Origin: Gammaproteobacteria bacterium | GTDB taxonomy: Bacteria; Pseudomonadota; Gammaproteobacteria; Pseudomonadales; Cellvibrionaceae | Length of the DNA stretch: 64,000 nt | Assembly: GCA_004173475.1 (NCBI GenBank) | Contig: SEBU01000002.1 | Location: forward strand, 496,001 to 560,000 | Direction of reading: 5' to 3' | Position numbers and translations under genes: made by a program | The notes under the pieces: model-generated | Told to the model about the DNA's origin: nothing | What the model saw: only the letters and a program-made list of their open reading frames with translations | Databases searched by the model: none | Part shown: positions 1 through 64,000 of the stretch, in pieces | Layout: each line of letters starts with the position of its first letter | Numbering within the stretch: position 1 is the stretch's first letter

Positions 1-131
1 GAACATAAGGCCATACAAATTCACCTTGCGACGATCGTCTCCCCAAAGTGTAGCAACGCTAGACGTATGAACTGGAAACCGTCGTTTTAGTCGCCGCAAC
101 AACGCATGTCTGGTAGAATTCGCACGCTCGT

Positions 132-155
132 CTATATCAATAAGTTTTGATATAG
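132..155. repeat. Inverted repeat upstream of metH
   Basis: Perfect 9-bp arms (CTATATCAA and TTGATATAG) flank a 6-nt loop, about 60 nt before the metH start. It could be an operator or a 5'-UTR hairpin. The weak T tract after it makes it a poor terminator. The rest of 1-214 shows no gene and no recognisable cobalamin riboswitch. Confidence 0.5.
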
Positions 156-214
156 ATTTTGAGCTATCCTAATTTTATTGTTTTCTTACATGTTTCTCCG
201 ACCGCAGGTTTTCC

Positions 215-3200
215 ATGAACAACGCTCTCGCACGCCAGGCACGCCCTTCCGCTCTCGATAGAATTGGTGCCCTTTACCAAGCCATTAACGAACGTATCCT
301 GATATTGGACGGTGCCATGGGCACTATGATTCAAAGCTACAAACTTCAGGAAGCGGATTATCGCGGCGAGCGTTTTGCAAATTACCACATGGATATTGCC
401 GGCAATAATGATCTGCTTTCCATAACCAAACCCGAGGTGATCCGCGAAATTCAGCGTCGTTATCTCGAAGCTGGCGCGGACATATTAGAAACCAATACTT
501 TTAATTCAACTCGCATTTCCATGGCCGACTACGACATGGAAGATTTGAGCCATGAATTAAATTTCGCTTCCGCAAAACTCGCGCGTGAGTTATGCGACGA
601 AATGACAGCAAAAAATCCTGCTAAGCCGCGCTTTGTTGCAGGTGTACTTGGGCCAACCAGTCGCACCTGTTCTATCTCGCCCGACGTAAATGACCCCAGC
701 GCGCGTAACGTGACTTTTGATCAATTGGTAGAAAATTATCTTGAGTCGATTGACGGCCTAATTGCGGGAGGTGCCGATATTTTATTGATCGAAACTATTT
801 TCGATACGCTCAATGCAAAAGCTGCAGTGTTCGCGGTAAAAAAATATTTCGACGACCACGGTTTTGAATTACCAATTATGATTTCCGGCACCATTACCGA
901 TGCCTCTGGCCGAACGCTTTCCGGCCAAACCACTGAAGCTTTTTATAATTCGCTCGCGCACGCAAAACCAATCAGCATGGGATTGAACTGTGCACTGGGT
1001 GCGAAAGAGTTACGTCAATACGTGCAAGAAATGTCGCGCGTTGCCAATTGTTTTGTAAGCGCTCACCCGAATGCCGGCTTGCCCAATGAATTTGGTGAGT
1101 ACGATCAAACCGCGCAAGAAATGGTAGAGATTGTTGAAGAATTTGCCGCGAGCGGATTCTTAAATATTATCGGCGGTTGCTGCGGAACCTCACCTGCGCA
1201 TATAAAAGCGATTGCCGATGCCGTTGCAAAATATCCCCCACGGAAAATTCCTGATATTGAACCTGCGTGTCGTCTTTCAGGTTTAGAACCTTTCAACATC
1301 ACTAAAGATTCTTTATTCGTCAACGTGGGCGAGCGCTGTAATGTTACCGGCTCTGCACGCTTTAAAAAATTAATTGTGGAAGAAGATTATTCCACCGCAT
1401 TGGAAGTTGCCTTAGAGCAAGTTGAAAACGGTGCACAGATTATCGACATCAACATGGATGAGGGCATGTTGGATGCCGAAAAAGCCATGGTGAAGTTTTT
1501 GAATTTAATTGCAGGCGAGCCGGATATTTCGCGCGTGCCGATTATGGTGGATTCATCCAAATGGGAAGTAATCGAAGCAGGCTTAAAATGCATTCAAGGT
1601 AAGCCTATTGTTAACTCCATCAGCCTGAAAGAAGGCGAAGAAGAATTCTTACACAAAGCGAAATTGTGTATGCGCTACGGCGCAGCTGTTGTGGTGATGG
1701 CATTTGATGAAACAGGTCAGGCAGATACACAAGCGCGCAAACGAGAAATTTGCGAACGCTCTTATCGCACCCTAGTGGATAAATTAAATTTCCCACCGGA
1801 AGATATTATTTTCGACCCGAATATTTTCGCGGTCGCAACCGGTATTGAAGAACACAACAACTATGCGGTAGATTTTATTGAAGCAACGCGTTGGATCCGC
1901 GAAAATTTACCGCACGCAGGAATCAGTGGCGGTGTATCTAACGTATCTTTCTCATTTCGCGGTAACAATCCGGTACGCGAAGCGATTCACTCGGTATTTT
2001 TGTATTACGCCATTAAAGCCGGCATGAACATGGGTATCGTCAACGCGAGCCAACTCGCCGTTTACGACGACTTACCCAAAGAATTAAAAGATAAAGTTGA
2101 GGATGTTATTCTCAATCGTCACGCAGGTGGAACCGAAGCTTTATTAGATATCGCTGAAAAATATCGCGGCGATGGCTCAACAGGTGAAGTAAAAGAAGAT
2201 GCGGAATGGCGTTCACTGCCAATCGCAAAACGAATTGAGCACGCGTTGGTAAAAGGTATTTCGCTGCACATAGAAGCAGACACCGAAGAAGCACGTCAAC
2301 ACTACCCTCGCCCGCTGGATGTAATCGAAGGCCCACTCATGGACGGCATGAATGTTGTCGGTGATTTATTCGGCGCCGGTAAAATGTTTCTACCGCAGGT
2401 GGTGAAATCTGCACGCGTCATGAAGCAATCCGTTGCTTACCTACAACCATTCATTGAAGCCGAAAAAACCGAAGCCTCAAAACCAAACGGAAAAATATTA
2501 ATGGCCACGGTTAAAGGTGACGTGCATGACATCGGCAAAAATATTGTCGGTGTAGTTTTGCAATGTAATAACTTTGAAGTCGTTGACCTTGGCGTAATGG
2601 TTCCCTGCGACAAAATTATCGATACCGCCATTGAAAAAAATTGCGACATCATCGGTCTCTCGGGATTAATTACACCTTCACTTGATGAAATGGTTTTTGT
2701 AGGCCGCGAAATGGAACGTCGTGGCATTAATTTACCTTTGATGATCGGCGGTGCTACAACCTCCAAAGCACACACCGCCGTAAAAATTGACCCCGTATTT
2801 AAACTCAACCAGGTTGTTTACGTTGCAGATGCGTCACGAGCGGTAGGCGTTGCCAGCACTTTGTTATCAGATGAACTGCGTCCTAAATTTGTTGCAGATT
2901 TAAAGCAGGAATACATTGAAGTACGCGAACGCAATGCCAACCGTAAACCACGCGGCACAGTGCGCACTTATCCGGAAGCCATTGCAAAAGGTTTAAAACT
3001 CGACTGGGACAACTACACACCGCCAACACCAGCGTTTACCGGAATAAAAGTATTTGAAAATTACGATTTAAATATTTTGGCTGCTTATATCGACTGGACC
3101 CCGTTTTTTATCAGCTGGGATCTCGCCGGTAAATATCCGAAAATTTTAGAAGACGAAGTTGTTGGTGCGGCCGCGCGTGACTTATTTTCTGACGCACAAA

Positions 3201-3955
3201 AAATGTTGCGAAAATTAATCGATGAAAAATTGATTAGCGCTAATGGCGTGATCGGCTTCTGGCCAGCCAACACAACCAATCATGATGACATTGAAGTTTT
3301 TGATGCCGACGGCAAAAAGATTTCCACGCTCCACCACATTCGCCAGCAACACTTAAAACAGGGCATGGAAACCAAACCGCACTACTCGCTCGCTGATTTT
3401 GTTGCTCCAAAAGAAACTGGCAAACAAGATTACATTGGCGCGTTTGCCGTAACAGCGGGCATTGGCGCAGAAGAACTCGCGAAGGAATATCAAAACGCGG
3501 GCGACGATTACAATAGCATCATGGTAAAAGCACTTGCCGATCGATTAGCCGAAGCCTTCGCAGAACATTTACACGTACGAGTCCGCAAAGAATTCTGGGG
3601 CTACGACCGCGAGGAAAATCTGGATAACGAAGCACTCATCAAAGAACAATACAAAGGCATCCGCCCCGCCCCAGGCTATCCGGCATGCCCAGATCACACA
3701 GAAAAAACACAACTGTTTGAATTATTAAATGCAACAGAAAATACTGGCATCACATTAACCGAAAATTTTGCAATGCTGCCAACCGCTGCCGTATCCGGCT
3801 GGTATTTCTCGCATCCTGAATCAAGTTATTTCCCAACGGGGAAAATTGAGAAAGATCAGGTGGAGAGCTTGGCGGAGCGCAAGGGTTGGAGTGTGCAGGA
3901 GATTGAAAGATGGTTGAGTCCGGTATTGGCGTATGAGCCGGGGGCGAACTCATAA
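215..3955 (+). CDS. metH: Methionine synthase, cobalamin-dependent (5-methyltetrahydrofolate-homocysteine methyltransferase)
   Basis: Transfers the methyl group of 5-methyl-THF to homocysteine through protein-bound cobalamin, in the cytosol. All four modules are present in 1246 aa, the usual length. The homocysteine domain (about 20-340) carries the zinc ligands in NCALGA (near 258) and GGCCGTSP (near 320). The pterin-binding domain follows (about 355-620). The cobalamin module has the DxHxxG signature GDVHDIGK near 769-774, whose His is the lower cobalt ligand. The C-terminal SAM-binding reactivation domain has RPAPGYPAC near 1149. The ATG has only a weak CAGG sequence ahead of it. It stands alone, with no methionine operon partner beside it. 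Confidence 0.98.
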
Positions 3956-4116
3956 AATGGGAGGGGCTCAAAGTTGTTAGCTTTTATCAAATAATAGAGA
4001 GACTTTATGGAAAATAAAATTAAAACTAATAATTCAACAAACGAAAAGAGCAGTTTATTTTGGCGTGCAATTAAACAAATGAGCATTACGCAGTCACCGC
4101 AGCAATTTCTACATTA

Positions 4117-4776
4117 TTGTATTCTGCTTGGTGCCTGATATATACAAGTTCATTTTTTGAAGAGTTTGGTGTTAATTTTTTTTCATTTGGAAGTTTCTCG
4201 GATATTTATAGGATCACTATTTCCGAAAAAATTAGTTATTTAATATTTTTTGGATTAACAATTTCTGTAGCTTTCACATTTCTTTTAATGAGTTTAAATA
4301 AAGATTTACCTGATGGCATCGATAGAAGAAAAATTACTCCAAAATTCAATTTTATCAAGATTGATGGAAAAAAAACTGTAAAAGGAGTGTTATTTTTTAT
4401 AGCACTTTTCATTTTTTTACAGTGTTTTGAAATTCCAAAAAGTGGGGCTCAGCATCTGAAGACAGGATTGGTGGCTAGATATGACCTACGAACCTCTAAT
4501 GAAACACTGTCCTGCAGAATATTGATTGGAAGCACTTCCGAATATATTTTTACGTTTGATTACGCCAGAAAAATCTTTGAAGCCACACCTAAATCTCAAA
4601 TCAATCGAATCGAATTGGCTATTAGTCCTCCCCCTCCTATAGTCATTATAAAAGGTAGAGGTATGTCCAACAGTGATTTTCAAAAAGCCAAGCATGAATT
4701 TGTGGCTCAAAAGAACGCATGGATAAATGAGGTTCAAAGTAGATGCAATCAAAAAATAATTTGGCCCACTAACTAA
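4117..4776 (+). CDS. Membrane protein of unknown function, probably frameshifted near its 5' end
   Basis: The open frame starts at a TTG with no Shine-Dalgarno sequence. It encodes two clear hydrophobic segments (about residues 41-60 and 88-106) and a soluble C-terminal domain of about 110 aa containing a SQINRIE segment. A better start lies upstream: an ATG at 4007 preceded by AGAGA opens a 43-codon frame (MENKIKTNNS...) ending at TGA 4136-4138. Its last residues run into the larger frame if one base is restored near 4121-4137. I therefore read 4007-4776 as one gene broken by a single frameshift, from mutation or sequencing error. No family recognised. The base composition is visibly AT-rich compared with metH. 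Confidence 0.55.
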   Translation: MYSAWCLIYTSSFFEEFGVNFFSFGSFSDIYRITISEKISYLIFFGLTISVAFTFLLMSLNKDLPDGIDRRKITPKFNFIKIDGKKTVKGVLFFIALFIFLQCFEIPKSGAQHLKTGLVARYDLRTSNETLSCRILIGSTSEYIFTFDYARKIFEATPKSQINRIELAISPPPPIVIIKGRGMSNSDFQKAKHEFVAQKNAWINEVQSRCNQKIIWPTN

Positions 4777-4786
4777 TTTTAAATAT

Positions 4787-4985
4787 TGAAGCACCTGCCG
4801 TGGGCCTCACTTTTCTTTGCTTCACCAAAGAAAAGTAAGCAAAAGAAAAGTGACCCAAATCGTTCCCATCTCCTGCGCGCTTCAGAAAATAGTTGTCGTT
4901 CCGATGCGACATCCATGTCGCAGCGTCACTCAAGCGCACTTCCTGTGCACTTGCCAACTATTTTCTTCCATTGCTCGGGGAACTC
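4787..4985. repeat. Hairpin-rich intergenic repeat element (copy type 1)
   Basis: Non-coding stretch made of nested inverted repeats. Arms at 4809-4819 and 4826-4836 (ACTTTTCTTTG / CAAAGAAAAGT) compete with a longer pair at 4808-4822 and 4837-4852. A 12-bp pair at 4884-4895 and 4955-4966 (AGAAAATAGTTG / CAACTATTTTCT) encloses a hairpin at 4905-4922 (TGCGACAT-CC-ATGTCGCA). Short ORFs across it are spurious. It resembles dispersed non-coding repeats of gammaproteobacterial genomes. Its function is unknown. Confidence 0.7.
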
Positions 4986-5065
4986 ATATGGGAATTAATC
5001 GCGAGATTTAGACATTTTTAAATTTAGGTTATAGGACTAATTCTAACCTAATTGAAAGGTAACCG

Positions 5066-5091
5066 TCGTCCCCGCGTAAGCGGGGATCCAG
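5066..5091. repeat. Short palindromic repeat CCCCGC-GTAA-GCGGGG
   Basis: Perfect 6-bp GC stem at 5070-5075 and 5080-5085 with a GTAA loop, in the context CGTC...GATCCAGC. This is the widespread proteobacterial palindrome whose spurious translation reads LDPRLRGDD. It lies about 100 bp before the GH19 gene, in the promoter-bearing gap. Confidence 0.75.
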
Positions 5092-5192
5092 CTTTAAAAA
5101 ATAAACCAATTGCGATAAAAAACACATTAATGTAACGGTAAAAATTGTAATGTTTCAATAGCATTTCATTTAACAATTAAGGAAATAAAGGT

Positions 5193-5981
5193 ATGTGTAT
5201 AAAGCAAAGTGTAGGAACCGGCGGAAGTAACAAAAAGATAGATGTAAAAATAATACAGGCCGCATTAAATCTCTCTCCATCTTCCACCTTCAAGTTGACT
5301 GGAAATCTAATAGTTGACGGGTCAATCGGTAAAAAGACGATTGCCGCCATAGAGCTATTCCAAGCCGGAGTTATAGGTATGGAAAAACCAGATGGCCGAA
5401 TTGACCCAAATGGAGCATCGATCAAACGACTAAAAGAATCTGTTCAAAAAGGATTAAGTTTGGACGCACTAATTGCCATAATGGGACCAGGCAACCCAAC
5501 TGTTGTTAGTGGGTATCACAGCGTGCTTAGCAATCAACTACCTCAATACGGAATCAATACCTCTTTAAGAACAGCTCACTTTCTAGCTCAAGTTGGTCAC
5601 GAGAGTATGTCTTTCACCTATACGGAAGAGATTGCAAGTGGAAGCGCCTATGAAGGCAGAAAAGACCTTGGTAATACCGAACGAGGTGATGGCATAAGAT
5701 TTAAAGGGAGAGGATTGATTCAATTAACAGGTAGAAAAAATTATTCAGATTATGCTGAATATGCGTGCTTGAATCTCATGACTAAAGGTAACGAACGACT
5801 AGTGTCATTGAATCCAATGTATGCTCTTGATGTGGCCCTCTGGTTTTGGGATAAAAGAAAATTAAATACCTTCGCTGATAAAGATGATTTAAGAGTAATT
5901 ACCAGAAGAGTGAACGGCGGATACAATGGTCTCGCTGATCGTCAAGAATACCTCGAAAGAGCTAAATTTTTCCTTATATAA
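5193..5981 (+). CDS. GH19 peptidoglycan hydrolase with N-terminal peptidoglycan-binding-like domain, putative antibacterial effector
   Basis: 262 aa with no signal peptide. Residues 6-60 form a peptidoglycan-binding-like domain (VGTGGSNKKIDVKIIQAALN, then VDGSIGKKT and a terminal FQ). Residues 90-262 form a GH19 lysozyme/chitinase-type domain: HES at 136-138 with the expected catalytic Glu137, YTEE at 143-146, FKGRGLIQLTG at 170-180 and VNGGYNG at 240-246. The start has GGAAATAAAGG upstream. The next gene begins 11 bp after the stop and looks like its inhibitor. The same domain pair plus neighbour is known from Xanthomonas XAC2609/XAC2610, a T4SS effector and its immunity protein. This protein lacks any C-terminal XVIPCD-like extension, so the export route is unknown. 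A phage endolysin is the main alternative. Confidence 0.85.
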   Translation: MCIKQSVGTGGSNKKIDVKIIQAALNLSPSSTFKLTGNLIVDGSIGKKTIAAIELFQAGVIGMEKPDGRIDPNGASIKRLKESVQKGLSLDALIAIMGPGNPTVVSGYHSVLSNQLPQYGINTSLRTAHFLAQVGHESMSFTYTEEIASGSAYEGRKDLGNTERGDGIRFKGRGLIQLTGRKNYSDYAEYACLNLMTKGNERLVSLNPMYALDVALWFWDKRKLNTFADKDDLRVITRRVNGGYNGLADRQEYLERAKFFLI

Positions 5982-5992
5982 CGAGAATATCC

Positions 5993-6532
5993 ATGAAAAA
6001 GAAACTAATTTTTTGCTCTCTGCTTTTTGTAAATGCATGTGATGCACAACCGAAACAGGATCAAGCTGCTGCACCTCAAACAGAGTGTGAATTTTCCTTT
6101 AAGCAACTAAATACATGCATCTATAAAACGGCGCTGTATGACGTAAAGATTAGCCTTGAGTCAGACGCCGTTGCAGAAGATGAAAAAACAATTAAAAAAA
6201 TAATAACAAAAGTAAATAATATTGAGCAAGAATTACCTGTTAGCCCAGACACTTCCATCCTCGAAGGCGATCTTGGTTACATCTCTTTCGCTGATATTAA
6301 CTTCGATAAAGTACCTGATTTAGCGCTTACTACTTCTTTTGGTGTACCAAATCTATATTTAGATTACTGGGTATATGACACCAAACAAAAAAAATATATT
6401 TCGGTTGGAAATTATCCAAAATTCACCATTAACGAACAAAATAAAATTCTCAGTGCAAAAATAAAAAGCGATGCAGCAACCTATCAAAATATGGAATGGC
6501 ATTGGAATAATAATGCACTTCAAAAAAACTAA
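5993..6532 (+). CDS. XAC2610-like lipoprotein, putative immunity protein to the GH19 hydrolase
   Basis: 179 aa. A short Lys-rich N-terminus and hydrophobic segment end in FVNAC, a weak lipobox with Cys16 as the candidate lipidated residue, so the protein is predicted to act in the periplasm. The mature part carries DINFDKVPDLAL, an Asp-rich Ca-binding-type loop, followed by LDYWVYDTKQKKY. This pattern matches the XAC2610-related repeat family as I know it. It follows the GH19 gene by 11 bp and is almost certainly co-transcribed with it. A periplasmic inhibitor protecting the producer from its own hydrolase is the natural inference. The family match is from memory and not tested. Confidence 0.65.
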   Translation: MKKKLIFCSLLFVNACDAQPKQDQAAAPQTECEFSFKQLNTCIYKTALYDVKISLESDAVAEDEKTIKKIITKVNNIEQELPVSPDTSILEGDLGYISFADINFDKVPDLALTTSFGVPNLYLDYWVYDTKQKKYISVGNYPKFTINEQNKILSAKIKSDAATYQNMEWHWNNNALQKN

Positions 6533-6545
6533 ATATCTACGAAGC

Positions 6546-6925
6546 ATTTTCATAAAAATTGGTGATGCACCGGATGGTCCCCTGTGAGTTTCCCGAGCAT
6601 CGCAAGGAGTTAGGAGAAAACAGAAAGTCCGTTTTAGTTTTGATGAGACAGGGACGTCACATCAAGACGACCCGCAGGCGACTGAGAAGCGCACGACTAA
6701 ATGGATTTAGGAAGTAGAGTGGCGCAGGAGCCAAAGCCGAGGATAAGAAATTCGCTGAGTGTCCTTGATGTGCAGGATGCACGAATGCAGTGGAGCACAT
6801 GGATGTGCGGGAACCGCCCTTTTGGTACTTTTCGTTGGACAAGCACGACTGTAAGGACACAGGAGGTAGAGCAACGCAGGAGCAGTTGCCGAACGAAAAG
6901 TGACTCGCCAGCGAGCGAAACAAAA
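6546..6925. repeat. Hairpin-rich intergenic repeat element (copy type 2)
   Basis: About 380 bp without a credible gene, though short ORFs run through it on both strands. It contains nested inverted repeats: CACATCAAG near 6658 with CTTGATGTG near 6763; a perfect hairpin GCACAT-GG-ATGTGC at 6795-6808; GCAAC/GTTGC arms near 6871-6888; and ACTTTTCGTT at 6827-6836 with AACGAAAAGT at 6892-6901. Its composition is richer in GC and purines than its neighbours. The layout recalls the element at 4787-4985. It probably represents a dispersed multicopy repeat. Confidence 0.6.
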
Positions 6926-6986
6926 CATTTAAAAAAACACAAAAATCCATTAACATCTAAAGACTCCAAAGCAAGGACTCAATGGA

Positions 6987-8072
6987 ATGGCCGCACTAAA
7001 ACAACACTTAAAAACAAATCTTTTCACCTTACTACTAAGTCTCGTTGGTGCAATTACTGCCGCCAACTACAGCCGCCTGTTCCAGCACCCCAAGCCGTGG
7101 GAAATCGCATTGTGGGTAACAATCACATTCGTTATTTTTTATCTGACAACCATCTTCAGCACCCAATTTATTCGCAAAACCAGCTCCACTATAAAAAGAA
7201 GATTTGTCTATTTTCTTTACACAGTCACTACCCTACTCGCCTGTAACTTATTTATTTTCCCGGTAACATTTTTGTTAACCGGTCATACTGTTGAAAACAA
7301 TAAGCATTCAATTTGCTGCGAAACGCCATTGGAGTATGGTGCGACCCAATATGAAACGGTTAAATTTAAACTGACGGATGGTGCAACCATCTCTGGCTGG
7401 TATATTCCTGCAAGCACACATAAAAACTCGCTGATTATACTAATCCATGGACACTATGGAGATCGTCGTGCCACAGGCGAGTGGGCGAAAATTTTTATTG
7501 AAGCTGGCTACGGAATTTATATCTATGACCTCCGCGGTCACGGTGAGTCCGAAGGGTTATTAGATTATGTATATTCCGATTTCTCAAAGGATTTACTAGA
7601 TATTAGAAACCAACTTGCAAACAAATATTCAGTAAAACTATTTGGGGCCGTAGGACTTTCTATGGGAGCACATGCTTTGACAAACGCCGTGGGACGCGAT
7701 GGCGCTGCATTTCAAGTTGCGTGGATGGACGGAGTTTGGCCTCAAGGGCCTAAAGATGTGGACGTCTTTCGTCCGCTAATGTTGATGTATTTAAATCTCG
7801 ATGCTGTAACCCAACTTATTTTTAAAAATCCTGCACCGAAGCTTAAACCACTATTCGATATACTCACTGACAATAAAACTACAAAAATTATGGTGGTCGC
7901 CGCTGGCGCAGAGGATATGGAATCGAGTGTCGTAAGAAAAATCTCCGGTGCAAACAGCCTACTGACCAGCACCTGGATAATACCCAACGCACTCCACATC
8001 AATGGCATTTCCATAGTTCCAAATGAATACAAACAAAAATTATTAGATTTTTTTAAAGTTTTACAAAATTAA
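6987..8072 (+). CDS. Membrane-anchored alpha/beta hydrolase (serine aminopeptidase S33-like)
   Basis: 361 aa. Three hydrophobic segments occupy roughly residues 10-30, 38-60 and 73-95. An alpha/beta-hydrolase domain follows: HG oxyanion region in ILIHGHYGD near 154, the diagnostic RGHGES near 183, and the nucleophile elbow GLSMG with Ser225. A C-terminal His in ALHINGIS is the likely third triad member. The substrate is unknown; lipase, esterase and peptidase activities all occur in this fold. The ATG at 6987 has AAGGA ten bases upstream. It follows the type 2 repeat directly and has no operon partner. Confidence 0.8.
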   Translation: MAALKQHLKTNLFTLLLSLVGAITAANYSRLFQHPKPWEIALWVTITFVIFYLTTIFSTQFIRKTSSTIKRRFVYFLYTVTTLLACNLFIFPVTFLLTGHTVENNKHSICCETPLEYGATQYETVKFKLTDGATISGWYIPASTHKNSLIILIHGHYGDRRATGEWAKIFIEAGYGIYIYDLRGHGESEGLLDYVYSDFSKDLLDIRNQLANKYSVKLFGAVGLSMGAHALTNAVGRDGAAFQVAWMDGVWPQGPKDVDVFRPLMLMYLNLDAVTQLIFKNPAPKLKPLFDILTDNKTTKIMVVAAGAEDMESSVVRKISGANSLLTSTWIIPNALHINGISIVPNEYKQKLLDFFKVLQN

Positions 8073-8250
8073 AGGTTAAAAATTACGAAATTTTTGAAAC
8101 ATTTTGGGGCGTGCTCACTCCTTGACGCAAGATGCTTTGATGCGAATAATAATTCGACAAAGATAGGGTTGCAGGAATGTCCAGTTACGTACGCAAAAAA
8201 GAACGAAAGGAAATTTACATTTTGGCCAGATTGAACCACTTAGATTTGAA

Positions 8251-8769
8251 TTAACGAACCCTACGAAAAACTCTTGGTAATAAATCCAAACGCCACAACA
8301 AAAACAGAAAAGGCCCAATCAATAGAAGCAGTGAGGATGGTTCCGGCACAGTTACGGTTTCTTCTGTATCAGCTTTCGCTGCACTTAAATTAACTGCCAC
8401 CCACCCGTGATAATCTGCCCTGCTGGCTACACCAACCGCCTCAAGACCTGCGTAACTTACAACATTGTCGTAAATGGTCGATGATGGAATCAGAGAAAGA
8501 TTTTGGGAAAGGCTACTGGCATGCAAAACTGGTTTTTGGGTTACAAGTTCAAGATTCCCTGGATTATAGGAGCCGTCCTTTAAGTCATAATTCGTTGTTT
8601 GCGAATCTAGATACTTTAGATCTTCAGCTTGCGTTTGTTCTTGGGTTAAATGTGTGGAATATAAGCCTGCCGTTTTACCTGATACAGAACCTTCAACAAT
8701 TGCAGCAGTGGCAGTGTGCGAAAATAGTACTGTTATCAAAAGCGCATTAAAATTATTTGGTCTCGACAT
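8251..8769 (-). CDS. PEP-CTERM sorting domain protein
   Basis: 172 aa from an ATG preceded by AAGGAG; an upstream in-frame ATG lies before that Shine-Dalgarno sequence and is rejected. A signal peptide (residues about 1-23, ending TATAA) precedes a Ser/Thr-rich secreted region. The C-terminus is a textbook PEP-CTERM: VPEPSS, a hydrophobic helix and a terminal Arg cluster (RVFRRVR). Such proteins are processed by exosortase and linked to exopolysaccharide or biofilm export. No exosortase gene is in this window, so the enzyme must be encoded elsewhere. The mature part has no recognisable domain. Confidence 0.8.
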   Translation of the reverse strand: MSRPNNFNALLITVLFSHTATAAIVEGSVSGKTAGLYSTHLTQEQTQAEDLKYLDSQTTNYDLKDGSYNPGNLELVTQKPVLHASSLSQNLSLIPSSTIYDNVVSYAGLEAVGVASRADYHGWVAVNLSAAKADTEETVTVPEPSSLLLLIGPFLFLLWRLDLLPRVFRRVR

Positions 8770-9221
8770 TTTTCGCTCCTTTGCCATACGAATTGTTCGC
8801 AGATTATACCCACAGGAGCTTTTATAGCTTATAAATTTAGGCGCAGCTTCTATAATGATTTCTAATGCAGTGGGCAAATTGTTATTATGAAATTGAAATA
8901 TGGCTGGCAATGGAAATTTTGCATGCCAAATATAATAATTTATACGGCAGCTGTGATTTTGAAGACAGACATTCCAAAAATGAGAAATATCCCTACACGA
9001 TATTATTCGTCGAACCTATCGCCTCTTCGTACGATTCAGCATCAATTGGATCACCCAAATCTTTTGACAAGGAACCTGCAGAACTTCATGTCTAATATAG
9101 ATCTGGATACAAAGAAAATTAATCTTTTCGAATACGTTTGACGTACGCATGCTTTAAAACCAAATGCTCAACCCAACTATTAGTAAGATGGAATGATTAA
9201 AATCTTTTCGGAAATTGCTGA
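8770..9221. other. Intergenic region with no recognised gene
   Basis: 452 bp between the PEP-CTERM gene and the glycosyltransferase. Two overlapping short frames (8865-9095 and 8887-9141, + strand) are open but have no Shine-Dalgarno sequence and no family resemblance I can name. The promoters of the two divergent flanking genes must lie here. I see no convincing sigma-70 site, repeat or RNA. Confidence 0.5.
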
Positions 9222-10007
9222 ATGAAAACTATTGTTTACCAATCATACAGAACAAATAATGTTCCAGATTGGATTAATACCTGTATGCAAACAGTGAAGG
9301 CCTGGGCAGATTCAAATAAGTTCGATTACCAAACGTTCGACGATTCTTTTTTCGAATATGCTCCCGAGTGGTTTCGAGATAAGACAAATAATGAAATTTG
9401 CCCAGTCACTGACCTCGCTCGTCTTATTTTGGCAAAGCAATTTCTTTCACGAGAGTATGAACGCGCTATTTGGATTGATGCAGACATGCTAGTGTTTGAC
9501 CCTGAAAAACTCGTCGTTAATATTGAACGTGATTTTTTATTCTGCCATGAGATCTGGCTTTTCAAAGACGCAGAGGGTGTAGACCAAATAAGTCATCGAG
9601 TTAATAATTCATTCACGGTTTTCTGCAGAAACAATGTGCATCTGGATTTTTTTATTGATGCTTGTCTACGCATAGGTAGACAGAAAATTACGATCGGTAA
9701 GTTGGACCTAGGAACAAACTTTCTTTCTAACTTACGTAGCATTCTACCCTTTCCACTCATGGAAAATGTTGGCATATTAAGTCCCGCCTTAATGAGAGAA
9801 ATTGTTCTTGAAGAGCCATTAGGGTTAATCGAATACGCGCAAAATTTGATTTTTCCCGTTGCATGCGTGAATCTTTGTGCGTCACTCCAAGGGCAGGAAA
9901 TTCAAGGTGTTATAGCCGATGAGTCGCTGTATATAAATGTTACTCATGCTTTGCTTTCAACACGTGGCGACATTATTAATAGGCTACGCCAACCAGAACG
10001 TTTGTGA
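9222..10007 (+). CDS. Glycosyltransferase, GT-A type with DxD motif
   Basis: 261 aa soluble protein. The N-terminus MKTIVYQSYR opens a Rossmann-like half. VTDLARLILAKQ (62-73) leads into RAIWIDADML (81-90), whose Asp86-x-Asp88 is the metal/sugar-nucleotide DxD of GT-A enzymes. The pattern resembles small capsule or LPS sugar transferases rather than processive synthases. Donor and acceptor cannot be told. It converges with the GT-B-type gene at 10036-11241, and the pair may decorate a common glycan. The region around it is AT-rich and accessory. Confidence 0.7.
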   Translation: MKTIVYQSYRTNNVPDWINTCMQTVKAWADSNKFDYQTFDDSFFEYAPEWFRDKTNNEICPVTDLARLILAKQFLSREYERAIWIDADMLVFDPEKLVVNIERDFLFCHEIWLFKDAEGVDQISHRVNNSFTVFCRNNVHLDFFIDACLRIGRQKITIGKLDLGTNFLSNLRSILPFPLMENVGILSPALMREIVLEEPLGLIEYAQNLIFPVACVNLCASLQGQEIQGVIADESLYINVTHALLSTRGDIINRLRQPERL

Positions 10008-10035
10008 TTCTAAAGTTAATGCAATGGAAAATTTT

Positions 10036-11241
10036 TTAAGGAATTAAACGTTTCACTGCCAAGTTAATTGCCTCTGCTACATCCAGACGAGGCTCAGGGT
10101 GACGATCAAGTAACTTTTTAATTTTTACCCGATAGGAGTCGCTGTTGCCGAGTAGATAGTCCAATAACTCAACAAGCTCATCAACACCGGGGATCTTTTC
10201 AACTAAAACACCTAAACCGGCTTCGTGTAATTTCCTTCCCGTTAGCAGCTGCTCTAACTGAATAGGTAATATCACCATAGGGTTCCCCGCTGCGAGCGAC
10301 TCTTTGCACGAGGAAGCATTTCCGTGACCAACAAATAAATCCACCTGCCCCATAGCACCCTGTAAATCTACAAGCTCGGTGCTGAATTGAAATCGATTAC
10401 TTACATGGGGCTTAAATAAATCTGGGGCGCCTTTAGGACAGGCTATAAAAACGCTAGCCTTACAGCGCGCAAGCGCTTTAATTATCATATCGATGTTGGG
10501 ATGAGCAGGCTTGAGATACGCTAAAATTCTTGGCCGATCCCCACTAATAAAATCTATTTTCGCATTAACAAGTTGTGATGTTGGACCCACACAATAATCT
10601 GCGGATGTTCGACCACTGTAGAGATCAAGTTCAGGAAACGTGCTAATCACTGTGTGATCAACAGCAAATAGTTCTGTCATGTGAGTTAAACGCGGCTGAT
10701 TACGTCTCCCCAGCACTTTGTTAATTCTTTCAAGCACCATCTCCTCCTGCCGCTGAACCAAACCGTCCTCTGTCGGATACGGCCTCCAGTCAACAATAGA
10801 CTGACCGGATACGGGATCGGCAAAACCGGTACCAATTAAAATTTTGGGGAGCGGGTTGTTAATGAGAGCAAGCATAGCGGTCGGTGCGTAATCGAAAATA
10901 ACAAAATCTGGTTTAACCAGATCAACGATCGCTTCCCATGCTTGTACCAGGCAGTCCAGAGACTCATCTTCAAGATATCCCATACATAACAGTGTATCAG
11001 CCAGACAAGCAATGGGCCTTTGCATGGTGATCTTAGGTAACCACACAGGCGCTTGCATTAAGGTTGCATTTGTATCTCGAAATAACGGATATGCTCGAGA
11101 TAAATCTTTAAACGCCAAAACAATGTGGTAGCCCTCTAATTCCAGCGTTTTCGTGATTGCAGAAAAACGTGAAATATGACCCAATTCACCCCCGATTTCC
11201 CATGCACATAAAATAGTTTTTTGAGTCTTGGTTTCAGTCAT
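10036..11241 (-). CDS. Glycosyltransferase, GT1/UGT-like (GT-B fold)
   Basis: 401 aa. The N-terminal acceptor half begins with a Gly-rich loop (EIGGELGHISRF) typical of macrolide or UDP-glycosyltransferases. The C-terminal donor half contains FVGHGNASSCKESLAAGNP followed by a Pro-containing strand and a Gln-Leu segment. This is the GT1/YjiC-like nucleotide-sugar signature, with the HG, S/E and GNP positions in place. A sterol, carotenoid, rhamnolipid or natural-product glycosyltransferase is possible. The ATG start is followed directly by TETKTQKTILCAW. Only 28 bp separate its stop from that of the other glycosyltransferase, with no terminator seen. Confidence 0.75.
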   Translation of the reverse strand: MTETKTQKTILCAWEIGGELGHISRFSAITKTLELEGYHIVLAFKDLSRAYPLFRDTNATLMQAPVWLPKITMQRPIACLADTLLCMGYLEDESLDCLVQAWEAIVDLVKPDFVIFDYAPTAMLALINNPLPKILIGTGFADPVSGQSIVDWRPYPTEDGLVQRQEEMVLERINKVLGRRNQPRLTHMTELFAVDHTVISTFPELDLYSGRTSADYCVGPTSQLVNAKIDFISGDRPRILAYLKPAHPNIDMIIKALARCKASVFIACPKGAPDLFKPHVSNRFQFSTELVDLQGAMGQVDLFVGHGNASSCKESLAAGNPMVILPIQLEQLLTGRKLHEAGLGVLVEKIPGVDELVELLDYLLGNSDSYRVKIKKLLDRHPEPRLDVAEAINLAVKRLIP

Positions 11242-11363
11242 TAAATTGGTACTCCACTCTAATATTTTAGTGCCATTGGGAGTGCTCCGGCAGCTTATGT
11301 TACGCTCACTATTTTTACCTATTCACCGCATTTTCTAACTGCAATCCTTAAAAGGACCTTACT

Positions 11364-12980
11364 ATGAAAAAAATCCATGCCATACCCTTATTGATCGCAG
11401 CAGCAGCTCAGCATGCAAATTCTGCTGTGACGTCCAAGCCTGATTCGGCGACCATGATACTAGGCACTGGCTCAGTTACAATTGATGTGTTAGCAAATGA
11501 TACAACTGATCAGAACAGCGGTTTATCTATTGCACATTATCTCGATTATCCTGATTACGGCTCGTTAGTAATCAATGAAAATGGAACAGTAACATATACC
11601 CCAAATGAGGGTTTCATAGGTATAGATACCTTTACTTACGAAGCATCAGACAGTACCGGTTATGGCGGCGCGTTAGTGACTATTGAAGTAAAAGCAAGAA
11701 CTGAAGAACCGGAGGAGCCCGTAGAACCAGAAGAACCCGAAGAACCTGTCGAGCCAGAGGAGCCAGTTGACCCTATTGAACCGGTAGAACCAGCGCGCCC
11801 AGTCTTCAATATCGAAACCTATGTTACGGGTGAGAGAAACAAATCTGTAGCTGCCATGCTGGGTAAAGCCTGTAATTCTGAGCTGGTGTCAGACAAGCTT
11901 ACGAGTAGTTGTGACCAGCTATCCGCTCAAGCAAATGAAAGCGGCAATTTGGATAATGTAGTGTCCAGAATTGCGCCTGATGAATCTCTAATACAACGCC
12001 GGCTCATGTCGGAAAATACCCGCAATAAAACGTCGCGTTTGTATCAGGGTTTGGCTTCTCTGCGCACGTCGAGCGGACCAGCGAGCGTCAGCTTTAATAA
12101 TCAGGTACTAACATCTGGTGGAGGCGCTGGAGATGGATTTAGCTCTCCATGGACACTGCTAACCTCTGTCCAAAGCGAGCACTTCGAGCGTAATGAAACT
12201 TCGAAAGAAGCAGGATACGAATCTAGTAATCTCGGCGCATTAGTGGGGCTTGGGTATCGGATAAACAATGATTTGAACTTGGGTATTGCCCTTGACTGGT
12301 CATCTTATGAAGTTGATTTTGCCAGCAAAGGCGGCAATCTAGATTCGGATATCACCAGCCTGACTGGATTTTTGTCCTACTACAAAGGCCAATTCAGCGT
12401 AAATGTTCAAGCCGGTTATACATCGGGTGATACACAAGCAAAACGCGTTTTCGAATTTCCCACGCGCTCGGTGGCTGCGAGTGATTACGGTAGCAACCAA
12501 TGGAACGTGAGTACGCAACTAGATTGGGCATGGCATCCTGGCGCTTGGGGAGTCAGCCCATTTTTACGCGTGGATTATTTAAATACTGAGATAGATGCAT
12601 TCGTAGAAACGGGTGATTCGATTTGGAATAGTTCCACCGATAAACAAACTCACAAACTGCTTAATAGCAGTCTCGGTCTTGACACAACCTATACCATCAC
12701 CAAATCCTGGGGCGTAATTATTCCAGGGGTAAAGTTGAGCGCTATTAATCAATCGAATCTCTCCAATGACCCGGTAAACTTTCAGTTAGTGGATGCAAGT
12801 AGCTTGGGTAATTTCCAACTTCGTGCCGACTCAGCGGATAGCATGTTTTATGAGTGGACATTAGGCACAGCCATCGTATTACCCAATGGCGTTTCGACAT
12901 TTGTTTCAGCGCGTTCAGTAACCGGCCTCAGTGAATCGAGCGCCCGCCAAATTACTGCTGGGATTAACTGGGAGTTTTAA
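11364..12980 (+). CDS. Autotransporter-like outer-membrane barrel protein with cadherin-like domain and Glu-Pro linker
   Basis: 538 aa. Signal peptide about 1-21 (ends ANSA). Residues 25-110 form a VCBS/cadherin-like Ig module (DVLAND, GTVTYTPNEGF, DTFTYEASD). Residues 113-147 are a repetitive, acidic Glu-Pro linker. From about 265 onward alternating aromatic strands form an autotransporter-type beta-barrel ending in INWEF, with the terminal Phe expected of Omp85-inserted proteins. The passenger is too small for a classic autotransporter. The Glu-Pro tract resembles periplasmic rods that span the cell-wall gap. Start supported by AAAGGACC; a strong terminator follows the stop. Confidence 0.8.
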   Translation: MKKIHAIPLLIAAAAQHANSAVTSKPDSATMILGTGSVTIDVLANDTTDQNSGLSIAHYLDYPDYGSLVINENGTVTYTPNEGFIGIDTFTYEASDSTGYGGALVTIEVKARTEEPEEPVEPEEPEEPVEPEEPVDPIEPVEPARPVFNIETYVTGERNKSVAAMLGKACNSELVSDKLTSSCDQLSAQANESGNLDNVVSRIAPDESLIQRRLMSENTRNKTSRLYQGLASLRTSSGPASVSFNNQVLTSGGGAGDGFSSPWTLLTSVQSEHFERNETSKEAGYESSNLGALVGLGYRINNDLNLGIALDWSSYEVDFASKGGNLDSDITSLTGFLSYYKGQFSVNVQAGYTSGDTQAKRVFEFPTRSVAASDYGSNQWNVSTQLDWAWHPGAWGVSPFLRVDYLNTEIDAFVETGDSIWNSSTDKQTHKLLNSSLGLDTTYTITKSWGVIIPGVKLSAINQSNLSNDPVNFQLVDASSLGNFQLRADSADSMFYEWTLGTAIVLPNGVSTFVSARSVTGLSESSARQITAGINWEF

Positions 12981-13001
12981 TGTAACTGCGGTCTCGTCGT
13001 T

Positions 13002-13035
13002 AAAAAGCCATGTTCTAACATGGCTTTTTCTTTTT
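13002..13035 (+). terminator. Rho-independent terminator after the barrel protein
   Basis: Perfect 12-bp stem AAAAAGCCATGT / ACATGGCTTTTT with a TCTA loop and a T-rich tail, 21 bp after the 12980 stop. It is symmetric enough to serve the opposite strand as well. Confidence 0.9.
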
Positions 13036-13108
13036 AAATGCTGCGTTAACTTGATCAAACAATCTCTTTTTCAAACTTTTAAAATCTTACAAATTTTTTA
13101 ATCAAATT

Positions 13109-13537
13109 CTAAAACGTGACTTTAACTGAAGCCGCACTACGCTGTGCTTCACCATGATAAACAGCTTCAATATTGTTACCGTCAGGGTCCAGTACAAAAG
13201 CAGCGTAGTAACCAGGATGGTACGGGCGCTCGCCAGGTTTGCCATTATCCCTTCCTCCATTTGTCACAGCGGCTTTGTAAAACTCGTCCACTATCGCTCG
13301 GCTTTTTGCCTGAAATGCCAAATGATGGCGCCCAGTAAGTTCTCCTTGCGCAGCTTCACTTTGCGGGGTAGACACAAATAATTCATCTGCCCAAAAAAAA
13401 TCCTCCCCGGTACCCCCTATGGGAATATCGAGGACGTTAAATACCGCCGTGTAAAATTTTTGACTGGCTGGAAGATCCTTAACAACCAATTGAATATGGT
13501 CTATTAATCTGCCACGGTGCAATTCTTGCGCGCTCAT
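13109..13537 (-). CDS. VOC family protein (glyoxalase/bleomycin-resistance fold)
   Basis: 142 aa. The start at MSAQELHRG is chosen because GGGAGAG lies just upstream; a longer in-frame start lacks this. Single VOC module: IDHIQLVVKDLPASQKFY at the N-terminus, HHLAFQAKS in the middle and a C-terminal FVLDPDGNNIEAVYH, which holds the usual metal-binding Glu. Members are small dioxygenases, isomerases, thiol transferases or binding proteins, and the substrate cannot be inferred. It stands alone between two unrelated + strand genes. Confidence 0.85.
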   Translation of the reverse strand: MSAQELHRGRLIDHIQLVVKDLPASQKFYTAVFNVLDIPIGGTGEDFFWADELFVSTPQSEAAQGELTGRHHLAFQAKSRAIVDEFYKAAVTNGGRDNGKPGERPYHPGYYAAFVLDPDGNNIEAVYHGEAQRSAASVKVTF

Positions 13538-13666
13538 TTTGCTCTCCCGAAAACTATTTAGATGCCTATCGAACAAAACGCAGAGTTTGTACTATAAGAT
13601 GGGATTTCAGTGTTTCAAAAATGTTCCCCAATTCAATCAAAAATAACTTTCAGTACGAATAATCCT

Positions 13667-14284
13667 ATGATTAAAAAAATTCAATTCTCCCTCATTGTCA
13701 TGTTATTCATTCTAACGATCTGCTTGGTGCTGTCAGGAATACATCCTTTTGATAGAACCACTTGGGTACTTGAAATCTTTCCAATCCTGATTGCACTTCC
13801 CATTTTATTTTTAACCTACAATAATTTTCGTCTCACTCAGCTGCTTTATTTTTTTATATTGATACATATGCTGGTCTTAATATGCGGTGGCGCTTATTCA
13901 TATGCGCGAGTCCCGTTTGGATTTACGCTGCAAGACTGGTTACATTTATCGCGCAACCCTTACGATAAAATCGGGCATTTCTTTCAGGGCTTTTCGCCCG
14001 CATTAATTGCGCGAGAAATTCTAATTAGAAAGCAAATTGTGAATGGAAAAAAAATGTTGTTTTTTATCATCGTATGTATAGTTCTGGCCATCAGCGCGAG
14101 CTATGAACTCATTGAATGGGCTGCGGCTTTAATCTTGAAGCAAGGAGCAGAAGAATTTTTAGGAACCCAAGGCGATATGTGGGATACGCAATCGGATATG
14201 TTTCTTGCGCTGATCGGCGCGATTGTTGCTTTACTTGGGCTTACAAAAATTCACGACCAACAAATTAAAAAACTTCAACCGTAA
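13667..14284 (+). CDS. yjdF: YjdF-like inner-membrane protein (DUF2238)
   Basis: 205 aa from the ATG at 13667. A GTG at 13610 would add 19 residues, but the shorter form matches the E. coli YjdF length. Five to six membrane helices are visible. Conserved family features are seen: NPYDKIGHFFQGF (about 104-116), SYELIEWA (about 146-153) and the acidic TQGDMWDTQSDM before the last helix. The function of the family is not established. The His and Asp clusters on one face suggest metal or ion handling, which is inference. No operon partner. Confidence 0.8.
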   Translation: MIKKIQFSLIVMLFILTICLVLSGIHPFDRTTWVLEIFPILIALPILFLTYNNFRLTQLLYFFILIHMLVLICGGAYSYARVPFGFTLQDWLHLSRNPYDKIGHFFQGFSPALIAREILIRKQIVNGKKMLFFIIVCIVLAISASYELIEWAAALILKQGAEEFLGTQGDMWDTQSDMFLALIGAIVALLGLTKIHDQQIKKLQP

Positions 14285-14378
14285 AAGTTTGTTAATAAAT
14301 GGCACAATTCTGTTCGATCATTGATAATTGTCAGACAATACAGATTTCAGAAACAGCGCATAAAATGGGGAAAAGAAA

Positions 14379-16373
14379 ATGAAAAAAAATAATCACCACC
14401 AGATTACTCAGTTTATCGCAGCACTCACGCTGTTTTTAAGTACATCACTTTTCGCCGACAATATTTCTTTAGATGTAGACCTGACTACAAAAGCCACAAT
14501 TCAACCAACTATGTATGGTATTTTTTTTGAAGACATAAATTTTGCCGCAGACGGCGGCTTATATGGCGAGCTGGTAAAGAATCGTTCGTTCGAATTTGCG
14601 CAACCAATGATGGGCTGGACCCAGCCAGACACAGACCCCTACTCCGTCAATGAAAATTCCGGTATTGCCAACACGATAAATTTTGAAAAAAATAAAACTA
14701 ACAAAAATATTATGCGCGTGAATGTCTTTAACGATAAAAAGTACAGCCTGGTTAACGAGGGCTTTCGCGGCATAGGCATTCATAAAGGCGAAACTTATCG
14801 TTTTTCATTTTATGCAACTAATCCGGAAGGAGGAATTAAACGTGTGATCGCACAGTTAGTCGATGCAAATGGCAAAGTAATCGCCAACACAGCAATATCA
14901 ACTGCAAGCAAAGATTGGCAACATTACACTAAAACCTTTGTAGCGAATGCAACTGAAGAAAAAGCCAGACTGAAAATCACCTTTGAAGGTGCGGGCTCGC
15001 TGGACATGGACATGATCTCCTTATCTCCCACCGCAACCTGGAAAGGACGCGAGAATGGTTTGCGCAAAGATGTTGTGCAACTACTGGCTGATTTAAAGCC
15101 GGGGTTTTTACGTTTTCCGGGCGGTTGCATTATCGAAGGCAGAACGCTTGCTGAGCGCTATCAATGGAAAAACACCTTGGGTCAGCCCGATAATCGCCCA
15201 ACCATGATTAGCCGCTGGAACAATGAATTTAAACATAAACTCACACCGGATTATTTTCAAAGTTTTGGCCTCGGCTTTTATGAATATTTTCAACTAGCTG
15301 AAGACATAGGCGCAGCACCTATTCCTGTACTGAGCTGTGGCATAGCTTGCCAATTTAACAGCGGAGAGTTAGTGCCGGTTTCAGAGTTAGATCCCTATAT
15401 TCAGGATGCTATTGATTTAATCGAATTTGCGAACGGCGCAACTGATTCGCCGTGGGGCAAAGTACGAACACAAATGGGACACCCCAAAACTTTCAACTTA
15501 AAATATATTGGCATCGGCAATGAGCAATGGGGTCCGCAATACATTGAACGCTTTAAAATGTTTCAGAAAGTATTAAAGGAAAAGTATCCAGATATTGTTT
15601 TAATTTCCGGTTCAGGCCCCTTCGCTGATGGTCACATGTTTGATTATGCGCACCGCGAATTGAAAAAATTGAACGCAGAAATAATTGATGAGCACTACTA
15701 TCAAGATATAGCGTGGTTTAAAAACAACGCCACTCGCTATGATAATTACGATCGTAATGGCCCCAAAATTTTCGCCGGAGAATATGCTGCACAAAGTGTT
15801 GCTGTAGTAAGCCCAGAGAATAAAAACTCATGGGAAACCGCGCTCGCAGAAGCCGCATTTATGACTGGATTGGAACGTAACGCTGACCTGGTGCAAATGA
15901 CATCTTACGCACCTCTGATGGCACACACTGAAGCTTGGCAGTGGTCACCGAATATGATTTGGTTTAACAATTTGCAAGTGCTGCCTACCGTTAATTATCA
16001 AGTACAAAAATTGTTTTCCAACAACAAAGGCACCGACTTGGTAAGCATCACTCGCAACGGAAAACCACTAACGGGACAAGACGGCCTCTACGCCTCCGCA
16101 GTCACCGAACAGGAAGGCAAGGCTCTCATCGTAAAACTGGTAAACACCGAATCACCTACGCGCGACGTTCAATTCAATTTGCCCACAAATGTAAAAAAAT
16201 CTGGCGCAATCGTCACTGTGTTAAACGCTAAAACCTTGCAAACCGAAAACAGCTTTTCGTCACCAGATCTTGTTAAGCCCGAAATCCGCAAAGAGAAATT
16301 TAGAAGCAATTCCGTTACTTACACAACACCACCCCACTCTGTGTCTGTAATCCGTATACCTCTTAAGCACTAA
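14379..16373 (+). CDS. Alpha-L-arabinofuranosidase, GH51, exported
   Basis: 664 aa. Signal peptide about 1-26 (ends LFA). It releases terminal arabinofuranose from arabinoxylan or arabinan. GH51 hallmarks: MYGIFFEDINFAADGGLYGE near the start, a jelly-roll insertion (about 95-215), GFLRFPGGCI, and the TIM barrel with the acid/base Glu382 in IGNEQWG. Nucleophile Glu468 is in FAGEYAA. Many GH51 enzymes are intracellular; the signal peptide here implies periplasmic or surface action, as in plant-wall-degrading Cellvibrio. No sugar transporter, TonB receptor or regulator is adjacent. GGGGAAAAG precedes the ATG. Confidence 0.92.
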   Translation: MKKNNHHQITQFIAALTLFLSTSLFADNISLDVDLTTKATIQPTMYGIFFEDINFAADGGLYGELVKNRSFEFAQPMMGWTQPDTDPYSVNENSGIANTINFEKNKTNKNIMRVNVFNDKKYSLVNEGFRGIGIHKGETYRFSFYATNPEGGIKRVIAQLVDANGKVIANTAISTASKDWQHYTKTFVANATEEKARLKITFEGAGSLDMDMISLSPTATWKGRENGLRKDVVQLLADLKPGFLRFPGGCIIEGRTLAERYQWKNTLGQPDNRPTMISRWNNEFKHKLTPDYFQSFGLGFYEYFQLAEDIGAAPIPVLSCGIACQFNSGELVPVSELDPYIQDAIDLIEFANGATDSPWGKVRTQMGHPKTFNLKYIGIGNEQWGPQYIERFKMFQKVLKEKYPDIVLISGSGPFADGHMFDYAHRELKKLNAEIIDEHYYQDIAWFKNNATRYDNYDRNGPKIFAGEYAAQSVAVVSPENKNSWETALAEAAFMTGLERNADLVQMTSYAPLMAHTEAWQWSPNMIWFNNLQVLPTVNYQVQKLFSNNKGTDLVSITRNGKPLTGQDGLYASAVTEQEGKALIVKLVNTESPTRDVQFNLPTNVKKSGAIVTVLNAKTLQTENSFSSPDLVKPEIRKEKFRSNSVTYTTPPHSVSVIRIPLKH

Positions 16374-16414
16374 AGGATTAATTGGATTTTAGAATATTAA
16401 GTAAAAGCGAAAAT

Positions 16415-16674
16415 ATGTATGAATTAGACAATGAGAAATTAGCGAGGGCGAAGAAAATAACGCCGCTACCGCCTCAGGAGAATTATTTGGGATGGGAAAA
16501 GACGCGCAGATTACCTGGGCGTAAGCGATAAAACATTTTTTTGACAGAATATCGAAAACCCACGGCTTTCCGTCGCCAGTAAAATTACCAAGCGGCTCAG
16601 GGCGCCGTGGTCATTCGCACTGGTATGCATTTGAAATAACTGACTGGGCAGCCCAACAGAAACGAGCAAGCTGA
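16415..16674 (+). pseudogene. AlpA-like DNA-binding regulator pseudogene (two frameshifts)
   Basis: The frame from ATG 16415 runs 38 codons to TAA 16529. Skipping one base in GGG (16517-16519) continues it as VSDKTFF. Skipping one T of the run of seven at 16536-16542 continues it as DRISKTHGFPSPVKLPSG and on to WYAFEITDWAAQQKR, ending at TGA 16672. The restored product of about 85 aa has the helix-turn-helix then FPSPVKL...W layout of AlpA/excisionase-type phage regulators. Both lesions lie in homopolymers, so sequencing error is possible. It lies between GH51 and the remnants of an integrated element. It accounts for the otherwise empty 308-bp gap. Confidence 0.65.
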
Positions 16675-16681
16675 CATTGAA

Positions 16682-17500
16682 TTAATTTTTGGCAGAATTA
16701 ACAGATGAATTTTGCACGGATTTCAATATCCCTGGAAAAGGCCTCGATATGGTAGTTTTCTCAATTCTTTCGATAGATTCCCATCTTATAAATGAAACCA
16801 CACCTTTGTCGTCTGAAATTAGTACGCCTTTATTAAACGTTCTAAGCACTTGTACAGCCTCAGCGGTACCGGAGGAAACTAATTTATATTCCGGCCTGTA
16901 ATGCATTGCAAGCTCACCGGAGTAGTAACCAATCACGGCGAACAGCACTATTATGAATGGTCCATGTTTTACGAACGTTTGCAAAGGGGACGACAAATCG
17001 CTCTTAAAAAAACGAGGCCAAATGTAGGTGTGAAATAACGTCTGCCAAATGAGTATTTCCGCAACTACTGCAAAGAGTATTAAATTTGTACCTAACAATA
17101 TAATGGCAATAACCAGAAATGCCCCGAGCGACCATGCCATTAAATTAGATTTTTTCTCATCTCGTTTTGACTTTTTAGTAATTGCTTGGAGTCTCTCTAG
17201 TTCCTTTTGCAAACCTTCAAGACCAGAAGGCTCGAGCTCTTTGCGAAGGTCCTGTTCTGAAGGCCTCATTGAACGCTGAACCAAGACTTGCAGAGTCGCC
17301 AACAACCCTAAGGGAGCCCAAAAAAGAACGCTTCTTGCATGATCCGACAGCTCGGTTGGGAGCTGACTAAATGGCACACCTACGCGCATAAAAAATCCAA
17401 AATCATATGAGACAGACACAACCAAACTGATTGCTGCGATTAACGGCAGTAGCCCCGCAACATCGTTTAACGAAATTTGTGATAACGTCTTGTCTTTCAT
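16682..17500 (-). CDS. Integral membrane protein of unknown function in island remnant
   Basis: 272 aa. Hydrophobic segments near residues 12-34, 57-76, 122-150 (probably two) and 178-198. A charged stretch (about 80-120, rich in Glu, Lys and Leu) may form a coiled coil between the second and third. The soluble C-terminal tail of about 70 aa ends with SIERIEKTT. This layout, helices followed by a short domain ending in I-x-R-I-E, resembles the unrelated-looking protein at 4117-4776. No named family recognised. It is the only intact gene between an AlpA pseudogene and an integrase fragment, so it is probably cargo of the integrated element. Confidence 0.65.
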   Translation of the reverse strand: MKDKTLSQISLNDVAGLLPLIAAISLVVSVSYDFGFFMRVGVPFSQLPTELSDHARSVLFWAPLGLLATLQVLVQRSMRPSEQDLRKELEPSGLEGLQKELERLQAITKKSKRDEKKSNLMAWSLGAFLVIAIILLGTNLILFAVVAEILIWQTLFHTYIWPRFFKSDLSSPLQTFVKHGPFIIVLFAVIGYYSGELAMHYRPEYKLVSSGTAEAVQVLRTFNKGVLISDDKGVVSFIRWESIERIEKTTISRPFPGILKSVQNSSVNSAKN

Positions 17501-17601
17501 GATTTTTCTCGGGCAATATCAGAGACGAGCGAAACGATAATTTTTCGAATTCTAGAAAAATCTCGGCTTGCTCAAAAATGGAAAGTAACGCAGCGCGGCT
17601 T

Positions 17602-17756
17602 TTATCCTAGCTTAGAAGCGAGTTCTACGGCAGATTTATTGTAATAGGTCACGAGTGCTTGAGATCTCTGTGCCCAACCATTCGCGCGAGGTCTAACACT
17701 TCAAGCTTAGCAGCCAACCTGGTAATTGCCTCATGTGTGTAATATCGCGAAGGTTA
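17602..17756 (-). pseudogene. Tyrosine recombinase (integrase) C-terminal remnant
   Basis: On the minus strand a fragment reads HEAITRLAAK then ARMVGHRDLK, hits a frame break, and resumes in another frame as LVTYYNKSAVELASKLG before a TAA at 17602-17604. These are the C-terminal box II hallmarks of phage/ICE integrases: HxxR region, GHRD and the Tyr nucleophile. LRDIT lies in a third frame just upstream. The rest of the gene is gone. It sits 258 bp from the 3' end of tRNA-Leu, the usual place for an integrase. The remaining bases of the 17501-18013 gap show no other gene. Confidence 0.65.
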
Positions 17757-18013
17757 AATATCCCACTTAGCCTTTTTTAAATAAGCAGGTCGAATATATA
17801 TCCATTCACACATAATTTTTCATGCAGGAAAAGATATATTGCAATTGTAGTTGTAAATTCACCAAGGCCGGAAATTTGTCCGGAACAAAATTTGGCAGGA
17901 CAACTGGCCCATAGGGCTGAGCAAATGGATGTGCGAACCACCTGAATCGGAATCGGTTCAGGGCACGCGAAAAACTCCTTACGAAGAAAAATTTAGTTCG
18001 AAAACAAATAAGA

Positions 18014-18100
18014 TGGTGCCCGAGGCCGGACTTGAACCGGCACGCCCCAAAGAGCGACAGATTTTAAATCTGTTGTGTCTACCGATTTCACCACTCGGGC
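18014..18100 (-). tRNA. tRNA-Leu (anticodon UAA)
   Basis: 87 nt including encoded CCA. Acceptor stem GCCCGAG / CTCGGGC with discriminator A. Anticodon arm ACAGA-TTTAAAA-TCTGT gives UAA. A long variable arm fits a class II tRNA. Its 3' end faces the island remnant (coordinates below 18014), consistent with use as an integration target. Confidence 0.95.
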
Positions 18101-18132
18101 AGAGTGCTTTTACTTAGTCAGTAAAAGAATTG

Positions 18133-18206
18133 TGGAGGCGCGATCCGGAGTCGAACCGGACTAGCTGGATTTGCAATCCAGAGCATAACCGCTTTGCTAT
18201 CACGCC
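18133..18206 (-). tRNA. tRNA-Cys (anticodon GCA)
   Basis: 74 nt including encoded CCA. Acceptor stem GGCGTGA / TCGCGCC with the U discriminator typical of tRNA-Cys. Anticodon loop TTGCAAA gives GCA. It lies between pgsA and tRNA-Leu in the order of the E. coli pgsA-glyW-cysT-leuZ cluster, but no tRNA-Gly is visible in the 115 bp before pgsA. Confidence 0.95.
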
Positions 18207-18321
18207 TTTTTCGGAGGCCGCAATTTTAGCGGAGTCATTTTCAAAATCCTAGTGTTTTCTGATAGTTATAAGCTTTTTTTTGAGATGCCCGGCGCTTGAG
18301 CGGGTAAAATCGGCAATACGC

Positions 18322-18882
18322 TTACTTTTTAGTCGAGCCAATCGAAAAGAAGGGGTATGCGGCGCGTAGATAGATCACCATAGACCACAAGGTGAGTGCA
18401 GCAGCACCTGCCAGTGCAAGATAACCAATCTCCATCAAATACCATTCCTGACGATCCATTAGCAGTAACAAGATTGAAATCATTTGCAATGTCGTTTTTA
18501 TTTTTCCTATAAATGACACCGCAACACTTGCGCGCTGGCCTAGCTCGGCCATCCATTCGCGCAATGCAGAAATCACAATTTCCCGACCCACAATAATTGC
18601 GGCAGCAGCAACAAACCAGGCTGAATCATGATGAATGGAAACTAATAGCAGCAACGAAATTGCGACCATTAATTTATCGGCGACGGGATCAAGGAATGCA
18701 CCAAACGCGGTACTTTGGTTATATTTACGCGCGACATACCCATCGAGCCAATCCGTAACAGCGGCCACAGCAAAAATCACTGCGCAACTGAGATGCGCCC
18801 ACCAAAACGGTAAATAAAATATGACTACAAACAACGGAATCAAAATGATTCGTAAAAGTGTTAGCTGATTAGCAAAAGTCAT
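18322..18882 (-). CDS. pgsA: CDP-diacylglycerol-glycerol-3-phosphate 3-phosphatidyltransferase
   Basis: 186 aa inner-membrane enzyme making phosphatidylglycerol phosphate, the committed step to PG and cardiolipin. The CDP-alcohol phosphotransferase signature DG-x2-AR-x8-G-x3-D-x3-D is complete (Asp47, Gly48, Ala51, Arg52, Gly61, Asp65, Asp69). Hydrophobic helices flank it on both sides. It lies 80 bp downstream of uvrC in the classic gacA-uvrC-pgsA-tRNA arrangement of gammaproteobacteria. The length is normal for the family. Confidence 0.96.
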
Positions 18883-18962
18883 AACCAGAATGTCTCACCA
18901 GGGACCAGAAGCAGATCAGCGTGGGCCGACCATGGAATATGTGGGCGATAATACACTATCAA

Positions 18963-20804
18963 TTAATCATTATGGAAAAATGCATAAATTTCTTCCGCAA
19001 TGTGCTGGTTGATTCCATTCACCCGCATTAAATCATTGACGCCCGCTTTTTGTATTTCCTGTATCCCACCAAAATGACGCAACAATTCCCGCCTGCGCAC
19101 TGCACCGACCCCTGGAATATCTTCCAGCATTGACGTTTTACGTTTTTTATCGCGGCGCTGTTTATGCCCGGTAATAGCAAATCTATGAGCTTCGTCGCGA
19201 ATATGTTGGATTAAATGTAATGCGGGCGAGTCGTTATTGAGCACAATCTCCGTGTCGGTTTGTGCATTATAAAGTGTTTCAAACCCAGCCTTTCGTGTTG
19301 AACCCTTGGCAACGCCAATCATCAGAACATCATCAATACCTAGCTCTCCCAACACCGACACAGCCGTCGATAATTGCCCTTTTCCGCCGTCGATAAGCAA
19401 AATATCTGGCATTTTCCCCTCGCCTTTTTTAAGCCGAGTGTAGCGGCGCTCTAATGCTTGCTGCATCGCAGCGTAGTCATCGCCAGGTGTAATGCCTTCG
19501 ATATTAAACCGCCTATAGTCTGATTTCAGCGGGCCATTGATATCAAAGACAACGCAGGATGCAACCGTTAATTCTCCACTGCTATGACTAATATCAAAAC
19601 ATTCCATTCGTTGCGGCGTTTCCTCATGACCAAGTGCATCTTGCAGCGCAATAAAACGATCGAGAGAATTTTGTTTGGTATTCAGATGCGCGATTAAATT
19701 TTGTTCCGCCGCATTAACCGCCATTTGCAACCACTGCGCGCGGTGACTGCGAACATTATGAGAGAAGTTAACTTGCCTACCTATAGATTGTTGCAAGGCA
19801 GATGCTAAAACATCGAGCTCTTCCAACTGATAATTGGTAATAATTTCTCGCGGAATATCCCGTCCTACGCTCGCAAGATAAAATTGCTCAACAAATTGCG
19901 TTAGCATATCTGCAGGAGTTTCAGCGATCCCGGCGTTAGGAAAAAAACTTCGACTACCAAGAATTCGACCGCGACGTACAAATAAAATATGTACGCAAAC
20001 CGCATTAGGCCGCATTACCATTGCAATCACATCAATATCGCCATTGCCCTCTTCGATCACTTGTTGCGACTGAATACTACGTAAAAAAGTAATTTGATCG
20101 CGAAACTGCGCAGCCTTTTCAAATTGCAGATCTTTTGCGGCTTGATCCATTTGATCTGCCAACTCTGTCATAAGCTCTTGGTTGTTTCCCGTTAAAAACA
20201 TTCGCGTATGACGTAAGTCATTCGCGTAATCGTCTTTATCGATGAACTCAACACAAGGCGCGGTGCAGCGTTTAATTTGATATTGCAAGCAAGGGCGTGA
20301 GCGATTATTAAATACGCTATCTTCACATTGCCGCACGCGAAAAGTTTTTTGCAAAAATTGTAAACTTTCGCGCACGGCGCCAGCATTAGGAAAAGGTCCG
20401 TAATAATCGCCGGGTTTCTTTTTCGCACCACGATGCAAACTGATACGAGGGTAAGGTTCGCCACTCGATACAAAAATGTATGGGTAGGATTTATCGTCGC
20501 GCAACGAAATATTGTATGGCGGACGATTAGATTTAATTAAATTCTGTTCAAGAATTAACGCTTCCGCTTCGCTCGCCGTTATCGTCACTTCGATACGATG
20601 AATACGTGCAACCAACGCTGCCGTTTTTACCGACAACCCTGTTTTACGAAAATAGCTTGATAAACGTGACTTTAAATTTTTCGCTTTTCCAACATATAAA
20701 ATATTGCCATCGGCGCCAAACATTTGATAAATGCCGGGCTGCTGTGAGGCATCTGCTAAAAAGCGAACGTAATCAAAATGAGGAGAGAGAGATTTTTCAG
20801 GCAT
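18963..20804 (-). CDS. uvrC: UvrABC excinuclease subunit C
   Basis: 613 aa from the ATG at 20804. A TTG at 20837 would add 11 residues but lies inside the gacA terminator hairpin. UvrC makes the 3' and 5' incisions around bulky DNA lesions. An N-terminal GIY-YIG nuclease (PGIYQMFG...ILYVGKAKNLKSRL) leads. A UVR/UvrB-binding helix pair follows near 205 (LQFEKAAQFRDQ), then the RNase H-like endonuclease half with FDISHSSG and LLIDGGKGQL. A tandem helix-hairpin-helix closes it (DIPGVGAVRRRELL). Length is close to E. coli UvrC (610). Confidence 0.97.
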   Translation of the reverse strand: MPEKSLSPHFDYVRFLADASQQPGIYQMFGADGNILYVGKAKNLKSRLSSYFRKTGLSVKTAALVARIHRIEVTITASEAEALILEQNLIKSNRPPYNISLRDDKSYPYIFVSSGEPYPRISLHRGAKKKPGDYYGPFPNAGAVRESLQFLQKTFRVRQCEDSVFNNRSRPCLQYQIKRCTAPCVEFIDKDDYANDLRHTRMFLTGNNQELMTELADQMDQAAKDLQFEKAAQFRDQITFLRSIQSQQVIEEGNGDIDVIAMVMRPNAVCVHILFVRRGRILGSRSFFPNAGIAETPADMLTQFVEQFYLASVGRDIPREIITNYQLEELDVLASALQQSIGRQVNFSHNVRSHRAQWLQMAVNAAEQNLIAHLNTKQNSLDRFIALQDALGHEETPQRMECFDISHSSGELTVASCVVFDINGPLKSDYRRFNIEGITPGDDYAAMQQALERRYTRLKKGEGKMPDILLIDGGKGQLSTAVSVLGELGIDDVLMIGVAKGSTRKAGFETLYNAQTDTEIVLNNDSPALHLIQHIRDEAHRFAITGHKQRRDKKRKTSMLEDIPGVGAVRRRELLRHFGGIQEIQKAGVNDLMRVNGINQHIAEEIYAFFHND

Positions 20805-20822
20805 GCCAGTCAGGAATTCAAT

Positions 20823-20851
20823 AAAATGCAGCGACAATTGCGCTGCATTTT
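20823..20851 (-). terminator. Hairpin between gacA and uvrC
   Basis: Perfect 11-bp stem (AAAATGCAGCG / CGCTGCATTTT) with a 7-nt loop, starting 11 bp beyond the gacA stop. On the minus strand it ends in TTTT, so it can act as a terminator or attenuator that lowers uvrC expression relative to gacA. Confidence 0.7.
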
Positions 20852-20861
20852 ACCCTAAAAA

Positions 20862-21527
20862 CTATACAACCGCTTCTGGATCGAGCAAGTTATGCTTAAC
20901 AGCAAGTAGGGTTAATTCGACGTCACTGTTGATATCGAGTTTTTCAAAAATGCGGTAGCGGTAGCTATTCACTGTTTTAGGGCTAACACAAAAGGTGTTC
21001 GCAATATCATTTACCTTTTGGCCGTTAGCGATCAGCATGGCTGTTTGCAGCTCACGTTGGGATAATTTTTCAAAAGGAGTTTCTTGATTGCTGGCACCAG
21101 AAAAGTTTTTAAGCGCCAATTGTTGAGCAATACTGTTGCTCATATATAGATCACCGCGGATAACTTTATCGATCGCGTTAGTGATCTCTGAAAATTCGGC
21201 GCCTTTTGTAACATAACCTACCGCACCCGCTTGCATTAAACGCGTTGGATAAAGATCATCATCACACGCCGTCACCGCAATAATTTTTATACTCGGATTT
21301 ACTACAAGTAGCTTTTTAGTCGCTTCCAAACCGCCCATACCAGGCATTTTGACATCCATAAGTACAACGTCAGGCAAAAGCGTGCGCGCTTTGGTCACAG
21401 CTTCTTCACCGCTTTTGGCATCTCCTACCACTTGGTAGCCTTTTATATCGGCTAACATGCGCACGATTCCCATACGCACCAAGTCGTGATCGTCGACAAC
21501 GAGTATCTTAGTCAAACCAGCCCCCAT
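20862..21527 (-). CDS. gacA: Response regulator GacA/UvrY, LuxR-type
   Basis: 221 aa. The N-terminal receiver has the acidic pair in VDDHD (11-15) and phospho-acceptor Asp58 in LMDVKMPG; Lys in YVTKG completes the site. The C-terminal LuxR helix-turn-helix spans about 155-198 (LSQREL...VSPKTVNSYRYRIFEKL). In gammaproteobacteria this regulator, phosphorylated by GacS/BarA, drives the small RNAs that titrate CsrA/RsmA. Its place directly before uvrC confirms orthology. It starts at ATG 21527, which adds a few residues before KILVV compared with Pseudomonas GacA; a TTG at Leu5 is an alternative. Confidence 0.95.
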   Translation of the reverse strand: MGAGLTKILVVDDHDLVRMGIVRMLADIKGYQVVGDAKSGEEAVTKARTLLPDVVLMDVKMPGMGGLEATKKLLVVNPSIKIIAVTACDDDLYPTRLMQAGAVGYVTKGAEFSEITNAIDKVIRGDLYMSNSIAQQLALKNFSGASNQETPFEKLSQRELQTAMLIANGQKVNDIANTFCVSPKTVNSYRYRIFEKLDINSDVELTLLAVKHNLLDPEAVV

Positions 21528-21706
21528 GCCATTGCGGCAAGTGTTATTTTTACTAAATGGACGCTAAGGCGTATTTTCATGATTTTAATCAAAAGCACAG
21601 CACAGTACCACAAATTGATTGCCATCTCGGCTACCTAAAGTGTAGCTCCATTTAGAGAACACTGCCAAACCATTAAGGCCTACAATTTTCAATCAGCTTT
21701 ATTTCT

Positions 21707-22726
21707 CTAAGGATAATTCCTGGGCTCTTGTTCCAGCTCTACGCCGAACATCTCCAGCACTGAGTTTTTTATAGCACTCGCCAACTCCAGTACCTTTCCT
21801 GCATTTAACCGCGACGGGTTAGTTAGCACTAATGCTTGTTCCGAATGAACTGCAGCACCCTGACTGACGCCTCGCCACCCTGCTCGGTCTATTAACCATG
21901 CTGCTGCCAATTTCACATGATGCGAATCGATTGGAAAATAAACCACATCAGAAAATACACTTTGGATTTCATGAAGTTGAGTGGTTGGAATAACAGGATT
22001 TTTAAAAAAACTGCCCACATTGGGTATAATTTTGGGATCAGGTAATTTATTACGGCGGACTTCACAAACAATCTGCGCAACTAGCTCAGGCGTTATTTCT
22101 TCAGGAGCATAAACACTCAATACTTTTTGCAACGCCGGGTATCCAAGTTTTAACGACGGAACTTTCGTCAACCTAAAAATTACGGAAGTAATAATAAATT
22201 CATCTTTAAATTGGTTTTTAAATACGCTATCTCGATACCCGAATTGGCAGGCTTCAGGGGTGAAAGTAATAGTAAGTCCCGTCTTAATATTCAGTGCGCT
22301 TAATTCTTCAAAAACGTCTTTCAACTCTACGCCATAAGCTCCAATATTTTGTATAGGCGCTGCACCCACATTCCCTGGTATGAGGGACAAATTCTCTAAC
22401 CCCCAAAATTTTTGATCGAGACAATAATCAACAAATTCGCTCCAATTTTCACCTGCAGCAGCTTTTACATAAAAGTGTTGTTCGTCTTCGCGCACCAACT
22501 CCTTTCCTAAAAATTGGAGATGAATTACCAAACCCGGAAAATCATCGTACAAAACTATATTGCTACCGCCGCCCAAAACCAGCAGGGGTAAAGTCCGCTC
22601 CTTCGCAAACTTAATCGCATCAATAAGTTCTTCATTATTTTTTACGGAAACAAAAAAATTGGCACAAACAGGTGATGCAAGTGTATTGTAATTTTGTAAA
22701 TTAAAATGTGGCAAATAAAGTGGCAA
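21707..22726 (-). CDS. murB: UDP-N-acetylenolpyruvoylglucosamine reductase
   Basis: 339 aa, type I MurB. It reduces enolpyruvyl-UDP-GlcNAc to UDP-MurNAc with NADPH and FAD in cytosolic peptidoglycan synthesis. Seen: the FAD-binding GGGSNIVL loop, the conserved GAYGVELKD and YRDSVFK segments (the latter with the FAD/substrate Arg), and NVGSFFKNP with the catalytic Ser. The start is TTG, supported by AGGTGA just upstream and by family alignment of the N-terminus. The neighbour order kdsB-ptp-murB is that of Pseudomonas. Confidence 0.96.
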   Translation of the reverse strand: MPLYLPHFNLQNYNTLASPVCANFFVSVKNNEELIDAIKFAKERTLPLLVLGGGSNIVLYDDFPGLVIHLQFLGKELVREDEQHFYVKAAAGENWSEFVDYCLDQKFWGLENLSLIPGNVGAAPIQNIGAYGVELKDVFEELSALNIKTGLTITFTPEACQFGYRDSVFKNQFKDEFIITSVIFRLTKVPSLKLGYPALQKVLSVYAPEEITPELVAQIVCEVRRNKLPDPKIIPNVGSFFKNPVIPTTQLHEIQSVFSDVVYFPIDSHHVKLAAAWLIDRAGWRGVSQGAAVHSEQALVLTNPSRLNAGKVLELASAIKNSVLEMFGVELEQEPRNYP

Positions 22727-22758
22727 AGCTTCACCTGATCGATTGAATAAAATAAGAA

Positions 22759-23235
22759 TTAAAAATGTCGCTTTTCAATAGCGAGCAATAAACCGGCTGC
22801 AGCATCCTCGACTAGATCCAAAACGAGTTCAAATCCATCCGAGTTGCCGTGATAAGGATCAGGCACGTGACGATAACGTTTGTCGGTAGCAAAATCCAAA
22901 AACAAACCTAAATGACCTTCGTACTCTGCAGGTTTGCTACGCGCTAAGTCAGCGAGATTGCTATCATCCATCGCAAGAATATAATCAAACTCGTGAAAAT
23001 CTTAAGCCTTAATCGCGCGCGCACGAAGTACAGACAAATCTATATTTCGTTTTTTAGCGGCGGCAACTGTACGAGAGTCTGGCGCTCGGCCACTATGCCA
23101 ATGTGCCGTCCCGGCCGAATCAATATGTATTTGCTGATCCAATGCGGCCTGATTCACCAAATGTCGGAACACACCTTCTGCTGTCGGCGATCGACAAATA
23201 TTACCTAAACAAACGAACAATACCTTCACAAACAT
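22759..23235 (-). pseudogene. Low-molecular-weight protein tyrosine phosphatase with in-frame stop
   Basis: The first 77 codons encode LFVCLGNICRSPTAEGVF, the complete P-loop C-x5-R-S, through to RARAIKA. Then comes TAA at 23002-23004. The same frame continues without a shift (DFHEFDYILAMDDSN...) to the general-acid loop DPYHG and a normal C-terminus at 22759. Without the stop the protein would be about 158 aa, the usual length. A single C-to-T change (CAA to TAA) explains it. All other hallmarks are intact, so inactivation is recent or a sequence error. Lies 2 bp after kdsB and 32 bp before murB. Confidence 0.85.
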
Positions 23236-23237
23236 TC

Positions 23238-23999
23238 TTATTTTTCCAGCAATAATTTTACACGTTGTAAGTCGTCTTCAGTATCAACGCCACCTGGAAC
23301 AGGTACCAAGGCTTCGGCGATATGAATTACCTGCCCATTCCATATCACACGCAATTGCTCAAGTGATTCTATTTTTTCAAGCGGCGCTGGTGCCCATGTA
23401 ACAAATTTATGCAACAAACCAACGCGATAGGCATAGATACCTATATGGCGTTGTGCAATGAAATTTGCTGGTAAGTCAGTAATATCTGCAGCGGCAAAAT
23501 GATCCCGCGCCCAGGGAATAGGTGCACGCGAAAAATATAATGCTCGCCCATTAACGTCGCTTACAACTTTCACAATGTTTGGGTTACGAAAATCCGACAA
23601 ACTATGAATAGGTTCACTCAAGGTTGCCATACTTGCATCTGCCATAGATGCTAGATTTTGTGCGACCTGATTAATAACCGCTGCAGGAATTAAAGGTTCA
23701 TCACCTTGAACATTTACCACAATTTCATCATTACCAAGACCAAGTTTTTTTACAACTTCGTGTAGACGATCTGTACCAGACGTGTGGTCAACAGATGTCA
23801 TACACACCTCGGCACCGAACTTTTTTGCGACTATTTCTATACGTTCATCATCAGTTGCAATAATGACCTTAGCCGCCAAACTCTCACGAGCTCGCTCGTA
23901 AACGTGTTGGATCATGGGCTTACCTGCGATTTCTTTAAGCGGTTTCGCGGGTAAACGTGTGGATGCATAGCGCGCTGGAATCACAACGGTAAAATTCAT
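23238..23999 (-). CDS. kdsB: 3-deoxy-manno-octulosonate cytidylyltransferase (CMP-KDO synthetase)
   Basis: 253 aa. Activates KDO with CTP for lipopolysaccharide inner-core assembly. The nucleotide-binding N-terminus [14 protein letters not shown] (8-21) is diagnostic. NVQGDEPLI carries the metal-binding Asp, and HIGIYAYR and GVDTEDDL are further family signatures. It lies upstream of the phosphatase and murB, and 58 bp downstream of lpxK. The small Trm112-like gene that separates kdsB from lpxK in Pseudomonas and E. coli is absent here. Confidence 0.97.
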
Positions 24000-24057
24000 T
24001 TTCGCCCTTTCACTTTGTAAGGTGCCAAGAGATTACATTTAATGTTAAAAACTTAAT

Positions 24058-25071
24058 TCAATTTTTTGAATCAAGCTTATGCTGAAAGTCAGACCAAAAG
24101 TGACCGCTCAGGTGTGCGTCCACAACTAACGAATACCATTCTGATTTGGGAAACTCACCACACTTCACGGCATCTTTTTCGGTCATTACCACAGTGTCGT
24201 GGTGATAATTTTCAAAATCTATTTCAGAAAACTGATAGTGATCAGGAAAATGATGTGCATAATAATTTAGTGAAAGATCGTCCAGAGTTTTGAAGAAACG
24301 TTCCGGATTTCCAATACCAGCCACCGCATGAATTGGCGTTTTGAAAAACACATCATTTAAGGGCATCAGTTTCCGCGATGCGATGTGCATCCAGGCTTTG
24401 GGTTGAATTTTCATTGCGTGGACGGGATGAAACTCAGATAAAGATTCGTGGTTAATAAGATTGTTAACCACAACTAAATCCACCGACTTCAATCGCGAGC
24501 ATGGTTCGCGCAACGGTCCGACTGGTAATAATTGTTGATTACCAAATAGCCGCTTGCCATCAACAACGGCAATTTCCATTGCTCGACCTAGTTGATAATG
24601 TTGCAAACCATCATCGCTAAGAATATGTGTGCAACCCTCCTGAACCAAAGCTAGGGCCGCAGCAACGCGATCCGGTGCAACACAAACAGGACATTGCGCT
24701 GCGCGATAAATCAGTAAAGGTTCATCGCCGGATTCTGATGCCTTTGTTTTTTCGTTCAATAAGTAAGGATATTGCTCAACTTTTCCACCGTAACCGCGGC
24801 TTACCACCCCAGGTTTATGGCCCTGCGACTGAAGATATTTCGCCATTGCTATAAGCAACGGAGTCTTTCCGGTACCACCAACAGAAATATTCCCGACAAT
24901 AATGACCGGCACTGATATTTTTTTTTGGAAGAAACGAGTTAATACAAATTTTCGAGCAGAACTGATAATGGCAAATAACCAGCTCAACGGCAGGAGACAG
25001 TAAATCCATCGGGAGTCACCGTACCATGCGCGCAACCATATATTGTGAGATTTTTTCACAAAGATACTCAA
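24058..25071 (-). CDS. lpxK: Tetraacyldisaccharide 4'-kinase
   Basis: 337 aa. Phosphorylates the 4' position of the lipid A precursor at the inner-membrane face. An N-terminal hydrophobic helix (about 22-38) precedes the Walker A motif GGTGKT (65-70). SRGYGG and ILSDDGLQHY are the other family signatures. The frame opens at TTG 25071, about 20 bp after exbD. No strong Shine-Dalgarno sequence is seen, and a GTG four codons later is an alternative. Follows exbB-exbD as in Pseudomonas, within one envelope operon. Confidence 0.95.
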   Translation of the reverse strand: MSIFVKKSHNIWLRAWYGDSRWIYCLLPLSWLFAIISSARKFVLTRFFQKKISVPVIIVGNISVGGTGKTPLLIAMAKYLQSQGHKPGVVSRGYGGKVEQYPYLLNEKTKASESGDEPLLIYRAAQCPVCVAPDRVAAALALVQEGCTHILSDDGLQHYQLGRAMEIAVVDGKRLFGNQQLLPVGPLREPCSRLKSVDLVVVNNLINHESLSEFHPVHAMKIQPKAWMHIASRKLMPLNDVFFKTPIHAVAGIGNPERFFKTLDDLSLNYYAHHFPDHYQFSEIDFENYHHDTVVMTEKDAVKCGEFPKSEWYSLVVDAHLSGHFWSDFQHKLDSKN

Positions 25072-25092
25072 CGGAATGACGCTGCGAAAAAA

Positions 25093-25527
25093 TTATTTCT
25101 TCTTTTTTTCTACAGTTTCAGGTTGACGAGAAGTAATGCTAATTTTCACGAAGCCTAACTGACCAGCAACATCCATAGCAGTTACCACGTACTGATGCGG
25201 AGTCTTGGCATCTGCGGTCAATAGCAAAGGTAGATCTGTTTTACCTTCTGACACTTTCAATATAGCGGATTTTAACGTATCAATTTCGTTGTTAACAAGG
25301 CTGCGACCGTTTACAGAAAAAGTGCCTTGCTCGTTAATGACTATTTCAATTTGCTGTTGGGTTTCGGTAGATGGCGTGCCGTTCGCCTCTGGTAACTCTA
25401 CACCAAGATGCGACTCTTTGGTGAACGTGCTTGATAGCATGAAAAAAATCAACAAAAAAAACATCACGTCTATGAGTGATATTAAATTCATCGGCTCTAA
25501 ATCACGTGATTGTCGACGAAATTTCAT
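25093..25527 (-). CDS. exbD: Biopolymer transport protein ExbD/TolR family
   Basis: 144 aa. Short cytoplasmic N-terminus, one membrane helix (about 16-36) with Asp20 in LISLIDVMFFLL equivalent to the essential proton-channel Asp of ExbD, then a periplasmic domain. It ends in a Lys tail. It partners ExbB as the proton-driven motor for TonB- or Tol-type energy transfer. Only 3 bp separate it from exbB. No tonB gene is adjacent, so which system it powers is uncertain. In this position, before lpxK, it is the lipid-A-linked exbBD copy known from Pseudomonas. Confidence 0.93.
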   Translation of the reverse strand: MKFRRQSRDLEPMNLISLIDVMFFLLIFFMLSSTFTKESHLGVELPEANGTPSTETQQQIEIVINEQGTFSVNGRSLVNNEIDTLKSAILKVSEGKTDLPLLLTADAKTPHQYVVTAMDVAGQLGFVKISITSRQPETVEKKKK

Positions 25528-25530
25528 GGC

Positions 25531-26157
25531 TTATACCAACTTGACGTCGACACTACGATCTGTATGCAGCGCATCGATTAATTTGACCGACTCTTCTTCC
25601 ATAATAACGACGAGGCTGTCGATTTTGCGCAAAAAATAACGATGCAATATAGTGGCTGGAATCGCGACAATTAATCCACCTGCTGTGGCGATTAACGCAA
25701 CTGCAATACCGCCTGCAAGCACACCCGCGTTACCAGAACCTTTCAACATAATGGCATTAAAGGTTTCGATCATGCCGAACACGCTACCCAGAAGACCTAA
25801 AAGAGGCGCCACGTTAGCAATAATCCCCAACGCACTGATATAACGTTCCAGATCATGAATTACCTGGTTAGCCGCATCCTGAATTGAATCTTTCATAACC
25901 TCTCGACCATGGCGAGAGTTGCTTAAACCAGCAGCAAGAATTTTACCAAGCGGAGACGACTGCTTCAGTTCTCGTAACTTAGCGGCGTCTACTTGATTAC
26001 TTTTAATCCAACTCCAGACCTGCGCAAGCAAAGTCCGCGGCGCAACCTTGTTCGGATTCAACGTCCAAAAACGTTCAACACTGATGCCAATAACCACTAT
26101 GGAACACAGGATAATTGGAATCATCATTATGCCGCCAGACACGATAATTTCGAACAC
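25531..26157 (-). CDS. exbB: Biopolymer transport protein ExbB/MotA-TolQ-ExbB family
   Basis: 208 aa from a GTG start (VFEIIVSGG...) with AGAGGAGT just upstream. A longer in-frame ATG at 26277 gives a non-homologous N-terminus and is rejected. Three membrane helices: about 5-25, then the paired helices around ALGIIANVAPLLGLLGSVFGMI and the Gly/Ala-rich LAGGIAVALIATAGGL. The conserved TolQ/ExbB Thr/Gly pore residues lie in the last two. It forms the pentameric stator around ExbD. Confidence 0.93.
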   Translation of the reverse strand: MFEIIVSGGIMMIPIILCSIVVIGISVERFWTLNPNKVAPRTLLAQVWSWIKSNQVDAAKLRELKQSSPLGKILAAGLSNSRHGREVMKDSIQDAANQVIHDLERYISALGIIANVAPLLGLLGSVFGMIETFNAIMLKGSGNAGVLAGGIAVALIATAGGLIVAIPATILHRYFLRKIDSLVVIMEEESVKLIDALHTDRSVDVKLV

Positions 26158-26321
26158 CGGAAAACTCCTCTCACTAAAATCGAACTTATTATTCGGGTAT
26201 TTATTAGCCAATAAAAAATTGCATAAACTGCGACGTACATTACCACAAGACGTGTAGAAAACCATGGCAGCCGTCAATTTTTATGGAACTGCAATCTATT
26301 CTAGTCCATTAAAACCATTGT

Positions 26322-28652
26322 TCACTCGAACCAATAACGACGGTGCGATAGCCGATACTGTTGCACACCAAATGTGTCAACGCTCCACACGAATTCCAGT
26401 GCACCACCTGAAGCTGTATTAAGCGGAATAGAACCAGCATTTTCGTAGCGCGCCCGGACATCTTTATGAGGGTGGCCGTGTTGATTATTAAAACCCGCAC
26501 TATAAATCACGTAACGTGGTTTTACTTGTTCAACAAACCCAATTGTGGAGGATGTGTGGCTACCGTGATGAGGAGCTAATAAAATGTCTGTTGCGGAAAG
26601 GCTTTGTTGCGATAGTAATAATTGCTCTACTTCTTTTTCGATGTCCCCGGTCAATAAAATTTTTTGACCTTCGTATTCAATCAGCAATACACAGGAATGA
26701 TTATTCGCTTTTGCGGTAGGCATTAACGGCCAGGTAATAAAACTAAAACGGACGCTGTCCCACTGCCAAGGCAACTTTTCGTGGCAGTTGGTCGCTGGCG
26801 AGCCCGTAAGTTTATCTGGCTCTCCCAACAAAAGTTCATGCACCTCCGTCGCGCCCAATACCCCTGCCAAACCGCCCGAGTGATCTTGGTCGTGGTGACT
26901 GACTACAAGGGTATCAAGACTTTCAAGTCCCTGGCTCCGCAAATAAGGAACTATGATGCCGCTACCTGCATCGAAATTTTCTGTGTACAGCGGTCCCGTG
27001 TCGTACAACAACTGATGATGCGGAGTTCGGACCAGCACCGCAGTACCCTGCCCCACATCAAAAACCAGCATTTGCAAATCAGGCAATTGTTTAAGAGGAA
27101 TGACTAACGACAATAACAACGCCGCACAACCAATCCATTTGGAACCTAAACCGCGCGGCAGCAGAAGAAGAAATATTGCGGGGATTGCTAAAAAAATTGC
27201 AATGGAGTTTACATTGACCAAGGGATTAAATTTGCCATCAGCCATTGCTAATAAATAATCTAACCATTGGTGTACGAGTGATATCCCCAGTTCCGCACAC
27301 TGTAAAAAAAATTTATCCAATCCTAAAAAGCTATCAAGTGCGAAACTAGTAAGCGCGGATAAAATTAAACATGGCACCACAAAAAATGTGATTACGGGTA
27401 TGGCCATTAAATTAGCAAGCGGTGCTATAAGCGACGTTGTATGAACAAGAATAGCAAGCGGAATTAGCAGGCCAATAAACATTACCCATTGCGATTTAAG
27501 AAATACCGCGGCGTGCTTTACATAAAATTTATTTCCAGTCAATTCACGCATTACCGAATAGCGACCGGAAAAGCAAAATATCAACATAGCAACTGCGCTA
27601 AAGGATAGCCAGAAACCCATATCGTATGCCGCTAGGGGATCATAAATAAGCACCAGGACTAGCGCGATAAGCAATGTGTCTCTTACACGAAAATTTCGTC
27701 GCCACAGAAATGCAAGCTGTACAACAGCCAGCATAATTAAGGTACGTATTGTGGGAATATTGAAACCAGCAATGAGACTATAAAAGATTGTGAACGACAT
27801 CGAACATATATAACCTGATACCATTGAGGGGTATTTATGCCAAAAAATTTGTATGCATCGACCAATGCAATTTCCAATAAAGAAACCGACAATTGCAAAA
27901 AAACCTAAATGTAAACCTGAAATAGCGATCAAATGATTGGTACCGGTTTTGATCATTTCACTCCATTGGCTCTTATCAACCAATGACGTATCGCCTACAA
28001 GCAAAGCAACCAAAATACCTTTTTGTGAGCTCTGGCTTGTCTGAATTAACCACTGCTGTAATCTATAACGAAGCACGTCTATCGAAAAGGATGGCTGGTT
28101 TTGTAACATTCGATTTTCGTCGGTACGTATATACCCTGTTGCGCCAATACCATGACGAAGCAAAAACGTCTGATAATCAAAACCGCCCGGGTTAACAAAT
28201 CCGCGTGGCGGTTTCAACTTAACTCGTAATTGCCATGTCTCACCGGTTTTAACGCGTAGCTCGCCATAACTACTTAAATTTATTTTATTGGGAAAATATT
28301 TCAATGGCATCATTTCATTAACTAAACGTGCCTGATGAATATTTAAAGTAAAAAGTTGACGGCGATTATTTTCCTGTGGCAGGTCCACAACCATACCTTC
28401 GACAATTAAATCTTGACCGGTAAGCTCGTTCGGTAAATGCTGAGCAACTAAATGGTGGCCAGATGCGGTGCCATAAATAATTCCCACCACCAATGCGAAG
28501 AGCGCAAACAAAGCGGGCAACTTTTTATTAAAAATAAAAAATATTGTACCGAGAGAGAAACAAGCAAGTAGCAGATAAAGCGTTGATGGAAGTGTCGGCA
28601 AATAACCAACCAATATAATTCCAATCGAAAAACATAAAAGTCGAAGTGTCAT
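26322..28652 (-). CDS. comEC: DNA internalization-related competence protein ComEC/Rec2
   Basis: 776 aa. It forms the inner-membrane channel that takes single-stranded DNA into the cytoplasm during transformation. N-terminal helices and an OB-like periplasmic part come first (about 1-210). The polytopic competence domain follows (about 215-500, with ISGLHLGFF). A C-terminal metallo-beta-lactamase domain has SHHDQDHSGG. ATG start; it lies 165 bp upstream of exbB on the same strand. Its presence suggests natural competence potential, but no comEA or type IV pilus operon is in the window. Confidence 0.95.
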   Translation of the reverse strand: MTLRLLCFSIGIILVGYLPTLPSTLYLLLACFSLGTIFFIFNKKLPALFALFALVVGIIYGTASGHHLVAQHLPNELTGQDLIVEGMVVDLPQENNRRQLFTLNIHQARLVNEMMPLKYFPNKINLSSYGELRVKTGETWQLRVKLKPPRGFVNPGGFDYQTFLLRHGIGATGYIRTDENRMLQNQPSFSIDVLRYRLQQWLIQTSQSSQKGILVALLVGDTSLVDKSQWSEMIKTGTNHLIAISGLHLGFFAIVGFFIGNCIGRCIQIFWHKYPSMVSGYICSMSFTIFYSLIAGFNIPTIRTLIMLAVVQLAFLWRRNFRVRDTLLIALVLVLIYDPLAAYDMGFWLSFSAVAMLIFCFSGRYSVMRELTGNKFYVKHAAVFLKSQWVMFIGLLIPLAILVHTTSLIAPLANLMAIPVITFFVVPCLILSALTSFALDSFLGLDKFFLQCAELGISLVHQWLDYLLAMADGKFNPLVNVNSIAIFLAIPAIFLLLLPRGLGSKWIGCAALLLSLVIPLKQLPDLQMLVFDVGQGTAVLVRTPHHQLLYDTGPLYTENFDAGSGIIVPYLRSQGLESLDTLVVSHHDQDHSGGLAGVLGATEVHELLLGEPDKLTGSPATNCHEKLPWQWDSVRFSFITWPLMPTAKANNHSCVLLIEYEGQKILLTGDIEKEVEQLLLSQQSLSATDILLAPHHGSHTSSTIGFVEQVKPRYVIYSAGFNNQHGHPHKDVRARYENAGSIPLNTASGGALEFVWSVDTFGVQQYRLSHRRYWFE

Positions 28653-28676
28653 AACGTCCCTGTTTGAAAAAAATGT

Positions 28677-29309
28677 TTAGGTCAAACAAACACCCGTACC
28701 ACCTAAACCACAATATCCATTAGGGTTTTTAGCGAGGTACTGCTGGTGATAATCCTCAGCGTAGTAAAATTCACTAGCAGGCAGAATCTCCGTGGTAATT
28801 TCATCGTGACCGGCTTTATTCAGCGCTTCTTGGTACTGCGCTTTGGTTTGTTCCGCGAGAACGCGTTGTTCGTCAGTAAATGTATAAATACCTGATCGAT
28901 ATTGTGTGCCGCGATCATTTCCCTGACGCATACCTTGCGTGGGGTTATGTGATTCCCAAAATACTTGCAACAATTTTTCAAGAGTTGTTTTTGCAGGATC
29001 AAATACTACCAGTACCACTTCATTGTGACCTGTTAATCCCGAACATACCTCTTCATAGGTTGGATTAGGTGTAAGACCCGCCGCATAACCTACTGCCGTA
29101 GTAAATACTCCCGGTTGCTGCCAGAAACGTCGCTCAGCGCCCCAGAAACAACCAAGACCAAAAATAATTTTTTTAAACCCGTCGGGAGAAGGTTCCTGCA
29201 TAGTTGAACCTAAAACCAAATGCTTGCCTGCAACACGCATTTTAGTCTGGCGCCCAGGCAACGCTTTTTCAGCTGATGGCAAGGTTAATTTTTGTTGTGA
29301 AAAAAGCAT
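28677..29309 (-). CDS. msrA: Peptide methionine sulfoxide reductase MsrA
   Basis: 210 aa. Reduces the S-epimer of methionine sulfoxide in proteins. The catalytic GCFWGAE motif has Cys54. GYAGG-like [18 protein letters not shown] and the conserved HNEVV region follow. [15 protein letters not shown] carries resolving Cys residues near the C-terminus. The N-terminal extension of about 45 aa before the core resembles E. coli-type MsrA. No signal peptide, so it is cytosolic. It lies 25 bp upstream of comEC and may be co-transcribed with it. Confidence 0.96.
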
Positions 29310-29353
29310 TTTATCAGCCCTCTGTCACTCATTATCGACTGGTGAGAGCGAAT

Positions 29354-30427
29354 TTAAAACCAACGATTAAGCTGGGATTTTTCCCATACACTTAACAAGG
29401 CTCGCTCAACCGCTACCTGCGCCGCCATACCCAATTTTTCAGGCAAAGATTTTTTTAAGGTAAATTCCACTTCAAAAATATCCGCATTTGCAGCCTGCTC
29501 CAAAAGATACTCGTCGCTCGTTTGCAATAAATCGACAAGGTTTACATCTTTAGCTCGACGGCCAAACCAGACCTCACCGGTTGCAACTGTTGCTATATCC
29601 ACTTGCGGGCGATGTTCGCTAACAAATTCTTTAAAAAGAACATGTGTGTCCTCCAAATCCTCGACGAATTTGTCACGACCTTTTTCAGTATTTTCTCCAA
29701 ACATAGTGACCGTACGCTTATATTCACCCGCGGTGAACATTTCGTAATCTATATTGTTTTTCTTCAACAATTTATGGAAATTAGGTAACTGAGCCACTAC
29801 GCCTATAGAGCCCAAAATAGCGAAGGGCGCTGCAACAATTTTATTCGCCACACACGCCATCATGTAACCGCCCGACGCGGCTACTTTATCAACACACACT
29901 GTTAGCGGAATTTGCTTATTAGTAATGCGCGCCAACTGGCTGGAAGCCAAACCGTAGCTATGAACCATTCCACCGCCGCTCTCTACCTTTACAACAACTT
30001 CATCCGCAGGTGTAGCAAGCGTAAGTATAGCGGTGATGGATTCGCGTAAACTTTCGTTGGCAGATGCTTTAATATCACCATGAAAATCCACCACGAAGAC
30101 GCGCTTTTTATGCTCGTCTACAGTATTTTCTTTTTCTGTTTTACTCTTTTCTTTTGCCGTTTTTTTCTGTTCAGATTTTTCCAGTTTTAAACGTTTCTTC
30201 TCATTTTTTTCCAATGTTTTCAACTGGTCTTCATCAAGCACCGAATGCTGTAAGGCCTCGCGCATAGCCTTAAACTTTTCATTCAGTTTACTCACCTGAA
30301 TATGGCCTTTTTCCGACTTTCTGCTACGCCCACCCGCCGATACAATCAGGCTTACAATGATAAAAACCGCTACTACAAAGGTCAGCGTTTTTGCGAAAAA
30401 GAGACCATAATTTGTTAAAAATTCCAA
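29354..30427 (-). CDS. sohB: Inner-membrane serine protease SohB
   Basis: 357 aa, S49 signal-peptide-peptidase family. One N-terminal membrane helix (about 10-32) is followed by a long Lys/Glu-rich, probably coiled-coil stretch (about 45-108). The protease domain has catalytic Ser185 in KVAASGGYMM and Lys237 in EYKRT, the family dyad. The TTG start is confirmed by alignment with E. coli SohB (MEFLTNYGLFFAK) and by GGAGT upstream. The active site faces the periplasm. It is followed upstream by a small membrane protein. Confidence 0.95.
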   Translation of the reverse strand: MEFLTNYGLFFAKTLTFVVAVFIIVSLIVSAGGRSRKSEKGHIQVSKLNEKFKAMREALQHSVLDEDQLKTLEKNEKKRLKLEKSEQKKTAKEKSKTEKENTVDEHKKRVFVVDFHGDIKASANESLRESITAILTLATPADEVVVKVESGGGMVHSYGLASSQLARITNKQIPLTVCVDKVAASGGYMMACVANKIVAAPFAILGSIGVVAQLPNFHKLLKKNNIDYEMFTAGEYKRTVTMFGENTEKGRDKFVEDLEDTHVLFKEFVSEHRPQVDIATVATGEVWFGRRAKDVNLVDLLQTSDEYLLEQAANADIFEVEFTLKKSLPEKLGMAAQVAVERALLSVWEKSQLNRWF

Positions 30428-30454
30428 CGTACTACTCCAATCAAAAATTAACTA

Positions 30455-31108
30455 CTATTTCCACTCTTCAATGGCTTTGGCAGCCACATCATTCAATGGC
30501 CGAACATTCAACCCCGTGTTGGACAAACTTATTTCATAGAGTGCGCCGCTTTTCATAGGAAGGTAACGGGCAGTGCCATAATTCGCCTCCAGTACCTGTA
30601 CATACTTTTGGTTTTCATGAATAAGCTGCCAAACGTCCAATCCTAATAAACTTTTTACAATTAAAAAATTCGATCGTTTTTCTGTGGTTTCTTTATGGAT
30701 ATCGTAATAACGTCCGCTAAGTCTATCCAAACGAAACGCAGGTTTTATATTTAAGCTGGCAAAATAACCCTGCCATTTGATAATACGCGTATCAAGTTGC
30801 CACTGATCGCCATGCAAACTAAAACGTTGTTGTTTTCCATCAGCACTTACAATCAAGGCATCAAAATATTGATCTTCGATGCCCTCAAAATTAATTGTCG
30901 CTACTGGCTGACCAACGTTAATTTGCTTATAGGTGTAAACATCATATGCTACCAAACCAACCCCTACCCCCAGGGCTAACAAACACAAGCCAAACATTCC
31001 TTTTAACCAGCCGATAAACCATGTATTGAGCCATAATACTTTTATGGCGCTGTAAGCGATATAAACGGCAATTAAAATTATAACGAGTGCAACCAAGGTA
31101 TATAACAT
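30455..31108 (-). CDS. Conserved membrane protein of unknown function
   Basis: 217 aa. Starts at ATG 31108, which has TAAGGG upstream; a TTG five codons earlier is rejected. Two N-terminal membrane helices (about 1-22 and 32-55) are followed by an apparently periplasmic domain of about 160 aa with RFSLHGDQWQLD and a SGALYEISLSNTGLNVRP segment. Similar proteins in Pseudomonas are labelled cation/multidrug efflux-like, but nothing in the sequence shows transport. Lies between nudC and sohB, same strand, with short gaps, so it is probably part of their operon. Confidence 0.75.
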   Translation of the reverse strand: MLYTLVALVIILIAVYIAYSAIKVLWLNTWFIGWLKGMFGLCLLALGVGVGLVAYDVYTYKQINVGQPVATINFEGIEDQYFDALIVSADGKQQRFSLHGDQWQLDTRIIKWQGYFASLNIKPAFRLDRLSGRYYDIHKETTEKRSNFLIVKSLLGLDVWQLIHENQKYVQVLEANYGTARYLPMKSGALYEISLSNTGLNVRPLNDVAAKAIEEWK

Positions 31109-31141
31109 AAGGGCCCTTACCAAGTATTTAGATTATCATTA

Positions 31142-31930
31142 TTAAATCGTTAATTTATTGTTTCTTCTCGCTTGTACAAATGCGTTAATTAAACGTCCCG
31201 AGATAGTTGTTGCGGATGGAACCGAAGGTAATTGATCGTATCTGAACCATTTCGCAACCAAGATTTCGTTCTGATCGACCTGAATGTCCCCACCCTCATA
31301 GTCCGCAAAATATCCCAACATTAATTGACCTGGAAAGGGCCATGGTTGGCTTTCAATGTAGCGGATATTTTTGACAGCCAGCCCGACTTCTTCCATAACC
31401 TCTCGCATAAGTGTCTGCTCGGGACTTTCGCCAATTTCTATAAAACCAGCAAGGCAGCTGTATTTTTCAACTTTCGAACGTTTGTGCCAGGCAAGCAAAC
31501 ATTCATCGCCGCGTGTCACGAGCGTAATAATGCAAGGTGACAAACGTGGATAAAAATCAATCCCACAGGCAATGCAGCTTTTTGCCAAATCGTGAAAATG
31601 TTGGACAGTGGGTTTACCGCAACGGCCACAAAATTGATGATCAGTATTCCAACGCAAAATTTGCAGAGCGCGCCCCGCCGTTTGGAATTCGGGCTCTGAT
31701 AAAAACTCTAAAAAACTACGTAAGCCCAACCATTGAAAGCCAGGTATATCGGTTGGTGCTATAGCGAGTACGTGTACCTCATGACCCTCGTGGTGCTTCA
31801 ATGAAAATCGTGAGATTAGATCTATACGCAAATCCAAAAATTCAGGTTCAGCCAATAAGACTATGGCACCTTCATGGGTGCATAAAAATTTTTCATCTGC
31901 AATTACGTAACACTGAATAGCATTTTGCAC
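31142..31930 (-). CDS. nudC: NADH pyrophosphatase / NAD-capped RNA hydrolase
   Basis: 262 aa. Cleaves NAD(H) and removes NAD caps from RNA. The zinc ribbon has Cys101, Cys104, Cys119 and Cys122. The Nudix box starts at GFIEIGES (162) and contains REVMEEVGL. The NudC-specific SQPWPFPGQLM lies at 194-204. It begins with GTG. It sits 18 bp downstream of fimL, the same pairing as in Pseudomonas. Confidence 0.96.
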   Translation of the reverse strand: MQNAIQCYVIADEKFLCTHEGAIVLLAEPEFLDLRIDLISRFSLKHHEGHEVHVLAIAPTDIPGFQWLGLRSFLEFLSEPEFQTAGRALQILRWNTDHQFCGRCGKPTVQHFHDLAKSCIACGIDFYPRLSPCIITLVTRGDECLLAWHKRSKVEKYSCLAGFIEIGESPEQTLMREVMEEVGLAVKNIRYIESQPWPFPGQLMLGYFADYEGGDIQVDQNEILVAKWFRYDQLPSVPSATTISGRLINAFVQARRNNKLTI

Positions 31931-31948
31931 AAACCTGCACCTATAGAC

Positions 31949-33655
31949 TCACACTTTATAACCTAAAGCTTCCAAACTTTCTTCAGCAATACGCAATACA
32001 TCTGTATCCGCATTTTTATCGACTTTTACGTTATCCAAATAATATTCGAGACTAATGATGGCATCGGCAAAGGTGTCCATCATATGTTGGATCGCTGCTT
32101 GTTGTTCATCTTCCATAAGCGATTCATCGATGAATTTTATACAGCTCGCAACAACTTTCGCGGAGCGCGACAAACCTAAAACAAACATACCTCCACGCAC
32201 ACTGTCCAGAGTGGCGGAAATATTTGATATATGCGCCTTATCATAATTAGATTCTGAAAACGCACTGAGCGCACGCTTAACCATAGCGAGGCCAGACTCA
32301 ATTTCATCAATAACCAATTTTTCTGCTTCGGCAAGCTGGTTGTTTGCCATTACATCGTCGCGCGATAGCGCGTTAATTTTTGCCAATTTTTCGTCAGAAA
32401 GATTAGTTTTACCTAAGCCCGCAATCGTGCTTTCTACATACAACAATGTATCAGCAACCCCTAACAAATCTGCTGGACTCACTGCTTCGCCAGTTGTTTG
32501 CCATTGGTTAATTTTCTCGATTTCCTGTTTGAGACTATTACTTGGTGATACCAAGCCTACGATAGCTAAAATATCGGCGATTTTTTTCAATGTCTCCAAT
32601 AATTCAGGGGATTCAGCCAAAAGCTCCGCGCCACTTTGCGCTGCGCGCTCAAGAATATTTTTAGTGCTGTGAAGCTCATCGGTTAAAACGGCAGCCATAG
32701 AATTAATGGTGTTAACACTCGGGCCTTTCAAAAACTCCATTTCACGAGCAAGCTCTGCGTCACTGTAGGAAACAGGACGAACGTTATAAGCTTTAATAAC
32801 GGCGTTGGATTTTTCAGACGTTGATTTAGACAAGGTCAACAGGTACAACAATTCTTTTATCAGTGCGGTATCGGCCTCACGATTAAACACCGCGCTGCCT
32901 TCAAATTGAAGACGCTTTATTTCGCGATCCAAATTACTAAAAAGCATTTTACGGCTTTTTGTGATGCGCAAGTTTTCTTCGCTGATTGCGCTTAAGGTTG
33001 CATTGGCAGTCCACCACAAATTGCTCAGAGCGCCATCACCGCAAACAGACTCTAACCGTTCCAATGCACGGCACATGATTCCGAAAGACGGTTTTATTTG
33101 CGTGCCCTGAAGCACCTTTACCAATCCCGCTTGATACATGTGACGCAAGCGTCGCACTAAAATAGAAATATCTTCTTGCACGGGTGGAAGTTGCTTCGCT
33201 GCTTTGCGCGAAATTTTCGGAGGATCAAATGGAAAATAATAGCTTTCAGGAACAAGCGGAGCTTTGCGCGCTTGACGTAGTTCATTGATGTGCGGAATTA
33301 ATAACAATGCCATGCTGCGCGATGTTTGCAAACAAAATTCCAGATAGCGTGGCAACATAAAAAATGCTGTCGTCAGCAAATCGAGGCGCTTATCAGTAGT
33401 AGGATCTTCGCCCAAGGTGATGTCGTTAATATGTTCCAGCAACTCATCCGCTAGCAGATCAACGCCCCTTAGTTGAATAAGGCTCAAGGTGCCGCGAATT
33501 TGTTTAATCCCTTCAATGCACGCTTGTAATAATTCGCCATTGGTTCTGTCGCCTGAAAACTGTTCAAGCCTGATTGCCGACTGCTCGATAGTCGCGAGCA
33601 ATTCGTCGTGTACCATTTTTAACGAGGCAATATTAAGAGCTTCATTTGCACTCAT
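31949..33655 (-). CDS. fimL: FimL-like type IV pilus/chemosensory regulator
   Basis: 568 aa. It is related to the N-terminal region of the ChpA/PilL histidine kinase and is largely helical, with degenerate Hpt-like bundles lacking the phospho-acceptor His. In Pseudomonas aeruginosa FimL acts with the Pil-Chp chemosensory system, FimV and adenylate cyclase CyaB in pilus function and cAMP level. The call rests on length (about 556 aa in P. aeruginosa), the opening layout with a QLRGVDLLADELLEHI segment, and the fimL-nudC neighbourhood. Cytosolic; ATG start. Confidence 0.85.
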   Translation of the reverse strand: MSANEALNIASLKMVHDELLATIEQSAIRLEQFSGDRTNGELLQACIEGIKQIRGTLSLIQLRGVDLLADELLEHINDITLGEDPTTDKRLDLLTTAFFMLPRYLEFCLQTSRSMALLLIPHINELRQARKAPLVPESYYFPFDPPKISRKAAKQLPPVQEDISILVRRLRHMYQAGLVKVLQGTQIKPSFGIMCRALERLESVCGDGALSNLWWTANATLSAISEENLRITKSRKMLFSNLDREIKRLQFEGSAVFNREADTALIKELLYLLTLSKSTSEKSNAVIKAYNVRPVSYSDAELAREMEFLKGPSVNTINSMAAVLTDELHSTKNILERAAQSGAELLAESPELLETLKKIADILAIVGLVSPSNSLKQEIEKINQWQTTGEAVSPADLLGVADTLLYVESTIAGLGKTNLSDEKLAKINALSRDDVMANNQLAEAEKLVIDEIESGLAMVKRALSAFSESNYDKAHISNISATLDSVRGGMFVLGLSRSAKVVASCIKFIDESLMEDEQQAAIQHMMDTFADAIISLEYYLDNVKVDKNADTDVLRIAEESLEALGYKV

Positions 33656-33780
33656 GTATTGGATCCTGATTGATGTTATTTTTCGACTCTATCTCACCTT
33701 TTGAGATTTTGCCTGATATTTAACTGTCGCGATTGGAGAATGCTAAAGGTTTCTCAAAAAGCCGTCTATAAGAGCCCGAG

Positions 33781-34512
33781 TCATTCTGTAGTGGCTAAAT
33801 CTTTTAGCCAAAGACAGTTGCCGGCGCTGCTTTTATTGATACTAGCCAACTTTTGCTGATGCAGCGCAAACTCTTCGACAGAAACCTTTAAAACGGGAAG
33901 CGGTCTTCGTGTAACAGGCAGTCTTATAATCTCACTGCCGGAATTACCCGAGTCTTTATTGCTGGATTGATTCCCCCCAAGTGACAAAGCGGTCTGTCCG
34001 CCCGTCATCAATAGATACACATCCGCTAGAATTTCGGCATCAAGCAAAGCTCCGTGTAGGTCGCGCTGGGAGTTGTCGACGCCGTAGCGTTTACACAGCG
34101 CATCAAGGTTATTTTTTTGACCAGGATGCTTGGACCGTGCTAACAGTAAACTGTCTATAACCGTTCGCCCAATTTCGATGGCCTTTGGGCGAGGTGTAAG
34201 TCGTCCAAATTCTGCATTTAGAAAGCCGATATCAAAGGCGGCATTGTGGATAATCAGATCAGCATCACCCACAAATGAGAGGAATTCTTCGACAATCTGG
34301 GCGAACTTGGGCTTATCTTCCAGTATTTCATTGCTGATACCGTGAACCTGGAAAGCCCCCGCATCCACTTCACGTTCGGGATTAATATATTGATGATAGT
34401 GACGGCCAGTTAAGCGACGATTGAAGAGCTCAACACAACCGATTTCTATAATCCGATGCCCTTGGGACGTTTCAAGGCCGGTTGTTTCTGTATCCAATAC
34501 TATTTGGCGCAT
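33781..34512 (-). CDS. dnaQ: DNA polymerase III epsilon subunit (3'-5' proofreading exonuclease)
   Basis: 243 aa. ExoI motif LDTETTGLE with Asp7 and Glu9; ExoII in HNAAFDIGFLN with the catalytic Asp; ExoIII in HGALLDAEILADVY with His and Asp, the DEDDh arrangement. The C-terminal tail of about 60 aa is the alpha-binding region. It lies 53 bp downstream of rnhA on the same strand. In E. coli the two genes are divergent, whereas the co-directional rnhA-dnaQ order here is the Pseudomonas one. Confidence 0.96.
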   Translation of the reverse strand: MRQIVLDTETTGLETSQGHRIIEIGCVELFNRRLTGRHYHQYINPEREVDAGAFQVHGISNEILEDKPKFAQIVEEFLSFVGDADLIIHNAAFDIGFLNAEFGRLTPRPKAIEIGRTVIDSLLLARSKHPGQKNNLDALCKRYGVDNSQRDLHGALLDAEILADVYLLMTGGQTALSLGGNQSSNKDSGNSGSEIIRLPVTRRPLPVLKVSVEEFALHQQKLASINKSSAGNCLWLKDLATTE

Positions 34513-34565
34513 GGTTTTCCTAGTAAGTTAAATCGTATGACGGCGGATCTCGGTTTCACTATTTC

Positions 34566-35000
34566 TTAGCCAAGCTCGTCAATACCACGATTTGCAAGGC
34601 TGTCTGCAATTTCGTTTTCCCGGTGGCCGGTATGTCCGCGCACCCACTTCCAATTGATTTTGTGCCGCTGGGCTTGTTCGTCTAACAGCTGCCATAAATC
34701 AGCATTTTTTACCGGCTGCTTGGCGGCTGTTTTCCAACCATTGCGCTTCCAGCCCGACATCCACTCGGTCACGCCCTTAAGTAAATATTGCGAATCGGTA
34801 ACCAATATGACTTCACAGGGTTCCTTTAACGCCTTTAGGCCTTCAATTGCCGCCATTAATTCCATGCGATTATTGGTAGTGTCAGCCTCACCGCCGTAAA
34901 GCGATTTCTCAATACCACCAAACCGTAACAGCGCACCCCAACCTCCAGGGCCGGGATTACCCTTACAGGCACCGTCTGTAAACAATTCTATATTTTTCAA
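34566..35000 (-). CDS. rnhA: Ribonuclease HI
   Basis: 144 aa. Degrades RNA in RNA-DNA hybrids. Catalytic residues are seen in [11 protein letters not shown] (Asp9), [11 protein letters not shown] (Glu), [10 protein letters not shown] (Asp) and [13 protein letters not shown] (His and Asp). The TTG start is supported by GGAATAAG upstream and by full-length alignment with E. coli RNase HI (155 aa). Confidence 0.96.
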
Positions 35001-35026
35001 ATTCTTATTCCAGCTTTTTCAGGGAT

Positions 35027-35875
35027 TTACTTAGACTTATATTGTGCCTGAGGCTCTTTCTCACGGGTCGCTCTACCTAAAATTTTGGTCACACCCCAAC
35101 CCCGCAGACCAGCGTAGCCCTGCCATTGTGGTTTTTGCGGAATGATAGCCAAACTATCCTTTCGCGCAACAATTACATAAAACCCGCCCCAGGGAAGACT
35201 CATCGCCTTACCCCATCGTTCAAGCCATTGTAGATATCTGATGGTTCCAGGCCTGGAACATGGCGGTCGATAAAAACCCTGGGTGATGGTGACTGGCTCA
35301 AAATCCAACACAGCTAACCAATCAAGTACCCTACCCAACCGGAGGGATTGGTGTCGCCATTGAGGAGCTCGACTGAAAAATCTGACTAATCCACGCCACA
35401 GCCCGAAAAAACTCCAGGGATTAAAACCCACTACAACAATATGTCCTTGAGAAATGAGCACACCCGCCGACTCACGCAAAACATGGTGGGGACTTTGGCT
35501 GTAATCCAGCACATGATGAAGTAAGACCACGTCTATTGAATTGCTGGGGAGGGGTAGATGGTTAAAATCGGCGCGACCGGCCACCAGGGTGTTATCTGTT
35601 TCGAGCGGTGAAAGCGCAAAACGATGTGATACCCGGCTTGCGCCAGTTAAATCCAGATGCTTGGCAATACTGAGTTGCAAAAAGTGGTAGCCAAAAAGAT
35701 TATGAATCTGCTCGTCTATGACGGCCTGCTCGCTGTCTACCAACAATTGACCTAATGGTGACCTGAACCAATTTCCGACCTCCTCCAGGGAATCGCGCAT
35801 AGGCAGCACGCCGAAACGTTTGCGCCATTGCAACCGGAACTTGGTCATAAACCTGTGGGGCATATATCTACTCAT
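35027..35875 (-). CDS. SAM-dependent class I methyltransferase (type 11)
   Basis: 282 aa. The Rossmann core contains LPLPSNSIDVVLLHHVLDYSQ (around 110-130), typical of Methyltransf_11, and HIVVVGFNPWSFFGLWR after it. The SAM-binding Gly loop is weak (residues about 70-80). The same gene stands between rnhA and gloB in Pseudomonas. Substrate unknown. Its start overlaps the promoter region of the divergent gloB; several in-frame ATGs near the N-terminus make the exact start uncertain. Confidence 0.82.
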   Translation of the reverse strand: MSRYMPHRFMTKFRLQWRKRFGVLPMRDSLEEVGNWFRSPLGQLLVDSEQAVIDEQIHNLFGYHFLQLSIAKHLDLTGASRVSHRFALSPLETDNTLVAGRADFNHLPLPSNSIDVVLLHHVLDYSQSPHHVLRESAGVLISQGHIVVVGFNPWSFFGLWRGLVRFFSRAPQWRHQSLRLGRVLDWLAVLDFEPVTITQGFYRPPCSRPGTIRYLQWLERWGKAMSLPWGGFYVIVARKDSLAIIPQKPQWQGYAGLRGWGVTKILGRATREKEPQAQYKSK

Positions 35876-35967
35876 GAAAATCTACGTTGAAGACCCAAGC
35901 CTAGCATGCATATGAGTCTGGTATCATGCTTAACACTACGATTTTGGTTTTGGGACGAGGTGCCATT

Positions 35968-36750
35968 ATGTTTCAGGTTCATCAAATTCCAGCGCTCAAA
36001 GACAACTATTTTTGGCTAATCCAGCCGGATATCCGCTCCTCGGACTGTTTTATCGTCGATCCAGGAGCATTTGAATCTATAGACGACTATTTAAGGGCTC
36101 ATAACCTCAAACCTAAAGCGATTTTACTAACCCATCATCATCACGATCATGTAGATGGAGCCCAGGAACTCGGCAGTAAATATAGATTACCGATCTACGG
36201 ACCAATGTCTGATCGTATGCCTCAGGTCACTCATTACCTAAAAGGCGGTGACTCCCTTGCACTCAATTCTCTAACCGCCAACGTTTTAGCACTCCCTGGC
36301 CATACCCTTGATCACATCGCTTATTTCATCGAAACACCAGAAGGTTCGCCGATGCTCTTTAGCGGAGATACTATCTTTGCTTGCGGTTGCGGGCGCCTTT
36401 TCGACGGTACGGCTGCGCTTCTCCACTCTAGCTTGCAAAAAATAGCAGCTTTGCCTGAAAACACGCTGATTTACGCGGCTCACGAATACACCTTGAGCAA
36501 TATCAAATTTGCCTTTCATATTGAGCCCGACAATGAGGACCTCAAGATACGCAACATTCGGGAGACGCTTAAACGTGAGCAACAAATTCCCACCCTGCCG
36601 ACCCAGCTCGCGTTAGAGAAAAAAACAAATCCCTTTCTCCGCTCTCATCTAACCTCTGTCAGAGCAACCATTCAGCGGGAAACCCAAGACCAGCTCGTTT
36701 CAGACGTCGATTTTTTCGCCAGATTGAGACTTATGAAAGACAGTTTTTGA
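35968..36750 (+). CDS. gloB: Hydroxyacylglutathione hydrolase (glyoxalase II)
   Basis: 260 aa from the ATG with GAGG upstream; an ATG 14 codons earlier gives a non-homologous extension. Hydrolyses S-lactoylglutathione, completing methylglyoxal detoxification. Binuclear metal motif THHHHDHVDG with Thr55, His56, His58, Asp60 and His61; further ligands in LPGHTLDHIAY, FSGDTIFACGCGR and AAHEYT. Cytosolic. It is transcribed away from the methyltransferase and toward mltD. Confidence 0.96.
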   Translation: MFQVHQIPALKDNYFWLIQPDIRSSDCFIVDPGAFESIDDYLRAHNLKPKAILLTHHHHDHVDGAQELGSKYRLPIYGPMSDRMPQVTHYLKGGDSLALNSLTANVLALPGHTLDHIAYFIETPEGSPMLFSGDTIFACGCGRLFDGTAALLHSSLQKIAALPENTLIYAAHEYTLSNIKFAFHIEPDNEDLKIRNIRETLKREQQIPTLPTQLALEKKTNPFLRSHLTSVRATIQRETQDQLVSDVDFFARLRLMKDSF

Positions 36751-36906
36751 GAACTCGTCAGGCGCTTCAATGTACGCTGGGTTGACCCTTCCGACCTCAG
36801 TCCCTAGACTTGTCGTCAGACAAACAATTTTTGGCAGAAGATATCTTGTAAAACCAAGGATGGCGAGACAATCACAACCTGAAAGTAAACTTAAAGTAGT
36901 GGACTT

Positions 36907-38271
36907 ATGAATTTGATCAACCGCCCCCTTGTGACAATGATATCGGTAGCTACTCTTCTCGTAGGTTGCGACTCCCTCGGAATTAAGAAGACTGATAACG
37001 CCAAAGCTCCTGTCGAAATCCCTATCGAAACTCCTGTTGCTCAAGCTCCTATTCCTACGGCAGAACCCCAAGAGCAAAAATTTGAAACTGTATGGGAGCG
37101 CATTCGTACTGGTTACGGCCTCCCGGAAACATCCAATAGCGCAGTTGATGCACAGGTAAATTTCTACACCAAGAATCGAACTTACTTTTATAAAGTAACC
37201 CAGCAAAGCGAACCTTTTATTCATTACGTTGTTAGTGAAATGCAGGCCAACGGAATGCCTTTGGAACTCGCGCTCTTACCATTTATTGAGAGTTCGTATA
37301 ATCCCGTCGCAGCTTCCGCTAACAATATGGGAATGTGGCAATTTGGCGCCGCAACAGGTCGCAATTTTGGCCTAAAACAAAACCGATGGTATGACGGCCG
37401 AAAAGACGTCGTGGCTTCAACGGATGCAGCAATTCGTTTACTGAAGAAACTTTACGCTCGATTTGATAATGACTGGTTACTTGCAGTTGCTGCTTACAAT
37501 GCGGGCGATGGCTCCATCCAACAGGCAATAGATAAAAATCGTCGCGCAGGAAAACCTACAGATTTTTGGTCACTACCCCTAAATAAAACTACACGAGGAT
37601 ACATCCCTCAATTACTTGCACTTTCTAAAATAGTGGCGAAGCCAGAAGCCTACGATTTTAAACTTTACCCCATCGCTGACGTTCCTTATTTCGTTAAGGT
37701 AAACGTGGACTCACAGATTAATCTTGCAGACGCCGCAAAAAGTAGTTCGCTTGATAGCGCACTGTTAAAAAAATTAAATGCCGGATTTCATAGCTGGTTA
37801 ACAGACCCAAGTGAACCGCGCGATGTTTTGGTTCCCGTAGAGGCAGCCGCAAACTTCAGATTGCAATTAGATTCGTTACCAAAAATTCCCGTCCAAACAA
37901 TCGTAAATAACCCTGGCGAGCCCAACACTTATCACACCGTGAAATCCGGTGAAAATTTATGGTCAATCGCAAGAGCAGAAAACACCAGCGTAAACACGCT
38001 TATTAAACTTAATAATCTGGATCCAAAAAGTGCGCTCAAGCCAGGTCAAAAATTAATACTCGCAGGTCAATCAGTAGCGCAAGAAGTTAAAGAAGTTAAG
38101 ACCCAGAAAAAAGCGAGCTACACCATAAAAGCAGGCGACACCTTAGGGCAAATTGCAGCTAAACACGATATTAGCGTGAAACAAATTATGGAGTGGAATA
38201 AAATTAAAGACGAGACAAGTATTCGACCAAATCAAGAATTGATTGTGATGGCCGAACCGACCAACCAATAA
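36907..38271 (+). CDS. mltD: Membrane-bound lytic murein transglycosylase D
   Basis: 454 aa. Lipoprotein signal ending in LLVGC with Cys21. SLT family 1 domain about 95-260: catalytic Glu128 in LLPFIESSYNP, then MWQFGAATGR and AAYNAGDG. Two C-terminal LysM modules follow (YHTVKSGENLWSIA and YTIKAGDTLGQIA). Cleaves peptidoglycan with 1,6-anhydro product formation in the periplasm. The gloB-mltD order is conserved in gammaproteobacteria. It converges with the ABC ATPase, only 13 bp apart, and no terminator is seen. Confidence 0.96.
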   Translation: MNLINRPLVTMISVATLLVGCDSLGIKKTDNAKAPVEIPIETPVAQAPIPTAEPQEQKFETVWERIRTGYGLPETSNSAVDAQVNFYTKNRTYFYKVTQQSEPFIHYVVSEMQANGMPLELALLPFIESSYNPVAASANNMGMWQFGAATGRNFGLKQNRWYDGRKDVVASTDAAIRLLKKLYARFDNDWLLAVAAYNAGDGSIQQAIDKNRRAGKPTDFWSLPLNKTTRGYIPQLLALSKIVAKPEAYDFKLYPIADVPYFVKVNVDSQINLADAAKSSSLDSALLKKLNAGFHSWLTDPSEPRDVLVPVEAAANFRLQLDSLPKIPVQTIVNNPGEPNTYHTVKSGENLWSIARAENTSVNTLIKLNNLDPKSALKPGQKLILAGQSVAQEVKEVKTQKKASYTIKAGDTLGQIAAKHDISVKQIMEWNKIKDETSIRPNQELIVMAEPTNQ

Positions 38272-38284
38272 AATTAATTTTACA

Positions 38285-39883
38285 TTAAATTTTAGGGATC
38301 GCTGCTAAAAGTTGTTGTGTATAGATTTGGCCAGGCGCCGCAAATATACTCTCTGTAGCGCCCTCTTCAATTAATTTTCCGTTCTGCATAACTAAAACTC
38401 TGTCACATAAATACCGCACCACTGACATATCATGCGAAATAAATAACATAGTCAATTGATGTTTCTGTGTTAGCTCGAGCAATAGCTTAAGAATTTGCGC
38501 GCGAATCGTAACGTCCAACGCCGACACCGGCTCATCCGCAATAATCAGTTTAGGTTTCAACGCAATTGCGCGCGCAATGGCGATTCGTTGCCGCTGTCCC
38601 CCGGAGAACTCATGCGGATATTTTCGAATAAAGCGACGCTCCAAACCGACATCATCCATTAATTGATTAACTTGTTCTACGACATTATTTTTGGTTGCGA
38701 GTTTATGGACTAGCAATGGCTCAGCAAGCGTATCGAACACTGTCATTCGAGGGTTTAAAGATGCGTATGGGTCCTGGAAAATCATTTGAAAATTATGTCG
38801 AGATTTTTTTAAATCGGAATCAGACAATTTAAGTAAATCTCTACCTTCCAGCAGAACTTCTCCGGATTGCGCATCGACCAAGCGCATGATGCTGCGGCCG
38901 AGGGTAGATTTTCCAGAGCCAGATTCCCCAACCACACCAAGAATTTCACCGCGATTAATCGTTAGACTAATGTCATCCACGGCTTTGTGTGTGCTAACTA
39001 AACGCTTTATAAAAGTGCCGCTAAATTTTGGAAAATAGGTTCTCAGTCGCTTTACTTGAAAAAATGGCGGCTCAGTTTTTTCTGCCAAACTTGAAGTGGG
39101 TTTACTGGTTGTTAACACCGCACTCAGTAATTTTTTTGTATAAGGCTGGGATGGTTGCGTGAATATTTGCTCAGTAGTGCCCTGCTCTACAAGCTTTCCT
39201 TTTTCCATCACAATTATTTTATCGGCCATTTGCGATGCCACACCCAAGTCGTGGGTGATAAAAATAACAGCGAGGTTATGTGTTTTTTGCAACTTCTTAA
39301 TTAGCGCAAGAATTTGTGCTTGTACGGTTACATCTAAGGCCGTAGTAGGTTCGTCAGCAATTAATAGCTGCGGCTGCGTAATCAGCGCTATAGCTATCAT
39401 GACGCGCTGCCGCATACCTCCTGAAAATTGGTGCGGATAATCGTAAATGCGCGTTTCAGCATCGCGAATACCCACTTCTTCAAGCGCTCTTATCGCTCGT
39501 TCACGAGCTTCCGCTTTCGACAATTTTTGATGTTCAAGAACCGATTCAATTAATTGATCAATGATGCGCATGTAGGGATTAAGCGACGTCATGGGATCTT
39601 GAAAAATCATGCTTATTTTAAGGCCGCGAATTTTTCGTAGTTCTGTTTCGCTCATGCGCAACAAATCCTCACCCAAAAATTCAGCAGAACCGCGCTCGAT
39701 TTTACCGGGAGGACTTGGAATTAAGCCAAGTAAACTGTAACAGGCCACTGATTTACCCGAACCTGATTCGCCCACAATGCCTAATACTTCACCGGGATTG
39801 ATCTCAAAACTTAAATCATCCACGGCGACATTAGTGCCGTTACGAGTATTAAATACAACGCGCAAATTTTTAACACTTAACAT
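38285..39883 (-). CDS. Oligopeptide ABC transporter ATP-binding protein, fused double ATPase (YejF-like)
   Basis: 532 aa containing two complete ABC domains in one chain. First: Walker A GESGSGKS near 37-44, signature FSGGMRQR, Walker B LLIADEP. Second, from about 285: GVVGESGSGKSTLGRS, FSGGQRQRIA, LIIADEPVSALD. It corresponds to DppD plus DppF fused, as in YejF and GsiA. It energises the permeases just upstream (68 bp gap). Last gene of the operon in transcription order SBP-permease-permease-ATPase. Confidence 0.93.
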   Translation of the reverse strand: MLSVKNLRVVFNTRNGTNVAVDDLSFEINPGEVLGIVGESGSGKSVACYSLLGLIPSPPGKIERGSAEFLGEDLLRMSETELRKIRGLKISMIFQDPMTSLNPYMRIIDQLIESVLEHQKLSKAEARERAIRALEEVGIRDAETRIYDYPHQFSGGMRQRVMIAIALITQPQLLIADEPTTALDVTVQAQILALIKKLQKTHNLAVIFITHDLGVASQMADKIIVMEKGKLVEQGTTEQIFTQPSQPYTKKLLSAVLTTSKPTSSLAEKTEPPFFQVKRLRTYFPKFSGTFIKRLVSTHKAVDDISLTINRGEILGVVGESGSGKSTLGRSIMRLVDAQSGEVLLEGRDLLKLSDSDLKKSRHNFQMIFQDPYASLNPRMTVFDTLAEPLLVHKLATKNNVVEQVNQLMDDVGLERRFIRKYPHEFSGGQRQRIAIARAIALKPKLIIADEPVSALDVTIRAQILKLLLELTQKHQLTMLFISHDMSVVRYLCDRVLVMQNGKLIEEGATESIFAAPGQIYTQQLLAAIPKI

Positions 39884-39950
39884 AGAGACACCGATGATCT
39901 TCGATTTTTAATAGCGCTGTAAAAAAGCAGCACATTACGATTATTGAACG

Positions 39951-40835
39951 TTAATCTTTAGCCGCTCTAGGATCTAATGCGTCGCGCAAACCATCACCTA
40001 AAAAATTTAATGAAAATAAGGTTAACGACAATGTTAAAGCTGGGAACACAAGTAACCACGGATATTCTTCCATGGTCTCTACGCCGCTCGAAATAAGCGA
40101 ACCCCATGAGCTTTGCGGCGGTTGTATTCCCAAACCTAGAAAACTCAAAAACGATTCCAATAAAATAACGCTAGGGATCGTGAGAGTGGTGTAGACAATA
40201 ATCGGACCCAGTACATTAGGAATTAAATGCCGCGAAATAATTTGCCAAGGCGATAGTCCCATAGACACAGCGGCCTCAACAAATTCCTGCCTTTTAATAG
40301 TGAGCACTTGCCCGCGCACTAGGCGCGCCATGGTCAACCACTCAACCGCTCCAATTGCTAGGAATAATAACAATATGCTGCTGCCGAAAATAACGGTTAA
40401 TAAAATAATAAATATGGTGAATGGCACTGCGTAGAGAACATCCACCAGGCGCATCATGATGGCATCTGTGCGCCCGCCTAAAAAACCTGCTGTAGCTCCC
40501 CACAACACACCAATAAGTAATGCTACAGCTGTGGCAATAAATCCAACTGTCAGTGAAACTCGGCTCCCATACATAACTCTTGTTAATTGATCACGGCCCA
40601 AGGCATCTGTGCCTAACCAATGTTGCTGCGATGGTGAGGTCGCGCCCAGAGATAAGTCCTGTCCGTCGTAGCTGTAAGGCGCAATCCATGGCGTAAGTAT
40701 TGCGATCAAAACTAAACATACGAGTAACAACAAACCAGCCATAGCCAGTTTGTTTTTGCGCAAGCGTCGAAAAGCATCTTGCGATAAAGAAACTCCCTGC
40801 TCGACATGCTGGCTGTTCAACAGTTCCTGATTCAT
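39951..40835 (-). CDS. Oligopeptide ABC transporter permease, OppC/DppC family
   Basis: 294 aa from the ATG at 40835, which follows the upstream permease stop and has GAAGG ahead of it. An ATG at 40856 would overlap that gene and lacks a Shine-Dalgarno sequence. The N-terminal OppC segment is followed by LGTDALGRDQLTRVMYGSR, the OppC signature. Five to six membrane helices and the EAA loop (EAAVSMGLSPWQIISRHLIP) that docks on the ATPase are visible. Confidence 0.93.
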   Translation of the reverse strand: MNQELLNSQHVEQGVSLSQDAFRRLRKNKLAMAGLLLLVCLVLIAILTPWIAPYSYDGQDLSLGATSPSQQHWLGTDALGRDQLTRVMYGSRVSLTVGFIATAVALLIGVLWGATAGFLGGRTDAIMMRLVDVLYAVPFTIFIILLTVIFGSSILLLFLAIGAVEWLTMARLVRGQVLTIKRQEFVEAAVSMGLSPWQIISRHLIPNVLGPIIVYTTLTIPSVILLESFLSFLGLGIQPPQSSWGSLISSGVETMEEYPWLLVFPALTLSLTLFSLNFLGDGLRDALDPRAAKD

Positions 40836-40836
40836 A

Positions 40837-41772
40837 TTAATTACCTTCGCTAACATGCTGGCGTAATCTGGGGTTTAACCACACCAAAATAATATCCGCC
40901 AACAAATTAAAACTAACAATCAGAAACGCAAAGAAAATGGTACATCCCATAATCATGGTGTAGTCGCGATTGAATGCAGCTTGTACATAGAAGCGTCCGA
41001 GGCCCGGGATTTGAAAAATTGTTTCAACCACAAACGAACCCGCTAGTAAACCAGCGATCGCCGGGCCAAGAAATGAAATAACTGGCGTGATACCTCCACG
41101 CAACGCGTGCACAAAAACAATTCGGAACGGTGACAAACCTTTTGCGCGTGCAGTGCGAATATAATCCTGCGACAAAACTTCAAGCATTCCCCCCCGGCTT
41201 ATCCGTGCAATATATGCGGCGTATGACGCACCTAAAGTAATAGACGGTAAAATTTTATCGCCCGGAATTTGGCCCCAGCCTGCAACCGGCAACCACTGTA
41301 ACCAAATTCCAAATATCAGAAGCAACAGCGGCCCTAATACAAATGACGGTAAGCAAATTCCTAACATAGCACTCGACATAGGAACATAGTCTTGAAGGGA
41401 ATTCGGTTTTAATGAAGCGATAATTCCTGCAGTAAGCCCTATAACCAACGCAAACAAAGTCGCGTAAAAAGCGAGTTCCAAGGTCGGCGGAAAACCTGCC
41501 GAAATTAAATCATTCACAGTGTGACTTTGAAATTTAAATGAGGGACCAAAATCTCCTTGCAGCAGGTTGAACATATAATCGAGGTATTGCTTCCAAAGTG
41601 GGTCATCCAAATGGTAATGCGCATTTAAGTTTTTTATGACTGTTGGAGGAACATTGCGGTCTTGATCAAAGGGCCCACCAGGTGCAGACCTGATCATAAC
41701 AAAGGTAACAAGAGAGACGATGAGTAAAACCGGTATGCTTTGCAAAATACGTTTTAGAAAAAATATAAACAT
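40837..41772 (-). CDS. Oligopeptide ABC transporter permease, OppB/DppB family
   Basis: 311 aa. The N-terminal helix with the OppB signature (RSAPGGPFDQDR) is followed by a polytopic domain. The EAA loop reads RTARAKGLSPFRIVFVHALR. Six helices in total. It lies 17 bp downstream of the substrate-binding protein and directly before the OppC-type permease, so the operon is tightly packed. PGLGRFYVQAAFNRDY is typical of peptide permeases of the Yej/Opp type. Confidence 0.93.
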   Translation of the reverse strand: MFIFFLKRILQSIPVLLIVSLVTFVMIRSAPGGPFDQDRNVPPTVIKNLNAHYHLDDPLWKQYLDYMFNLLQGDFGPSFKFQSHTVNDLISAGFPPTLELAFYATLFALVIGLTAGIIASLKPNSLQDYVPMSSAMLGICLPSFVLGPLLLLIFGIWLQWLPVAGWGQIPGDKILPSITLGASYAAYIARISRGGMLEVLSQDYIRTARAKGLSPFRIVFVHALRGGITPVISFLGPAIAGLLAGSFVVETIFQIPGLGRFYVQAAFNRDYTMIMGCTIFFAFLIVSFNLLADIILVWLNPRLRQHVSEGN

Positions 41773-41789
41773 GGAATTTGCTCGATCTA

Positions 41790-43406
41790 TTAATGTTCTA
41801 AATACATATTTTTAAATGGATAGTAGTCCATAATATTATCATCCCATCCTTTTACCGATGAGGTTATCAGCCGGTTCCAGTTATAGGTGTAAAAAGGCAA
41901 AATGGGCGCTGCATCCATAAGAATTTTTTCCGCCTCCTGAAAATACCCAAAGCGTATTTCCTGATTTGATTCTAACGCCGCTTTCGCGATCAAGGCGTCA
42001 TAACGTGGATCCGAAAAACCAGTTCGATTATTACCGTTATTGGTTACGAACATTTCCAAAAAGGTATTTGGATCGAGATAATCGCCAATCCAGGATGCGC
42101 GATCAATTTGATAATCAAGTTGTTTTTCTTTATCCAAAAATACTTTCCACTCGGTAGCTTCAAGCGCTATATCAACGCCCAAATTATCTTTCCACATTTG
42201 TTGAACCGCTTCGGCAATATGCTGGTGTTCATCAGTGGAGTTAAAAGTAATTGTTAGCCTGGGAAAGCCTACCCCGTTGGGGAACCCTGCTTCTGCCAAT
42301 AATTTTTTTGCCAAAGCAACGTCGTAGGGCATTTTCGCTTTTGCAACGTATCCATTTTCATCGGGCGGCGTCAATGTGTAGGCAGGAATTTGTCCAAATT
42401 TCGTTACAAATTCGACAATTCTTTTTCTATCGATTGAGTAAGCTAAAGCCTTCCTGACTCTTACGTCATCCAAAGGCTTTTTAGTAACATTAAATCGGTA
42501 AAAGTAGGTTGCAAAATTGGGATAGGAACGTAGCGCTGGATCATGCGCATTTTTATAAACTGCCAGCTTCTCACGCGGTAAATAATAGGTAGCATGTAAC
42601 TGACCAGACCTAAACATACGCTCTTCAGTCGTATATTTTTGAATTGGATAGTATCTCACTTCATTTAAGCGAACATTCTTTGCATTCCAATAGGTTGGGC
42701 TTTTCTTAACGGACAAATATTTATTAGGCGTCCACTCACCCAACACAAAAGCCCCGTTGCCCACAAAATTTTCCGGGCGTGTCCAACGCGTTCCACGTTC
42801 ATCAATTTTCCCAAATTTTTTAATGGTTGGAATATGCACTGGATAAGCGCTATGGTGATCGAGGAGTTGCAAAAAATAAGGTGTTGGTGCATTTAAGGTA
42901 ACCTGCAGCGTGCGATCATCCAGTGCCACCGCACCAAAATCTTTTGGATCCGCCTTACCTTCATAAATATTTTGGCCATTCTTTACGACAAACATGGACG
43001 AAGCATATTCATTAGCCAGCGCTGGCATAAGCCCGCGCAACCAGGTCTGCACAAAATCGTTTGCTACAACTTTATCTCCATTGGACCACTTCGCATCATC
43101 TCGAAGGTGAAAGGTATAAATTAGTCCGTCGTCTGATATTTCCCATCGCTCTGCAACACCGGGTTCGATTGCAAGTGTTTTGGTGTTTTTAGAAACAAGA
43201 CCTTCGTATAACGAAAGAATTACGTGATATTCCGGCATACCGCTGGTTGAATGAGGGTCAACGGAAGAAATTTCATCACCATTACCCACGTGCAGAATCT
43301 GTTGTTCGTTGCCCAATTCAACGAGTGTTTTACGCTTTCCATTACAAGCACTTAGCGACGTTAATAAGGCTAAAAATAATATGGCTATTTGCAATGAAAA
43401 TTTCAT
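41790..43406 (-). CDS. Oligopeptide ABC transporter substrate-binding lipoprotein (OppA/SBP_bac_5)
   Basis: 538 aa. Signal peptide with lipobox LSAC and Cys21. SBP family 5 features: EPGVAERWEISDDGLIYTFHLRDDAKWSNGD at about 80-112, here cited only in part, and VRKALAYSIDR near 330. Binds peptides in the periplasm and delivers them to the permeases. First gene of the four-gene operon, with a long inverted repeat upstream separating it from the M3 peptidase. Confidence 0.93.
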   Translation of the reverse strand: MKFSLQIAILFLALLTSLSACNGKRKTLVELGNEQQILHVGNGDEISSVDPHSTSGMPEYHVILSLYEGLVSKNTKTLAIEPGVAERWEISDDGLIYTFHLRDDAKWSNGDKVVANDFVQTWLRGLMPALANEYASSMFVVKNGQNIYEGKADPKDFGAVALDDRTLQVTLNAPTPYFLQLLDHHSAYPVHIPTIKKFGKIDERGTRWTRPENFVGNGAFVLGEWTPNKYLSVKKSPTYWNAKNVRLNEVRYYPIQKYTTEERMFRSGQLHATYYLPREKLAVYKNAHDPALRSYPNFATYFYRFNVTKKPLDDVRVRKALAYSIDRKRIVEFVTKFGQIPAYTLTPPDENGYVAKAKMPYDVALAKKLLAEAGFPNGVGFPRLTITFNSTDEHQHIAEAVQQMWKDNLGVDIALEATEWKVFLDKEKQLDYQIDRASWIGDYLDPNTFLEMFVTNNGNNRTGFSDPRYDALIAKAALESNQEIRFGYFQEAEKILMDAAPILPFYTYNWNRLITSSVKGWDDNIMDYYPFKNMYLEH

Positions 43407-43443
43407 AGTGTACTAACACTTCAGCATCAACGAGGGAATTTCC

Positions 43444-43502
43444 AGTAACTACAAATGGATAAAATCCTTACGAAGCGATTTTCATCCATTTAAATTGTTA
43501 CT
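43444..43502. repeat. Long imperfect inverted repeat between M3 peptidase and opp operon
   Basis: Paired segments: AGTAAC (43444-43449) with GTTACT (43497-43502), AAATGGAT with ATCCATTT, and AAAATC with GATTTT, around a CTTACGAAG centre. It lies just downstream of the peptidase stop. There is no T tract in either direction, so it may be an mRNA-stabilising or rho-dependent 3' structure, or an operator for the opp operon. Confidence 0.6.
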
Positions 43503-43525
43503 AACTCAACAGATATTAAGAGCAA

Positions 43526-45571
43526 TTAATGTGCCTTTTCCAAATTCTTAGCAAAGGCCTCGAAGTTATACGAGCGCCCAAGAAAATCTCGCACCAAATC
43601 CGCCGCATCTTTCGAACCGCCGGGCGCTAAAACTGTATTGCGATACCGTTGAGCTACCGCAGGATTCCGCAACCCATTTTTTTCAAATTCACTAAACATA
43701 TCACTCGCAATGACCAGCGACCACATATAGGTATAATAGATAGCTGAATAGCCATTTAAATGACCAAAACTTGCATAAAAATGCGTTCCGTCTACATAGC
43801 CGAAGGGTGAATATTTGGATTGAATTTGCGCAGTGAATTGATCTAAATCTATAGCTGCAGGATTTCTGTTATAGAGATTTAATGAGGTCGCTGCGTAAAA
43901 TAATTGATGCTTGGTCCATAACGCTTTGCCGAAGTAACGAGCAGCGCGCATTTTTTCAACCAATGCAACTGGAATCACTTCGCCTTTTTGATTACGTGCA
44001 AAGCTGGCGAGCGTTTCCGCATCCCATACCCACTCTTCTAACATTTGCGATGGAGCTTCAACAAAATCCCATTCGGTTTCGATACCGGAAAACGCAGCCC
44101 GTTCGTGATTCCCGCTAAACATACTGTGCAACAAATGCCCGAACTCATGCAAAAAAGTTTCTACATCATCGTGCTCCATTAGTTCATTAGGATCTTCACC
44201 GCCAGGGAAGTTACAAACCAAGGCAGCGGTTGGAACTTGTAAATTTTTTATTCCGCGCTGAACACCAAATTGCGCAGCATGTTTGTATTTTCCATCGCGA
44301 GGATGCATATCCAGATAGAAACGGCCAATCACCTGATTATTATCTACAATTTCAAATGCTTTCACAGACGCGTGCCAGGTTTCGGTATTCCAAGGGCGTA
44401 TGCTGACACCGAACATAGTTTGAGTTAAATCAAATATACCTTGTTGAACTTTGGCGTAAGGAAAATACTGACGAATCTTTTGGCCATCGACCTGATATTT
44501 TTCTTTTTTTATCAACTGTTCCAAGTACATCTTTTGCCAATCATTCACGCGTGTGGCACGTGGATTGATTTTTTGTAATCGCTTTAACAAAACTTGGTAT
44601 TCTTGCTCCGCACGGGGCGTGGCAATTGTAGAAACTTTCTCGATAAATTCTTGAGCATTTTGAGGCGACTTAATCATTTTATCTTCCGTTATATAAGTCG
44701 CGAAATCAGAATATCCAAGAAGTTGCGCCAACTCAAAACGCTTTGCCAATAACTTTTCTAGCACAGCCTTATTTTGCGGATAAGCCATATCGCGGTAGAC
44801 TCTATAAAATCGTTCACGCAGCGCATCGTTTTTTGCGTATTGCATTACCGGCATATAATCCGGGGTATCAGTAGATAAAACAATTTTACCTTCTGCGTTG
44901 GGTTTGTGGCGCTCAATATAATCTTTAGGTAACCCGTTCAATTCTTTTACGGAGGCAACTTCAATTGTTTTTCCACCTTCACGGTAATTCTTATCGAATT
45001 CCTGGCCAATTAAATTTATTTCTTCACTCAGCTGCTTAATTTTTTCACGCGTTGACTGGTCTTTATCAACACCGGAACGGTGATAGTCACGCAAGGTATG
45101 ACTGACGTAACGTTGGTCTTCAGGGCCTAGTTTCTGCGAATCGATTCGCTTTACCTGATCATAAATATTTCGCGACAGACTTATGTCAGTATTAATTTCC
45201 ACAAAATGCTGCTCGCATTGCTCTGCTGCCGTACGCACATTTTCATTCGGATGCACACTGGAATAAAGACTCGCAACGCTGAGCTGCGCATCTAAAATTA
45301 AATCCATGTTATTTAATTTATCTAACAGCGCAAGATCGCTTACCGGCTTCAGATTTGCAAAACTATCCAATTCACCAGCAAGTCGTTTGAACTCAGCTTC
45401 ACATTTGGCCAAGTAGGTTTTGGCTTCTGGATCTTCCGGCATCTGCCATGCAGGACGTGTTGGAGCTGAAGCTTGAATGGGAGTTTTGGCGACCGCCGTA
45501 ACGGCAACACACATCAATGTTATCGACAAACCCAATGTAACTTTAGAGGTCAAAGCCAAAGTCTTCGCCAT
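43526..45571 (-). CDS. M3 family oligopeptidase, exported
   Basis: 681 aa. Starts at the ATG at 45571; an in-frame TTG two codons earlier is an alternative. Signal peptide about 1-29 (VTAVA). Zinc site HEFGH with His475, Glu476 and His479, and the third ligand Glu in the downstream helix (EAPSQMLEEWVWD). It belongs to the Dcp/OpdA/thimet group of short-peptide hydrolases. The signal peptide is unusual for OpdA but seen in periplasmic Dcp-like forms. Lies just upstream of a peptide ABC operon, suggesting that it trims peptides before import. Confidence 0.9.
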   Translation of the reverse strand: MAKTLALTSKVTLGLSITLMCVAVTAVAKTPIQASAPTRPAWQMPEDPEAKTYLAKCEAEFKRLAGELDSFANLKPVSDLALLDKLNNMDLILDAQLSVASLYSSVHPNENVRTAAEQCEQHFVEINTDISLSRNIYDQVKRIDSQKLGPEDQRYVSHTLRDYHRSGVDKDQSTREKIKQLSEEINLIGQEFDKNYREGGKTIEVASVKELNGLPKDYIERHKPNAEGKIVLSTDTPDYMPVMQYAKNDALRERFYRVYRDMAYPQNKAVLEKLLAKRFELAQLLGYSDFATYITEDKMIKSPQNAQEFIEKVSTIATPRAEQEYQVLLKRLQKINPRATRVNDWQKMYLEQLIKKEKYQVDGQKIRQYFPYAKVQQGIFDLTQTMFGVSIRPWNTETWHASVKAFEIVDNNQVIGRFYLDMHPRDGKYKHAAQFGVQRGIKNLQVPTAALVCNFPGGEDPNELMEHDDVETFLHEFGHLLHSMFSGNHERAAFSGIETEWDFVEAPSQMLEEWVWDAETLASFARNQKGEVIPVALVEKMRAARYFGKALWTKHQLFYAATSLNLYNRNPAAIDLDQFTAQIQSKYSPFGYVDGTHFYASFGHLNGYSAIYYTYMWSLVIASDMFSEFEKNGLRNPAVAQRYRNTVLAPGGSKDAADLVRDFLGRSYNFEAFAKNLEKAH

Positions 45572-45847
45572 AATCAAAATCCTGTATAAAATTTTAAATG
45601 CTAGTCGCCACTATCTTCGGCCTTCGTCAAAACTCGTAGACAATGTGCATGAGTTAAAGGGAATATTTTCCTAGCGCATCATTCATTATTTGAATATCTT
45701 GAATTATGAGGCGATTGAGGGTTAGCGAGCCTGAAAGGATTTTTACCAGAGAAATCAATAAAATGACACATTTTTTCCATGGTGAATCGCATATTGCGCT
45801 ACAGATGCTAAGCTTGGATTAACTTAACCTGATTAGCATGATTATCT

Positions 45848-46462
45848 ATGCGGCCACATCTACTTACGGAAGATCAACGCGACTGTTTGCAAGAGATCAC
45901 GAACGTTGCCATGGGGCGAGCGGGCGATAGGTTAGCTAGATTGCTGGATGTATTTGTTGTGCTTTCCATACCCCATGTCAGCATTCTTAACCCTACTGAT
46001 ATTGCTATGGCGCTTCATTCATTAAATCGTGAAAGCAATGATGTAGTTCACGGTGTTTGTCAGGGTTTTATTGGCGGCGGAATTGCTGGCGAAGCCATGC
46101 TGATTTTCAACGGCACAGATTTCAACGATCTTGCGAAATTACTTCAGTATGACCGCGTTGCCGATGAGCGGGCCGAGTATGAATTACTTATGGACACGGC
46201 AAATGTCCTCAATGGCGCCTGCTTGAAAGGGCTCGCAGAACAGCTGGACACTCATTTCAGTTTCGGCCCGCCTATGCTGCTTGGCCAACATTGTAATATC
46301 ACCGACCTATTACAAAACAACAATATGACCTGGAAGCAGGCGTTGGTGGTGGAAATAAACTACTCTATTGAAAATCACAAAATTAATTGCGACCTTCTTC
46401 TGGTAATTGCTGAGCATTCAATTACTGGATTGGTGGAAAAGCTGAATTATTTACTCGACTAA
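45848..46462 (+). CDS. CheC-like CheY-P phosphatase family protein
   Basis: 204 aa. The first active-site motif of CheC/FliY/CheX proteins, [DS]-x3-E-x2-N-x22-P, is complete: Asp12, Glu16, Asn19 and Pro42. The second repeat reads Glu112-x3-Asp116-x2-Asn119, so its catalytic Glu is replaced by Asp. Such proteins dephosphorylate CheY-like receivers. No che cluster is adjacent. It sits 17 bp before a diguanylate cyclase and is probably co-transcribed with it, pointing to a stand-alone signalling module. ATG start; divergent from the M3 peptidase. Confidence 0.8.
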   Translation: MRPHLLTEDQRDCLQEITNVAMGRAGDRLARLLDVFVVLSIPHVSILNPTDIAMALHSLNRESNDVVHGVCQGFIGGGIAGEAMLIFNGTDFNDLAKLLQYDRVADERAEYELLMDTANVLNGACLKGLAEQLDTHFSFGPPMLLGQHCNITDLLQNNNMTWKQALVVEINYSIENHKINCDLLLVIAEHSITGLVEKLNYLLD

Positions 46463-46479
46463 GTAGCTGTATTTATCCA

Positions 46480-47451
46480 ATGACAACAACCAATAAAGAA
46501 TTCACCAAATTTTTCGAAGACGTCCACTGGCTGATGGATATCTTGCAAAATATTGATGTTGGGTTGGTAGTTATGGATAAGGATTATAAGGTGGCGCTGT
46601 GGAATAGTTTTATGCAAAACCACAGCGGAAAGACACCCGAAGATGTTTTACAGCGCAGCATATTTGGCGTGTTTCCGGAGTTGTCTGAATCCTGGTTTCG
46701 ACATAAGGCGCAGTCAGTATTTGTGCTGCAGAATGCTACCTTTACAACTTGGGAACAACGTCCCTATTTGTTTCGCTTCCCGCACTATCGCCCTATAACG
46801 GGCACAGCTGAACATATGTATCAAAACAGTACCATTATTCCGCTGATTGATTCCAAGGGTCACGTTGAACAAATTTGCCTGATCATTTATGACGTCACAG
46901 ATACTGCGATTAATAAATTGGCGCAACAAAAGGCCAATAATCAATTACAAAGCTTGAGCCGCACAGATCACCTCACCGATTTATACAACCGTGGTTATTG
47001 GGAATTGCGATTGATTCAGGAATTCAAACGCTTTGATCGTTACAATCAAGCTTCTACTTTAATTATGATGGACATAGATCACTTCAAGAAAGTGAATGAT
47101 AAATATGGCCACACAGTGGGTGATGACGTTATTCGGCAAGTAAGCCGGGCAATTAAAGAACAAGTACGCGACCTGGATATTGCTGGGCGGTATGGTGGTG
47201 AGGAGTTCGGGTTAATTTTGACGGGCACCGATACCCATGGTGCAAGTATTTTTGCAGAAAGACTACGCACGACTATTGAAAAAATGGTCGTTATTTCCGA
47301 AGGGCAGCAAGTTAGATTTACCATTAGCATGGGAATTTCGCAATTGAGCGCAAATATCTCTGATCATCGACAATGGATTGAGAAAGCTGATGCTGCGCTT
47401 TATCAATCAAAAGAAGGTGGACGGAACCGCTTTACCATTTCCGCTAGCTAA
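46480..47451 (+). CDS. PAS-GGDEF diguanylate cyclase
   Basis: 323 aa, no membrane helix. A PAS-like sensor occupies about 15-145 (VGLVVMDKDYKVALWN). The GGDEF domain is about 155-320: LTDLYNRGYWE, MDIDHFKKVND with the metal-binding Asp, and the active-site GGEEF at 239-243. An inhibitory RxxD site (Arg230, Asp233) lies exactly five residues before it, so product feedback is expected. It makes cyclic di-GMP from GTP, controlling biofilm and motility. It shares an operon with the CheC-like gene. Its last 4 bp overlap the convergent DUF1415 gene. Confidence 0.92.
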   Translation: MTTTNKEFTKFFEDVHWLMDILQNIDVGLVVMDKDYKVALWNSFMQNHSGKTPEDVLQRSIFGVFPELSESWFRHKAQSVFVLQNATFTTWEQRPYLFRFPHYRPITGTAEHMYQNSTIIPLIDSKGHVEQICLIIYDVTDTAINKLAQQKANNQLQSLSRTDHLTDLYNRGYWELRLIQEFKRFDRYNQASTLIMMDIDHFKKVNDKYGHTVGDDVIRQVSRAIKEQVRDLDIAGRYGGEEFGLILTGTDTHGASIFAERLRTTIEKMVVISEGQQVRFTISMGISQLSANISDHRQWIEKADAALYQSKEGGRNRFTISAS

Positions 47452-48023
47452 TTCCTTACTTTCAAATCATCGTCACTGCGACTATTAAACAAATACGGAA
47501 ATAAATTCTTTTTTTGCTCTGAGCTTAACGATTCCACGCGTGCCCTATTACGGTCGGGAATATCCTCGACGCCTTCAACATATTCCAACGCTCGCTCCAA
47601 ACTCGCTTCACGAATAATATGTATTATCGGGTACGGCGAACGATTTGTTAAATTTTCATCGTCGTCAGGTTCTGTGCCTGCAAAATAATAATTAGGGTGG
47701 AAACTTGCCAATTGATAAACGCCTAGCCAACCCTGACGCTTAAGCTGCGCTTGGGCCCAACCTAAAAACTGAGTGTAATCAAAAAAATCATGCAAAAAGT
47801 TGGGGATAATTAATAAGGTCGTTTCGATTTCCGTGGTAGGTTTAGCATCTAATAATTTCATTTCGTTGCTTAACTCTGCCAGCAAATCCTCCTCAACTTG
47901 CGCATGAGTGACGTGAAATCGCACACGATTTTCACGCGCGGGCTTTACGGAAAATGGACATAAATTTAAACCTATAACCACTTGGTTCAACCAGGTTTTT
48001 ACATCTTCTTCAATTGAATCCAT
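47448..48023 (-). CDS. DUF1415 family protein
   Basis: 191 aa, soluble. Family hallmarks: NLCPFSVKPA near the N-terminus, followed by a central FHPNYYFAGTEPDD segment and NRSPYPIIHIIRE. Function not established. Widespread in Pseudomonas and relatives as a single gene. ATG start at 48023. A 170-bp gap with the ppiD terminator separates it from the next gene. Confidence 0.85.
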   Translation of the reverse strand: MDSIEEDVKTWLNQVVIGLNLCPFSVKPARENRVRFHVTHAQVEEDLLAELSNEMKLLDAKPTTEIETTLLIIPNFLHDFFDYTQFLGWAQAQLKRQGWLGVYQLASFHPNYYFAGTEPDDDENLTNRSPYPIIHIIREASLERALEYVEGVEDIPDRNRARVESLSSEQKKNLFPYLFNSRSDDDLKVRN

Positions 48024-48144
48024 GGGGCAACCAACGCAATTAACAATTTACTAACCAAATATAAAACCATCACGCAAAAAAATTAACAGCCTTAATAACA
48101 AATCATCTGCGATTAAATTTTCGTTACTCAAAACCCGTAGATGT

Positions 48145-48174
48145 AAAAAAAGAGCTGCAAGCAGCTCTTTTTTT
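48145..48174 (-). terminator. Rho-independent terminator after ppiD
   Basis: Perfect stem GAGCTGC / GCAGCTC with an AA loop, flanked by seven A and seven T. It ends transcription of ppiD on the minus strand and could work in both directions. Confidence 0.92.
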
Positions 48175-48195
48175 CAAACTCAATGCGTCATCAAA

Positions 48196-50064
48196 CTAAG
48201 GGTGTTTAATTTTGGCAACTTCTTTTAAATGCGCTTGGTAGCTTTTGAAATCATGATCACCGCTAATACCAGCCAACATGCTTGAAACCGATTGGCGTTG
48301 CTCAGCCGCAACCTTGTCCTCTGTTCCTAACTGTACAGCCTCAAGCGCAACAACAGCATAATCACCAGAGGCAGTTTTGACGCTCCCAACTACAGGTTTG
48401 TCTGCAGGAGTGGCTAAACCAAATACGTATTCCAAAATACTGCGATCAGTCACTGTATCTGTACGATTAGTCCCTTTAGAAGTTTTTACTTCAAGGCCTA
48501 ATGTTTTAGCTTGGTCAGCGAGGCTAGCGCCAGAGTTAAGTGCTGCAGTAACTTCTTTAGCTTGCTGGGTAAGCAAGGTTTGAATTTTTTGAGCACGTAC
48601 AACAGCAGTGATTTGCTCTTTAACTGCTTCTAAAGACTGTAATTGCGCTGGCTTGCGATCAGTTTTTTTCAAAACCAATACACGATTAGGTTCCAACTCA
48701 ATGACGTCACTGGAGTTACCCTGCTCTAACACTTCTGGCGAATAAGCCGCATTTACAAACAAGCTATTCGCAGTCAAATCTTTACCGCCTGTTCTAGCGA
48801 ACAAACCAGAATTTTGCACTGGTAAACCGAGCTCTTTACCTACTTCCGCCAATTTGTCCGCGTTATAGGCAAGGTCTTTCAGCTTCTCAAGTTTTTGACC
48901 AAATTGTCCCTCGGCTTCAGAACGCTTCAACTGATCAATAATTCCAGCTTTGGCTTCTTCATATGTAGGCGCCTTTGACCCACGTTCAGATATCAATTTA
49001 ATGATATGAACTCCAGCTTCGGTTTTAACCGGTGCAGACACTTCCCCTACTTTGAGTTTGGCTAACGCGGCTTCAAATTCCGCCGGGAACGCATCACCAG
49101 AAGAAAAGCCTAAATCGCCACCCTGATTTTTTGAACCTGCGTCTGAAGAAAATTCTGTAGCTAATTTTGCAAAGTCTCCACCTGCAGCTAATTTAGCTTT
49201 TATTTCTGCTGCGCGTTTCTCAGCATCCGCACCTTCCAATAAAATGTGCGCCGCCTGACGTTCGGTTTTGGCTACGAAAGCTTTTGTATTTTGCTCGTAT
49301 TGTTTTTGGACTTGCTCATCAGTAACCGTGATATTTTTTGCGAGTTCAGCGGTACTCAGCTCAACATAATCAACCGCAACTTGCTCAGGTGTTGTGTAAG
49401 TCTGTGGATTAGCATCGTAGTGCGCTTTAATATCTTGCTCATCAACCGTAACGGTCTTTTCCGCTTTAGCGGCCGGCAATACGACATAGCTGAAATCGCG
49501 CGACTGAAAACTTAAACCAATAATATTTTTTAATTCTGCAGGCGTAACAAACGATGTTTGCGAAATTGAAAACTGCAATTGATTAATGAGTGTGTCATCC
49601 GCCACCGCTTTTTGATAGGTGGCTGGAGTAAAGCCTATTGAACGCAATACTTGTAAAAACCTTTCCTGACTAAAAGCACCGTTTTGCTGAAATGCCGGAG
49701 AAGTCGTTATATCTTTTTGGATGGCCTCAGGGCTAGCAGCAAAGCCACCTTTTTGAGCAACTTGTGCAAGCAATGTACGCTGAATCAAACCATCTACAAC
49801 CGTCGGACGTAATTTCTCGTCAGTTAAAAAATCCGCAGGAACTGAATCGCCATATTGGTTGAGAATTTGCTGCTTACGATTTTCAATACCACGAGCTACA
49901 TCTGTCTCGGTAATTTTTTCACCATTGACACTTATAGCTCTGCCTGAGCTTCCACTTTTCTCAAACAGCGCATCAGTACCAAAGAGTGCAAAAATAACAG
50001 CAATAAATCCGATGATTATTTTTGCGATTAAACCCGTAGATTTGTCCCGCATTTCTTGTAGCAT
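48196..50064 (-). CDS. ppiD: Periplasmic chaperone / peptidyl-prolyl isomerase PpiD
   Basis: 622 aa from the ATG with GGAG upstream; the TTG two codons earlier is rejected. One N-terminal membrane anchor (about 11-32), a SurA-like N-terminal chaperone region, a parvulin PPIC domain about 265-360 (AAHILLE...QGGDLGFSSGDAF...GVHIIKL) and a C-terminal domain. It assists folding of proteins emerging from the Sec translocon. Follows hupB in the conserved lon-hupB-ppiD order. Confidence 0.95.
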   Translation of the reverse strand: MLQEMRDKSTGLIAKIIIGFIAVIFALFGTDALFEKSGSSGRAISVNGEKITETDVARGIENRKQQILNQYGDSVPADFLTDEKLRPTVVDGLIQRTLLAQVAQKGGFAASPEAIQKDITTSPAFQQNGAFSQERFLQVLRSIGFTPATYQKAVADDTLINQLQFSISQTSFVTPAELKNIIGLSFQSRDFSYVVLPAAKAEKTVTVDEQDIKAHYDANPQTYTTPEQVAVDYVELSTAELAKNITVTDEQVQKQYEQNTKAFVAKTERQAAHILLEGADAEKRAAEIKAKLAAGGDFAKLATEFSSDAGSKNQGGDLGFSSGDAFPAEFEAALAKLKVGEVSAPVKTEAGVHIIKLISERGSKAPTYEEAKAGIIDQLKRSEAEGQFGQKLEKLKDLAYNADKLAEVGKELGLPVQNSGLFARTGGKDLTANSLFVNAAYSPEVLEQGNSSDVIELEPNRVLVLKKTDRKPAQLQSLEAVKEQITAVVRAQKIQTLLTQQAKEVTAALNSGASLADQAKTLGLEVKTSKGTNRTDTVTDRSILEYVFGLATPADKPVVGSVKTASGDYAVVALEAVQLGTEDKVAAEQRQSVSSMLAGISGDHDFKSYQAHLKEVAKIKHP

Positions 50065-50174
50065 TTTCAAACTCCAACAGACTTTCTAACTTATTAGCTG
50101 AAAAAGCGTCAAAAATCATGTCGCTTTTATGATGAGGTATCCGCGATTATTTAATTTATAAGAGCGGCTTAATA

Positions 50175-50202
50175 AAAAAGGCGCACTTAAGGGCGCCTTT
50201 TT
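50175..50202 (-). terminator. Rho-independent terminator after hupB
   Basis: Stem AAAAAGGCGC / GCGCCTTTTT with an 8-nt loop, 48 bp beyond the hupB stop. Confidence 0.85.
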
Positions 50203-50249
50203 CCTACTACCACCAACGTGATGAACAGAAGTCGGCAGTAATATAAAAA

Positions 50250-50522
50250 TTAATTCACTGCGTCTTTCAATGCTTTACCAGCTTTAAAACCAGGCACTTT
50301 CGACGCTGCAATTTGAATTTCTTTTCCTGTTTGTGGATTGCGGCCAGTACGAGCTGCACGCTCTTTCACCGAGAAAGTTCCAAAACCAACCAACACAACT
50401 GAATCACCATTTTTCAGGGCAGTAGTTACGTTTTCGACAACTGCGTCCAGAGCGCGACCGGCTGCTGCTTTTGGAATGTCTGCTGAGGCGGCAATCGCTT
50501 CGATAAGTTCAGTTTTGTTCAC
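50250..50522 (-). CDS. hupB: DNA-binding protein HU-beta
   Basis: 90 aa nucleoid protein that bends DNA. The family core [20 protein letters not shown] is followed by [20 protein letters not shown], including the DNA-wrapping arm. The GTG start is backed by AAAGGGG a few bases upstream. Monocistronic by its own terminator. It lies between lon and ppiD, as in E. coli and Pseudomonas. Confidence 0.97.
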
Positions 50523-50738
50523 ACGTGACCCCTTTCTGATTATTTGTTCAATTAATTTGCGCCATTATCCCAATAGGAACAAGCCTAGCGCGACCTAGGA
50601 TAAAAGAATTGCGATTTATACCAACTGGAAACATGAGGGTCAAGGACACATCGAGCTTTATGTTGGGCAATTTGAATTTTGTACATTTTATAATCGCCAT
50701 CCATGGCAGCATTGTGTCATTTCAACACGATTTAGACT

Positions 50739-53153
50739 CTAGTGAGTGCTAATGCGAGTTGATTCGGATTTTTGTGCCGCTTGTTCTAACGCGCGGTACT
50801 CCTCATCTGACAAAGGTTTAGGCATGTGATGCAATGCGATCTCAAGAACATCATCAATCCACTGCACAGGTTTGATCGATAAATCCGCTTTAATATTAGC
50901 CGGAATTTCTTTTAAATCGCGTTCATTACCAGCAGGAATAATAACGGTTTTGATTCCGCCACGATGTGCTGCAAGTAGCTTCTCTTTCAATCCGCCAATT
51001 CGCAACACTTCGCCACGCAACGTAATTTCACCTGTCATAGCTACATCTGCGCGCACTGGAATTCCCGTTTGTACAGAGACTAATGCGGTACACATTGCGA
51101 TACCAGCACTTGGGCCATCTTTCGGTGTTGCACCTTCAGGAACATGAATATGTATGTCCACTTTTTCATGATAATCCGGTGCGATTCCCAACACTTGTGC
51201 GCGCGATCTAACTACCGTCAATGCAGCTTGAATCGACTCTTGCATTACATCGCCCAAGGAACCAGTTTTAATAATTCTGCCTTTACCAGTGACAGCCGAG
51301 GACTCAATCGTCAGCAACTCACCGCCAACTTGCGTCCACGCCAGACCAGTTACTTGACCAACTTGATCATTAAGCTCGGCCTTACCAAAATCAAATTTAT
51401 GAACGCCTAATAAATCTTCCAATTCAGCAGAATTAATAACATCCGCAGCAGAGCTTTTAGACTTCACATGACGAGTTACTATCTTGCGACATAATTTTGC
51501 AATTTCACGCTCCAATCCACGCACACCGGCTTCACGCGTGTAGTAACGAACTATATCGCGAATTACTTCCTCTTTAATTTCAACTTCGTCATCCTTTAAA
51601 CCATTCGCCTTCATTTGCTTAGGAATCAAATAGCGTTTTGCAATATTTAATTTTTCATCTTCGGTGTAGCCAGGAATTCGAATAACTTCCAAGCGGTCTA
51701 ACAAGGGACCGGGAATGTTCATCGAATTAGATGTACATACAAACATCACGTCCGACAAATCGTAATCAACTTCCAAATAATGATCGTTGAAATGATTATT
51801 TTGTTCAGGGTCTAAAACTTCTAGCAACGCTGATGCAGGATCACCGCGATTGTCCATACCCATCTTGTCGATTTCATCCAACAAAAATAATGGATTTTTT
51901 ACACCAACCTTTGCCATTTTTTGAATAAGTTTTCCCGGCAACGAACCTATATAAGTTCGTCTGTGACCGCGAATTTCTGCTTCATCGCGAACACCACCCA
52001 AAGCCATACGAACAAACTCGCGATTTGTTGCACGCGCAATGGATTCACCCAACGATGTTTTACCAACACCCGGTGGGCCTACCAAGCACAATATCGGGCC
52101 TTTCACTTTTTTAACACGCTGCTGAACAGCGAGATATTCAAGAATACGTTCTTTAACTTCATCGAGACCGAAATGATCTTTGTTTAACACTTCTTCCGCG
52201 CGAATCAAATCATGACGCACCTTGCTACGTTTGGACCAAGGTACTTTGACCATCCAATCAATGTAAGCACGGAGCACCGAAGCCTCAGCCGACATTGGTG
52301 ACATCATTTTTAGTTTGTTAGCTTCAGCGCGCGCTTTATCTTCGGCATCCTTAGGCATACCGGCAGCGGCAATTTTCTTTTCAATTTCATCCGCTTCACT
52401 AACTTCTTCACCCATTTCGCCGAGTTCTTTTTGAATTGCTTTTATCTGCTCATTCAAATAATACTCACGTTGGCTTTTTTCCATTTGCTTTTTAACGCGA
52501 CCACGAATTTTCTTTTCGACTTGGAAAACATCTACTTCAGTATCCATCAAACCCAAAAGATGATCGAGGCGCGCGCGAACATCAATAATTTCTAACACCG
52601 CTTGTTTTTGCGGAAGTTCCAATGACATGTGCGCAGCAATCGTATCGGTCAAACGACCTGGATCATCAATTCCAGATAAAGAAGTGATGACTTCTGCGGG
52701 AACTTTTTTACTGAGATTTACGTATTGCTCAAATTGACTCACCGCAGCTGAAACCATCGCGTGTGCTTCAGAACCCGAAACACCGACCTCAGCCAAAGGA
52801 GAAATTTGCGCTTTAAAATAAATATCGAGTTCTTCGATTTTATTTATTTGTGCGCGCTCCTTACCTTCAATAAGAACTTTTACAGTTCCGTCCGGTAGTT
52901 TAAGCAATTGCAAAATAGAGGCAATCGTTCCCACGCTGTAAAGATCCTCAGCTTTGGGATCGTCCAATGATGGATTTTTTTGCGCTACCAAAAGCACATG
53001 CTTGTCGGCAGCCATGGCTATCTCAAGCGCTTCAATAGATTTTTGTCGCCCAACAAACAGCGGCGTAACCATATGCGGATACACGACGACATCACGCAAT
53101 GGTAAAAGTGGAAGTTCATTCAACGTAGATGGAGAAAAATCTTGTGTTTCCAT
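50739..53153 (-). CDS. lon: ATP-dependent protease Lon
   Basis: 804 aa. N-terminal LON substrate-binding domain (about 12-205), coiled linker, AAA+ module with Walker A GPPGVGKT and Walker B LFLLDEIDK, then the Ser-Lys protease with Ser682 in DGPSAG and the Lys of GGLKEK about 43 residues later. It degrades misfolded and regulatory proteins. Shine-Dalgarno GAGGAT. A sigma-32-like promoter lies upstream. Confidence 0.98.
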   Translation of the reverse strand: METQDFSPSTLNELPLLPLRDVVVYPHMVTPLFVGRQKSIEALEIAMAADKHVLLVAQKNPSLDDPKAEDLYSVGTIASILQLLKLPDGTVKVLIEGKERAQINKIEELDIYFKAQISPLAEVGVSGSEAHAMVSAAVSQFEQYVNLSKKVPAEVITSLSGIDDPGRLTDTIAAHMSLELPQKQAVLEIIDVRARLDHLLGLMDTEVDVFQVEKKIRGRVKKQMEKSQREYYLNEQIKAIQKELGEMGEEVSEADEIEKKIAAAGMPKDAEDKARAEANKLKMMSPMSAEASVLRAYIDWMVKVPWSKRSKVRHDLIRAEEVLNKDHFGLDEVKERILEYLAVQQRVKKVKGPILCLVGPPGVGKTSLGESIARATNREFVRMALGGVRDEAEIRGHRRTYIGSLPGKLIQKMAKVGVKNPLFLLDEIDKMGMDNRGDPASALLEVLDPEQNNHFNDHYLEVDYDLSDVMFVCTSNSMNIPGPLLDRLEVIRIPGYTEDEKLNIAKRYLIPKQMKANGLKDDEVEIKEEVIRDIVRYYTREAGVRGLEREIAKLCRKIVTRHVKSKSSAADVINSAELEDLLGVHKFDFGKAELNDQVGQVTGLAWTQVGGELLTIESSAVTGKGRIIKTGSLGDVMQESIQAALTVVRSRAQVLGIAPDYHEKVDIHIHVPEGATPKDGPSAGIAMCTALVSVQTGIPVRADVAMTGEITLRGEVLRIGGLKEKLLAAHRGGIKTVIIPAGNERDLKEIPANIKADLSIKPVQWIDDVLEIALHHMPKPLSDEEYRALEQAAQKSESTRISTH

Positions 53154-53182
53154 TAGGCATCCTCACTTGTAGAGGTAACGAC

Positions 53183-53227
53183 CTCTTAACCTGAATTAAG
53201 AGTGGGGGATTTTTTCTGAATTACAAG
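53183..53227 (-). promoter_or_regulatory. Putative RpoH (heat-shock) promoter of lon with adjacent inverted repeat
   Basis: On the minus strand CTTGTA (53222-53227; consensus CTTGAA) and CCCCCACT (53201-53208; consensus CCCCATNT) are 13 bp apart. The stretch overlaps a perfect 7-bp inverted repeat (CTCTTAA / TTAAGAG, 53183-53202) near the expected transcript start. E. coli lon is RpoH-controlled. Confidence 0.5.
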
Positions 53228-53247
53228 TTTCGTGCGACTAAATAACT

Positions 53248-53275
53248 AAAAAGGGCGCTAAATTGCGCCCTTTTT
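53248..53275 (-). terminator. Rho-independent terminator after clpX
   Basis: Stem AAAAAGGGCGC / GCGCCCTTTTT with a 6-nt loop, 33 bp beyond the clpX stop. It separates clpX from lon. Confidence 0.9.
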
Positions 53276-53307
53276 GAACATCTTGCCCAAACAAACATCA
53301 GGCTTAA

Positions 53308-54603
53308 TTATTCATCCGAAGCGGCTTTCGCAGGCATGTCCGTATTTTCGTAAACCAACAACGGTTCTGATTCCCCTTTGATAACAGACTCATCTACCAC
53401 AACTTTAACAACGTTTTCTTCGGATGGAATTTTATACATAGTATCGAGCAATACATTTTCCATAATCGATCGTAAACCACGCGCTCCTGTTTTTCTCTCC
53501 ATTGCGCGTGAAGCAACAGCTTCAAGTGCATCTGGACGAAAATCTATAGAGACGCCTTCCATTTCAAACAAGCGTGCGTATTGTTTCGTTAACGCATTTT
53601 TCGGTTCTGTCAAAATTTGGATCAATGCCGCTTTGTCCAATTCGTCCAGAGTCGCAATCACTGGCAAACGGCCTACAAACTCAGGAATTAAACCGTATTT
53701 GACCAGATCTTCTGGCTCCAAATCGTGAAGAGTTTCACCGAAATTACGTTTCTCATCTTTGCTCTTTACTTCTGCAGAGAAACCTATGCCACCTTTCTCG
53801 GAGCGATCGCGAATAACTTTGTCCAAACCAGCAAAAGCACCACCACAAATAAACAAAATGTTTGATGTGTCTACCTGTAAAAATTCTTGCTGTGGATGCT
53901 TTCTACCACCCTGAGGTGGAACTGATGCAACCGTACCTTCAATTAGTTTCAAGAGCGCTTGCTGAACACCCTCACCCGACACGTCTCTTGTAATCGAGGG
54001 GTTGTCCGACTTACGTGAAATCTTGTCGATCTCATCAATATAGACAATACCTTGTTGAGCCTTGTCGACATCGTAGTCACATTTTTGAAGCAACTTTTGG
54101 ATAATATTTTCAACGTCTTCGCCAACATAACCAGCTTCAGTCAATGTTGTGGCATCAGCGATGGTAAATGGAACATCGAGCAAGCGCGCCAACGTTTCAG
54201 CGAGAAGAGTCTTACCGCTACCTGTTGGTCCAACCAAAAGAATGTTGCTTTTGCCTAATTCAACCGGCTCTTTTTCTTTAGTCTTTGAGCCCAGGCGTAA
54301 ACGTTTATAGTGATTGTATACAGCTACGGCCAATACTTTTTTGGCACGACGTTGACCAATAACATATTGATCGAGAATTGCAGCAATCTCGTGCGGTTTG
54401 GGTAATTTTTCAGACGACCCTTCGGTAGTACTTTCTTGAATCTCTTCGCGAATAATATCATTACAAAGATCAACACACTCATCGCAAATAAATACGGACG
54501 GACCTGCAATCAGCTTGCGAACTTCGTGTTGGCTTTTTCCGCAAAATGAACAGTAAAGTAACTTCCCGTTTTTATCGCCTGTATCACTAGTGTGATCGGT
54601 CAT
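53308..54603 (-). CDS. clpX: ATP-dependent Clp protease ATP-binding subunit ClpX
   Basis: 431 aa from the ATG with GGAG upstream; a GTG three codons earlier is rejected. N-terminal C4 zinc-binding domain (YCSFCGKS...ICDECVDLC), AAA+ core with Walker A GPTGSGKT and Walker [10 protein letters not shown], sensor regions, and the IGF-type loop GIGFSAE that docks on ClpP. It unfolds ssrA-tagged and other substrates. Lies 93 bp downstream of clpP. Confidence 0.98.
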
Positions 54604-54696
54604 TGGAACCACTCCATCTCAGTAGGCAAGTATCTGCCTGGAAAACTTGGTACAAAACTACTGACAATTAAAACATTACAGAGTTTAGCTTTATAC

Positions 54697-55329
54697 CTAC
54701 TTAATACGTTTTTCGATCACATCATCAATCAACCCGTAATCTTTGGCTTGTTGAGCTGACATAAAATTATCGCGCTCGGTATCCAACTCAATACGTTCGA
54801 TTGATTGACCAGAATGTTCGGCCATCAATTGATTTAATTTAGCGCGAATTTTCAAAATTTCCTGCGCTTGAATGTGAATATCTGATGCTTGACCTTGGGC
54901 GCCGCCACTTGGCTGGTGAATCATCACACGTGAGTTTGGCAGGCAAAAACGCTTACCTTTCGCGCCGGAGTTCAGTAAAAATGCGCCCATGCTGCACGCC
55001 TGACCGATACACATAGTACTTACATCAGGTTTGATAAATTGCATGGTGTCATAAATTGACATACCAGCTGTCACCGAACCGCCAGGAGAATTGATGTATA
55101 AATGAATATCTTTATCTGGGTTCTCGGCTTCCAAAAACAATAGCTGAGCGACCACGAGGTTAGCCATGTAATCTTCGACCGGGCCAACCAAAAAAATGAC
55201 TCGCTCTTTCAGTAAGCGCGAGTAAATATCGAATGAGCGCTCACCGCGGGCGGTTTGCTCAATTACCATTGGCACCAAGCCACCAGCGGCAACAATTGAA
55301 GATGAATTTTTTGAGTAATCGTAAGACAT
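54697..55329 (-). CDS. clpP: ATP-dependent Clp protease proteolytic subunit ClpP
   Basis: 210 aa. Serine protease barrel partner of ClpX. Catalytic Ser113 in [11 protein letters not shown], His138 in MIHQPSGG and the Asp in the ELDTERD segment. A short N-terminal propeptide precedes LVPMVIEQT. The clpP-clpX order and the upstream tig are conserved across gammaproteobacteria. Confidence 0.98.
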
Positions 55330-55488
55330 ATTGCCTTTTATCCTTAAACAAAGGTTACAGCAACTTTATAAGGGAACGCTAAATGTCGTTGCCCTAAAGT
55401 CGACAGAATTGACAATAAGGAGCTTAACCTGTGATTTGATTATATGCCAGTATCAAGCGTAAATTGGGGAGAAATGCAGGGCCGGAAG

Positions 55489-55518
55489 GCCGCAAAACGT
55501 GCGCTTTGCGGCTTTTTT
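55489..55518 (+). terminator. Terminator-like hairpin between tig and clpP, T-tract on the + strand
   Basis: Stem GCCGCAAA / TTTGCGGC with an 8-nt loop, followed by six T on the + strand. It sits 8 bp beyond the tig stop, but for tig (minus strand) the U-tract is on the wrong side. It may still fold in the tig mRNA, or end an unrecognised + strand transcript. Confidence 0.55.
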
Positions 55519-55525
55519 GAACAAG

Positions 55526-56839
55526 TTATCGCTGAGCGTTCGCTTTAATTATTTCATCATATGCGGATGCTTGTTCTGTGACCTTGGCGCCTGCCAAAAC
55601 ATAATCAACAACCTGGTCTTCAAGTGCCGCAGACTCAACACCTGCAAGCAACTCCTGATTGCCGTTGTAGTATTCAACTACTTCTTTTGGCTCCTGATAT
55701 GTCGATGCTATATCTTCAATCATCGACTTAACGCGTTTCGCATCTGGCTTCAATTTCGCTGACTTAACAATTTCACCAACGATCAAGCCTAAGGTTACAC
55801 GACGTTCAGCTTCTTCCTGGAACATGGTATCCGGCAGCAAAGACTTAACGTCAAAATTTTGTTGTTGGCCACCAAAACGTTGCAGCATTTGGTTACGCAA
55901 CACTTCAATTTCGTTGGCAACCAAGGCTTTCGGCAAATCAGTTTTGTGAGATGCAAGCAGAGCATCCATCACTTGAGTCTTAACTTTGGCTTTCAGGGCA
56001 TTGGACAATTCACGATCCATATTCGCTCTAACTTCTTTGCGGAATTGCTTCTCGCCACCTTTTTCAACGCCGAATTTAGCAAAAAATTCTTTATTCAATT
56101 CAGGAAGTTGCGGTGCAGATACAGAATTTACTTTAATTGCGAACTGCGCTTTCGCACCTCTCAATTCCTCTGCTTGATAGTCAGCGGGAAAGGTCACGTT
56201 GATGGTTTTCTCTTCACCTGCTTTCAGACCAACCACGCCAGCTTCAAAACCTGGAATCATTGAGTTAGAGCCCAATACCAGATTCTGCCCTTCCGCCTTA
56301 CCACCGGCGAACTCAACACCATCTTTAGTGCCCACAAAATCAATATTTACTTGATCGCCATCCTCTGACGCACGATCAACCGGAGTCCAGGTAGTTTGAT
56401 GCTTGCGAAGCACCTCGATCATGTTGTCAACGTCAGCATCGGTAACTTCAGCTGTATAGCGAGTGATCTCATAAGCAGTTAGATCGCTTAATTGAACACT
56501 TGGGTAAACTTCAAAAGTCGCAACGTATTCGAGATCTTTACCTGCGGCCAACTGCTTTGCCTGAATAGCGGGCTGACCAGCCGGTCTAACATTTTCTTTT
56601 TGCACAGCAGCATAAAATGAGCGGCTGATTACGTCACCAACCACTTCTTGACGCACACCAGCACCAAAGCGCTGCTTTACGACCGACATAGGCACCTTGC
56701 CTTTGCGGAAGCCTTTAATGGTAACTGTACGAGCAGCTTGCTTTAAACGATTTTCGACTTCGGTATCAACTTGTTCAGCGGGCACGCCAATGGTAAGGCG
56801 ACGTTCTAGACCGGAAGTTGTTTCGAGAGAAACTTGCAT
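55526..56839 (-). CDS. tig: Trigger factor, ribosome-associated chaperone
   Basis: 437 aa. The N-terminal ribosome-binding domain has the docking motif GFRKGKVPMSVVKQRFG (about 44-60). A central FKBP-type isomerase (about 155-245: GDQVNIDFVG...GFEAGVVGLKAGEEKTI) and a C-terminal helical cradle follow. It binds nascent chains at the tunnel exit. First of the tig-clpP-clpX-lon block. Confidence 0.97.
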   Translation of the reverse strand: MQVSLETTSGLERRLTIGVPAEQVDTEVENRLKQAARTVTIKGFRKGKVPMSVVKQRFGAGVRQEVVGDVISRSFYAAVQKENVRPAGQPAIQAKQLAAGKDLEYVATFEVYPSVQLSDLTAYEITRYTAEVTDADVDNMIEVLRKHQTTWTPVDRASEDGDQVNIDFVGTKDGVEFAGGKAEGQNLVLGSNSMIPGFEAGVVGLKAGEEKTINVTFPADYQAEELRGAKAQFAIKVNSVSAPQLPELNKEFFAKFGVEKGGEKQFRKEVRANMDRELSNALKAKVKTQVMDALLASHKTDLPKALVANEIEVLRNQMLQRFGGQQQNFDVKSLLPDTMFQEEAERRVTLGLIVGEIVKSAKLKPDAKRVKSMIEDIASTYQEPKEVVEYYNGNQELLAGVESAALEDQVVDYVLAGAKVTEQASAYDEIIKANAQR

Positions 56840-56871
56840 ATCTGCCTCGTGGGATAGATGTGATCAATGTT

Positions 56872-56894
56872 AAAAGAGCCGCTATGCGGCTCTT
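56872..56894 (-). terminator. Terminator between tRNA-Leu(UAG) and tig
   Basis: Perfect 9-bp stem AAGAGCCGC / GCGGCTCTT with a 3-nt loop. On the minus strand it is followed by T residues, so it ends the tRNA transcript before tig. Confidence 0.8.
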
Positions 56895-56905
56895 AGGAAT
56901 GAATA

Positions 56906-56990
56906 TGGTGCGGACGGAGAGACTCGAACTCTCACACCTTGCGGCGCCAGAACCTAAACCTGGTGTGTCTACCAATTTCACCACGTCCGC
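56906..56990 (-). tRNA. tRNA-Leu (anticodon UAG)
   Basis: 85 nt with encoded CCA. Acceptor stem GCGGACG / CGTCCGC. The anticodon loop TTTAGGT gives UAG; a long variable arm marks class II. It stands alone upstream of tig, a position also seen in Pseudomonas. Confidence 0.95.
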
Positions 56991-57165
56991 TAAGCTTTAG
57001 AATAAAAGCAGTTCTATTTCTTGCTAACCGGTTGATTTTTATACGAATATTGAATTAATCAACCAGCCCTATGCATGAAGGGTGCGAATTGTGCCATAGA
57101 CACTTACGCTGTTCAACCGTCATATCCCATCGAAACCGAAATTAACTGAATTTATCACTTACAGA

Positions 57166-57666
57166 TCAAAATTCGGCGCTAGTTTCGCGCTGACGAAGCA
57201 CCAAGGCGACGAACTTTGAATGCCATTGCAGGACGGATTCGAACGTTACGGGCGCAGCAGCTGCCCTATCAAGATCTACCAAACCTATAAGTTCCTCCGA
57301 AGTTTGAGGAGTGACTAACTTAGGCACTTGCCACAGAGAGTCATAATAGATTTGCAATTGCACCAGCCAAGAAGTTGAATCCGACCGAAGCGCTGCTAAC
57401 TCTTCAGCTTCGGCTGGATGCTTTTTAGCTGCATCAAAGGCTTTAACCAAATCCGATTCATCCTGCAGGCCTATAGCGTGTTTCAATCCATAAGTCTCGG
57501 CGACTTCACGAATGTAATGCTGGTAAGCGCATACCAGATGAAAAGCACTGGCCTCTAACAACGAGTTGCGATGGACGGGCGTTAAAGCTTTTTCGTCGAC
57601 ACCAGTAACCAACAGCTTGGCTTGTGCAAGTTTTTGATTAACGCGAGTGAGAGAAAGGTTGGCCAT
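57166..57666 (-). CDS. DUF6586-like conserved protein
   Basis: 166 aa, helical, soluble. Starts at MANLSLTR. A longer frame from 57726 is disfavoured because its first codons lie in a dispersed inverted repeat. Conserved pieces: RNSLLEASAFHLVCAYQHYI and SWLVQLQIYYDSLW. A homologous gene lies beside topA in Pseudomonas. Function unknown. Its gap to topA (123 bp) holds the inverted repeat. Confidence 0.75.
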   Translation of the reverse strand: MANLSLTRVNQKLAQAKLLVTGVDEKALTPVHRNSLLEASAFHLVCAYQHYIREVAETYGLKHAIGLQDESDLVKAFDAAKKHPAEAEELAALRSDSTSWLVQLQIYYDSLWQVPKLVTPQTSEELIGLVDLDRAAAAPVTFESVLQWHSKFVALVLRQRETSAEF

Positions 57667-57712
57667 GAGGAAATTTTGACTCAAGCAAAATAGAGATTCT
57701 GAACGCAAAGCA

Positions 57713-57741
57713 GTCGAAGGATTCACATGGAACCCTTCGAC
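57713..57741. repeat. Small dispersed inverted repeat (GTCGAAGG / CCTTCGAC)
   Basis: Perfect 8-bp arms with a 13-nt loop, followed by AAGATCAGG. This is the common proteobacterial intergenic palindrome of the form CCCTTCGACAAGCTCAGG. It sits between topA and the DUF6586-like gene. Confidence 0.7.
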
Positions 57742-57788
57742 AAGATCAGGTTAATCGGTGTCCAAGGCTTTAGAGCGCCATTCTTAAT

Positions 57789-60413
57789 TTATTTGGACGA
57801 AACCTTCCACTTACCGCCTTCATAAAACGCTTTCCATCCAGTCGCCTTACCATCTACCTCGGTTTGCACATATTGCTCTTTGGTTTTACGGCTGAAGCGG
57901 ATGATCGCCTTATTTCCATCGGGATCAGTAACCGGTGCAGACAACAGGAAGTGATATTTAGGATCTATCTGCTTTTTATATGGCAATAATTCGGCAACCA
58001 ATGGCGCACGCGTTTCGCGATTTTTCGGGAATTGGCTCGCAGCAAGGAATAAACCTGCTGCACCATCACGCAGTACATAGTGATCATCTACTTTTTCGCA
58101 ACGCAAATCTGCCATTACTATTGGATCAACTTTTGGCGGTGCCGCTTCGCCGCTTTTCAGCAATTTACGAGTGTTTTTACACTCGGGGTTGGTACAGCCA
58201 AAGTATTTGCCGAAGCGGCCCGTTTTGAGCTGCATTTGACTACCGCATTTGTCGCATTCAAGCGTCGGACCCTCGTAACCCTTAAGCTTGTAGCTGCCCT
58301 GCTCCACTTCATAACCGGCGCAATCGGGATTATTACCGCAGATGTGAATTTTGCGCGACTCATCCAGCAAATAAGAATCCATCGCGGAGTTACAAATTTT
58401 GCAGCGATGCTTGGTGCGCAATTGTCTTGATTCAGCTTCTTCATCCGCGTCCGCATCAATTACTTCATCTCCAGACACCAGATTCATCGTATTTTTACAG
58501 CGTTCTTTGGGTGGCAGAGCGTACCCGGAACAACCTAGGAACACACCTGTTCCGCCGGTCCGGATTTGCATGTGACGACCACAAAGACTACACGGAATAT
58601 TCGTGTCTGTAGGGTCATTCGCTCGCATACCTTTGGTCGCACTGGAGGCTAGCTGTAACTTTTTGGTAAAACCGGCATAAAAATCATCAAGTACTTTGCG
58701 CCACTTTTTCTCGCCCTGAGCTATGTCATCAAGCGAGTCTTCCATATTGGCGGTAAAGCTGTAGTCCATGAGATCGTCAAAGCTTTCGACCAAACGCTCG
58801 GTGACAATGTCACCCATTTTTTCAGCGTAAAAACGGCGATTTTCTACGCGCACATACCCGCGCTCCTGAATGGTAGAAATAATTGATGCATAAGTCGATG
58901 GACGACCAATCGCGCGCTTTTCCAGCTCTTTAACCAGGCTCGCTTCAGTGTAACGAGCAGTTGGCTTAGTGAAATGCTGGTTTGGATTGAGCTTGATCAA
59001 GGGTAGGACTTGACCAACTTTCATATCCGGCAAGACTACGTCTTCATCTTTTTTGGCGGTTTGCGGCAATACTTTGGTAAAACCATCAAATCGAACAACT
59101 CGACCGCGCGTGCGCAACTCAAAATCACCCGCATTTACCACTACGCTGGTGCTGGTGTACTCCGCAGGCGTCATTTGGCAAGCCACAAATTGTTGCCAAA
59201 TCAAGGTGTACAAACGCTCGGCATCGCGCTCCATCCCGCTCAACTGGTTAGGTTGCACACTTACGCTAGAAGGACGAATCGCTTCGTGCGCCTCCTGGGC
59301 CCCCTCTTTACTGGAGTAAAGCACCGGGCCTTCTGGAAGGTATTTCTTTCCATATGACTCGAGAATGTAATCGCGGCAGGCTTCGACCGCATCTTTACTT
59401 AAATTAGTCGAATCGGTACGCATGTAAGTTATGTAGCCAGCTTCATATAAGCGTTGCGCCATCATCATGGTCTTCTTAACACCAAACCCGAGGCGCGTGC
59501 TGGCTGCCTGCTGAAGGGTTGATGTAATAAAAGGTGCTGAAGGTTTTGACTGGGTTGGTTTGTCTTCGCGGCTCACAACTTTATAAGTTGATTGCTGCAA
59601 CGCTTTAACCGCAGACATAGCCTGAGCTTCGTTTACCGGCTTGAAGGCTTCGTCGCCCTGTTTTTTAACCTCGAATGGCACTTGTTCTGCTTTGGTCGCT
59701 TGCAGGTCCGCTACTACAGTCCAATATTCTTCGGGGATAAACGCACGAATTTCTTGCTCACGCTCAACCACCAGACGCACAGCTACAGATTGCACACGAC
59801 CAGCGGAAAGCCCACGCGCAACTTTCTCCCACAACAAGGGAGAAACCATGTAACCCACAACGCGATCCAGGAAACGACGCGCTTGTTGGGCATCTACGCG
59901 ATTTTGATCGACACGGCCGGGATTCTTAAACGCGTTTTGGATCGCGGTCTTGGTGATTTCGTTAAATACAACACGGCGGTAGCGCTCAGGGTCGCCGCCT
60001 ATAGCTTCGCGAAGATGCCATGCAATGGCTTCCCCTTCTCTATCCAAGTCGGTCGCGAGGTAGATGGTGTCGGCTTTCTCGGCGAGCTTGCGCAATTCCT
60101 CAACTACTTTTTCTTTACCGGGAAGAATTTCATAGTGAGCCTCCCAACCATTCTCCGGGTCTATACCCATACGATTGATTAGCTGGGTTTTGCTTTTTTT
60201 GGCTTGGTAAACCGCTTTATCTTCCGCCGAAAGTTTGCGCGTGGCGGCTGCTTGCTTGGCCCGCTCTTTAGCATCCACCGGTTTGGCGCCACCGCTGGTC
60301 GGTAAATCCCGAATATGTCCGATACTGGACTTCACAACAAAATCAGCGCCAAGATACTTATTGATTGTTTTTGCTTTGGCTGGCGATTCTACAATTACTA
60401 AGGATTTGCCCAT
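57789..60413 (-). CDS. topA: DNA topoisomerase I
   Basis: 874 aa, type IA. Relaxes negative supercoils. N-terminal TOPRIM domain ([10 protein letters not shown], later [13 protein letters not shown]), the catalytic Tyr330 in [11 protein letters not shown], then three C-terminal C4 zinc ribbons (CSLCGR, CKICNS and CDKCGS with their partner Cys pairs) and a basic tail ending WKVSSK. Full length for the family. A 387-bp gap precedes it. Confidence 0.98.
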
Positions 60414-60800
60414 GTTTTAAATGTCTTTTCAATAATATGGATAGGTAAATTTGGACGGCAGGAGCGCCGAGAATAGAACCAAGATGCCATCACAGGATAG
60501 TTACAAGATGGTTACTTTGCATCAAAGGTGCGCATATATAAGACTTGGAATGGCGGGGGTCAAGCTAATGTTAATGTCAGATAAATTGAAAAAAACTTAA
60601 TTGGCATCTGAAAGCGCCTCTATTACAACGGTCGCTTTAATTGATTTTTTGCTTCTGAATCAAATGGTTATGGAATATTAAGTAAGGCTCCCGCAAGTTT
60701 CATTATTCCCGCTACACTATTTATAAAAATTATTTTCAGACAGAGTAGAAGAACGCTCACTTTTCATCTTTTGGTTAAATATTGTTAGGTACCCCGCTCC
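60414..60800. other. Divergent intergenic region upstream of topA
   Basis: 387 bp between topA (minus) and the unknown gene at 60801 (plus). No ORF, tRNA or terminator is recognisable. It must hold the topA promoter; topA promoters are often supercoiling-sensitive. AT-rich around 60580-60780. Confidence 0.5.
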
Positions 60801-61502
60801 ATGGCTGCTTTGATCGGTTTAGTGGTTCTCGCATTAGTAGCACTTGCGATAGTAAGTGTCATTAATCGCAAGCATGAGCAAGAACAACTACGACGTATGC
60901 AGCAGCGGAAACTCAAGCTCCGGTACGATGCTATTGTCGACATCGTCAGCTGTCTTGAGCAAACTCTTCCCAACCGCCAGATCGCAAAACATATCAATGA
61001 TGAAGCGATTGATCTCCTGCGACAAATCGCGAACCTTGAAACCGGCTCAAAAACACACATTGAAAATAGCATTCGTCACGCCGTTGCTCGTTCGGAAGAG
61101 CTTTCTCGAACCAAGTTAGGTAGTAGCAGCTATCAAAAGGACAGCGATGCCCAAATTACCCACACCCAATTACAACTGGGTGAGGCCGCTACGCTGCTCC
61201 GCCATATCTGTGCACAAGGGAGGATTAATGATCAAGAACTCGAAGGCTTCACAACTGAGTTGTCATGGGCATTTTTGATGGTGAGCGTTACATCTTTTAT
61301 CGCCCAAGGGGCAAAATTTAGTCTTTTGGGAGATCGCTTTTCTGCGCAAGGTTATTATCAGAAGGCACAACAATTATTAATGGAATCTCTGCATCAAGAC
61401 CCCCGCCGTATGCGGATGATCAAGGAGTTAAGCGAGTTGATGGACGGTTCGCGCAAAGCGATGAGCAAAGATCTTATGCCGGATCGTGCAGTTACCGACT
61501 AG
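60801..61502 (+). CDS. Membrane-anchored protein of unknown function
   Basis: 233 aa. One N-terminal membrane helix (about 3-21), then a basic, Gln/Arg-rich stretch (about 23-42) and a mainly helical cytosolic part with a late TPR-like piece (RFSAQGYYQKAQQLLMESLH, about 180-199). No named family recognised. Its last 11 bp overlap the convergent gene at 61492. The ATG has TTAGGT upstream. Confidence 0.75.
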   Translation: MAALIGLVVLALVALAIVSVINRKHEQEQLRRMQQRKLKLRYDAIVDIVSCLEQTLPNRQIAKHINDEAIDLLRQIANLETGSKTHIENSIRHAVARSEELSRTKLGSSSYQKDSDAQITHTQLQLGEAATLLRHICAQGRINDQELEGFTTELSWAFLMVSVTSFIAQGAKFSLLGDRFSAQGYYQKAQQLLMESLHQDPRRMRMIKELSELMDGSRKAMSKDLMPDRAVTD

Positions 61503-61983
61503 ATGCTTCTTTTAAAGACTTCAGCAATTGTAGAATCTCATTCAACACAGGCTCACCACCGGTTTCGTCCCAATATACACCGATGCCCTCGGTACCCGCA
61601 CTGACCGCTTTTACCGATTCTGGCAAATTAACGAGATACCCTCTTAAAACATTTTCTTCCGCGTCAGTGGGACGGTTTCCATCACGCCACGCCCACCATC
61701 CTAAAAAATGGATATCGTGCTGGTAACGTGTACGAAGTAGCATCCAGCTCTGCGACGAGCCAGCCTCGGTAGGTGGCAAAAAATATACCGCTATGGGGTC
61801 GGGCTTTTCTGCTTCATCCGCCTGCCTGGGCAAATTGCGTACCGAATATTGAACGCCCTCCGCTCGTGCTGCCAAACGCATAAGTTCTTTCCTTTTTTGC
61901 GCAGGGTTTGGTCGCATCATCATTACGGGGCCTAACACCAGAGCAACCGCAACTATCAGGGCAATTATTAATCCAATACTCAT
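61492..61983 (-). CDS. Small membrane-anchored protein of unknown function
   Basis: 163 aa. One N-terminal helix (about 2-22), then a basic loop and a soluble alpha/beta domain with SWMLLRTRYQHDIHFLGWWA and a Trp/Gly-rich centre. No family named. Converges with the previous gene with an 11-bp overlap; each may dampen the other's transcription. The start has AGAGATG ahead of it. Confidence 0.75.
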   Translation of the reverse strand: MSIGLIIALIVAVALVLGPVMMMRPNPAQKRKELMRLAARAEGVQYSVRNLPRQADEAEKPDPIAVYFLPPTEAGSSQSWMLLRTRYQHDIHFLGWWAWRDGNRPTDAEENVLRGYLVNLPESVKAVSAGTEGIGVYWDETGGEPVLNEILQLLKSLKEASSR

Positions 61984-62083
61984 AGATCGGCATCTCTTGG
62001 AAAATTGAGTTTAAAAATCACCTCTAGCCAGTTTTAAATTTCAAGGCTAGTCTTTAATTGAAACCACTGCTTGGGAGCTTTTT

Positions 62084-62545
62084 ATGAACAACCATGACAG
62101 CCTCTATCGTCACATTCTTGTGGGTCTGGATTTAACCGATGAAACTCCGCAAGTTCTTTCGAAAGCAATCAAAATTGCGCGCACTTACAAAGCGCAATTA
62201 AGTATTGCACACGTGCTTGAACCCATCACATTTGCTTACGGCGGTGATATGCCTTTGGATATTTCTGACGTTCAAGCGCAACAAGTTCAACGAATAGAAA
62301 ATGAATTGCAAGAGCTCATAAAAAATATCGATTATCCCGTCGCCCAGGAACATGTTTTGGTTGGCCAGCCCGCTAGCGAATTACACTATTTGGCCGAGCA
62401 ACAGGAAGCCGATCTCATTATCGTGGGAAGTCACGGACGCAAAGGCTTCGCATTATTATTAGGCTCAACACCTAACAGTGTTTTACATGGCGCAACCTGC
62501 GATGTGCTGGCAGTCTATGTAGCACCGGTGACTCAAGTCGGATAA
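62084..62545 (+). CDS. Universal stress protein, UspA family
   Basis: 153 aa, one Usp domain. HILVGLDLTDET at the N-terminus and the C-terminal ATP-binding-type loop VGSHGRKGFALLLGSTPNSV (G-x2-G-x9-G-S) are seen, suggesting the nucleotide-binding subclass. Cytosolic, typically induced by growth arrest. Only 12 bp from the convergent uup stop. Confidence 0.92.
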   Translation: MNNHDSLYRHILVGLDLTDETPQVLSKAIKIARTYKAQLSIAHVLEPITFAYGGDMPLDISDVQAQQVQRIENELQELIKNIDYPVAQEHVLVGQPASELHYLAEQQEADLIIVGSHGRKGFALLLGSTPNSVLHGATCDVLAVYVAPVTQVG

Positions 62546-62557
62546 AAAAGCTCACAA

Positions 62558-64000
62558 TTATTCAGCCTGCTGCATATCTTCCAGCTCGGCCCAACGCTCG
62601 AAGCATGCTTCGAGTTCCATTTCAAATTGCGCTAGCGATTCCAGCTTTTCTTCAATCAATTTTGGCGCCTGCGTATAAAAATCGGGCGCACTAACAACCG
62701 CTTTCATTGCAACGACACTTTGTTCAAGCTGTTCAATTTTTTTTGGTAGATCTTCAAATTCTTTTTGCAGTTTGTAACTCAATTTTTTTGTACGCGACAC
62801 CGTTGCTTGAACAACAGGCTTAGCAATAGGAGCGACTAAAGCGGCTGGAGCCGCTACTTCCTCAGGTAAATCTGATTCCGTCCATTTACCACCCTGACGA
62901 ATCCAATCATCGTAACCGCCAATATATTCGAGCACATTTCCACGCCCCTCAAAAGCAATAACGCTACTCACGATATTATTTAGAAATGCACGATCATGGC
63001 TGACTAACAAAACAGTGCCAGCATAATCCGTTAGAATTTCTTCAAGCAGCTCGAGGGTTTCAACATCCAGATCGTTGGTCGGTTCGTCGAGCACTAATAA
63101 ATTTGCGGACTTACTGAATAATTTTGCGAGCAGTACGCGATTTCTCTCGCCTCCAGAAAGTGCACGTAAAGGTGTACGTGCGCGCTCACCGCTAAATAGA
63201 AAATCACTTAAATAAGAAAAAATATGTTTGGCTTTCCCATCGATTTCAATAAAGTCGCGGCCTTCTGAAACATTGTCGACCGCACTTTTATCCAAATCCA
63301 ATTGATCTCGAAGCTGATCAAAATAAGCCACTTTTAAATTGGTTCCCAAGCGTATGGAACCAGATTGAGGTTGCAACTCGCCTAAGATTAATTTTAATAA
63401 GGTACTTTTCCCCGCGCCGTTGGCGCCGACTAAACCTATGCGATCACCGCGAATAATCGTAGAGGAAAAATGTTTAACAATCGGTTTATTTCCCCAGGAA
63501 TATGAAACATCTTTTAATTCTGCAACAAGTTTTCCAGAGGACTCGCCGGTTGCGAGTGCAAAATTTGCTTTGCCAATGACTTCGCGCCGCTCCGCTCGCA
63601 CATTACGCAATTCTTTAAGGGCTCTTACTCTGCCTTCATTGCGAGTACGACGCGCTTTAATGCCCTGGCGAATCCATACTTCTTCTTCCGCTAGTTTTTT
63701 GTCAAATAATTCATTGTGACGAGCCTCTTCCGCCAAGGCTTGTTCGCGATAAACCAAATAGCTCGCGTAATCCCCAGACCAATAACGCAAATGTCCGCGA
63801 TCCAACTCAACGATATGCGTTGCTAATGTTTGTAAGAGTGAGCGGTCATGGGTGATAAAAACCAGGGCACCATTAAAATTGAGCAATTGTTTTTCCAACC
63901 AATCAATCGCCGCTATATCCAAATGGTTTGTCGGTTCATCGAGCAAGAGAACATCCGGATCAAGAACTAATGCACGCGCTAAAGCAACGCGCCTACGCCA
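62558..64000 (-). CDS. uup: ABC-F ATPase Uup (5' end outside the window)
   Basis: 481 codons seen; the N-terminal part lies beyond 64000. Reading starts inside the first ABC domain (WRRRVALARALV, then LLLDEPTNHLD). The ABC-F linker (EEVWIRQGIKARRTRNEGR) and a second ABC domain follow: Walker A GANGAGKST, signature LSGGERNR, Walker B LLVLDEPTNDLD. A C-terminal coiled coil (about the last 85 residues) is the DNA/ribosome-binding tail of Uup. No membrane domain; acts on ribosomes or DNA. Confidence 0.95.
   Translation of the reverse strand, partial: WRRRVALARALVLDPDVLLLDEPTNHLDIAAIDWLEKQLLNFNGALVFITHDRSLLQTLATHIVELDRGHLRYWSGDYASYLVYREQALAEEARHNELFDKKLAEEEVWIRQGIKARRTRNEGRVRALKELRNVRAERREVIGKANFALATGESSGKLVAELKDVSYSWGNKPIVKHFSSTIIRGDRIGLVGANGAGKSTLLKLILGELQPQSGSIRLGTNLKVAYFDQLRDQLDLDKSAVDNVSEGRDFIEIDGKAKHIFSYLSDFLFSGERARTPLRALSGGERNRVLLAKLFSKSANLLVLDEPTNDLDVETLELLEEILTDYAGTVLLVSHDRAFLNNIVSSVIAFEGRGNVLEYIGGYDDWIRQGGKWTESDLPEEVAAPAALVAPIAKPVVQATVSRTKKLSYKLQKEFEDLPKKIEQLEQSVVAMKAVVSAPDFYTQAPKLIEEKLESLAQFEMELEACFERWAELEDMQQAE

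Follow-up and report, generated by a model that had tools for sequence, protein, structure and literature searches.

The window (the whole 64,000-nt stretch of DNA analysed) carries two forward-strand ORFs separated by 17 bp. The first (45848..46462) encodes a 204-aa protein predicted to be a PdcB-like, CheC-type phosphatase of receiver (REC) domains, an assignment based on its likeness to T. maritima CheC in both sequence and fold. The second (46480..47451) encodes a 323-aa protein predicted from its Pfam PAS and GGDEF matches to be a PdcA-like diguanylate cyclase. On either side lie genes of the opposite strand, one for a peptidase M3 before the pair and one for a DUF1415 protein after it. 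A search of the contig revealed no CheW-domain match within ~70 kb of the pair; the nearest one (C42:615698) is ~72 kb away, and the CheZ gene of the window genome lies on another contig, C1. Both the gene arrangement described in the earlier note and its placing of the pair far from any chemotaxis cluster are borne out by these positions.

The motif of CheC active sites has the consensus D/S-x3-E-x2-N-x22-P. Site 1 of the window protein, D12-x3-E16-x2-N19-x22-P42 (45881..45973, forward strand), matches it in full, and site 2, E112-x3-D116-x2-N119-x22-P142 (46181..46273, forward strand), has D116 at the position where E is expected. We compared these residues with those of 186 distinct relatives, defined as CheC proteins scoring at least 100 bits with our CHEC model. 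The site-1 E was found in 184 of 184 aligned rows with a residue at this position and the N in 186 of 186; in site 2, D replaces E in 172 of the 186 relatives, and N is retained in 136 of them. The combination of one complete and one degenerate site, correctly read from the window earlier, is therefore typical of most of the family and not a peculiarity of this protein.

Curated profiles do not recognise the protein: Pfam CheX (PF13690) gives 26.2 bits, below its cut-off of 27, NCBIfam CheC_Thtogales gives 38.2 bits versus a cut-off of 250, and PF04509 (CheC) gives no match. Falling below the Pfam CheC/CheX cut-offs is a matter of detection and not of biology, and one relative (L126) passes Pfam CheX with 28.4 bits. 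T. maritima CheC matches the window protein in sequence with an E-value of 1e-5. The predicted structure (pLDDT 83.0, pTM 0.81) finds T. maritima CheC as its best PDB matches in Foldseek (2f9z, E 1.5e-12; 1xkr, E 9.1e-12), so that a CheC fold is supported by modelling. L126 is a natural REC-CheC fusion; the two domains of its AlphaFold model (pLDDT 78.6, pTM 0.51, linker below 50) match CheY-like and CheC structures separately. 'Class II' CheC proteins are said, in a review by Muff and Ordal, to lie outside chemotaxis.

The PAS domain of the second protein spans residues 18–143 (46531..46908, forward strand), scores 30.1 bits with Pfam PAS (cut-off 22.6) and matches 3mxq with an E-value of 1.6e-21; we propose it as a putative docking site for a receiver. 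It has no second copy in the window genome, its only match at an E-value of 0.001 being itself. The GGDEF domain follows at residues 156–320 (46945..47439, forward strand) and is recognised by NCBIfam and Pfam models (153.3 bits with Pfam GGDEF, cut-off 23.8) as well as by its match to 3ign (E 4.7e-53). Its catalytic motif, GGEEF (residues 239–243, 47194..47208), is intact, as is an I-site motif, RDLD (residues 230–233, 47167..47178), located five residues ahead of it. The domain is likely to be catalytically active, since the related cyclase L052 matches 3ign with an E-value of 3.9e-83. In the available text of PMC4215984 the 3ign domain, from Marinobacter, is reported as an inactive dimer, and it is also cited there, in the title of a reference, as catalytically active with bound c-di-GMP. 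The description of an active-looking cyclase with an I-site holds at the level of motifs.

The gene-neighbourhood survey suggested by the earlier note was run at several taxonomic depths, with first-tier models (CHEC, PASd, RECc and GGDEFd) built from loci around the relatives of the window. Within the genus, CheC, PAS and GGDEF follow each other on one strand in 20 of 20 loci, the window's own included, and REC was found beside the pair in none of them (flanks of up to 1.5 kb; the upstream flanks were shorter in L006, ~0.5 kb, and L015, ~0.3 kb). In the best 80 of at least 562 GTDB loci, PAS lies directly behind CheC in all 80, GGDEF follows in the same frame in 77, in another frame in one and is missing from two, and a REC-CheC fusion occurs in 29. 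In the GTDB scan, identities of 96–97% were found with loci of Gammaproteobacteria and Cellvibrionaceae MAGs and of 87–90% with loci of entries under the name Cellvibrio, which makes the window part of a Cellvibrio-type genome.

An even draw of the class yielded a CheC match in 68 of 369 genomes. The 70 loci that we inspected take in 71 of the 74 matches listed; the three left out (G127, G239 and G248) are all weak. PAS was found directly downstream in all 47 strong loci (CHEC at least 100 bits), a figure that is partly circular because 13 loci of this same class survey had served to build a second PAS model, PAS2. Forty-six of these 47 loci carry REC in cis, fused to CheC in 28 and directly upstream in 18, and the sole strong locus without it is that of the window. 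Among the 23 weak loci (below 100 bits), REC was present in 20 and a downstream PAS in 15. At the level of the phylum, CheC was matched in 103 of 398 genomes. Within 65 chosen loci (25 new ones among the best 30 and 40 picked by hand, with no random draw), strong loci had PAS in 42 of 42 and REC in 41 of 42 cases, G023 being the exception, and weak loci had PAS in 21 of 23 and REC in 14 of 23. Three loci (L053, L147 and L154) enter the counts as lacking REC but break off at a contig end, and so say nothing on this point. Among 29 loci around relatives, three consist of REC and CheC without any PAS; these are loci of a CheC paralogue.

The ORF next after CheC is a PAS ORF in 185 of 202 cases, versus 1 of 1105 for other ORFs in the same loci. 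The adjacency of CheC and PAS is therefore not due to chance, with the reservation that the loci used for this control had been gathered by CheC similarity. We conclude that the CheC-cyclase pair belongs to a conserved unit with the gene order REC-CheC-PAS-X. A lack of conservation in the neighbourhood, which the earlier note had named as counting against its interpretation, is not what the surveys show.

The last member of the unit varies. The PAS domain of relatives can be followed by GGDEF, by GGDEF-EAL, by a histidine kinase, by a kinase with REC, or by nothing (six of these proteins were analysed with Pfam); the PAS domain is thus kept in relatives that have no GGDEF. REC, CheC and PAS are the most widely kept parts, and contact among them is therefore likely to be the core of the unit. 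That outputs are swapped behind one PAS domain points to contact with this domain as the conserved core.

Several loci illustrate individual states of the output. In seven Thalassolituus/Oceanobacter-like loci (L132, L151–L153, L158, L160 and L167) the PAS-GGDEF gene is kept with a degenerate GGDEF motif. A PAS-only ORF of 143–189 aa, with no GGDEF, stands behind REC-CheC in L048, L050, L145, L156, L172, L175, L182, L269, L270, L272, L273, L274, L276, L277, L296, L325 and L326; in these the output is gone and the PAS retained. L325 lies on a 109-kb plasmid of Pseudomonas asturiensis, which carries both the REC-CheC and the PAS-only genes. In L234 (genome G403), L293 and L286, REC-CheC is followed by a protein of 422–439 aa with a related PAS (84–120 bits); the one in L234 has a histidine-kinase ATPase domain and would be a candidate receiver kinase in that species. 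Three loci from distant Pseudomonadota (L304, L320 and L322) have two tandem CheC-like genes, followed by a PAS protein of 694–935 aa in which a match to the REC model is present as well.

With no receiver beside the pair, we searched the window genome (G000) with the REC of a fused relative. A single orphan receiver of 121 aa stood out, at G000:C1:570509-570871 on another contig than the pair (E 8e-48); the next best REC had an E-value of 2e-13, and 103 REC-like stretches were listed as first-look candidates in this genome. The residues D9, D10, D54, S82 and K104 are all present in the orphan and invariant in 18 of 18 aligned receivers. Thirteen genomes from the window's genus, family and order, hand-chosen among CheC carriers, each gave one such strong receiver (E < 1e-39); in two of them, G040 and G041, it lies directly before CheC.

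In a set of 57 related genomes, CheC (E at most 0.001) occurs in 40 and the receiver REC (E at most 1e-30) in 41, and the two agree in presence or absence in 56 when kinship is ignored. This co-occurrence partly reflects shared descent, 21 of the 57 genomes belonging to one genus, and in some of the 57 REC and CheC form one gene. The only mismatch, G010, an assembly of 670 contigs, has REC without CheC. The 15 family members outside the genus divide into 10 with both CheC and receiver and five with neither, and in eight of the 10 the CheC-cyclase pair has neither a neighbouring nor a fused REC. One of the family members, 'Candidatus Endobugula sertula' (G021; L041/L121), has a receiver match at G021:C5:92841-93059 that covers residues 49–121 only and a cyclase ORF cut to 183 residues; the short cyclase and partial receiver may represent joint decay or an assembly error.

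The receiver at G000:C1:570509-570871 is thus probably that of the window's pair, a pairing in trans that is circumstantial since no receiver lies beside the pair. These results qualify the description of the CheC protein as stand-alone, which is incomplete: the genome has one matching orphan receiver in trans, and relatives that fall outside the clade of the window mostly have theirs in cis. No kinase was seen next to the orphan receiver in the window genome (L072). In a relative (L074) a LytTR-type regulator and a kinase-like ORF, read by eye, adjoin the receiver on the opposite strand.

The surroundings of the unlinked receivers and the phylogenies of both proteins bear on where the receiver came from. 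A BrkB/YihY-like gene, an AvtA-like aminotransferase gene or both were seen by eye to adjoin the unlinked receiver in 11 of 11 loci (both in seven), and Pfam identifies the neighbours in the window genome as BrkB and Aminotran_1_2. In L060 and L062, the locus with one of these neighbours consists of REC and then a second CheC, with no PAS behind. The REC tree groups the unlinked receivers with those of L060 and L062 and with the cis receivers of L051, L056 and L057 (support 0.95), apart from the cis receivers of the closest relatives of the window CheC. Because of this grouping with the second CheC paralogue, the orphan does not appear to be simply the original partner moved to a new place. 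In the CheC tree, 43 loci, the window type among them, form a REC-less clade (support 1.0) that is embedded among loci that have REC, in cis or fused. Read simply, these results would mean a single loss of the receiver that once belonged to the pair, which may now use that of the paralogous locus, whose own CheC would since have been lost in most members.

The CheC, cyclase and orphan receiver genes are all under purifying selection (pN/pS 0.04–0.24, from 4–5 relatives each, with synonymous changes mostly saturated).

A system of the same composition, PdcABC (BTH_II2363-2365), has been described in Burkholderia thailandensis by Wang et al. 2022, as cited in the available text of PMC9899790 and PMC12421958. 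According to the former, the cyclase PdcA is inhibited when phosphorylated PdcC binds to its PAS domain, and becomes more active when the phosphatase PdcB removes the phosphate from PdcC; PdcB is tabulated there as a CheC/CheX domain, and the inhibition of PdcA by PdcC is repeated in the available text of the latter. Loci of B. arboris and B. multivorans have the order REC-CheC-PAS-GGDEF, and their four domains score 156–169 bits with models built from relatives of the window.

On the strength of the PdcABC reports and these Burkholderia loci we propose the same scheme for the window, and we think it probable that its pair supplies phosphatase and cyclase to a PdcABC-like switch, with the receiver gene located at another place in the genome. 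By homology to PdcABC, a kinase would phosphorylate the orphan 121-aa receiver on D54; the phosphorylated receiver would bind the PAS domain of the cyclase and keep it inactive; CheC site 1 (E16/N19) would then dephosphorylate the receiver, freeing the cyclase and raising c-di-GMP. The sign of control is one that we infer from this homology. The RDLD motif suggests that c-di-GMP could in turn act on the cyclase by feedback at the I-site. A link from receiver dephosphorylation to c-di-GMP, as supposed in the earlier note, is thus the best reading of the locus; its characterisation as little described is not supported, PdcABC being a described system of the same kind.

We also considered covariation among the three conserved domains. 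Strong pairs numbered 7.5 per 1000 for REC-CheC, 11.2 for CheC-PAS and 4.5 for REC-PAS (Neff 89, phylogeny included), so that a REC-PAS contact is not favoured. Covariation was rejected as support for contact, being dominated by phylogeny and lacking a REC-PAS preference.

The proposed scheme has to be weighed against three others. The same parts might work with the opposite sign or by direct contact: CheC loaded with phosphorylated receiver might itself bind the PAS domain and set cyclase activity, its phosphatase activity being secondary, comparable to the action of B. subtilis CheC-CheY-P on CheD. CheC-PAS is indeed the tightest gene adjacency of the unit, retained where REC has been displaced, and has, as a weak further point, the most strong covarying pairs; for B. 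subtilis CheC, binding of CheY-P is said in the available text of PMC3579733 to outweigh catalysis. Against this, the invariance of the site-1 E and N wherever present argues that catalysis matters, and the available text of PMC9899790 and PMC12421958 describes PdcABC as a direct inhibition of PdcA by PdcC. We regard such an arrangement as unlikely.

It is quite improbable, in our view, that CheC acts on a receiver of some other pathway, be it chemotaxis CheY or the general REC pool, and shares only its regulation with the cyclase: the window has no cis receiver and the genome has many REC-like stretches, as this would require, but nearly all strong class-survey loci have REC next to CheC or joined to it in one gene, the genome has a CheZ of its own on another contig, and the ~70 kb around the pair are free of CheW-domain matches. 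Still less can be said for a phosphatase left without a receiver, with no role beyond scaffolding or regulating the cyclase, while the orphan serves something else at its own locus. The BrkB-family and aminotransferase genes adjoining the orphan would fit this reading, as would the presence among its closest relatives of receivers paired with a different CheC. Outside the genus, however, the receiver is missing from all five family members without CheC and present in all eight in which the pair lacks a cis REC (as its second half only in G021), and the CheC gene keeps a conserved active site under purifying selection; we consider this reading very improbable.

The PdcABC-like switch with a receiver in trans names one specific receiver for an otherwise partnerless phosphatase-cyclase pair, and widens a single Burkholderia operon into a family that many Gammaproteobacteria possess and that has more distant forms elsewhere in the Pseudomonadota. 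If the receiver was truly taken over from a paralogous module, the locus would be a natural case of partner exchange in two-component signalling. A broader reading would make REC-CheC-PAS a general plug-in switch of Pseudomonadota with freely exchanged outputs behind the PAS domain (cyclase, cyclase-phosphodiesterase, histidine kinase or none), rewired in the Cellvibrio lineage by loss of the pair's original receiver and capture of that of a paralogous module, whose CheC was then lost; we advance it tentatively, as a possibility somewhat short of even.

Among known regulators, cyclases of the WspR/PleD type combine REC and GGDEF in one protein, so that phosphorylation of the receiver controls the GGDEF domain. 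In the window lineage, by contrast, the cyclase takes its input through PAS and is a different protein from the receiver, and there is a predicted dedicated phosphatase. The chemotaxis phosphatases T. maritima CheC (1xkr) and FliY share with the window protein the predicted fold and the E/N motif; it differs from them in the D for E of site 2, in having no CheW-domain gene nearby and in scoring below the Pfam and NCBIfam cut-offs. Psyr_0886 of Pseudomonas syringae, a 'CheC-like' response regulator consisting of REC and a CheC domain, appears in the available text of PMC2222644 and PMC5654926 among receivers tested with the kinase BphP1. The relative of this type on the P. asturiensis plasmid differs from the window in being fused and then followed by a PAS-only protein without GGDEF.

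The closest likeness is to PdcABC, which, in the available text of the two papers, likewise comprises a PAS-containing GGDEF cyclase, a CheC/CheX phosphatase and a phosphate-accepting receiver. In a literature search that was thin on subscription papers, we noticed no other described case in which a CheC-type protein is functionally tied to a cyclase. What sets the window lineage apart is a receiver gene that is not in the operon and whose product groups with a paralogous lineage; apparently, it is a PdcABC-like system that works with a receiver in trans, drawn from a paralogous module.
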